A DNA stretch of 35,246 bases from Bacteroidales bacterium. Its GTDB lineage: Bacteria; Bacteroidota; Bacteroidia; Bacteroidales; UBA3663. A program made the position numbers and the translations under genes. Numbering within the stretch: the stretch's first letter is position 1; each line of letters starts with the position of its first letter. The stretch covers positions 1-35,246 of the forward strand of contig JAILKE010000060.1 of assembly GCA_024694125.1 (NCBI GenBank), read 5' to 3'. This document shows, one piece after another, positions 1 to 35,246 of the stretch. The notes beneath the pieces are model-generated. The model was not told the origin of the DNA. It worked only from the letters and a program-made list of their open reading frames with translations, and ran no database searches.

Positions 1-160
1 AATAATGTCAAGAACAAACTCATCCATATTTTGACTGCAATGGTCAAAAATAAGCAGTTTTTTGACCCAAAGTATAAAATTTCAGCTTAAAACTAAAAAA
101 TTTGGTCAAAATGTTTGGATTTTAACATAGAAAGCAGGGCGTCATCACCTAATGTACTGT

Positions 161-210
161 TACCCAGGGCGTTGCCCTGGGCTGATATATGTTGCCCCTG
201 CGGGGCGCTC
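161..210. repeat. REP-like double hairpin element
   Basis: Two compact GC-rich palindromes lie in AT-rich surroundings. The first has 8-bp arms (CCCAGGGC at 163-170 and GCCCTGGG at 174-181) around GTT. The second has 5-bp arms (194-198 and 202-206) around TGC. A 12-base linker separates them. Paired short hairpins of this kind are typical of REP/BIME repeats dispersed between bacterial genes. That it is dispersed in this genome is my inference, since only one copy of this exact type is in the window. Confidence 0.5.
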
Positions 211-248
211 CCTTCCGTTGAACCAGTCAAGATACATGGGGCGATATG

Positions 249-380
249 ATTAATGACAATTAATGGAGAATGAACTTCGTTCGAAAACGAAGACGAAAAA
301 ACGTTTCGGCTGGCTACAATTGAACCCTATTACTCAACTGACTGAATTAATGTCTATTAATGACAATTAATGGAGAATGA
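249..380. repeat. 25-bp direct repeat pair (249-273 and 356-380)
   Basis: The same 25 bases, starting ATTAATGACAATTAATGG, occur at 249-273 and 356-380, 107 bases apart and in the same orientation. I see no target-site duplication or inverted ends that would make the interval an insertion element. It may be a trace of local duplication, or part of the AT-rich spacer repeats common in Bacteroidales. Confidence 0.55.
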
Positions 381-410
381 AAAAATAAAAGCGGGAGCAT
401 GCGCCCCCGC
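381..410 (-). terminator. Rho-independent terminator of glyA
   Basis: Read on the minus strand, 391-410 folds into an 8-bp stem with one mismatch and a four-base loop. It is followed by a T-rich tail (complement of 381-390). It lies about 55 bases beyond the glyA stop codon, in the right orientation to end that transcript. Confidence 0.75.
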
Positions 411-463
411 TAATATTTAGATGGAGATCGTAAAGCCGATTAAATTGACGGACTTACGAACAA

Positions 464-1744
464 TCAATAGGCGAAGAGAGGATACTTGGCCATGGTGGCA
501 TTAACCTCAGAGCGGACCTTGGCGATGACGGCTTCGTTCTCAGGATCATTGAGCACCTCCTCGATCCAGGCGGCGATCTGAACCATCAGGTCCTCCTTGG
601 CACCACGAGTAGTGATGGCTGGAGTACCGAGGCGGATACCAGAAGTCTGGAAAGCCGAACGAGAGTCGAATGGAACCATATTCTTGTTGGCAGTGATGTC
701 GGCAGCGACGAGAGCCTTCTCGGCAACCTTACCCGTCAATTCAGGATACTTAGTGCGGAGGTCAACCAACATAGAGTGGTTGTCAGTACCGCCAGAGATG
801 ATCTTGAAGCCACGCTTGATCAGTTCGTCAGCCAGGACAGCTGCATTCTTCTTGACCTGCTTGGCATACTCCTTGAACTCAGGCTGGAGAATCTCGCCGA
901 AAGCGACAGCCTTAGCAGCGATGACGTGCTCCAGAGGACCGCCCTGGGTACCAGGGAAGACGCTCGAATCGAGGCATGCAGACATCATCTTGACCTCGCC
1001 CTTAGGAGTGAGGATACCCTTAGGATTAGGGAAGTCCTTGCCCAACATAATGACGCCGCCGCGTGGACCACGGAGAGACTTGTGGGTAGTAGAGGTGACA
1101 ATATGAGCGTACTTGACAGGATTCTCGAGCAGACCAGCGGCAATGAGGCCAGCAGGGTGAGCCATATCGACCATGAGGATGGCGCCTACCTCGTCAGCAA
1201 TCTTGCGCATGCGGGCATAGTCCCACTCGCGGCTGTATGCCGAACCACCACCGATGATGAGTTTTGGTTTGTGCTCCTTGGCAAGAGCCTCCATCTGGTC
1301 ATAATCTACGCGGCCAGTCTCCTCGTTGATGTTGTAGGCAACTGGACGATAGAGGATACCAGAGCTATTGACCGAAGAGCCGTGTGAGAGGTGTCCACCG
1401 TGTGCGAGGTTGAGGCCCATGAAGGTATCGCCTGGGTTGAGCACAGCAGCGAGGACAGCCTCGTTGGCCTGAGCGCCCGAGTGAGGCTGAACATTGGCCC
1501 AGCATGCACCGAAGATCTCCTTGAGACGGTCGATAGCGAGCTGCTCTACCTGATCGACAACCTGACAGCCACCGTAGTAACGCTTGCCTGGGTAACCCTC
1601 AGCATACTTGTTGGTCAATACAGATCCCATTGCCTCGAGGACCTGATCGCTCACGATATTCTCGGAAGCGATGAGTTCAATACCCTTCATCTGGCGTGCG
1701 CGCTCGTCGGCGATCAAACCAAATACCTGTGAATCACGTTTCAT
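464..1744 (-). CDS. glyA: Serine hydroxymethyltransferase
   Basis: This PLP enzyme interconverts serine and glycine, loading tetrahydrofolate with a one-carbon unit for purine, thymidylate and methionine synthesis in the cytoplasm. The 426-residue length is normal for bacterial SHMT. Visible signatures are ELIASEN near residue 23, [14 protein letters not shown] near 46, VDMAHPAGL near 192, and the PLP-lysine motif [14 protein letters not shown], with the Schiff-base lysine at about residue 222. The start MKRDSQVF is the conserved N-terminus length. It lies on the same strand as, and about 130 bases after, the AsmA-like gene. That gap holds three 11-bp GGGGAGT repeats but no convincing promoter, so both read-through and a private promoter remain possible. 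A strong terminator follows. Confidence 0.97.
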
Positions 1745-1828
1745 TTCAAAGTAAGTATTATATGATTAATAAAGTGAAAAATATCTATAATCAACTCAAC
1801 ATTCGCAAGCTCCAGTTGAGAGTCTTTT

Positions 1829-1861
1829 AAGGGGAGTAAAAGGGGAGTGAAAGGGGAGTGA
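1829..1861. repeat. Three 11-bp tandem repeats in the glyA leader
   Basis: GGGGAGT recurs at 1831, 1842 and 1853, an exact 11-base period (about one helical turn), in the spacer between the AsmA-like gene and glyA. On the coding strand it reads as C-rich CTCCCC blocks 85-115 bases before the glyA start codon. No function is evident. Confidence 0.6.
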
Positions 1862-1874
1862 AAAGGATGTCAGT

Positions 1875-4800
1875 TTACTCCGCTGGAGCCTCCTCCTTGA
1901 CCATACGTTTGAGCGACGTATTGATCAGTTTCTTCAGCTCCAGTGTCTGCTCCTGCGACAAGCGGCGCTTCTCGGGCTTGTAGAGATTGGCGTACTTGCA
2001 CTTGGTCAACTGGAACGATATATCGTCCGTATGATCCAGATCTCCCGTGATGTCCAGACCCATGTGACCGCCCACCAGCGGACACTTGGTGATGGAGATA
2101 TGGTAGTTGAACGGCATGGCGCCTGTTATGTTATGATTGCCCGACAGGATGGCCTCATACTTGTCCCAGCCGATCAGCATCGGATAGAGCGTCATCTTCT
2201 TGCGGTTCAGGGCCATCTCGACCGACAGAGTGTCGATCTTGTTGGTAGTGCACTCCTTGAAGAGGTACTTCTTGATGGTCTGGAAGGTCTCGCTGTCCAG
2301 CACAGTGAGGTCCTTACCCTCTATCGCCGATGTACACTGCAGGGTGGACATCTTGGGCGAATAGTCAGCAAAGAGCGCCGTCTGACCAGCCAGGTGGAAC
2401 TCGGCCTTGCCGGCGAAGCTGGCGAGCATCGGCACGATGGTATCAATCTCAGGCACCAGTCGAATCATCTCGGCTATGTCGATGTTGAGCAGGTGGAAGT
2501 TCCAGCCGACAAAGAGGTTGTTGCGGCGAGGCGACTTATAGAGTGCGGTGAGCTGCATCTGTGCCGCCTTGCTGGTGAATCCCATCTCCTCCAGCACCAG
2601 TACACCATCATCGACGGTGAGTTGTCCGCGCACGTTGTCGAAGCTGTTATCGTTGATGCGAGCCTCGGCGATGTCCGTATTGATGACGAACTTCACATCC
2701 TTGGGCACCATGAAGGGGTCAGCCTCTGCCATGTCCGTAGTGGTGGCCGATGCCTCGGCTGCATCATCGGCAGCAGCGGTAGCCTCGGGAGTCTCCTCCT
2801 CACAACCGATGCCGCTGGTCAGGTCCATCAATTGGCCCACATCGACCAGAGGGCTCTGCAGCGAGAGCTGGCCCTCCAGCATGGCGCGTTCCTTGAGCCA
2901 GTCACCGATGTTGCGTACCACACCCTTCAGGTTCAACTGGCTGTTGCCCAGATGCAACTGGCAGTCGCTCAGTGTGGCCTGCTGCTGACTGAAGGTAGCC
3001 TTCAGCACCGGCAATTCGACAGGATAGGGTATGCCGTCGATGTCGAAGCGACCGTCGGCCAACGTGAAGTCAGCCACTGGCTGCAGCATGTCGAGGGCAT
3101 CCTTCTGCCGTTCGTCGTACAGGCATTGCAACGTGAGCTGTGCCGTACCCGTGGCACCCTTCAGTCCCTCGCCCATTCGCAGGGCCAGGCTCTTCAGTCC
3201 AGCTTTGGCATCGACCTTGATGCACTGCTTGACGCTGGCCATATCGACATTGGCATTGCCGCGGGGCGCACCTATCTCGACCTGGACCGTATCGTCCATG
3301 GCCAACTGCAGGCGCTCCAGGTCGAACTGTACGTCCAGACGTGGGTCACGACCCTGTATGATATCGTCACGCAGCAGCACCAGGGCACTGCCCGCTGGAA
3401 TCTGCACATGCATATTGGAGGTATCGTCCGCCATCGAGAAGTCCAGTTTGTCCAGTTCTGCATCGATGCTGAACTCCTTGCCACGCTTACCGGCAGGATA
3501 GACAACCTTGGCACCGAGACGGTCTATGGCACAACGCATATTGGTATCGTCGCTGTACGAGAGCTGTGTCACGTCCGACTGCACGGAGACCTGCTCCAGT
3601 TGCAGCTCCTGGCCGATGTTGGCCTTCGCTACGATGTGCGAGTCCGACAGGCGGGCATCCACCTCCATTCCCTCCAGCGCAGCGCGATAGGCCTGTGGTA
3701 CCAGCGCGAGCAGGTCAGCCACGGTCGTTGCGCCCAACGTGATGTCCAGTTCGGTACGTATCAAGGTGGTATCGGTCATATCGACGTGTGCCTGTCCGGA
3801 GCACTTCTGGCTGCCCACCTCGGTCGTCATGTCGCGGACGAAGAAGTCGTTGAACTGTGTATTGGTCGAAGCGGTGAACCGTGTGTGTATGTCGAGACGG
3901 TCAGCCAATGTGCCGTCTGCATCGGTCGAGAGGCTGAGTCGCTCCACGCGTGTGTCCATTGTCGAGGTCCACAGGTCGGCAGTGCTGCTCAATGGCATGT
4001 CGATGGCTACGGCGCCGGTGCTGATGTTCATCAGGTCCTCTTTGCCCATGGTAACCATGGACGAATCGAGGCTGGTCAGACTGCGCAACGTGGGACGGCC
4101 ATTCTGCCAGGCTGCCTCGACGTCATCCAGTTCCATGCCCCAAATCTTGGCCAACAGCGCCAGTTCGCCGGACAGCAGATACTCCTGGTTGCCGACCGAC
4201 AGGTGTGGCAATCGCAACGAGGCATCGGTCCCGTCGTAGAACACATGCATATTCTTGAGGCGCAGGTCCGCCAACTGGGCATAGTTGAGCGAGTCGCTGT
4301 AGAACAGTTCGCCTATCTCCAGGTCGATGTCGCCGCCACCGGTCAGCTTCTGCAGGTCGGCATCGGTATTCAGACTCAGGTTCACGCGTTTGCCTCGAGC
4401 CTCCATCTCGTGTGCCCGGTCCAGATAGGTGGCCGAGAGCTGTTCGATATCGATATTGTGCAACGAAATCTGGTCGAGCGAGATTGCCTCGCTGCTCTCT
4501 TCTTCCAACTGCGTGGTATCGGCCTCAATCTTGAAGACGTCGTAGTTGGGCACGCTGTCCTCGTTGACGAAGAGGTTGGCCTGTGCCTGCTGCAACGTGA
4601 ATCCCGAAATATTGATGTCCCCATTGCGCAGATAGGCCATCACGTCTATCTTGGCAAAGAGACGGTGCACATAGAGCACGGTATCGCTCTGTGCACCCTC
4701 CATCGGATTGATGACCGACAGGTCGTTGATGCACAACGACACGTCGGGAAAACTACTGAAGAACGTCAGTTCTACCTCTCCCACATCGGTGGGACAAGTC

Positions 4801-4943
4801 ACCATCTCTGCTGCCACATCCTTGACAGTCTTGGTGAGCTGGTCCTTGGAGACGACAAATGTGATGACCAGGAAAATGGCCACCACCAGCAGTCCCACGA
4901 TGGACCCCAGACTGATTAACGCTACCTTGAGCGGCTTATTCAT
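1875..4943 (-). CDS. AsmA-family protein (large membrane-anchored, periplasmic)
   Basis: This 1022-residue protein has one N-terminal membrane segment (about residues 7-31) followed by a very long periplasmic region rich in alternating beta-strand patterns, as in the AsmA/YhdP/TamB bridge-like proteins. Those are implicated in phospholipid transport or outer-membrane assembly. An Ala/Glu/Asp/Thr-rich low-complexity linker lies at about 714-742, and the last ~200 residues look like the AsmA C-terminal region. It lies 74 bases after the lipoprotein gene on the same strand and probably shares its promoter. Family membership is inferred from architecture and general sequence character; the cargo is unknown. 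The 962-codon reading frame on the opposite strand is an antisense artefact of codon bias. Confidence 0.82.
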   Translation of the reverse strand: MNKPLKVALISLGSIVGLLVVAIFLVITFVVSKDQLTKTVKDVAAEMVTCPTDVGEVELTFFSSFPDVSLCINDLSVINPMEGAQSDTVLYVHRLFAKIDVMAYLRNGDINISGFTLQQAQANLFVNEDSVPNYDVFKIEADTTQLEEESSEAISLDQISLHNIDIEQLSATYLDRAHEMEARGKRVNLSLNTDADLQKLTGGGDIDLEIGELFYSDSLNYAQLADLRLKNMHVFYDGTDASLRLPHLSVGNQEYLLSGELALLAKIWGMELDDVEAAWQNGRPTLRSLTSLDSSMVTMGKEDLMNISTGAVAIDMPLSSTADLWTSTMDTRVERLSLSTDADGTLADRLDIHTRFTASTNTQFNDFFVRDMTTEVGSQKCSGQAHVDMTDTTLIRTELDITLGATTVADLLALVPQAYRAALEGMEVDARLSDSHIVAKANIGQELQLEQVSVQSDVTQLSYSDDTNMRCAIDRLGAKVVYPAGKRGKEFSIDAELDKLDFSMADDTSNMHVQIPAGSALVLLRDDIIQGRDPRLDVQFDLERLQLAMDDTVQVEIGAPRGNANVDMASVKQCIKVDAKAGLKSLALRMGEGLKGATGTAQLTLQCLYDERQKDALDMLQPVADFTLADGRFDIDGIPYPVELPVLKATFSQQQATLSDCQLHLGNSQLNLKGVVRNIGDWLKERAMLEGQLSLQSPLVDVGQLMDLTSGIGCEEETPEATAAADDAAEASATTTDMAEADPFMVPKDVKFVINTDIAEARINDNSFDNVRGQLTVDDGVLVLEEMGFTSKAAQMQLTALYKSPRRNNLFVGWNFHLLNIDIAEMIRLVPEIDTIVPMLASFAGKAEFHLAGQTALFADYSPKMSTLQCTSAIEGKDLTVLDSETFQTIKKYLFKECTTNKIDTLSVEMALNRKKMTLYPMLIGWDKYEAILSGNHNITGAMPFNYHISITKCPLVGGHMGLDITGDLDHTDDISFQLTKCKYANLYKPEKRRLSQEQTLELKKLINTSLKRMVKEEAPAE

Positions 4944-5017
4944 AGTTTTTGGAGTTTTAGTCGATTCTGGTTTCGAAAGTGTCTGCTTTCAAAACTTTCC
5001 AGGAGTTGTCCGTAGTT

Positions 5018-5452
5018 TTACAATCTTTCCATTGTCTTCTGGATGCCCTCGTTCGACTTCCAGATGAGTTTGGACGATGTCAAAGACAATATGGTGTATG
5101 GGCAATCGGTATCGGGATTACCGTACTCACCGTTGTTCTTGATGATGATGTACAGTCCCGAGGTCTTGAAGTACCACTGGAACTGGTAGGTTCCCTCCTC
5201 ACCCTCGTGTATATCGTCTGCCTCGTCCCAGTTCTCGCCGTATCCGACCATGGTTCCGTTGCCACGCTCGTCGAAGCGCCAGTACTCCTGGGTATCCACG
5301 ACGTGCCACTTGCCGACTATGTCAAGGCTATATTGCTCGATCTGCTCGGACGTAAGTCCTTCCAATTCGTCTTCCTCCTCCGAGCACGAGGTCAACGTGC
5401 TCATGAAGAGCACTGAAAGGAATGCAAACAGGATGCCAGTTAACTTTTTCAT
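5018..5452 (-). CDS. Small surface-type lipoprotein, lipocalin-like fold likely
   Basis: This 144-residue protein has a signal peptide (MKKLTGILFAFLSVLFMS) and a lipobox LTSC, placing the lipidated cysteine at residue 23. The following residues SEEEDE form an acidic stretch; in Bacteroidetes such charge right after the cysteine acts as a lipoprotein export signal to the cell surface (family knowledge). The mature part has a GKW motif near 47 and alternating aromatic/polar strands, as in small Bacteroidales lipocalin-like lipoproteins. I cannot name a ligand. It is first in the minus-strand group with the AsmA-like gene and is preceded by a very good promoter (5591-5622), leaving a leader of roughly 130 bases. 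Confidence 0.85.
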   Translation of the reverse strand: MKKLTGILFAFLSVLFMSTLTSCSEEEDELEGLTSEQIEQYSLDIVGKWHVVDTQEYWRFDERGNGTMVGYGENWDEADDIHEGEEGTYQFQWYFKTSGLYIIIKNNGEYGNPDTDCPYTILSLTSSKLIWKSNEGIQKTMERL

Positions 5453-5590
5453 TTTTTGACTTTTTTAGGGGGTCTTTCCTTGATGCCCTGTTAATATCAG
5501 ATTATCGAATTGTTCTTAAAATTCTTACGGAGTTATCATCCCCGACAAACATCTATTTCCTGCAATAAATATTCTATAAATATTCGGGCA

Positions 5591-5622
5591 CAAAGATAAT
5601 GATTTTCAAGCAAACGAACAAA
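5591..5622 (-). promoter_or_regulatory. Bacteroidetes promoter for the lipoprotein/AsmA genes
   Basis: On the minus strand TTTG (5619-5622) is followed by exactly 20 bases and TATCTTTG (5591-5598). This is a perfect match to the Bacteroidetes -33/-7 consensus. Transcription would start around 5580-5587. Confidence 0.8.
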
Positions 5623-5693
5623 AAAAGGTACATATTTTTTATACTTTTTACTAAATATACCATAGATATGCAAGAAATGGAGAAAATGAAGAA

Positions 5694-5773
5694 ATTGAAA
5701 ATTGAAAATTGAAAGTTGAAAAACAAATTGAAAAATGAAAATTGAAAAACAAATTGAAAATTGAAAGTTGAAA
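5694..5773. repeat. Heptad array of (A/G)TTGAAA with 26-bp super-period
   Basis: Ten heptads close to ATTGAAA occur as blocks separated by AACAA (5694-5721, AACAA, 5727-5747, AACAA, 5753-5773). Most of the 5453-5898 intergenic region is otherwise the leader and promoter of the lipoprotein gene on one side and the higB promoter on the other. A second, purer array of the same heptad lies at 16454-16572. Confidence 0.8.
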
Positions 5774-5862
5774 AAAACATCCATTGATTACAAGAAATAA
5801 CTCTGCTATACCTATTCATTATGAATAAAATGTGGCCTCAAATCTATTTTTCAGCGCCAAAA

Positions 5863-5894
5863 GTTGCTTGATATGAAAACTATTCGTATCTTTG
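5863..5894 (+). promoter_or_regulatory. Promoter of the HigBA-type toxin-antitoxin pair
   Basis: GTTG (5863-5866, one mismatch to TTTG), 20 bases, then a perfect TATCTTTG -7 box (5887-5894). The toxin ATG is only four bases after the box, so the transcript should be leaderless or nearly so. Confidence 0.72.
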
Positions 5895-5898
5895 CGGT

Positions 5899-6234
5899 AT
5901 GAAAAAGGAAAGAACCATCTCGGCATATAGATCCTACTTCAAGGACTTCATAGACTCTCTTACAGAAGCAGAGGCACGGAAAGTGTTCTACGTTATCGAT
6001 ATGCTAAAGACTCAGGAACGCATAAATGCACACTTTGTCAAGTACTTAAGGGATGAAATATATGAACTCCGTGCAGAACATGGCGGCAACATATACCGAG
6101 TTTTCTTCATCTTTGATGATGGAAACGTGGTGATACTTTTTAACGGGTTTCAAAAGAAAACCCAGAAAACTCCAGAAAAGGAAATAAACAAGGCAATACA
6201 ACTAAAAAAAGAATATTATGCAGGAAAGAAATGA
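5899..6234 (+). CDS. higB: HigB-type toxin (phage Gp49-like, RelE/ParE superfamily)
   Basis: This 111-residue protein has the usual pattern of the Gp49-like/HigB family: an N-terminal helical part, then KYLRDEIYELRAEHGGNIYRVFF, the strand VVILFNGFQKKTQKTP, and a final helix EINKAIQLKKEYY. Family members are ribosome-dependent mRNA endonucleases silenced by an Xre-type partner. The basic residues in ELRAE, YRVFF and KKTQK are those typical of the active face. The next gene, an Xre regulator, overlaps it by 17 bases, giving the toxin-first order typical of higBA. The start codon follows the -7 box by four bases. Toxicity is inferred from the family. Confidence 0.85.
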   Translation: MKKERTISAYRSYFKDFIDSLTEAEARKVFYVIDMLKTQERINAHFVKYLRDEIYELRAEHGGNIYRVFFIFDDGNVVILFNGFQKKTQKTPEKEINKAIQLKKEYYAGKK

Positions 6235-6526
6235 CATAATGAGCGTTGATGCTATGATGGACGAACGCTTCGGGAAAGTGGGGACTTCAGAGCGCGAAAC
6301 TTTCCGCAAGGAGGCCTATGCATATTGTGTAGGTCAAATCATCAGTGAAGCGCGCAAACGTGAGAAAGTCACTCAGCAAGAGCTGGCCCAACGCGTCGGC
6401 ACCAACAAATCGTATATTTCGCGCATAGAGAACGGCAGTGTCGAACCTGGTGCTGGAATGTTTCTAAGAATTCTCAGCGCACTTGGATTGCGCTTTGAAG
6501 TATCTCAACCTATGGTTTTGGGATAA
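6218..6526 (+). CDS. higA: HigA-type antitoxin, Xre-family helix-turn-helix protein
   Basis: This 102-residue DNA-binding protein pairs with the upstream HigB-like toxin. The C-terminal two thirds form an Xre/Cro HTH: a helix around VTQQELAQRVG, a turn TNKSY, the recognition helix ISRIENGSVEP, then FLRILSALGL. Such antitoxins bind the toxin directly and repress the shared promoter. The start at 6218 overlaps higB by 17 bases; an alternative in-frame ATG at 6239 would give 95 residues and a 4-base gap. I see no sequence feature that decides between them. After the stop at 6526 comes a long repeat-rich non-coding stretch. Confidence 0.88.
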   Translation: MQERNDIMSVDAMMDERFGKVGTSERETFRKEAYAYCVGQIISEARKREKVTQQELAQRVGTNKSYISRIENGSVEPGAGMFLRILSALGLRFEVSQPMVLG

Positions 6527-6645
6527 CCCTTATATACTATATACGCTTTCAAATCGTGTAATCCCGAATTCCGGACACAGTTCTATACCCCTATTACAAA
6601 GGTATTATAAGGGTATTACATCGTAGGCTCAGAAGTAAGTCGAGA

Positions 6646-6696
6646 GTAAGTGCAGCGTAAGTGGAGAGTAAGACTTTTCACTTACGCTGCACTTAC
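6646..6696. repeat. Perfect 18-bp inverted repeat
   Basis: GTAAGTGCAGCGTAAGTG (6646-6663) is perfectly complementary to 6679-6696 across a 15-base spacer. No T-tract follows, so it is not a standard terminator. The left arm and spacer also contain repeated GAGAGTAAG units. It could be a dimeric protein-binding site or a recombination end, or form a cruciform. Confidence 0.75.
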
Positions 6697-6782
6697 GATG
6701 AAGCTTCCCAGACCCTACCCTCCCACTACCTTGAACGATACCATTCCGATAGCACAAAATAGCGTTAATGGCCAAATGTAAT

Positions 6783-6822
6783 AAAAACTCTCGCAGAGGG
6801 AAAGGAGTGTAAGAGAGTTTTT
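6783..6822. terminator. Terminator-like hairpin
   Basis: AAAAACTCTC (6783-6792) pairs with GAGAGTTTTT (6813-6822) across 20 bases. With A-rich and T-rich flanks it could terminate in either direction. The stem core is only five to six GC-containing pairs and the loop is large, so this is tentative. Confidence 0.35.
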
Positions 6823-6870
6823 CGTTTGGTCGTTGCTTTACCTCACGATTAAGAAAATGGAGTATTGGGA

Positions 6871-7079
6871 GAGTAATATGGAGCCTTCCTTCCACTGTTT
6901 CCAGTTTGCAGCGGGCCGAAGGTCCGCGGGAATACAGGCGGGGGTGTAAGCCCCCGCTTCCACGTAGAGAGCGAGGAGATTGTATCGAGCGCCGAAGGTG
7001 CGACAGAACTTGTAGGGGGCGTAAGTCCCCGTAGCGCTGGAATGTTGTTTTGGTTTTGGTTATCGTTTTCGTACAAAGT
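6871..7079. repeat. Long direct repeat, copy A, with four tandem hairpins
   Basis: About 205 bases recur in the same orientation at 8999-9210; a core of roughly 128 bases (from 6909) is identical by eye. The core contains four compact hairpins: 6911-6927 (7-bp stem, GAA loop), 6938-6957 (8-bp stem, GTAA loop), 6989-7001 (5-bp stem, GAA loop) and 7015-7030 (6-bp stem, GTAA loop). Each uses a G-T pair in the stem, and two loops are GNRA tetraloops, which suits a folded RNA. Confidence 0.8.
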
Positions 7080-7215
7080 CTTGCAAGAGTAATATGGAGC
7101 CTTTCGTTTGCTTCGTCTCTTTCGTATTCCCTTAAATAAAGCCCCATGAATGATGTCATTTACAGATATTTGCATGGAGGAAACAGGGGGTCGAACACGA
7201 TTTTTACAAAAAATG

Positions 7216-7246
7216 TTTGATATATAAAAAAAAATATATAATTTTG
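7216..7246 (+). promoter_or_regulatory. Promoter of the ATPase gene
   Basis: TTTG (7216-7219), 19 bases of nearly pure A/T, then TAATTTTG (7239-7246), matching the Bacteroidetes consensus. The start codon is 43 bases beyond the box. Confidence 0.72.
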
Positions 7247-7289
7247 CAACGAAATGTTATGGTCGTAAAATTTACAGACATAAAATTCT

Positions 7290-8648
7290 ATGAAGAAGTT
7301 CTATGACAGAGTACGCGAAATGGACCAGCTGAGGGAATTGCAGCGTCAGGCGTACGACGATTATTCACGGTTTGTAGTACTCACAGGCAGAAGGCGTGTG
7401 GGCAAGACAAGTCTTGTATATAGACTCATGAGCGAGACACAGGGAGATACCCCTGGACTCTATTTCTTCGTGGGCAGAAAGACTGAAACCGTCCTCGTCA
7501 GGACCTTTGCGCAGGAGGTTCGAGACAAACTCGGGGAATTCATGCCTGATGGAATGACTTCATTCCGTGAACTATTCCACATGACAATGGAGATTGGGAA
7601 ACGAAGGAAGTTCACCCTCTTCATCGATGAGTTTCAGGAGTTTGACAATATAAACGCCGGAATCTTCAGCGACATACAGGAACTGTGGGACGAATACAAG
7701 GAGCAGACAAACGTATGCCTGATCGTCTCGGGCTCCATATTCCGCATGATGGAGAAGATCTTCAAGGACGAGGAGCAGCCGCTCTTTGGCCGAGATGACT
7801 GCACCATCAAACTGAAACCGTTCAATACGGAGACTATTAAGGGAATACTGGGGGACTACAAACCGGACTATACCCCCGAAGACCTACTCGCTCTATGGAC
7901 CATTACGGGTGGAGTGGCCCGTTACATCGAACTACTCATGAACAACGGATGTACGAACGTGAAAAAGATGATTCACTACGTATGTTCAAGCGGAGACAGC
8001 TACTTCGTGGACGAAGGCAAGAAGATTCTGATCCAGGAGTTCGGCAAACAGTATGGCACGTATTTCAGCATCCTCGACCAAATAGCCCATGGCGATGTCA
8101 CGCAAAGCGAGATTGAGGCATCCCTGGGGATGAAAAGCCTCGGAGGACAATTGAAGATTCTGGAAGAGAAATATGGCATCATCAAGAAGAAACGTCCGAT
8201 AGGTGCCAAAGAGGGCAGTCAGACGGTGCGCTACGAGATACAGGACAACTTCTTCCGCTTCTGGTTCCGCTATATCAACAGATACTCTGCTCTGATCGAA
8301 TTACAGAACATGCCAGCATTGGAACGCATCATGACTGACGACTATACCACATTCTCGGGCATAGCCCTGGAACGCTGGTTCCGCCAGAAGATGATGGAAA
8401 GCTGCCGATACAAACAGATTGGCGGTTGGTGGCAACCGAATGGCATCAACGCCAAGGGTGACAAGGATGACTTTGAGATTGACATTGTTGCAGAAACGCT
8501 CGATGGCAACATTGAAGCGTACGAGGTGAAGCGCAATCCACAGAAGTACTCTCCTGCCCGACTTGAAGAAAAAGTCTCTGAAATGAAGCGACGTATATTC
8601 CGCAGCAAGGAAGTCTCCAAGGGCGGCTTATCTATGGAGAACATGTAA
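7290..8648 (+). CDS. ATPase of the ATPase_2/DUF234 family with PD-(D/E)xK-like C-terminus
   Basis: This 452-residue protein has an N-terminal AAA-like ATPase: Walker A GRRRVGKTS at 33-41, Walker B LFIDEF near 113, and a sensor-like IVSGS near 146. A winged-helix-like middle follows (QSEIEASLGMKSLGGQLKILEEKYGII). The C-terminal DUF234-type region includes NFFRFWFRYI and then EIDIVAE...EAYEVKRN, where D398, E412 and K414 fit a PD-(D/E)xK nuclease core. The family is widespread in archaea and Bacteroidetes, often as lone accessory genes. Its cellular role is not established; nuclease activity is inferred from the motif alone. The gene sits alone between two long direct repeats, with its own promoter. 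Confidence 0.85.
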   Translation: MKKFYDRVREMDQLRELQRQAYDDYSRFVVLTGRRRVGKTSLVYRLMSETQGDTPGLYFFVGRKTETVLVRTFAQEVRDKLGEFMPDGMTSFRELFHMTMEIGKRRKFTLFIDEFQEFDNINAGIFSDIQELWDEYKEQTNVCLIVSGSIFRMMEKIFKDEEQPLFGRDDCTIKLKPFNTETIKGILGDYKPDYTPEDLLALWTITGGVARYIELLMNNGCTNVKKMIHYVCSSGDSYFVDEGKKILIQEFGKQYGTYFSILDQIAHGDVTQSEIEASLGMKSLGGQLKILEEKYGIIKKKRPIGAKEGSQTVRYEIQDNFFRFWFRYINRYSALIELQNMPALERIMTDDYTTFSGIALERWFRQKMMESCRYKQIGGWWQPNGINAKGDKDDFEIDIVAETLDGNIEAYEVKRNPQKYSPARLEEKVSEMKRRIFRSKEVSKGGLSMENM

Positions 8649-8998
8649 TACTACGTGTTAAATACTGCGTGTTAATACGTAGTGTTAATAGCCAAGGGCT
8701 GTTAATACTCGCTCCGCTCGTGTTAGCCCCTCCTATTGAAAGCCGATTGAGTTTTTAAGGGAACACAGACTGAACGAATAGGAAAGGATTTTGGTTTTGG
8801 TTATTGTTTTGGTAAAAAGTTTAGAACGCAGATCGAACGGATTGAACGGATAGGAACGGATTTTTTCGTTTTCGTTTTTGTTTTGGTACAAAGTTTAGAA
8901 CGCAGATTGAACGGATTGAACGGATAGGAACGGATTTTTCGTTATCGTTTTTGTTTTCGTACAAAGTTTGTTTTTTGTTTTCGTACGAAGTCTTGCAA
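8649..8998. other. Non-coding, repeat-rich stretch after the ATPase gene
   Basis: No gene is visible. Just after the stop, GTGTTAA units recur and a short inverted repeat (8650-8656 with 8677-8683) could form a weak stem. The rest is the 74-bp tandem repeat described separately. The stretch ends at the second long direct repeat. Confidence 0.55.
8816..8998. repeat. 74-bp tandem repeat with GAACGGA submotifs
   Basis: Unit 1 (8816-8889) and unit 2 (8890-8962) are nearly identical, starting AAAGTTTAGAACGCAGAT. A shortened third unit starts at 8963, and a degenerate one precedes them (about 8744-8815). Inside each full unit GAACGGA appears three times at 9-base spacing, followed by a T/G-rich tract. 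Repeats abut directly with no unique spacers. Confidence 0.75.
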
Positions 8999-9210
8999 GA
9001 GTAATATGGAGCCTTTCGTCCACTGTTTCCAGTTAGGCAGCGGGCCGAAGGTCCGCGGGAATACAGGCGGGGGTGTAAGCCCCCGCTTCCACGTAGAGAG
9101 CGAGGAGATTGTATCGAGCGCCGAAGGTGCGACAGAACTTGTAGGGGGCGTAAGTCCCCGTAGCGTTGGAATGTTTTTTTTTGGTTTTGGTTATCGTTTC
9201 CGTACGATGT
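8999..9210. repeat. Long direct repeat, copy B, with four tandem hairpins
   Basis: This is the second copy of the element at 6871-7079, offset by 2128-2129 bases and in the same orientation. The four hairpins are preserved; the first lies at 9040-9056. The two copies bracket the ATPase gene and the 74-bp tandem repeat. The 77-codon reading frame through this copy is not credible as a gene. Bases 9211-9328 show nothing further. Confidence 0.8.
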
Positions 9211-9328
9211 TTGTTTTCCCTAAAATAAAAAAAGAATAGGGAAGAGTAAAAAAACTATAAATGCTATTGCGCATTAAAAATTAATCACTTAAAAATAATC
9301 TCCAATGGAGACTTCTATAAATTGTCTT

Positions 9329-9955
9329 TTAGTAAATCTTGAAGGATTTTTTGTGGAGGGAGCTATGGGACGGAGTCCGGATGGGACGATAGAGGTCCAA
9401 CAACTTCGGACCCTCGATCGGCGCATACCTGTCGGGCAAGATCAGCACCTGCATACCGATACGGAGACGTGGACGCAGGACTGCAATATCCTCATTGCGC
9501 AGGCGGATGCAGCCCTCGCTGGCACGGAGTCCCATCGAACCGGGAGCATGCGTGCCGTGTATGCCGATACCATTGCCGGCACTGAGGCGGACAAACCACG
9601 GTCCATAGGCATGCGGGATGTAGCCCAGACCATCGCCGAAATCATGTCCCCACTGCGAGGCATCGACTATCTGCGTGATGTGGAAGAGTCCCTCGGGAGT
9701 GCGGAGATCGCCACGGCGCTGCTTGTCGCCATACCCCCTGCCACATGAGATAGGATAGAGCGCCAGGGTATCGGTGCCCTGCATCAGGGCGAGCGTCATA
9801 TGCGGCTTGTCAACCACCAGATAGGGACGACTACGGTCCACACCTGCTGCATAGTCTGGCCAAGACTGCGCCCACGACATGGGACACAGACTCAAGACAA
9901 AGAGACAGAGGCAGAAAGCCATCGGATAACGGAAAGAAAATGATAAAGACTTCAT
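9329..9955 (-). CDS. Secreted L,D-transpeptidase (YkuD domain)
   Basis: This family forms 3-3 crosslinks in peptidoglycan or anchors proteins to it, using an active-site cysteine in the periplasm. With the start at 9955 the protein has 208 residues: a signal peptide (hydrophobic residues about 11-28, ending SWAQ), then a YkuD domain with the signature HGTHAPGSMG...SEGCIRL. That gives His133 and the catalytic Cys149. The reading frame stays open another 47 codons upstream, but that extension overlaps the promoter and lacks a signal peptide at its start, so I chose MKSLSFSF. The promoter box lies seven bases before this ATG. The gene is divergent from leuS. Substrate is unknown. Confidence 0.9.
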   Translation of the reverse strand: MKSLSFSFRYPMAFCLCLFVLSLCPMSWAQSWPDYAAGVDRSRPYLVVDKPHMTLALMQGTDTLALYPISCGRGYGDKQRRGDLRTPEGLFHITQIVDASQWGHDFGDGLGYIPHAYGPWFVRLSAGNGIGIHGTHAPGSMGLRASEGCIRLRNEDIAVLRPRLRIGMQVLILPDRYAPIEGPKLLDLYRPIRTPSHSSLHKKSFKIY

Positions 9956-9961
9956 AAGATG

Positions 9962-9993
9962 CAAAAGTAATCGTTTTTCGGCATTTATCCAAA
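9962..9993 (-). promoter_or_regulatory. Promoter of the L,D-transpeptidase gene
   Basis: On the minus strand TTTG (9990-9993), 20 bases, then TACTTTTG (9962-9969). It fits the Bacteroidetes consensus and ends seven bases before the chosen ATG, which supports the shorter start and implies a very short or absent leader. Confidence 0.75.
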
Positions 9994-10063
9994 AATATAT
10001 CGTCCAAAATAGCAAAAAACGAAAAAAAAGGGAAGTTGCAGTCCATTGTATTGATAAAATGAG

Positions 10064-10071
10064 TATATTTG
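10064..10071 (+). promoter_or_regulatory. Probable -7 box of leuS
   Basis: TATATTTG matches the Bacteroidetes -7 consensus and is followed by a leader of about 55-60 bases to the leuS ATG. No clear TTTG stands at the expected distance upstream, so the assignment rests on one box. Confidence 0.5.
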
Positions 10072-10131
10072 CGCGCTTAACGCATAGAATTTGCACGCAT
10101 ATCGTATAGAAACTAAATAAATATTCAATAT

Positions 10132-13008
10132 ATGGAATACAATTTCAAAGACATCGAGGCAGCCTGGCAACAACGCTGGCGCGACGACAAGACCTACAAG
10201 GTAGAGATAGACCACAGCAAGCCCAAGTGCTATGTGCTGGATATGTTCCCCTATCCATCGGGAGCAGGTCTGCACGTAGGTCACCCACTCGGCTACATCG
10301 CCAGTGACATCTACAGCCGATACAAGCGTCTGCAGGGTTGCAACGTCCTGCACCCAATGGGCTACGATGCATACGGTCTGCCAGCCGAGCAGTATGCCAT
10401 CCAGACAGGACAGCACCCACACATCACCACCGAACAGAACATAGCCCGCTACCGTGAGCAGCTGGACCGCATCGGATTCTGCTTCGACTGGGACCGCGAG
10501 GTGCGCACCTGCGAGCCGGGTTACTACAAGTGGACCCAGTGGGCATTCTGCCAGATGTTCCATTCATACTACGACAACGACCTGCAGCAGGCTCAACCTA
10601 TAGCCCGACTGGAGCAGCACCTGGCTGCACAGGGCACCGAGGGCCTCAATGTAGCCTGCGGCAAGGAACTGACCATCACTGCCGCCGAGTGGAAAGCCAT
10701 GAGCACCAAGGAGCAGCAGCAGACCCTGATGAACTACCGCATCGCCTACCTGGGCGAGACCATGGTCAACTGGTGCCCCGAACTGGGCACGGTACTGGCC
10801 AATGACGAGGTCATCAACGGTGTATCGGAACGCGGCGGATACCCTGTAGAGCAGCGCATGATGCGCCAGTGGTGCCTGCGCGTATCGGCCTACGCCCAGC
10901 GTCTGCGGGACGGACTGGAGACCATCGACTGGCGCGACGCCCTCAAGGAGACCCAGCGCAACTGGATAGGTCGCAGCGAGGGTACCGAAGCCCAGTTCAA
11001 GGTGGTACCCAACGACAACCCTGCCACCCAGGAGGGACTGGAGTTCACCATCTTCACCACCCATGCCGACACAATGTTCGGCGTCACCTTCATGGTACTG
11101 GCTCCCGAGAGCAAGTACGTGCAGCAGGTAGTCACCGCCGACAAGAAAGCCGAGGTAGAGGCCTACCTGGATGCCTGCAAGCGCAAGACCGAGCGTGACC
11201 GCCAGGCAGCACACGAGGTGACGGGCGTCTTCACCGGCGCATACGCCATCAATCCAATCACCGGCGAGAACATCCCTATCTGGGTAGCCGAATACGTACT
11301 GGCTGGCTACGGTACCGGTGCCATCATGGCCGTACCTGCCCACGACAGCCGCGACTGGGCCTTCGCCAAGCACTTCAACCTGCCTATCATCCCGCTCATC
11401 GAGGGTGACTATGACCTGAACGAGGGATCGTTCGACGCCAAGGAGGGCGTGATGAAGAACTCGGCCAACAGCCAGATCAACCTGAACGGCCTGTGCGTCA
11501 AGGACAGCATCGCCGCAATGAAGAAATATGTGACGGAGCATCACCTGGGCCGCGTCAAGGTCAACTACCGTCTGCGCGATGCCATCTTCTCACGCCAGCG
11601 CTACTGGGGCGAGCCATTCCCTATCTACTACAAGGATGGCATGCCCTACACCCTGCCGGAGGAGTGCCTGCCACTGCAGTTGCCCGAGGTGAGCGAGTTC
11701 AAGCCTACCAAGACGGGCGAACCACCACTGGGCAATGCTCAACTCTGGGCATGGGACGAAGCCAAGAAACAGGTAGTGGACAAGGCGCTCATCGACCAGA
11801 AGACCATCTTCCCACTGGAGTTGTGCACGATGCCTGGTTTCGCAGGTTCATCGGCCTACTATACCCGATACACCGACCCACACAACTCGGAGGCGCTCGT
11901 TTCGGCCGAAGCCAACCAGTACTGGGACAACGTGGACCTCTACCTGGGCGGTAACGAGCACGCCACCGGACACCTCATCTACAGCCGCTTCTGGAACAAG
12001 TTCCTGAAGGACATCAAGGTGGTCAAGAGCGAGGAGCCATTCAAGAAACTCATCAACCAGGGTATGATCCAGGGCAGCAGCCGTTTTGCAGCCCGTGTGA
12101 GCGGCACCAACAAGTTCGTATCGGCCGACCTGCTCGATGCCAACGGATGCTACGAGGGGGCATCGACCGATCCTATCCACGTCGATGTCAACTTCGTCAA
12201 CAATCTGGACATGGACGTGGAGGCCTTCCGCCGCTGGCGTCCTGAATTTGCCGACGCCGAGGTGGTATGCAATGCCGACGGCAAGTTCGTCACCACAGCC
12301 GCTGTCGAGAAGATGTCCAAGTCGAAGTACAACGTAGTCAACCCAGACGACATCTGCGAGAAGTACGGTGCTGACACGCTCCGCATCTACGAGATGTTCC
12401 TGGGTCCTATCGAACAGTCCAAACCTTGGGACACCGCAGGCATAGACGGCGCATACCGCTTCCTGAAGAAGTTCTGGGCACTGTACAACGATGCCAACAC
12501 CGAGGGCAACCCATGCTGCAAGGTGAACGACGCCGAACCATCGGCCGACAACCTGAAGAGCCTGCACAAGCTGATCAAGAAGGTCACCGCCGACGTCGAA
12601 GTCTTTGCCTACAACACGGCTATCTCGGCCTTCATGGTCGCTGTCAACGAACTGCAGCAGCAGAAGTGCTCGAGCCGTGCCATACTGGAACAGCTCGTCG
12701 TGCTGATCGCTCCATTTGCCCCACACATGGCCGAAGAACTGTGGCACCAGTTGGGCCACACCACGACGGTATGTGACGCACAGTGGCCTGCCTGCGAGGA
12801 GAAGTACCTGGTGGAGAGCACCATCAAGTACCCTGTCCAGATAGGCGGCAAGATGCGCTTCACCATCGACCTCCCTGCCGATGCCGACGCCGAGGCTGTC
12901 AAGACTGCCGTACTGGCCGCCGAAGACGCACAGCGATGGATGGAGGGCAAGCAGATGGTCAAGTTCATCTTCGTGCCCAAGAAGATCGTCAATATTGTGG
13001 TAAAATAA
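10132..13008 (+). CDS. leuS: Leucyl-tRNA synthetase
   Basis: This class I synthetase charges tRNA-Leu with leucine. It has 958 residues, slightly longer than the roughly 860 of E. coli. The catalytic signatures are HVGH at 48-51 (HIGH motif, within [16 protein letters not shown]) and KMSKS at 727-731. The CP1 editing domain lies between them, recognisable by [15 protein letters not shown] and [16 protein letters not shown]. An extra segment at about 150-205 (PIARLEQHL...[11 protein letters not shown]) accounts for part of the added length. The C-terminal anticodon-binding domain starts after about residue 750. Codon use is strongly GC-ending, as expected of a well-expressed gene. It has its own promoter and a strong terminator. 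Confidence 0.98.
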
Positions 13009-13058
13009 GAAACTCTACTCAACAAACACCTGTTGAGAGTAGGAAAAATTCAGATTGT

Positions 13059-13101
13059 ACATCCGCGCTCCCCCATATTGGGGCAGCGCGGATGTGTTTT
13101 T
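13059..13101 (+). terminator. Rho-independent terminator of leuS
   Basis: ACATCCGCGCT (13059-13069) pairs perfectly with 13085-13095. Inside, CCCCCA/TGGGG adds more pairs around a TAT loop, and a run of five T follows at 13097-13101. It lies about 50 bases after the leuS stop. Confidence 0.9.
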
Positions 13102-13216
13102 ATATATGGTACCCATTGACCATCGAGCAAAATTGTCCAAAAAAAAATCTCATTCCGTTTAAACCTCTGCCCAATGCAACCATCTTAAAATCGGAAAAAG
13201 AAAATAAAACACCTAA

Positions 13217-16200
13217 ATGGAAACGATAATAAAGATGGAAACGACAGAAAAGTCAGCACACCAGAGCAGGGGCCGCAGATGGACGGCCCTACTCTTTGCC
13301 CTTGTCAGCAGCATCACTCTATGTATGGCTCAACCCGGCCGAGGATTCAAGATGACCGCCGAGGGAACAGTCATAGACAGCAAGACTTCCGAACCCCTCT
13401 ATGCAGCCACCGTCAAGGTGACCAGCGCCGACGGCGGCACAGGCACCTTCGGCATCACCGACTCAATCGGACACTTCACATTCGACGTGGAACGTCCCGG
13501 CAAATATACGCTCGAACTGACCTACATGGGCTACAAGGCGCTGACCAAAGAGGTCAACATCTGGCCAGGCCGCGGTGCCAAACTGGGCACCTTCAAGATG
13601 GAGGAAGATGCCAACTACCTGAAGGAGGTAGAGACCGTGGCACGCAACCAGCGCGTGAAGCAGAACGGCGATACCATCGTATATAATGCCGATGCATACA
13701 AGGTTCAGGACGGCGCCACCGCCGAGGACCTGGTCAAGAAGATGCCTGGCATCGAAGTGACCGACGAGGGCGTCAAGGCCCAGGGCGAGACGGTCGAGAA
13801 GGTGCTGGTGGACGGTAAGTCATTCTTCGAGAACGACCCGAAACTGGCGCTCAAGACGTTGCCTGCCGAGGTGGTACAGAGCGTTTCGGTCTTCGACAAG
13901 AAATCGGACCAGTCGGAGTTCACCGGCTTCGATGACGGCAACACGGTCAAGGCCATGGACCTGACCACCAAATCATACCGCCGCAACGGCGCCTTCGGCA
14001 AAGTATATGGTTCGCTGGGCGACAACTTCGACCTGGACCACCTGTACTGGAACGCCGGATTCAACCTGAACCTATTCTCGGGCAACCGCCGTATCTCCCT
14101 GTTGGGCATGTCCAACAACGTGAACCAGCAGAACTTCACCTTCGATGACTTGATGTCGTCCGGCGGTATGGGCGGCGGTTTCGGTGGCCGCATGGGTATG
14201 CGTATGGGCAACCAGGCTGGCGTGAGCCGAGCCAATGCCTTCGGCCTCAACTTCAACGACAGTTATCTAGACGAGAAACTGGAGGTGCAGGGTTCATACT
14301 TCTTCAACAACCTGCGCACGGTATATGAGAACGAGTCGCAGACCGACAATTACGCCATCCACGACTCCATCACGAACACTGACCGCTACCAGTCGGCCAT
14401 AGCCAACAGCAACTCATTGAGCCACAACTATAACCACACGGTCAACATGCGCATCAACTACAAGCCGACCGACACGGACCAGTTCATCTTCCGCCCATCC
14501 GTAACGATACAGAAGAGCGACAACACGAGCGAATCGACATCGGACATCTGGAGCCTGCCGCTCGACACCGTGCTGAAGTGGGATGACGTGACCCGCGCAG
14601 ACCGCAGCCAGATGTACAACTACTCCCGCAGCCTGTCATCGACCGACAACACGTCGTGGAACGCCAACGGCCAGTTGACCTGGCGCCACCGATTCAGCAC
14701 CAACGGACGTACCCTGTCATCGACCATCGAAGGCGGTGCATCGGGCTCCAGCTCATTGACCAACTCCATACGCATGGGCAGCGCCATCGCACAGAGCGAG
14801 ACGTTCCGCAACAGCGACTCGGACCAAAACAACTGGAGCGCCGGCGGCAACCTGCAGTACACCGAACCACTGGGCGAGCACTCACAACTCTCATTGCGCT
14901 ACAATGTGAACTACAGTAAGTCGGACCGCGACAACGCCGTGGGATTCGATGACTATGGCAACACGCTGGTCGATTACTATTACAGCACGTTCCACACCGG
15001 AATGGACTCGATAGACGGCCGCAACTCCAGCAAGTACATATCGACCAACCTGCGCCACGGTGCCGAACTGGGCTACCGTCTGCACACCGAGACCATCAAC
15101 ATGATGGGCGGACTGAACCTGCAGGCTTCCCGTCTGGAGGGCGAACAGGACTACTACGCCTGGGACGAGACCACGATGGGTCAGAACCCGAACTTCAACA
15201 CATCGCGCAACTACTTCTCGGTCCTGCCTAACATGCGATTCGAATGGAGCCCCGTACAGGGTACATCGGTCAACGTCGATTACCGCGCCCGGACATCGAA
15301 CCCCTCTATCAGCAACCTGCAGGAACTGGTCAACACCAGCAACCCAATGAGCTACACCACGGGCAACAAGGACCTGGACCAGAGCACCAGCCACAACGTG
15401 AACGTCCGCTTCATCCACTCGAACATGGAGAAGGCTACGAACATCATGCTCTTTGCCAACTACTCGTTCCAGATGGATTACATCGGTACGCAGTATGTCA
15501 CCAACTACTCGGACGCATCGCTGCCTATGACCGAGATCAGCTGGATCAATGCCCTGAGCGCCGAGCAGCAGAAGCAGTACCAGAACCTCTCACTGGCCAA
15601 GGGTGCCACATTCAGCCGTCCTGTCAACATGGATGGATACCGCAACGCATCGGTCGGCCTCTCATACGGCTTCCCATGGGACCTGGTCATGTCCAACGTC
15701 AACCTGGGCCTGAATGCCAACTACTCCATCACCCCATCGCAGCAATTGTACTATACCTACGACTCGATCAACAGCAAGTTCCACGCTACGGACTTCACGT
15801 CGAAGGTCAAGAACTTCTCGATCTCTCCTCGCCTATTCATCTCCAGCAACATATCGCAGGACCTGGACTTCTCGCTCTCATACAGCCCAACCTACCAGAA
15901 GGTGACCGACGAGGTGAACGAAAACAACAACTATGAGTACTTCAACCAATCGGCCAACGCCCGCCTGAACTGGACGTTCTGGAAGAACTTCACCCTGGAG
16001 CAGGATCTCTCCTACACCTACTACGGCGGTGCTTCGATGCCAAGCGTCATCGACGAATGGATATGGAACATGTCGGTCGGCAAGAAGTTCGGCAAGAAGA
16101 ACAGCACCGAGGTCAAACTGCAGATCTACGACCTGCTCAACCAGCGCACAGGCTACAGTCGTAACGTGAGCAGCACGGGTATCACCCAGAGCTACACGAA

Positions 16201-16318
16201 CTACATGCCTCGCTACTTCATGCTCACGGTATCGTACAAGATTGCGAACTACAAGAGCAGCTCCGAACTGAAAGAGCGTCGCCGCGGCGCTGGTGGCTTC
16301 GGCGGACCTCGATTCTAA
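13217..16318 (+). CDS. Outer-membrane beta-barrel protein, TonB-dependent-receptor-like
   Basis: This is a 1033-residue outer-membrane protein. After a signal peptide (hydrophobic core about 22-37, likely cut near CMAQ) comes a carboxypeptidase-regulatory-like beta-sandwich (about 47-130, EGTVIDSKTSEPLYAATVKV). A plug-like region follows (about 140-240, EDLVKKMPGIEV, VEKVLVDGKSFF), then a long barrel rich in alternating aromatic strands ending in Phe, a typical outer-membrane beta-signal. This order fits the OMP_b-brl_3 group of Bacteroidetes. I see no SusD partner next door and no obvious TonB box, so the substrate is open. Gly/Met-rich loops occur near 312-340 and at the C-terminus. An alternative ATG lies 18 bases downstream at 13235. 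Confidence 0.9.
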   Translation: METIIKMETTEKSAHQSRGRRWTALLFALVSSITLCMAQPGRGFKMTAEGTVIDSKTSEPLYAATVKVTSADGGTGTFGITDSIGHFTFDVERPGKYTLELTYMGYKALTKEVNIWPGRGAKLGTFKMEEDANYLKEVETVARNQRVKQNGDTIVYNADAYKVQDGATAEDLVKKMPGIEVTDEGVKAQGETVEKVLVDGKSFFENDPKLALKTLPAEVVQSVSVFDKKSDQSEFTGFDDGNTVKAMDLTTKSYRRNGAFGKVYGSLGDNFDLDHLYWNAGFNLNLFSGNRRISLLGMSNNVNQQNFTFDDLMSSGGMGGGFGGRMGMRMGNQAGVSRANAFGLNFNDSYLDEKLEVQGSYFFNNLRTVYENESQTDNYAIHDSITNTDRYQSAIANSNSLSHNYNHTVNMRINYKPTDTDQFIFRPSVTIQKSDNTSESTSDIWSLPLDTVLKWDDVTRADRSQMYNYSRSLSSTDNTSWNANGQLTWRHRFSTNGRTLSSTIEGGASGSSSLTNSIRMGSAIAQSETFRNSDSDQNNWSAGGNLQYTEPLGEHSQLSLRYNVNYSKSDRDNAVGFDDYGNTLVDYYYSTFHTGMDSIDGRNSSKYISTNLRHGAELGYRLHTETINMMGGLNLQASRLEGEQDYYAWDETTMGQNPNFNTSRNYFSVLPNMRFEWSPVQGTSVNVDYRARTSNPSISNLQELVNTSNPMSYTTGNKDLDQSTSHNVNVRFIHSNMEKATNIMLFANYSFQMDYIGTQYVTNYSDASLPMTEISWINALSAEQQKQYQNLSLAKGATFSRPVNMDGYRNASVGLSYGFPWDLVMSNVNLGLNANYSITPSQQLYYTYDSINSKFHATDFTSKVKNFSISPRLFISSNISQDLDFSLSYSPTYQKVTDEVNENNNYEYFNQSANARLNWTFWKNFTLEQDLSYTYYGGASMPSVIDEWIWNMSVGKKFGKKNSTEVKLQIYDLLNQRTGYSRNVSSTGITQSYTNYMPRYFMLTVSYKIANYKSSSELKERRRGAGGFGGPRF

Positions 16319-16345
16319 TCATAGCTACCATCGATTCTAATCATA
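16309..16345. repeat. 15-bp direct duplication across the stop codon of the barrel gene
   Basis: TCGATTCTAATCATA occurs at 16309-16323, covering the last codons and stop, and again at 16331-16345, 22 bases later. It looks like a small slippage or duplication event with no effect on the protein. Confidence 0.6.
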
Positions 16346-16413
16346 CGCAACACCCCCAAGATACTTAAAAAAGATTTCATTCTGTTAGAAATTAGTTTAA
16401 TATGTAGATGGAG

Positions 16414-16446
16414 ACCGGTACGCAGATTGATGCGTGCCGGTTTTTT
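16414..16446 (+). terminator. Rho-independent terminator after the barrel gene
   Basis: ACCGGTACGCA (16414-16424) pairs with TGCGTGCCGGT (16431-16441), with one T-G pair, around a six-base loop. A run of six T starts at 16441. It lies about 95 bases after the stop. Confidence 0.85.
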
Positions 16447-16453
16447 AGCCAAG

Positions 16454-16572
16454 ATTGAAAATTGAAAATTGAAAGTTGAAAGTTGAAAATTGAGAATTGA
16501 AAATTGAGAATTGAAAATTGAGAATTGAAAATTGAAAATTGAAAAGTGAAAAGTGATAATTGATAATTGACA
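16454..16572. repeat. Array of 17 in-register heptads, consensus ATTGAAA
   Basis: Seventeen consecutive 7-bp units run without a break. Variants are GTTGAAA, ATTGAGA, AGTGAAA and, at the right end, ATTGATA and ATTGACA. The array starts directly after the barrel gene's terminator and ends 105 bases before the helicase start. It encodes nothing; reading frames through it are low-complexity artefacts. Confidence 0.9.
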
Positions 16573-16640
16573 TCTGCAATGCATAAAATTGCAACAGCTA
16601 TCCGAAAAACTTTTACTAACAACCAAATATCTTTACGTAA

Positions 16641-16672
16641 TTTGTCTATTCGACAAAAACATCGTATCTTTG
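16641..16672 (+). promoter_or_regulatory. Promoter of the DEAD-box helicase gene
   Basis: TTTG (16641-16644), exactly 20 bases, TATCTTTG (16665-16672). The ATG at 16678 is five bases after the box, so the message is probably leaderless. The promoter's place inside the longer reading frame is the main reason for preferring the start at 16678 over 16567. Confidence 0.82.
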
Positions 16673-16677
16673 CGGCT

Positions 16678-18063
16678 ATGAATCTCGAAGATTTCAAACA
16701 GAAAGCGGTCCTGGCCATGGGCTTCGACCACTTGAACATGATGCAGGAAAAAATGCTCGAAACTGCCGTTTCGGGCAAGAACGTTTTGCTCCTATCCCCC
16801 ACTGGAAGCGGCAAGACAGTGGCTTTCCTATTGCCCCTGCTGTGGGCGAAGGCCAAGACATTGACCATCGTCCCATCGCGCGAACTGGCACAGCAGATAG
16901 GCGATGTAGCCAAACGGCTCGGACTGCGCTGCGTACTGTGCTACGGTGGTCACGATGCCCGCATCGAGAACCAGCGACTGGCTACACTGCAGAACGCGGA
17001 GTCGTACTTAGTGGTAGGAACCAGCGGCCGCCTCAAGGACCATATCGAACGCCGACACCTGGACCCTGCCACGTTCACGCACCTGGTGCTGGACGAATAT
17101 GACAAGAGTCTGGAACTGGGTTTCGAGGAGGAGATCAAGTTCATCACATCGCGCCTGGCTGGTCGCCAACAGACATTGCTGACCAGCGCCACGCATGCCG
17201 TACCCATTGCTCCATGGCTGAATTGCCGTCCGTACGAACAACTAGACTTCACGGACAGCACGCCCAAAGCCACACCAGCGAGCGACACGCCCAGACCGGA
17301 CCGTCTGCAAGTGTATCAAGTGACATCGCCCATAGCTGACAAACTGGAGACTCTGCGCGAACTGCTGGGTGCCCTGCCCGACCAACGCCCAGTGATGGTA
17401 TTCAGCAACTACCGCGAGAGCGCCGAACGCATCGCCCACTACCTGCAGGAGCAGGGCATAGAGTGCGCGCTGTATCACGGCGGTCTGGCACAGGACCTGC
17501 GCGACAAGGCATTGATCAGACTACGCTCCAACACGGTACGCGTCATATCATCGACGGACCTGGGTGCCCGCGGACTGGACATTCCCGAGGTAGCTCACAT
17601 CGTACACTACCACCTGCCTGCCGACATCGAGACATGGACACACCGCAACGGACGTACTGCCCGACAGGGTGCATCGGGAACTGCCTACCTGATAGTCGGC
17701 CCCAATGAAAAGATGCCCGAATGGATACAAGGCAAGGTGCCTGTGTGCAACTGTAAGCGTCTGCACTCCCTGCTGCAGAGTTCTGCCCCGACATCGGACA
17801 ACGCCGATACAACGGAACCCGCTGCCCGAACTCTCGTTTACATCGGTCGCGGTAAGAAGGAGAAGATCTCCAAGGGCGACATCGTGGGATTCTTCACCAA
17901 GAACGGCGGCATAACGGGTGACCAGATAGGCCGCATCGACGTGATGGAACACTGCTCCTACTGTGCCATCGACTCCTCCATCGTCCATGATGTCCTCGAC
18001 CGCGTCAAAGGCCTGAAGATAAAAGGCGAAAAAACGATATACAAGATAGTCAGCACCAACTGA
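16678..18063 (+). CDS. DEAD-box RNA helicase with DbpA-type RNA-binding domain
   Basis: This 461-residue ATP-dependent RNA helicase has Walker A SPTGSGKT (40-47), motif Ia VPSREL, Ib TSGRL, motif II DEYD at 139-142, motif III SAT (170-172), motif V STDLGARGLDIPEV and motif VI HRNGRTARQG. The last ~75 residues (TLVYIGRGKKEKISKGDIVGF...GDQIGRIDV) match the DbpA/CsdA RNA-binding fold. In E. coli DbpA that fold targets the enzyme to 23S rRNA during large-subunit assembly; a similar ribosome-biogenesis role is inferred. Motif II reads DEYD rather than DEAD. The frame is open to 16567, but the promoter and heptad array lie in that extension, so I start at 16678. Confidence 0.92.
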   Translation: MNLEDFKQKAVLAMGFDHLNMMQEKMLETAVSGKNVLLLSPTGSGKTVAFLLPLLWAKAKTLTIVPSRELAQQIGDVAKRLGLRCVLCYGGHDARIENQRLATLQNAESYLVVGTSGRLKDHIERRHLDPATFTHLVLDEYDKSLELGFEEEIKFITSRLAGRQQTLLTSATHAVPIAPWLNCRPYEQLDFTDSTPKATPASDTPRPDRLQVYQVTSPIADKLETLRELLGALPDQRPVMVFSNYRESAERIAHYLQEQGIECALYHGGLAQDLRDKALIRLRSNTVRVISSTDLGARGLDIPEVAHIVHYHLPADIETWTHRNGRTARQGASGTAYLIVGPNEKMPEWIQGKVPVCNCKRLHSLLQSSAPTSDNADTTEPAARTLVYIGRGKKEKISKGDIVGFFTKNGGITGDQIGRIDVMEHCSYCAIDSSIVHDVLDRVKGLKIKGEKTIYKIVSTN

Positions 18064-18110
18064 TACGTGTGTGAGTTTGAGTACAATCGTAATAAACATA
18101 ATGGAATAAT

Positions 18111-19739
18111 ATGTTACCTATTAACGTAGAAGACTTGCTCAACAAACGCAAGGTAGAATCTAACCGGATTGAATTCAAGACCGGGTGGAATCCCATTTCC
18201 ATATATCATACGATTTGTGCTTTTGCCAATGACTATGACAACATTGGCGGTGGATATATCATTGTCGGCGTAGAAGAGCGCAATGGCGTAGCTATTCGTC
18301 CCGTCCGAGGCATACCCGAGGACAAACTCGACTGCATACAAAAGGAGATTGTTCAATACAACCATTTGATTGAACCATACTATACGCCAAGAATATCTGT
18401 CGAAGAAATTGATAATAGGTATGTCTTGGTCTTATGGATTCCATCTGGCGTCAATCGCCCCTACACAGCACCTACTGATGTGACAGCCAAACTCAAGAAA
18501 CCAGTTTTCTATATAAGATATGGCACATCGAGCATAGAAGCTAAAGGTGACCAATTAGACGAACTCCGCGACATGGCAAATAGAGTTCCTTTTGACGATC
18601 GAGGAAATCCGGATATTAAACTATCCGACATCTCTCCACTCTTGCTCAAGGACTACCTTGTAAAAGTTAATAGCAAACTGCAAAATGCAGATTTAGTCAA
18701 TCACGTGGATGACGTACTCGAGCAAATGGATCTATTGGATGGGCCCAGCGAAAAGAGATATATCAAGAACGTCGCGGCAATGATGTTCTGTGAATATCCT
18801 GACAAATTTTTCAAGACCACACAAATAGAAATCGTACATTTTCCACTAGGCAGAGACAACCAGCCTGACAATTTCATCGAAGCACCAATCATCAAAGGGT
18901 CCGTTCCTATGATGATAAGAGATGCCATGACCTATCTACGCACGAATGTCGTGAAAGAACGGACTGTGAAACAAGTGGATGATGAACATTCTATACATTT
19001 CTTCAACTATCCTTATCAAGCCCTTGAAGAAGCGGTAGTCAACAGCCTATACCACAGAGACTATAAAGAAAGAGAACCTGTCGAGATAACCATTGAACCT
19101 GACAGAATATCAATCTTAAGTCATTCCGGACCGGACCGATCTATACCTTTGGAAGTGATACGCAAGGCAGAGACACTGAGATGCAGGAAATATCGCAACC
19201 GCAGATTGGGTGAGTTCCTCAAAGAACTGGAATTGACGGAAGGTCGAGCCACTGGAATACCAACAATTCAAAAGAAATTAAAGGAGAACGGTTCATCAAC
19301 AGCAACTATAGAAACTGATGAAGGACGGTCTTATTTCATGATTGATATCCCGTGTCATCCGGAGTTCCAGGGGGAAGGCTTTGCGAGTGTATCTCAAAGT
19401 TCTCAATCTCAAGCAGAAAGCACTGACAATAAACGCATTAAAGAATCATTATCCCAAGTTCTGTCCCAAGTTCTGTCCCAAGTTCTGTCCCAAGATAAAA
19501 CGATTGATATAGAGTTACTCACTTCGACCCTAATCTCTTTAAGTGAAGAACTCTCGATAAAAGAACTGATGAAAGTTCTGAAACAAAGCAATCGTACACG
19601 CTTCAGAAATACGTACCTAAAGATACTCATTCAGTCGGGACTCGCTACATCGACCATCCCTGACACACCGAACTCGCCCAAACAGAAGTATGTACTCACG
19701 GAGAAAGGCAAAAAACTGATTGCTGAATGTAAAAACTGA
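18111..19739 (+). CDS. AlbA_2/Schlafen-like ATP-binding regulator
   Basis: This 542-residue protein has an N-terminal AlbA_2 (Schlafen AAA_4-type) domain at about 10-130: ESNRIEFKTGW, FANDYDNIGGGYIIVGVEE. A GHKL ATPase-like HATPase_c_4 part follows (YPYQALEEAVVNSLYHRDY, then ILSHSGP, and a Gly/Arg segment TEGRATGIPTI). The C-terminal winged-helix region (about 470-540) ends KYVLTEKGKKLI. Such proteins are often labelled transcriptional regulator or RecG-like; their function is poorly known. Residues 448-462 contain SQVL three times in tandem, encoded by exact 12-bp repeats. It starts 47 bases after the helicase and might be read from the same promoter. Composition is more AT-rich than its neighbours, suggesting acquisition. 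Confidence 0.87.
   Translation: MLPINVEDLLNKRKVESNRIEFKTGWNPISIYHTICAFANDYDNIGGGYIIVGVEERNGVAIRPVRGIPEDKLDCIQKEIVQYNHLIEPYYTPRISVEEIDNRYVLVLWIPSGVNRPYTAPTDVTAKLKKPVFYIRYGTSSIEAKGDQLDELRDMANRVPFDDRGNPDIKLSDISPLLLKDYLVKVNSKLQNADLVNHVDDVLEQMDLLDGPSEKRYIKNVAAMMFCEYPDKFFKTTQIEIVHFPLGRDNQPDNFIEAPIIKGSVPMMIRDAMTYLRTNVVKERTVKQVDDEHSIHFFNYPYQALEEAVVNSLYHRDYKEREPVEITIEPDRISILSHSGPDRSIPLEVIRKAETLRCRKYRNRRLGEFLKELELTEGRATGIPTIQKKLKENGSSTATIETDEGRSYFMIDIPCHPEFQGEGFASVSQSSQSQAESTDNKRIKESLSQVLSQVLSQVLSQDKTIDIELLTSTLISLSEELSIKELMKVLKQSNRTRFRNTYLKILIQSGLATSTIPDTPNSPKQKYVLTEKGKKLIAECKN
19453..19494 (+). repeat. 12-bp in-frame tandem repeat inside the AlbA_2 gene
   Basis: CCCAAGTTCTGT occurs three times (19453-19464, 19465-19476, 19477-19488), followed by half a unit, encoding the linker SQVLSQVLSQVLSQ. 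Since the unit is a multiple of three, gain or loss changes linker length without shifting the frame. Confidence 0.9.
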
Positions 19740-19811
19740 AAAGTTTATATCACTTTCGCCAGTAGCTAAAGGGTACATCCTTTCTCTTTCCATATTTTCA
19801 CAGATAGAATC

Positions 19812-22800
19812 ATGTCCGAAATAAAAGATCTGGTACTGCAGAAACCTCGCTTCAATGCGTTGGTCAAGAAACTGCGTGCCATTGCTGATAAAAACGATAC
19901 CCAACAGGTAATACAGCTGAAAGGCCTGAAAGGCTCGGCTGCTGCTACCTTCTTGGCCCCTATCAAGAATGCACTGCCCGGCATATACCTCTTCGTGCTC
20001 GATGACGAAGAGACCGCCGGCTATTTCTATCACGACATCTGTCAGATAGCAAGCGAGGCCAACGTATCATTCTTCCCATCGGGCTACAAACGCAGCATCA
20101 AGTACGGACAGACAGACTCGGCCAACGAGATTCTACGCACCGAGACCATCAGCACCATAGCAGGCTTCAAGGAGGAAATGGCCGACCAGACATCGACCCT
20201 CAGCACGCGGACATTGGCCATAGTCACATACCCCGAAGCCCTCGCCGAGAAGGTGGCCCGCACCGAACAGGTAGCCGAGAATATCTTGATACTGCACAAA
20301 GGGGAAAAAGTGGACAGCCAGTTCGTGGTGGACATGCTCAATGATACGGGATTCCAACGCGTGGACTATGTCTATGAACCAGGACAGTTCGCCGTACGTG
20401 GCAGCATCATAGACGTCTTCAGTTTCTCGAGCGAATATCCATATCGTATCGACTTCTTCGGCAATGAGATTGAATCTCTGCGTGCCTTTGAAGTAGACAG
20501 TCAGTTGAGCCGCGAACAGTTGGACGAGATAACTCTCTCTCCATCATTCTCCAACCAGGAGACACAGGGCATATCCCTGGCGGGGTTTCTCCCCACCAGC
20601 ACCATGGTAATATGCAATGACCCCCAGTGGATACAGGACCGTGTGACCGACATCTGCGGCCAGCAGCTCTCCGAACAACTCATCAAGAGCGAAGAGGGTG
20701 ACGTCAATGCCCTGCACAAACTGGTGTGCGCCGAGGCCTTCAGCCAGGCATTGAGCCAGATGTGCCACATCGTAATCAGTGACCACACCCTGACCACTGA
20801 CAGCAAGGCTACCACCACAATTGAGTTCCACACCACACCTCAACCGGAATGGCACAAGAACTTCGACCTCATCTCGCAGGACTTCCTCCACTATCAGGAG
20901 TTGGGCTACACGCTCCATATATTGAGCGACTCGCCCAAGCAATTGGACCGCATCGAAGCTATCTTCGAGGATCGTGGCGAACGGTTCCATCTGGTACGCA
21001 TACCTCGTGCCATACACTCCGGATTCGTCGATGATGACACCAAGAACTGTTACTTCACCGACCACCAGATTTTTGACCGATATCACCGATACAGCCTACG
21101 TAGCGAACGAGCCCGCAGCGGCAAGATTGCATTGAGCATCAAGGAACTGAAGGAGATCATGATAGGCGACTACATCGTGCATGTCGATCATGGTATAGCG
21201 CAGTTCGGCGGACTGGTGCAGATGCCTATGGGCAAGGATCCCAACACTGGCGAAGAACGTACCCAGGAGATGGTCAAACTGATATACAAGAACAACGACA
21301 TGCTCTTCGTCTCCATCCATCAGTTGGACAAACTCTCCAAATACCGCGGCAAGGATGCCGAACCACCGTCATTGTCCCGTCTGGGCAGCGGTGCGTGGGA
21401 GAAGATGAAGGAACGCACCAAGGAGAAGATGAAGGACATGGCGCGCGAACTCATCGCCCTCTATGCTCAACGCCGCGAGGAGAAAGGCTATCACTACAGC
21501 CCCGACAGCCAGATGCAACACGAACTGGAGGCATCGTTCATGTACGAGGACACGCCCGACCAACTCAAGGCTACACAGGAGGTCAAGAAGGACATGGAGA
21601 GCGACAAACCTATGGACCGTCTGGTGTGCGGCGACGTAGGCTTCGGCAAGACAGAGGTGGCCATACGAGCAGCCCTCAAGGCATGCAACGACTGTAAACA
21701 GGTAGCGGTGCTGGTGCCCACCACGGTGCTCGCATTCCAGCATTACAAGACTTTTGCATCCCGCCTGCGCGACTTCCCGGTACGTGTTGATTACCTGACC
21801 CGTGCCCGTACCGCCCGACAGACAACGCAGATTCTCAAAGACCTGAAGGATGGCCAGATCAATATCATCATCGGCACGCACAAACTGATAGGCAAACAGG
21901 TGAAGTTCCAAGACCTGGGCCTGCTCATCATTGACGAGGAACAGAAGTTCGGCGTAAAGACCAAAGAGGCCCTGAAACGCATACGAGTCAATGTCGATAC
22001 GCTCACGATGACCGCCACTCCTATCCCACGCACGCTCCAGTTCAGTCTGATGGGCGCACGTGACCTATCGGTCATTGCCACCCCTCCTGCCAACCGTTAC
22101 CCCATCCAGACTGAGGTACACCGTGACGAGGACGACATCATACGCGAAGCTATCAACTTCGAATTGAGCCGCAACGGACAGGCTTTCTTCATCCACAACC
22201 GCATCTCGCAATTGCCCGACATCGTAGCTCGTATCAACAAACTGGTACCCGATGCCCGCGTGGTCTTTGCCCACGGACAGATGGAACCGGAAAAGGTCGA
22301 ACAGTGCATCCTCGACTTCGCCAACTATGAGTTTGACGTACTCGTATGTACCACCATCATCGAAGCTGGATTGGACATCCCCAATGCCAACACCATGATA
22401 GTCAGCCAGGCTCAGAACTACGGATTGAGCGAACTGCACCAGTTACGCGGCCGCGTGGGCCGTACCAACCGCAAGGCATTCTGCTACCTGCTCACACCTC
22501 CATTCACAGCTATGAGTCAGGATGCACGCCGACGACTGCAGGCCATCGAGAACTTCTCTGGCCTCGGTTCGGGCATACACCTGGCCATGCAGGACCTCGA
22601 CATACGCGGTGCCGGCAACCTGCTGGGCGGAGAGCAGTCTGGGTTCATCACAGACCTGGGCTACGAAGCCTACCAGAAGATACTCAAGCAGGCGGTCAAG
22701 GAACTGAAGACGCAGGAATTCAAGGAGCTATATTCCGAAGAGCGCGAAGAAGCCGAGACTATCGTCGAAGACTGCGCCCTGGAAACCGACCTGGACATCT

Positions 22801-23207
22801 GCTTCGGCGAAAAGTATGTACCGGAGAGTTCCGAGCGTATTGCATTGTACCAAGAACTCGACAACCTCACCACCGAAAAGGAAGTAGAGGAGTACCGCAC
22901 CCGATTGATAGACCGTTTTGGCAAGATTCCGAAGTCGGGCGAAGAGTTGATTCGCGTAGTAAAACTGCGCCAGCTGGGTCGCCAGATAGGATTCGAGAAA
23001 CTCATATTGAAACAGAACAAACTCCGTTGTTACTTCACCTCCACACTGCCGGAGTACTTCCAGAGCGACAAGTTCGGTCGTGTGCTCGACTATTATCAGG
23101 CACACACCCGTCGTTGCCGCCTCGAAGAGAAAAATGGCAAACGTTCTATCCAGATCGAAAACGTGGATTCCATCCGCGAAGCAATAAGTATATTGGAAAA
23201 GATTTGA
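19812..23207 (+). CDS. mfd: Transcription-repair coupling factor
   Basis: Mfd removes RNA polymerase stalled at DNA damage and recruits UvrA for nucleotide excision repair. The 1131-residue length is normal. The N-terminal UvrB-homology part occupies about 1-340 (PGQFAVRGSIIDVFSFSSEYPYRIDFFG). The RNA-polymerase-interaction domain starts near 454 (YIVHVDHGIAQFGGL). The RecG-like translocase follows, with Walker A GDVGFGKTEVA near 605, DEEQ near 708 and the later motifs TTIIEAGLDIPNANT and LRGRVGR. The C-terminal TRCF regulatory domain is present (RFGKIPKSGEEL...). It stands 72 bases after the AlbA_2 gene with no clear promoter. No terminator is evident; a 22-bp tandem repeat follows the stop. 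Confidence 0.98.
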   Translation: MSEIKDLVLQKPRFNALVKKLRAIADKNDTQQVIQLKGLKGSAAATFLAPIKNALPGIYLFVLDDEETAGYFYHDICQIASEANVSFFPSGYKRSIKYGQTDSANEILRTETISTIAGFKEEMADQTSTLSTRTLAIVTYPEALAEKVARTEQVAENILILHKGEKVDSQFVVDMLNDTGFQRVDYVYEPGQFAVRGSIIDVFSFSSEYPYRIDFFGNEIESLRAFEVDSQLSREQLDEITLSPSFSNQETQGISLAGFLPTSTMVICNDPQWIQDRVTDICGQQLSEQLIKSEEGDVNALHKLVCAEAFSQALSQMCHIVISDHTLTTDSKATTTIEFHTTPQPEWHKNFDLISQDFLHYQELGYTLHILSDSPKQLDRIEAIFEDRGERFHLVRIPRAIHSGFVDDDTKNCYFTDHQIFDRYHRYSLRSERARSGKIALSIKELKEIMIGDYIVHVDHGIAQFGGLVQMPMGKDPNTGEERTQEMVKLIYKNNDMLFVSIHQLDKLSKYRGKDAEPPSLSRLGSGAWEKMKERTKEKMKDMARELIALYAQRREEKGYHYSPDSQMQHELEASFMYEDTPDQLKATQEVKKDMESDKPMDRLVCGDVGFGKTEVAIRAALKACNDCKQVAVLVPTTVLAFQHYKTFASRLRDFPVRVDYLTRARTARQTTQILKDLKDGQINIIIGTHKLIGKQVKFQDLGLLIIDEEQKFGVKTKEALKRIRVNVDTLTMTATPIPRTLQFSLMGARDLSVIATPPANRYPIQTEVHRDEDDIIREAINFELSRNGQAFFIHNRISQLPDIVARINKLVPDARVVFAHGQMEPEKVEQCILDFANYEFDVLVCTTIIEAGLDIPNANTMIVSQAQNYGLSELHQLRGRVGRTNRKAFCYLLTPPFTAMSQDARRRLQAIENFSGLGSGIHLAMQDLDIRGAGNLLGGEQSGFITDLGYEAYQKILKQAVKELKTQEFKELYSEEREEAETIVEDCALETDLDICFGEKYVPESSERIALYQELDNLTTEKEVEEYRTRLIDRFGKIPKSGEELIRVVKLRQLGRQIGFEKLILKQNKLRCYFTSTLPEYFQSDKFGRVLDYYQAHTRRCRLEEKNGKRSIQIENVDSIREAISILEKI

Positions 23208-23223
23208 ACCAGACAGGGCTGAA

Positions 23224-23308
23224 GTTCTAATTGAACAAGATTAAAGTTCCAATTGGACAGGGTTAAAATTCTAATTGAACAGGATTAAAGTTCTAATTGG
23301 ACACAGCC
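23224..23308. repeat. Four 22-bp tandem repeats between mfd and the EamA gene
   Basis: Units start at 23224, 23246, 23268 and 23290, each resembling GTTCTAATTGAACAGGATTAAA, the last cut short. Each contains a small palindrome centred on AATT (TTCTAATTGAA or TTCCAATTGGA). They lie 17 bases after the mfd stop and about 50 bases before the transporter gene. Confidence 0.85.
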
Positions 23309-23358
23309 TATAATCTCTCTATAAACAACTCACACAACATCATTCAATTCGATAAAAA

Positions 23359-24345
23359 ATGTACCTCGGAGAATTAATCTCTCTCGTTGTAGCTTTCTCC
23401 TGGACAGCTACAGCTCTTTTTTCCGAAGTGGCCTCCAAGAGGATGGGCTCACTTCCCCTCAATGTCATCAGGATGGTCCTGTCATTGGCCCTATTGGCAC
23501 TCACTCTGTGGATTACGTTAGGCTCCCCCTACCCCATCATGGCAGACAGCGAGACCTGGCTATGGCTCAGCCTGTCCGGTCTGGTCGGTTATGCACTGGG
23601 AGACTGGTGCCTGTTCCAGAGTTACATCCTGATGGGCTCACGCTTCGGCCAGCTCTTCATGACCCTTGCGTCACCATCGGCTGCCCTGACCGCATGGCTT
23701 CTGTTGGGCGAGAGCATGCAACCCCTCGCCATCGCCGGCATGATCATCACCCTGTTGGGCATCAGTATGTCAGTGCTCAATCGTGGTGGTGGAGATGGCC
23801 GACGTAAGTTGAGCCTCAAACTACCTCCTCAGGGCATACTGTTAGGCATAGGCGCCGGTATGTGCCAGGGTATCGGCTTGGTATTGAGCAAAGTAGGTAT
23901 GGAACACTACGAATCGGCCATAGCCATGCAGGGCATCGGCGACCTCTCCCAGTGGTCATCCGAAGGAGCACTCATTCCGTTGCCGCTCAGCTACATGATG
24001 CCCTTTGCATCGACCATGATACGCGCTGTGACAGGCTTAGTGGGATTCACCATCGCCCTCTTTGCCTTTTCGCACAATGGCAAGAGCCGTCTGCAGGCCG
24101 CCATCAGCAACCGTAAGGGAATGTACTGCGCACTGGGTGCTGCCATCTTCGGCCCGTTCGTCGGAGTCAGTCTGTCGCTCATGGCTACACTCTACACTCA
24201 TGCCGGTATTGCGCAGACCATCATGTCGCTCACTCCAGTACTCATCATTCTGCCCAGCTGGTTGCTCTTCCGGCAGAAGGTAACAGTATGGGAAGTGGTC
24301 GGAGCCTGCATCTGCGTCTTTGGCGTATCGCTCTTCTTCATCTAA
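23359..24345 (+). CDS. EamA-family (DMT superfamily) transporter
   Basis: This 328-residue inner-membrane protein has about ten hydrophobic segments in two EamA repeats. The first spans about 1-140, with LVGYALGDWCLFQSYILMGSR and the following ITLLGISMSVLNR; the second spans about 155-328, with SLTPVLIILPSWLLFRQKVTVWEVVGACICVFG. Members export or import amino acids, nucleosides or other small metabolites; the substrate cannot be read from the sequence. A polar cytoplasmic loop (GGGDGRRKLSLKLPP) separates the halves. The gene stands alone between the 22-bp repeats and a bidirectional terminator shared with the convergent nucleotidylyltransferase gene. Confidence 0.93.
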   Translation: MYLGELISLVVAFSWTATALFSEVASKRMGSLPLNVIRMVLSLALLALTLWITLGSPYPIMADSETWLWLSLSGLVGYALGDWCLFQSYILMGSRFGQLFMTLASPSAALTAWLLLGESMQPLAIAGMIITLLGISMSVLNRGGGDGRRKLSLKLPPQGILLGIGAGMCQGIGLVLSKVGMEHYESAIAMQGIGDLSQWSSEGALIPLPLSYMMPFASTMIRAVTGLVGFTIALFAFSHNGKSRLQAAISNRKGMYCALGAAIFGPFVGVSLSLMATLYTHAGIAQTIMSLTPVLIILPSWLLFRQKVTVWEVVGACICVFGVSLFFI

Positions 24346-24366
24346 CGATCTCCTGCCCTAAAAAAT

Positions 24367-24416
24367 AAGTAGTCATTCAGATGTCTTTTGACTTTTTCTG
24401 AATGACTACTTTTTTT
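24367..24416. terminator. Bidirectional terminator between convergent genes
   Basis: AAGTAGTCATTCAG (24367-24380) pairs perfectly with 24398-24411 across a 17-base loop. Seven T follow on the plus strand, and the complement of AAAAAATAA gives a T-rich tail on the minus strand. It can end both the EamA transcript and the minus-strand sugar operon. Confidence 0.87.
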
Positions 24417-24444
24417 GTTTCTTTCAGCCTATTTTTCTCTCGGC

Positions 24445-25188
24445 TTATTCTCCACCGAACTTCTCGCAGGCCTCGTGATAAGTATCGAGACTGCCTATAT
24501 CGAATCGTCCAGCGGACATTGGCCAGGCATGCACCTCGGTATGATCGACCATATAATGAGCCAGGTTACCAGGAGCATCCTTGCCGCATCCGTTATCGAC
24601 GCTGCCACGTATCAGGTCCAGATCCTTGCGCAGATAGATGTAGAACGGCGGCACTGCCCAATGGCTCTTAGGCTCAGCGGGCTTCTCCTCCATTCCGAGC
24701 ACCTTACCCTGGGCATCGAGCTCAACTACGCCGGTGCGTTTCAGTTTCTCGATCGATGGTTGTTCGTGGCACATGATGCACGATGTACCCTTCTGCTTGG
24801 CGAAATCAACAAATTCCTGGAATGAGAAAAAGAGTATATTGTCCGCTGCAACGACGAGCAGGTCATCATTGATCGACAGTTTATCGAGCGCAAACAACAA
24901 GTCGCACACGGCACCCAGACGTGTCTCGTTGGTCTCCGTTCCATCATCGACGATGGTAATCGGTTTGCTGTACTTGTTCTGGACCGACTCACGCCACTCC
25001 TCGAAGTGGTGAGCGAACTTATGATTGGTGATGACTATATGCTCATCAATGTCCGATATTGTATCAATATCATCGAGCATACGCTCCAAGATGGAACGCT
25101 TGCCGATCTGGAGCAATGGTTTCGGGAAATTCTTGGTCAATTCACCCAATCGGGTGGCATAACCAGCAGCAATGACTATATTCTTCAT
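24445..25188 (-). CDS. Sugar-1-phosphate nucleotidylyltransferase
   Basis: This 247-residue enzyme has a GT-A-like nucleotidyltransferase fold. It starts with the nucleotide-binding signature AAGYATRLGELTKNFPKPL (about 7-25), followed by LLVVAADNILF (metal-binding Asp of the AADN type) and the C-terminal RFDIGSLDTYHEA, typical of RmlA/GlmU-like enzymes. It lacks the left-handed helix of full GlmU. The ATG overlaps the stop of the upstream GHMP sugar kinase by four bases (ATGA), so the two are translationally coupled and most likely act in sequence: kinase makes sugar-1-phosphate, this enzyme makes the NDP-sugar. Which NTP and sugar are used is unknown. Confidence 0.88.
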   Translation of the reverse strand: MKNIVIAAGYATRLGELTKNFPKPLLQIGKRSILERMLDDIDTISDIDEHIVITNHKFAHHFEEWRESVQNKYSKPITIVDDGTETNETRLGAVCDLLFALDKLSINDDLLVVAADNILFFSFQEFVDFAKQKGTSCIMCHEQPSIEKLKRTGVVELDAQGKVLGMEEKPAEPKSHWAVPPFYIYLRKDLDLIRGSVDNGCGKDAPGNLAHYMVDHTEVHAWPMSAGRFDIGSLDTYHEACEKFGGE

Positions 25189-26351
25189 ACAAAACGTGCG
25201 CCGTCATCCGGCTTTACAAAGTAACACTTAAAGGTATTCTCATACTCTGGGAACTGCTCCAGATAGCGTTTGGTCAGTTCTCGTTCGATGTCGGCCTTGT
25301 GAGCCGGATCGACCAATGCAATGACAGCGCCCTTGAATCCTGCGCCCGAGAATCGGCCACCGAACACACCTGGCAGCGTGCGCATTATCTCGTAGATAGA
25401 GATCAATTCCGGACTACCACATTCGTAGTTGTGGATCGATGACTCGCAACTGTCGAAGGACAACTTTCCGAACAACTTCAGATTGCCTGTCTCCCATGCC
25501 GTGACACCCTGACGCACACGGCGATACTCCGAGTAGAAGTGTTCTGCACGACGAGCGAAACGTGCCGGCATGGCAATGCGGGTCTTGTCGTAGGTCGATT
25601 TAGGTATATCGCGCAGGAAAGTCTTATCGAACGGTTTGAGCGGCTGGTCCGTATAGGCAAGCATGTTCCATGCTGCCGTCTTACACTCGTACACGCGGAG
25701 ATTGTAGTCCGAATTGACCAGGTTACGGGTCAGGCCCGAGAAGAATATACCTATCTCGAACAACTTGCTGACATCCTCCACCGAATTTCCTGCGGCCTCT
25801 CCGCCGAACTTAATATGACGGTATTCATTACTGTCACAATCCAGGAAGAGCAGTTCATTCTTACGGCCCAGGGCGATACAGGACTGATCGAGCAGACCAT
25901 TATTCAGCCCAATGTACTCGCGCTCTGCCTCACTGGCAATGAGAACCACTTCAAACGGTTCCAACGTAATACCATTAGCCTTGGCAAAAGCCATGACATA
26001 AGCAATCAACACCGCAGCACTCGATGACAAGCCGCCAACAGGAAGCGATCCCTGCAGGTGCCCATCTATACCGTTCTTCAGTTCGAAGCGCTTGCGCAAC
26101 GCATATTTAGCACCTCGTGCATAGTCTCCCCAATGTTTCTCACGCACTTGAACAGGCTTGGCTATATCGAACGATACGTCACCATCGAACGAGCCCGAGG
26201 TCAGGTTGACCATGCTGTCCTCACGCACATTGAACCACAGGTCAACGCCTTTGTCAATGGCAAAGCCCGTCACCAGTCCGTGCTGGTGATCGACATGTGC
26301 TCCCAGCGGACACACACGATAGGGCGAAAATATATGATATTGATATGACAT
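25185..26351 (-). CDS. GHMP sugar kinase, galactokinase family, galacturonokinase-like
   Basis: This 388-residue kinase phosphorylates a sugar at C-1. GHMP motifs are clear: motif 1 SPYRVCPLGAHVDHQHG (about 9-25), ATP-binding motif 2 LPVGGLSSSAAV near 105, and motif 3 GGRFSGAGFKGAV near 340. In classical galactokinases motif 1 reads like GRVNLIGEHTDY; here PYR-CPLGAH-DHQ replaces it. From memory this closely resembles plant galacturonokinase (APYRICPLGAHIDHQGG), as do the downstream NYNLRV, RRAEHFYSE and IHNYECGSPELI. The annotation galactokinase would be the automatic one; galacturonate or another hexose is an equally good substrate guess. It is coupled to a nucleotidylyltransferase by a 4-base overlap. 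Confidence 0.88.
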   Translation of the reverse strand: MSYQYHIFSPYRVCPLGAHVDHQHGLVTGFAIDKGVDLWFNVREDSMVNLTSGSFDGDVSFDIAKPVQVREKHWGDYARGAKYALRKRFELKNGIDGHLQGSLPVGGLSSSAAVLIAYVMAFAKANGITLEPFEVVLIASEAEREYIGLNNGLLDQSCIALGRKNELLFLDCDSNEYRHIKFGGEAAGNSVEDVSKLFEIGIFFSGLTRNLVNSDYNLRVYECKTAAWNMLAYTDQPLKPFDKTFLRDIPKSTYDKTRIAMPARFARRAEHFYSEYRRVRQGVTAWETGNLKLFGKLSFDSCESSIHNYECGSPELISIYEIMRTLPGVFGGRFSGAGFKGAVIALVDPAHKADIERELTKRYLEQFPEYENTFKCYFVKPDDGARFV

Positions 26352-26387
26352 AATAACTGATAACTATTATCTGATAACTAATAACTT

Positions 26388-26415
26388 ACAAATTGGGCAC
26401 AAATGCCCAATTTGT
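26388..26415. promoter_or_regulatory. Intercistronic hairpin between the AKR and kinase genes
   Basis: ACAAATTGGGC (26388-26398) pairs perfectly with 26405-26415 across six bases. It begins two bases after the AKR stop codon in the direction of transcription. No T-tract follows on the minus strand, so it is more likely an mRNA-stabilising or processing stem, or a weak attenuator, than a full terminator. Confidence 0.5.
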
Positions 26416-26416
26416 A

Positions 26417-27364
26417 TCAACTATTTTTCCAACGCACGCGCATCTGGTCTCCTATGATGGACTGGACCTCCTTGACCAGTTCCCAGTCAATAGGAGCTTC
26501 GGCGTATGCAATATTCTTGCGCACATTATCCGGATTGGCCGAGCTGAATAGCGTAGTAGCGATACGCGGATTACTGATGGCGTACTGAATAGCCAGTTTC
26601 TCGATCGGGTATCCCTTGGCATTGGCATGTTCGACGGCACGGCGGCAAGCATCGACCAGAGCCTTGGGTGCAGGATGCCAGTCAGGCACACCACGCGTAG
26701 AGAGCAGGCCCATAGAGAGCGGCGAGGCATTGATGATGCCCACCTCATGCTCCTCGAAGAAGTCAAAATAGTCATTGAGCAACTCATCATTGAGCGAATA
26801 GTGACAGAAGCAGAGCGTAGCTTCGACCGTACCAGCAGGTACATGTTCGATGACCCAGCGGATATTCTCCGGTTGCAGGTCCGTGATGCCGACGTGGCCC
26901 ACCACACCCTGTTGTTTCAGTTCGACCAATGCAGGCAACGTTTCATCTGCCACCTTCTGCAGGCCACCTGGCAGGTCAGCCTGAAACTCTATGTCGTGCA
27001 CATTGATCAGGTCAATATGGTCGATGTGCAGGCGTTCCATACTCTCGGCTACGCTCTCCTTGGCACGCTTGGCCGAGTAGTCCCAGGTGTTGACACCATC
27101 CTTGCCGTAACGGCCCACCTTGGTGCTGAGGTAATACTTGTCGCGGGGAATCTGTTGCAGAGCCTTGCCCAACACGGTCTCCGCCTTGTAGTGGCCATAG
27201 TAAGGTGATACATCGATAAAGTTCATACCCCCTTCGATGGCTGCAACGACTGCATCAATGGCTTCCTCCTCCCAGATGCTGTGGAAGACTCCTCCCAGCG
27301 ACGACGCGCCGAACGAGAGAGCCGATACCCGCATACCGGTTTTTCCGATTTCGTGATATTGCAT
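26417..27364 (-). CDS. Aldo/keto reductase, L-galactose dehydrogenase-like
   Basis: This 315-residue NAD(P)-dependent oxidoreductase has a TIM-barrel AKR fold. The N-terminus is GKTGMRVSALSFGASSLGGVF; the catalytic tetrad is visible as Asp (NFIDVSPYY), Tyr (SPYYGHYKAE), Lys (YLSTKVGRYG) and His (INVHDIEF). The C-terminal cofactor region includes ATTLFSSANPDNVRKNI. The motif set SPYYG, VHDIEF, CHYSLND and ASPLSMGLL strongly recalls plant L-galactose dehydrogenase and bacterial L-fucose dehydrogenase, as I remember them. It precedes the sugar kinase by 65 bases on the same strand, suggesting a shared sugar-salvage role. The substrate is inferred, not proven. Confidence 0.9.
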   Translation of the reverse strand: MQYHEIGKTGMRVSALSFGASSLGGVFHSIWEEEAIDAVVAAIEGGMNFIDVSPYYGHYKAETVLGKALQQIPRDKYYLSTKVGRYGKDGVNTWDYSAKRAKESVAESMERLHIDHIDLINVHDIEFQADLPGGLQKVADETLPALVELKQQGVVGHVGITDLQPENIRWVIEHVPAGTVEATLCFCHYSLNDELLNDYFDFFEEHEVGIINASPLSMGLLSTRGVPDWHPAPKALVDACRRAVEHANAKGYPIEKLAIQYAISNPRIATTLFSSANPDNVRKNIAYAEAPIDWELVKEVQSIIGDQMRVRWKNS

Positions 27365-27397
27365 GAAATATTAGTTTTAAGAAAAATCAAACGGATG

Positions 27398-27405
27398 CAA
27401 AGATA
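27398..27405 (-). promoter_or_regulatory. -7 box of the AKR/kinase/nucleotidylyltransferase operon
   Basis: TATCTTTG on the minus strand, about 33 bases before the AKR start codon. The nearest TTTG upstream (27420-27423) is only 14 bases away, so the -33 element is poor. Confidence 0.5.
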
Positions 27406-27522
27406 ACGATTTTTTATTGCAAATAGTTCATTTGGACATACATTTTTATTAAAAACATACAAATTTGGCTAATACTTTGTTTATTTTTTCATATTAAATT
27501 CACCAATTATCAAAAAAACAAC

Positions 27523-27530
27523 TATCTTTG
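27523..27530 (+). promoter_or_regulatory. -7 box of the 5'-nucleotidase gene
   Basis: TATCTTTG, 17 bases before the ATG at 27548. No TTTG stands at 19-21 bases upstream. The region is divergent with the AKR promoter. Confidence 0.5.
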
Positions 27531-27547
27531 CAACAAACATAATAATA

Positions 27548-29128
27548 ATGAAACGATTCCCCTCGTTACTTGTTGCGGTACTCCTTCTTTTGCATACAGG
27601 GCTCTCGGCCCGGGTAATAGGCGAACAGGACGCAGTTATTCTATTCGACAACGACGTACACGGACACATGGACGGCTATGCCAAGTTTGCAGACCTACGC
27701 AAAGCCACCTTACGCCAGACGCCAAATGTGTGTGTTGTCTCTCTGGGCGACTTTGCTCAGGGTGGACCTTTGTGCTCAGTTTCGCATGGACAATATGCGG
27801 TTGACATCATGAACGAAGTAGGCTATGACTACATCGCACTGGGCAACCACGAGTTTGATTATGGCATCGAACAGTTGCACCAGTTGACCGGTTCCTTGCA
27901 TGCCAAGACTCTCACATTCAACTTTGTAGATATTGCCACCCAGCGTCCGGTGTTCGCGCCCTATGCCATACGCCAGATGGGCAGCCACAAGGTAGCCTTC
28001 ATCGGCTGCGTCACCCCCATCACACGTCACAGCGATGCTCCGGACAGTTTCGTCGGTCCCGACGGCAAGGATATGTACACCTTCTGCCATGGCACCTTCT
28101 GCACCCTATTGCAGCAATATGTGAACGAAGTCCGTGCCATCGGAGCAGACAAGGTAGTGCTGCTCGCGCATCTGGGCGATGTGGACAATGCGTTCGAGAC
28201 ATCCGAGGAGGTCATCCATTCCACCTACGGCATTGATGTCGTACTGGACGGACACGCACATCACGTCATCGAGTCACGCCGTCTGTGCAATGCCAAGGGC
28301 GATTCCGTCCTGATGTCCTCGTCTGGAGCACATTTCCAGTACATGGGCCGACTCGTCATTGATGCCGAGGGCAACTGCTCCTCCGACCTGATCGATGTAT
28401 CGAAATACCAGGGTTCAGACCAGGACATTCCCGTCAAGTTAGCCGCCATGCAGAAGGCCTTCGACAATCTTCCTGTCATTGCCAAGACTCCCTATGACCT
28501 GGCAGCCTTCGACTATCAGCACGACACCTACGACCGCAACTGCCAGACCAACCTCGGTTCGCTCTGCGCCGATGCCTTCCGTGTGATGAGCCGTGCCGAC
28601 ATCGGTTGGGTCAATGCGGGTGGCATACGCGCCTCCATCCCGGCAGGCAACATCACCTTCAAGGAGTTGCTCAATGCCTTCCCGTTCGAGAACAAGATCT
28701 GCGTCTGCCAGTTCACCGGTCAACAGATCATGGATGCCTTGGAATACGGCATCTCCCGTGCTCCCGAGGACAATGCCAGCTACCCACAGGTATCGGGCAT
28801 CAGCTACGATGTTGACATGAACGTCAAGCCCAATATCCTCACCGATGCCACCGGCGGATTCATTGCCATAGGCGAAGGTCCCCGACGCGTACACAACATC
28901 CGTGTACTCAACCCCCTCACCAATCTCTACGAGCCTATCAACCTTGCCCATCCCTACAAGTTAGCATCCATCGACTTCATCCTGCTCAAGGGCGGATGCA
29001 ATGGAATGCTCTCCAAGGGTATGCTCATAGCCGATGACCAGATGGTCGATACCCAACTCATCGAGAACTACATCCGCACCCAGCTCAACGGCGTCATCGA
29101 CGAAGCCTACAAGGATTACAAGCAATAA
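27548..29128 (+). CDS. Exported 5'-nucleotidase / metallophosphoesterase, UshA-type
   Basis: This 526-residue enzyme dephosphorylates extracellular or periplasmic nucleotides. A signal peptide (about 1-21, LLLLHTGLSA) precedes the calcineurin-like metallophosphatase domain: LFDNDVHGH (metal ligands D36 and H38), SLGDFAQGG, ALGNHEFDYG near 100, LLAHLGD and VVLDGHAHH. The C-terminal 5'-nucleotidase domain (about 320-500) carries NLGSLCADAFR, WVNAGGIRA and FPFENKICV. Both domains are in one polypeptide, as in E. coli UshA. It is divergent from the AKR operon, has its own promoter box and ends at a strong terminator. The exact substrate (AMP, UDP-sugar or cyclic nucleotides) is unknown. Confidence 0.93.
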   Translation: MKRFPSLLVAVLLLLHTGLSARVIGEQDAVILFDNDVHGHMDGYAKFADLRKATLRQTPNVCVVSLGDFAQGGPLCSVSHGQYAVDIMNEVGYDYIALGNHEFDYGIEQLHQLTGSLHAKTLTFNFVDIATQRPVFAPYAIRQMGSHKVAFIGCVTPITRHSDAPDSFVGPDGKDMYTFCHGTFCTLLQQYVNEVRAIGADKVVLLAHLGDVDNAFETSEEVIHSTYGIDVVLDGHAHHVIESRRLCNAKGDSVLMSSSGAHFQYMGRLVIDAEGNCSSDLIDVSKYQGSDQDIPVKLAAMQKAFDNLPVIAKTPYDLAAFDYQHDTYDRNCQTNLGSLCADAFRVMSRADIGWVNAGGIRASIPAGNITFKELLNAFPFENKICVCQFTGQQIMDALEYGISRAPEDNASYPQVSGISYDVDMNVKPNILTDATGGFIAIGEGPRRVHNIRVLNPLTNLYEPINLAHPYKLASIDFILLKGGCNGMLSKGMLIADDQMVDTQLIENYIRTQLNGVIDEAYKDYKQ

Positions 29129-29174
29129 CGTCCCTCCCATCCATACAGACTGGGACGTTCATTCCCGACATACC

Positions 29175-29211
29175 AAGGTCCAGTGGTCACTCCACTGGAC
29201 CTTCCCTTTTT
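29175..29211 (+). terminator. Rho-independent terminator of the 5'-nucleotidase gene
   Basis: AAGGTCCAGTGG (29175-29186) pairs perfectly with 29192-29203 across TCACT, followed by CCCTTTTT. It insulates the downstream RNA gene from the nucleotidase transcript. Confidence 0.92.
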
Positions 29212-29453
29212 AAAGGTTAAGGATTAAAGGTTATGGGTTAAGGGCTCCACCAACTGCATGATATTTAACACAATCTCACATCAAAAATTGCTAAAATCAT
29301 CCCCTAAATGAACAATTTTGCCACAATATCGACATTTTTTCTACTATTTTTGCTCACTTTTTAATAATAATATGTATTTTTGCCAAGTCTAACAGACGCC
29401 AACGAGCGAACTGGCTTGATGGCAGAGGAAGACACATATACATAAATAAGGCG
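29212..29453. other. AT-rich spacer before the structured RNA
   Basis: No gene is seen. It starts with short GGTTAAGG-type repeats. A second promoter-like pair lies at TTTG 29349-29352 and TATTTTTG 29375-29382 (22-base spacing). That could start a longer form of the RNA gene or a separate short transcript. Confidence 0.45.
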
Positions 29454-29461
29454 TATCTTTG
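29454..29461 (+). promoter_or_regulatory. -7 box of the structured RNA gene
   Basis: TATCTTTG, a perfect -7 match, lies 12 bases before the first closing stem of the RNA, so the predicted transcription start falls next to the 5' end of the fold. No TTTG is at 19-21 bases upstream. Confidence 0.6.
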
Positions 29462-29467
29462 CGCTTT

Positions 29468-29707
29468 GGTTTTGACGTGTTGGAACTTCGCAACTTCTAT
29501 AACGTTAGTCAAAAACAAAGCAACAAGATCGCCCCTTGGGATGTTTTATATTCCCTCATGCGACACCAGCCCATCGAGGCAGGCGCCAGCGGGAGAACAT
29601 ATTTGCATCGGCGTGGGGCTTTCGTTGTTGCTCATTTCGACTAACAGGTAATGCGAAGGCCTCAACACGTGAAATGAGTAGCTACCGATGGCTCCACGTC
29701 TTTTTTT
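29468..29707 (+). ncRNA. Free-standing structured RNA with pseudoknot (about 240 nt)
   Basis: The segment folds as a unit. Outer stem: GACGTG (29474-29479) with CACGTC (29695-29700), followed by seven T, forming the terminator. Inner stem: CATCGG (29606-29611) with CCGATG (29685-29690). Within it lies an H-type pseudoknot: GGGGCTTTCG (29615-29624) pairs with CGAAGGCCTC (29654-29663), and CTCATTTC (29631-29638) pairs with GAAATGAG (29671-29678), the two helices crossing. A promoter box precedes it. It does not show tmRNA, RNase P or SRP signatures. From memory the layout (own Bacteroidetes promoter, intrinsic terminator) suits the Bacteroidales-1 RNA or a Bacteroidetes 6S-like RNA; I cannot tell which, if either. 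Short reading frames through it are not credible. Confidence 0.8.
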
Positions 29708-29992
29708 ATGTCTATGTCAACCTTAACTGAATAACACGATAGACTATCTGAGAGCCAATAGTCAATACCGCGAAGTTTGGGATTTCAAGTAGATTGATTC
29801 GAAATAAGGAGGTTATTATCATACACCTTTTGTATATTTACCGACACACAGCACTCCAGCTATCATTTCGTAATATATTACATTTTGCAGTCAATATTAT
29901 TCTTTAATGCGAACAAACGCACATCCTAACTTCCATCTGCATCCCTAAGATGCTTATATTTGCACACGTTCAACTTATTTACACTTTAAGTT
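29708..29992. promoter_or_regulatory. Spacer with a -7 box (29955-29962) before the small gene
   Basis: Mostly AT-rich and non-coding. TATATTTG at 29955-29962 matches the -7 consensus and is 30 bases before the next ATG. The -33 position is not TTTG. I see nothing else in the spacer. Confidence 0.45.
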
Positions 29993-30214
29993 ATGCCACT
30001 GTATAAAATCACCACCAAGTGCCGTACCAATACCAACGGCGTCTTCATCGAACCGGGAATGACCGTCCAGGTCGTTTCCAAGTCTCTCAGTAATCCTGTT
30101 CTCTCCGACGGCGGACGCCTCGTTGCCGAAGCCTTCATGCGCGTCTATGGCGTTGACCTGAAGCGCGCCGGAGCCCTCAACTCCATGTACCTGGATTGCG
30201 AACGAATCGGATAA
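29993..30214 (+). CDS. Small conserved-looking protein (possibly DUF6140)
   Basis: This is a 73-residue soluble protein. Its sequence starts MPLYKITTKC, continues IEPGMTVQVVSKSLSNPV, and ends MRVYGVDLKRAGALNSMYLD. The pattern of a short beta-sheet half and an amphipathic helix recalls a small Bacteroidales hypothetical family that I remember as DUF6140; this is not checked. A probable promoter box precedes it and a membrane-protein gene follows after 13 bases, so it leads the downstream gene run. Its composition (about half GC in one counted line) is closer to the housekeeping genes than the rest of the run. No function is known. Confidence 0.75.
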   Translation: MPLYKITTKCRTNTNGVFIEPGMTVQVVSKSLSNPVLSDGGRLVAEAFMRVYGVDLKRAGALNSMYLDCERIG

Positions 30215-30227
30215 AACCTTAACAAGT

Positions 30228-30596
30228 ATGTTTGAAGGAAAAATAGCCAAGAAATTAGGTGGCAGCCTCTTTCCTGAAGAGGATCTCAAGAAGATGGTAC
30301 ACACCCATGCTTTCTGTGCGGCTTTAGTCATAGGTCTCCCATTATTTGGGTTCGACTGGATTGCTTTTGTTGTCATACTATGGCACATGTACTCCAAACT
30401 GGCGGAACGTGCTGGCAAGGAATTTGGATGTGGCAGCATCATACTCGGAATGATCGTCAATATAGTTTTCGTCATCATATACGACAGCTTGACCTCATTT
30501 ATTCCTGTATTAGGATGGATTACTTCTGCAGGACTCTGTTACCTCCAGTTCTATACATCCGGCAAAGCATACATTGAGACGCTCAAGAGGATGTAA
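30228..30596 (+). CDS. Small polytopic membrane protein, unknown function
   Basis: This 122-residue protein has a charged cytoplasmic-type N-terminus (1-25), a long hydrophobic stretch at about 27-55 that may be two short helices, then membrane segments at about 69-87 and 90-108, and a basic C-terminus. The tail IPVLGW...YTSGKAYIETL faintly recalls the end of DUF697/YcjF-type proteins, but I do not rely on that. It starts 13 bases after the 73-residue gene, which argues for co-transcription, and is 90 bases before the next gene. I do not recognise the family. Confidence 0.8.
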   Translation: MFEGKIAKKLGGSLFPEEDLKKMVHTHAFCAALVIGLPLFGFDWIAFVVILWHMYSKLAERAGKEFGCGSIILGMIVNIVFVIIYDSLTSFIPVLGWITSAGLCYLQFYTSGKAYIETLKRM

Positions 30597-30686
30597 AAAA
30601 GCAAGATAGCAACCTTATGAAGCGCTTAAACATTCAAATATAAGTGACTTTCATTTTTAATACATTCAAGCTAAAAACCATAAAAA

Positions 30687-31211
30687 ATGATTACATTTTT
30701 CATTCTTTGCATCGTGGCATCTATACTAATAGTTAAGGCTGCCAACAATAAAAAGAGGTCTCCTCAAGAAGAAGAAGAACGCAGGGAAGAAATTGCCAAA
30801 TTGCCAGATATTTATCTGAATGCGAAGACACTCACATCGGGAGAAAAAGCCCTAAATTTATGGCCAAGGGATGTAGATGTGTTACAAACCCTAGAGTTTA
30901 AAAGTGGAACCAACAACATCTACTTAAAAATGAAAGATGGACGATCCATCTTATGCGATATTGATGACCTCGAGATGCATTTTAGCAAAACTAATGGAGT
31001 TATTAGATTCGAGGCAAGGTATAATGGAACTGGCTTTTCTTTTTACCAATATGCATATTATTTCTCTGACAAAGAATGGGACATCATCATCAATCTACTG
31101 TCTTTAGCAGGGACGACTCATGGCGCTTATGTTTTGGGTTCTGCATTCAAGAATATCAAAAGAGCTCAAACGGCCATGAAAATCATCAAGGCTCTTAACA
31201 GTTTCCGTTAA
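30687..31211 (+). CDS. N-anchored protein of unknown function
   Basis: This 174-residue protein has one N-terminal membrane segment (about 2-18). A highly charged helix follows (NNKKRSPQEEEERREEIAKL), then a globular part with alternating strands: LQTLEFKSGTNNIYLKMKDGRSILCDIDDLEMHF, a pattern like a small PH-like or beta-sandwich domain (guess). It ends with basic helices. With no signal-peptidase site, the soluble part probably faces the cytoplasm. Not recognised. It belongs to the same-strand gene run ending in the AAA+ ATPase and shares its raised AT content. Confidence 0.78.
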   Translation: MITFFILCIVASILIVKAANNKKRSPQEEEERREEIAKLPDIYLNAKTLTSGEKALNLWPRDVDVLQTLEFKSGTNNIYLKMKDGRSILCDIDDLEMHFSKTNGVIRFEARYNGTGFSFYQYAYYFSDKEWDIIINLLSLAGTTHGAYVLGSAFKNIKRAQTAMKIIKALNSFR

Positions 31212-31265
31212 TAATTCGAAAGGCGTTTTTCGTAATAATATATAATAACATATAAAAATTAGAGT

Positions 31266-31613
31266 ATGAATACATTTGATGAGATCTTGAAATCTGTTTT
31301 GAAGACAGTAGAAGACAATCCGACAGCAAACATAGATGAGCTGTTGGCTGCAAAAATGGCGGAATTCGGTGTTTCTGCCGAGAACCAAAAGTTACAGCAG
31401 GAGACCAGTCGTTACATTGATGCCTTTGACGAAATGAACAAGAAACTTCAAGAAGCGAAAGAACAAGGGGCTACTCGCAAGCAATGGATTCAGGACGAAA
31501 TCATTGCAATTGCGGACAAGCATCAGTTGAACGATGAACAGAAAGAGCAACTTTTCAATTCGCTCGCACAAGGATTCAATGACTCTATTAATAACTCTAA
31601 TACCGATAAGTAA
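31266..31613 (+). CDS. Small helical protein, unknown function
   Basis: This 115-residue protein is predicted by eye to be nearly all helix. It is acidic, with a central coiled-coil-like stretch (YIDAFDEMNKKLQEAKEQ) and a second helix pair (DEIIAIADKHQLNDEQKEQLFNSL). It has no membrane segment or recognisable catalytic motif. Its stop is two bases before the ATG of the next gene, so the two are probably made together and may bind each other. Not recognised. Confidence 0.8.
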   Translation: MNTFDEILKSVLKTVEDNPTANIDELLAAKMAEFGVSAENQKLQQETSRYIDAFDEMNKKLQEAKEQGATRKQWIQDEIIAIADKHQLNDEQKEQLFNSLAQGFNDSINNSNTDK

Positions 31614-31615
31614 TT

Positions 31616-32284
31616 ATGGATTTCGAAAAAGTAGCAGAAGCCACGTCCTTAATTGAGAACGTAATAGGATACAACGCCAATGAAGATGCAACGCAGGAAC
31701 TATTTATAGACGACAATATAGAAGCTGGACCCGCAAACAAGACAATCTCAGAATTCCTTGATTCTCCATTGGGAGACGAAAAGGAATCTATCATGAAAAA
31801 GATTTTCACCACAGCAATGGTCGTTGCGAAGGATAAGGATATAATTCCAGACATTCCTAATGACGCTCAATCAATAGCCAGTTATGCAGACAACGCACTG
31901 ACTCGAATAAAAACCGCTTACAAGGTGAAGCTTGGTTTAATATCACCAGAAGAGGCCATCAACACAATGATAGATCATATGGCAGCAAGAGTTACCTGCT
32001 CTATTAACTTTCTGGTTGACTCTGGGATAATCGGAAACGGTGCTGCAGAATTATTGGCAAAAGGAGCATATTTAATACCCAAAGTTGGGACTTTTGTTGG
32101 ACCTTGGGTAGAAAAGTGCAAACCTGCAATTAGTTCGTTCATAAACAATGCCGGACAAAAAGCAAAATCAGTGATTCACTCCGGAATTAAAATGGTTACT
32201 GAGACAGCAAAAAGTTGTGTAAATAAAGTCTTCGGGACTATAAGAGAAAAAGTAACGGCTGGTTGGAATAAATTATTTTCATAA
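31616..32284 (+). CDS. Protein of unknown function with Gly/hydrophobic core segment
   Basis: This 222-residue protein has an acidic N-terminal half (about 1-60) and then helices (IASYADNALTRIKTAYKVKLGLISPEEAI). A hydrophobic, glycine-rich segment lies at about 130-165 (DSGIIGNGAAELLAKGAYLIP), and an amphipathic basic C-terminus follows, which might touch membranes. I do not recognise it. It follows the 115-residue gene by two bases; after its stop a strong hairpin separates it from the next gene. A structural or effector role in the gene run is only a guess. Confidence 0.8.
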   Translation: MDFEKVAEATSLIENVIGYNANEDATQELFIDDNIEAGPANKTISEFLDSPLGDEKESIMKKIFTTAMVVAKDKDIIPDIPNDAQSIASYADNALTRIKTAYKVKLGLISPEEAINTMIDHMAARVTCSINFLVDSGIIGNGAAELLAKGAYLIPKVGTFVGPWVEKCKPAISSFINNAGQKAKSVIHSGIKMVTETAKSCVNKVFGTIREKVTAGWNKLFS

Positions 32285-32287
32285 TGT

Positions 32288-32315
32288 GATTACCACCTCG
32301 TTCGAGGTGGTAATC
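32288..32315 (+). terminator. 12-bp hairpin inside the gene run (attenuator or processing site)
   Basis: GATTACCACCTC (32288-32299) pairs perfectly with GAGGTGGTAATC (32304-32315) around GTTC, three bases after the preceding stop codon. The tail is CTCTTTATC, only moderately T-rich, so termination may be partial. It could lower expression of the two downstream genes or protect the upstream message. Confidence 0.6.
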
Positions 32316-32350
32316 CTCTTTATCTACCTCACCCTCAAAAGAATAATAAT

Positions 32351-33613
32351 ATGAAATTAGAACCCATAGCTAAACCTATTAGAATCAGAATCAAATTAGG
32401 GAAAAGCGAATATTCAAGTCTTGATTCTGTAAAATGCAATTTCTCAATGAAAGAAATATATCCACTTTTCAAGGATCACAGATTAGAGAGATGGCTCATA
32501 CAGAATGGTGAAACAGAATTTGCAGACAAAGTACAAAAGGCAACTTCAATCTTCCCAGAGGGGAGCTTCGAAGATTATATTTTACTAATTTCCCTATTTT
32601 TCGAAAATATAAAGGAAACAATGCCGTCACAAGGCAATCTACTCTCATGGTCTTTTAATGACTTTATAAAGACGGCTAATGAAGAAACTTTTACTACCAT
32701 TTACGACTATACAAAAGGCCTCACTTTTTTGATTCCAGAGAATCCGTCAGCTATCGGTTGGGGGAATATGTTAGCACTAAAGGTAACTGATGAGAATGAA
32801 TACAAGAGAATATTTTCTCTTTTAACTTCATACTACGTAAAGAATACAGATTCGAAAGAGATTCTAATGGATCTTGAGTCCTATATGCATGAAACCAACA
32901 ACAATGGATTCAACTGGGAGATAATATACCAAAATGAAATGACGTTAGAAATTGCAAAAGAATGGTATCTAGAGTTTCCTTTTTTAACAAATAGCGTAAT
33001 CAATTGGAATTCCATTTTTGAAAAATTGATAAAAAATGTCAATGACGTAAAGGACTTAAAAAAAATCATTTCAAAAAAGGATTTCTATGAATGTTTCAAT
33101 AAACTTTCCCCTCACCTTGGCGATTGGATTTGTTTGGCCAATAGCGAAGAATACAAAAGTGTAAAAAAAGAAATCAAAAAATGGCAAAAAGAAAGGGAAT
33201 ATTATACTTCTGATGACTGGAACGATCGTGATTTAGACAATAATTCTTCAGAATTAGCGAAACAAATAATAAACTTCCTTGAAGGGGCAGCAAAAAGATA
33301 CCCAGATGAATATTTTTATTGGGTAGACGAAGAGGAAAATACTTGGTATCATTTAAAAGCTGAAAAAAAACTATTATATTATGCCGCCGAATTTTCTTAC
33401 TGTTTTAGCTCAGAAAAAGATAAACTAAGGCCCAAACTAAAAGCCCTTAAAAATAAAAATTCAAATCTATCGAGTATAATCGACATCGTGCTCAAAAAAG
33501 ATTATGATTATGAAGACATAGCAAGAAAAGTCGTCGGTCATATTGAGAGCAAATTAGACAAATACGCCAATAAAAAATTGAAATCGTCTATATCTAATAA
33601 AAAAAGAAACTAA
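32351..33613 (+). CDS. Large helical protein of unknown function, AAA+ gene neighbour
   Basis: This 420-residue soluble protein is very AT-rich (one counted 60-base line is 25% GC). The N-terminus has a module, SLDSVKCNFSMKEIYPLF then DHRLERWLIQNGETEFADKV, of a kind I recall at the N-termini of diverse bacterial repeat and effector proteins: an F-x-LxxL-like helix plus a D-x-RLxRWL helix. The middle is helical and aromatic-rich (WSFNDFIKTANEE, NNGFNWEIIYQNEM). The C-terminus is strongly basic (YANKKLKSSISNKKRN). No enzyme motif is seen. It ends 65 bases before the Ycf46-type ATPase gene, and I infer it is a substrate, adaptor or partner of that ATPase. Confidence 0.8.
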   Translation: MKLEPIAKPIRIRIKLGKSEYSSLDSVKCNFSMKEIYPLFKDHRLERWLIQNGETEFADKVQKATSIFPEGSFEDYILLISLFFENIKETMPSQGNLLSWSFNDFIKTANEETFTTIYDYTKGLTFLIPENPSAIGWGNMLALKVTDENEYKRIFSLLTSYYVKNTDSKEILMDLESYMHETNNNGFNWEIIYQNEMTLEIAKEWYLEFPFLTNSVINWNSIFEKLIKNVNDVKDLKKIISKKDFYECFNKLSPHLGDWICLANSEEYKSVKKEIKKWQKEREYYTSDDWNDRDLDNNSSELAKQIINFLEGAAKRYPDEYFYWVDEEENTWYHLKAEKKLLYYAAEFSYCFSSEKDKLRPKLKALKNKNSNLSSIIDIVLKKDYDYEDIARKVVGHIESKLDKYANKKLKSSISNKKRN

Positions 33614-33678
33614 ACAGGAGAAACTTCGAAAATAAAAGGAAATTTTCTTATTAGAATTGTAGATTTATAAAAGAAAAA

Positions 33679-35246
33679 ATGAATAACAACATAATATCAT
33701 CATTTCAAAAAATGATTGATGTAAACATACCCATCATTTACATCAATGATTATGACTTCGCAAGGGTGGACCAGCTCATATTGCAAGTTGTTGGATCGAA
33801 GAAAATTGAAGAATGGAATCCTGCGACTGGCTGCACTGATTTCAGGAATAAAGCATCTATTGGCGATAGTTCTCTTGAGACATTTCTAAGAAGTAGATAC
33901 ACCGTGGAACTACCTCAGAGTGCCCCTGCTCCTAACAATAGTTTTATCGTGCTCAAAGAGATACAGGACTATATTGATGAACCTAAAATCAAAACCCTAT
34001 TGGCTCTGATGTCTCAAAGAAAGCTCTACGACCGGAGATACGAGAAGACAATTATCATAGTCTCCTCTATGCTCAAAGTTCCTCAGGAAATAGAGAAGTA
34101 CGTATCATATCTGGAAATCAATCTCCCTGATCAGGCCGAGATAGACGAGCTGATAGACCAGCACATTGAGATCAACAAATACGACAAATCGAAATTCACA
34201 GAAGAAGACAGAGACAAGCTGATGCCATCACTCAAGGGTATGACAGCATTCGAGATAGACCGTATGCTGGACATGGCCATGAGCAGCAACGGCTCGCTGA
34301 GTGCTGATGACCGAGAAATGATACTGGTACAGAAGAAACAAATGGTCCGCAAGTCTGGCGTGCTCGAACTCATTGACACTCCTGAAAGCATAGACAGCAT
34401 CGGCGGCATCGAGATTCTCAAAAACTACCTGAAAAAGAAAGCCTCAATTTACGCGAGACTGCCAGAAGCCATCAAGGCTGGTGTATCGGTCCCCAAAGGC
34501 GTCTTTCTGGTGGGTATGCCTGGATGCGGCAAGTCCCTGTGTGCCAAAGCAGCCGCTGCACTGTTTAACAAAGTTCCTCTGCTGAAAATGGACATGGGCA
34601 GCATGATGAAGAAATACGTAGGTGAAAGTGAAGAGAATCTACGCAAAGCCCTGCGAATAGCCGAAGCCGCAGCACCATGTATTCTGTGGATAGACGAGAT
34701 TGAGAAAGCATTCTCGGGTGTAGGTGGCAACAATGACATCATGACCAGAATGTTTGGCTATTTTCTATCCTGGATGCAGGAGAAGAAAAGTGCCGTTTAC
34801 GTTATCGCCACTGCCAACAACGCTGACAAATTGCCTCCTGAATTAAAACGTAAAGGTCGATTTGATGAAATATTCTGCATCAATCTACCGAACCAGGAGG
34901 AAAGAGAGGAAATTTTCAAAGTGCACATCAATAAAAAAGACCGTTCCTTGCCGCGAAATGAAGGTATTGGGTGCAAACTTGATAAAAATATTGATTATAA
35001 AGAATTGGCAAACTCAACTAAAGGATTCAATGGCGCTGATATCGAATCGGTCATCAACGAAGCTGTTGAAGACTGCTTCCTCTCGGACTCCAATAGCAAA
35101 TTGTTAACCACTGACATCATATTAAATATAGCCAAAGATACCAAAAGTATCTCCAAATCATGCAGAAGTCAAATTGAGAAAATGGAAACTATCTTCGAGG
35201 AAAATGACTTTACCAATGCATCCAATAATCCATATTGGCTACTTCC
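33679..35246 (+). CDS. Ycf46-type AAA+ ATPase (partial, runs off the window)
   Basis: At least 522 codons remain open to the window end. The first ~250 residues (MIDVNIPIIYINDYDFARVDQLI...SFIVLKEIQDYI...EKTIIIVSS) match the N-terminal domain seen in cyanobacterial/plastid Ycf46. Then comes a full AAA+ core: Walker A GMPGCGKS (279-286), the GESEENLRKAL helix, Walker B ILWIDE (335-340), sensor 1 ATANN (377-381) and arginine-finger region RKGRFDE (391-397). After it FNGADIESVINEA begins the lid domain. Such ATPases act as hexameric remodellers; Ycf46 proteins have no firmly assigned job. It is the last visible gene of the run. The core is much richer in GC than its own ends. Confidence 0.92.
   Translation, partial: MNNNIISSFQKMIDVNIPIIYINDYDFARVDQLILQVVGSKKIEEWNPATGCTDFRNKASIGDSSLETFLRSRYTVELPQSAPAPNNSFIVLKEIQDYIDEPKIKTLLALMSQRKLYDRRYEKTIIIVSSMLKVPQEIEKYVSYLEINLPDQAEIDELIDQHIEINKYDKSKFTEEDRDKLMPSLKGMTAFEIDRMLDMAMSSNGSLSADDREMILVQKKQMVRKSGVLELIDTPESIDSIGGIEILKNYLKKKASIYARLPEAIKAGVSVPKGVFLVGMPGCGKSLCAKAAAALFNKVPLLKMDMGSMMKKYVGESEENLRKALRIAEAAAPCILWIDEIEKAFSGVGGNNDIMTRMFGYFLSWMQEKKSAVYVIATANNADKLPPELKRKGRFDEIFCINLPNQEEREEIFKVHINKKDRSLPRNEGIGCKLDKNIDYKELANSTKGFNGADIESVINEAVEDCFLSDSNSKLLTTDIILNIAKDTKSISKSCRSQIEKMETIFEENDFTNASNNPYWLL

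Follow-up and report, generated by a model that had tools for sequence, protein, structure and literature searches.

A gap free of coding sequence in a Bacteroidales genome raises the question of what kind of RNA it encodes, and whether that RNA ends at its run of U residues or belongs to the genes beyond. The gap extends from a 5'-nucleotidase gene (ending at 29128) to a DUF6140 gene (29993–30214) within the stretch of 35,246 nucleotides that was analyzed, hereafter referred to as the window. The first-pass annotation, which correctly described the gap as noncoding, had placed in it a free-standing RNA gene of ~240 nt with crossing helices. Its central claim was a functional structured RNA with such helices that belongs to none of the known families, and both homologues and covariation support this claim. 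The RNA is longer than proposed, and across its copies it appears to act as a 5' leader to the operon that follows it rather than as a gene of its own.

At the Rfam gathering level, no match was obtained to the RNA in the window or in five homologous loci, and at E-values up to 10 the window yielded just unrelated families far under their thresholds. No Rfam match to tmRNA, RNase P RNA or SRP RNA was found, consistent with their earlier exclusion by signature; the suggested membership in Bacteroidales-1 or a 6S-like group likewise found no match. On the + strand, the stretch concerned folds with a z of −3.6 against shuffled sequence (0 of 200 shuffles as good). The − strand scores −6.75, so folding energy alone cannot identify the strand.

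Homologues and distribution of the RNA family

In a blastn search of 60 relatives, partial matches were identified in 8 genomes (the source genome included), several per genome, and the extracted copies were alignable along their length. A covariance model of the 3' domain, built from 13 copies and spanning 103 positions, matched 63 of 393 sampled genomes of Bacteroidales, with at most nine copies per genome, and only two genomes, both Bacteroidales, in a phylum-wide sample of 395. Matches listed from a pattern scan of named genomes include Prevotella, Bacteroides, Muribaculaceae, Xylanibacter rarus and Prevotellamassilia timonensis, and in the genus of B. caecigallinarum at least one copy is present in 47 of 61 genomes. 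Homologous regions thus occur in related genomes of the genus as well as across Bacteroidales. The widespread RNA family is real, and no description of it was found in the literature searched.

Phage and plasmid collections queried with the window copy gave no match. The same collections queried with a B. caecigallinarum copy returned two sequences that the model confirmed, a B. finegoldii plasmid and a scaffold labelled as phage; a pattern scan of viral contigs found no copy. On the plasmid (L297, NZ_OY725942.1 24449–32509), the copy lies ahead of hypothetical and outer-membrane beta-barrel genes.

Two other readings of the element were rejected. The copies are too divergent for a mobile repeat of the REP/IS-like kind (median identity 55%, closest pair 87%), and a coding function is contradicted by an open frame in only 12 of 105 copies and by lengths covering all three values modulo 3.

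Extent and structure of the RNA

The borders of the element in the window were assigned as follows.

29375..29382, + strand: candidate Bacteroidetes -7 promoter box TATTTTTG (TAnnTTTG), conserved upstream of copies
29388..29763, + strand: leader RNA element as a whole, running from the inferred start through the hairpin that follows the U-run, based on homologues, the covariance model family and a full-length alignment of 105 copies

We infer a start near 29388 from the position of the conserved box; the annotated start near 29468 has to be moved accordingly, and the "promoter box" formerly placed at 29452–29463 lies inside the conserved hairpin P1. A second TATTTTTG is present at 29345–29352. 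Among the copies, TAnnTTTG occurs within 150 nt upstream of the RNA in 107 of 140 and within 150 nt after the U-run in 11 of 143, and it lies 290–425 nt ahead of the RNA end (105 copies). Counted from the inferred start, the leader RNA is ~320 nt long at the U-run and ~375 nt long where the downstream hairpin closes.

Helices were evaluated by comparison of 105–145 copies. In the swap test, the own-strand pairing energy of each copy was set against that of strands exchanged between copies; since related copies inflate this test, it was run a second time with the comparison restricted to the three nearest relatives. Covariation was assessed with a custom-written, tree-based test on 105 copies with 40 null alignments, which also scored adjacent non-pairing columns (29486–29657), as expected for linked columns. 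The 5' domain and the pseudoknot comprise the following features.

29387..29433, + strand: P0, variable 5' hairpin domain; in the window GTCT 29387–29390 with AGAC 29430–29433 (swap z −14.9)
29450..29465, + strand: P1 hairpin, GGCGT...GCGCT (swap z −5.9; nearest relatives p 0.03)
29465..29519, + strand: P2, 29465–29476 with 29508–29519 (swap z −14.6; nearest relatives 69 better, 31 worse, p 1.8e-4)
29475..29482, + strand: P_L1 5' strand ACGTGTTG, partner 29663–29670 (swap z −42)
29482..29498, + strand: H2, short hairpin 29482–29485 with 29495–29498, loop CTTCGCAAC (swap z −10.6)
29486..29492, + strand: P_L2 5' strand CTTCGCA in the H2 loop, partner 29652–29658 (nearest relatives 55 better, 0 worse)
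29627..29637, + strand: P_B 5' strand GTTGCTCATTT, 11 bp with partner 29672–29682 (swap z −12)
29652..29658, + strand: P_L2 3' strand TGCGAAG, partner of 29486–29492
29663..29670, + strand: P_L1 3' strand CAACACGT, partner of 29475–29482
29672..29682, + strand: P_B 3' strand AAATGAGTAGC, partner of 29627–29637, overlapping the 5' arm and loop of the terminator-like hairpin T

Support in both the general swap test and the nearest-relative test was obtained for P0, P1 (weakly), P2, H2, P_L1, P_L2 and T. Against nearest relatives, P0 scores 67 better and 35 worse (p 2e-3) and H2 reaches p 3.2e-5, with pair 29483–29497 covarying at E 1.4e-3. The core of P1 is near-invariant across copies. A further candidate, P_alt (29520–29525 with GTTGC), is invariant in sequence and hence gives no covariation readout.

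The loop of P2 holds the 5' strands of both P_L1 and P_L2. The long-range helix P_L1 is hypervariable, with 93 distinct sequences in 105 copies, and the own partner pairs better than those of the nearest relatives in 104 of the 105 copies (1 worse); covariation was detected at 29482–29663 (E 1.9e-8), 29481–29664 (E 1.0e-4) and 29477–29668 (E 1.2e-4). In P_L2, pairs 29487–29657 (E 9.5e-6) and 29486–29658 (E 5e-4) covary. All 11 positions of P_B are paired in each of the first 13 copies and pair 29634–29675 covaries (E 7.6e-4); this covariation lies between subgroups, and the comparison of P_B with nearest relatives gave no significant extra signal.

All four complementarities named in the first-pass annotation are literally present in the sequence, and one of them stood up to comparison of homologues. 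This is the 8-bp helix 29631–29638/29671–29678, which is real and extends to the 11-bp P_B (29627–29637/29672–29682). The 10-bp helix 29615–29624/29654–29663 is not supported (swap z −2.3; nearest relatives 29 better, 42 worse in 105 copies) and conflicts with better-supported helices, its 3' strand being taken up by P_L2 and P_L1. The outer stem 29474–29479/29695–29700 (swap z +0.4) and the nested stem 29606–29611/29685–29690 (swap z +1.3) are attributable to chance.

Diverged copies, designated subtype II, were found ahead of DUF6140 genes in G000:C78, G013:C84 and G013:C56. In G000:C78, P_L2 reads TCTGGTAAA/TTTACCAGA in place of CTTCGCA/TGCGAAG, and by inspection P_L1 and P_B are changed to match. 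Model scores of subtype II are weak (14–26 bits), so that the assignment rests equally on aligned features. DUF6140 genes also follow the copies at L092 and L190 (~260 nt away) and the subtype II copies at L293–L295.

The terminator-like hairpin and pairing across the U-run

The 3' end of the element carries a second set of features.

29667..29699, + strand: T, terminator-like hairpin, 29667–29671 (ACGTG) with 29695–29699 (CACGT) (swap z −11.8)
29689..29694, + strand: P_K 5' strand TGGCTC in the 3' arm of T, partner 29752–29757 (GAGCCA), by copy-by-copy complementarity
29701..29707, + strand: U-run after T
29742..29763, + strand: hairpin beyond the U-run, GACTAT[CTGAGAGCCA]ATAGTC, its loop being the P_K 3' strand, by local hairpin scoring

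T is supported against nearest relatives (62 better, 23 worse, p 2.8e-5); its stem comprises only 5 bp in the window, whereas elsewhere it reaches as many as 8 bp. The earlier reading of a T-run was correct in that a U-run is present in 141 of 145 copies, and incorrect in ending the RNA there, as conserved pairing goes on to ~29763. This pairing is P_K, whose swap z across 145 copies is −17.6, compared with −3.0 for a scrambled control, and which scores 76 better against 27 worse in the nearest-relative test (p 1.4e-6). In 64 of 145 copies, the best-scoring local hairpin carries the P_K 3' segment within its loop. Among 14 further copies, some mutually orthologous, 11 reach −9.8 kcal/mol or better (swapped mean −7.3); the exceptions are L294 (−7.9), L293 (−5.0) and L310 (−4.4 kcal/mol). 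The clearest failure is L310 (1–6601), which lacks both the U-run and P_K, is followed solely by genes on the opposite strand, and is apparently a decayed or decoupled copy.

T shares strands with P_L1 and with P_B in 105 of 105 copies, although the computed lengths of these overlaps are inflated by loose duplex ends; the P_L1 3' strand overlaps the 5' arm of T. T and its competitors P_L1 and P_K all covary. Comparison of T, P_L1 and P_B thus predicts a terminator, composed of stem and U-run, that is mutually exclusive with an alternative helix.

A further candidate, P_close, would pair an A-rich stretch before P1 with the U-run. Its swap z is −6.3, but the signal vanished against nearest relatives (49 better, 52 worse), and the helix is therefore not claimed.

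Genomic context of the copies

Among 133 scorable copies, the next open reading frame of 100 aa or longer shares the strand of the RNA in 123 cases and runs opposite to it in 10; the strand split of upstream frames is 75:55. The median distance from the U-run to the start codon of same-strand genes is 71 nt, and usually no promoter box is located between RNA and gene. Copies are thus placed directly upstream of a gene and on its strand, as a cis-acting attenuator would be, less clearly so in the window.

The downstream operons are unrelated and include restriction/defence systems, BspA surface proteins, kinases, DUF6140 and one UpxY capsule operon. BspA-type leucine-rich-repeat proteins are found among the neighbour genes of 28 copies; other neighbours encode SNF2/HKD defence helicases, a cytosine methylase with HpaII, kinases, caspase-like proteins, CsgG-type lipoproteins and radical SAM clusters. 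These genes share no common pathway, and hence suggest no riboswitch ligand. Two orthologous copies, L304 and L306, head a capsule operon whose first gene encodes an UpxY antiterminator (NF033644, E 7.8e-51). Among the loci fetched, upxY lies near no other copy; the copies at large are thus not UpxY-dependent capsule leaders, and UpxY is not their general partner, because it adjoins just these two.

By inspection, an operon recurs after the RNA at L078, L142, L151, L153, L157, L162, L183, L197 and L201, mostly in Prevotella-type genomes. It encodes small Tat-signal-like precursors, a radical-SAM-like protein and TatA/TatC-like proteins, and may represent an uncharacterised system for peptide modification and export.

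The copy in the window

Two features downstream of the RNA bear on the window copy itself.

29955..29962, + strand: candidate promoter box TATATTTG of the DUF6140 gene's own
29993..30214, + strand: first annotated downstream gene, DUF6140, 73 aa (Pfam PF19637, E 2.9e-30)

The U-run is 286 nt from the DUF6140 start. Given this gap, the T stem of just 5 bp and the gene's own candidate box, the window copy may be poorly coupled to DUF6140. The literature search returned nothing on DUF6140 or on such a leader RNA; descriptions in other papers are possible. The DUF6140 gene opens what looks like an uncharacterised accessory operon (29993–35244), in which several small proteins with no Pfam match are followed by an AAA ATPase (33679–35244).

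A close orthologue of the upstream 5'-nucleotidase was found in six genus-mates, and no RNA copy lies downstream of it in the five with downstream flank; the sixth locus (L290) is less informative, as it stops ~640 bases past the gene. Since these five genus-mates show no RNA there, the RNA and its downstream genes probably form an accessory block at this site.

Elsewhere in the window, positions 163–207 score above the gathering threshold for Acido-Lenti-1 RNA (RF01687). Matches to this family number 35 in the window's genome and 20 and 28 in two other genomes of the order, with none in most relatives; several are closely spaced opposite-strand pairs near contig ends, an appearance suggestive of a patchy multi-copy repeat.

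Proposed function and alternative explanations

On these comparisons, we consider it reasonably likely that the element is a cis-acting 5' leader controlling read-through of an intrinsic-terminator-like hairpin ahead of accessory operons. Such leaders would probably decide whether the downstream genes are transcribed. This interpretation is supported by the 123:10 strand bias, the 71-nt median gap and promoter boxes that lie upstream but rarely between RNA and gene. Moreover, the 5' arm of T is common to P_L1 and P_B and its 3' arm to P_K, which corresponds to an attenuator layout, open when the RNA is folded and closed when the terminator forms. With the fold formed, P_L1 and P_B would hold the 5' arm of T and RNA polymerase would pass the U-run; with the fold absent, T would form and transcription would stop. 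After read-through, P_K would join the 3' arm of T to the hairpin loop beyond the U-run and lock the open state; it cannot itself prevent termination at the U-run, because it forms only once the U-run has been transcribed. Some signal, whether a metabolite, a protein or a polymerase factor, would presumably tip the balance, and the mixed gene content makes a global signal or a general antitermination factor likelier than a pathway metabolite.

Processive antitermination of the put- or EAR-like type, in which the folded leader would bind polymerase and confer resistance to terminators farther down the operon whatever its genes, also accommodates the position before multi-gene operons regardless of gene type, the conserved structure past the terminator and the one copy heading a UpxY capsule operon. 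It needs no covarying terminator inside the element, such as T, and we regard it as unlikely. A free-standing, trans-acting small RNA gene that ends at the U-run and precedes operons only incidentally appears quite improbable: the RNA does have its own promoter box, a terminator-like end and deep structure, an opposite-strand gene comes next in 10 of 133 copies, and the window copy is separated from DUF6140 by another box, yet the strand bias and spacing across copies, together with conserved pairing that spans the U-run, argue against it. Control of translation or stability of the read-through mRNA, with regulation exerted by P_K and its hairpin before the start codon and the U-run serving only as one side of a closing helix, would suit the position of P_K shortly upstream of many start codons. 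It would also suit the complementarity that many copies show between the U-run and the A-rich stretch ahead of P1 (swap z −6.3). This explanation has little to recommend it, given that the closing helix is unsupported against nearest relatives (49 better, 52 worse) and that T covaries as a hairpin with a U-run after it in nearly all copies.

We tentatively raise a broader possibility, itself rather doubtful, that the family constitutes a Bacteroidales-wide switch gating horizontally variable operons (defence, surface proteins, capsule) by one shared, gene-independent antitermination mechanism with a lock helix across the U-run. If the attenuator interpretation is correct, many accessory operons of gut Bacteroidales (restriction, defence, surface and one capsule) would be governed by a single RNA-based mechanism missing from RNA databases, which would offer a shared, testable way into the question of when these genes are expressed.

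Comparison with known systems

HMP2_1881, a candidate structured RNA of 108 bp, is described as occurring mostly in Bacteroidetes near radical SAM genes and as expressed in fecal samples (Fremin and Bhatt 2021, PMC8040213). One subgroup of the present family also lies ahead of radical SAM operons, and HMP2_1881 could be either a fragment of the leader family or distinct from it.

In Bacteroides fragilis, transcription is reported to stop prematurely within capsule leaders, a termination that UpxY relieves (PMC7819879). The present RNA resembles these leaders in being a 5' leader with predicted premature termination, and the orthologous copies L304 and L306, which lie in just such a leader, fit that reported behaviour. 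In contrast to the capsule leaders, nearly all copies precede unrelated operons that lack upxY. No description of a structured RNA family of this kind for UpxY capsule leaders was found in the literature searched.

Among processive antitermination RNAs, phage HK022 put RNA and the Bacillus EAR element are likewise cis-acting leaders ahead of long operons, independent of gene function. Both are smaller than the leader RNA described here and are not known to contain a covarying terminator. They bear no sequence relation to it.

Transcription-attenuation riboswitches and other terminator-type leaders share the overall layout, namely a structured 5' domain and a closing helix that shares the terminator 5' arm, followed by the U-run and the gene. 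The present RNA differs from them in having no Rfam match, common gene theme or known ligand, and in possessing a conserved helix that spans the U-run.
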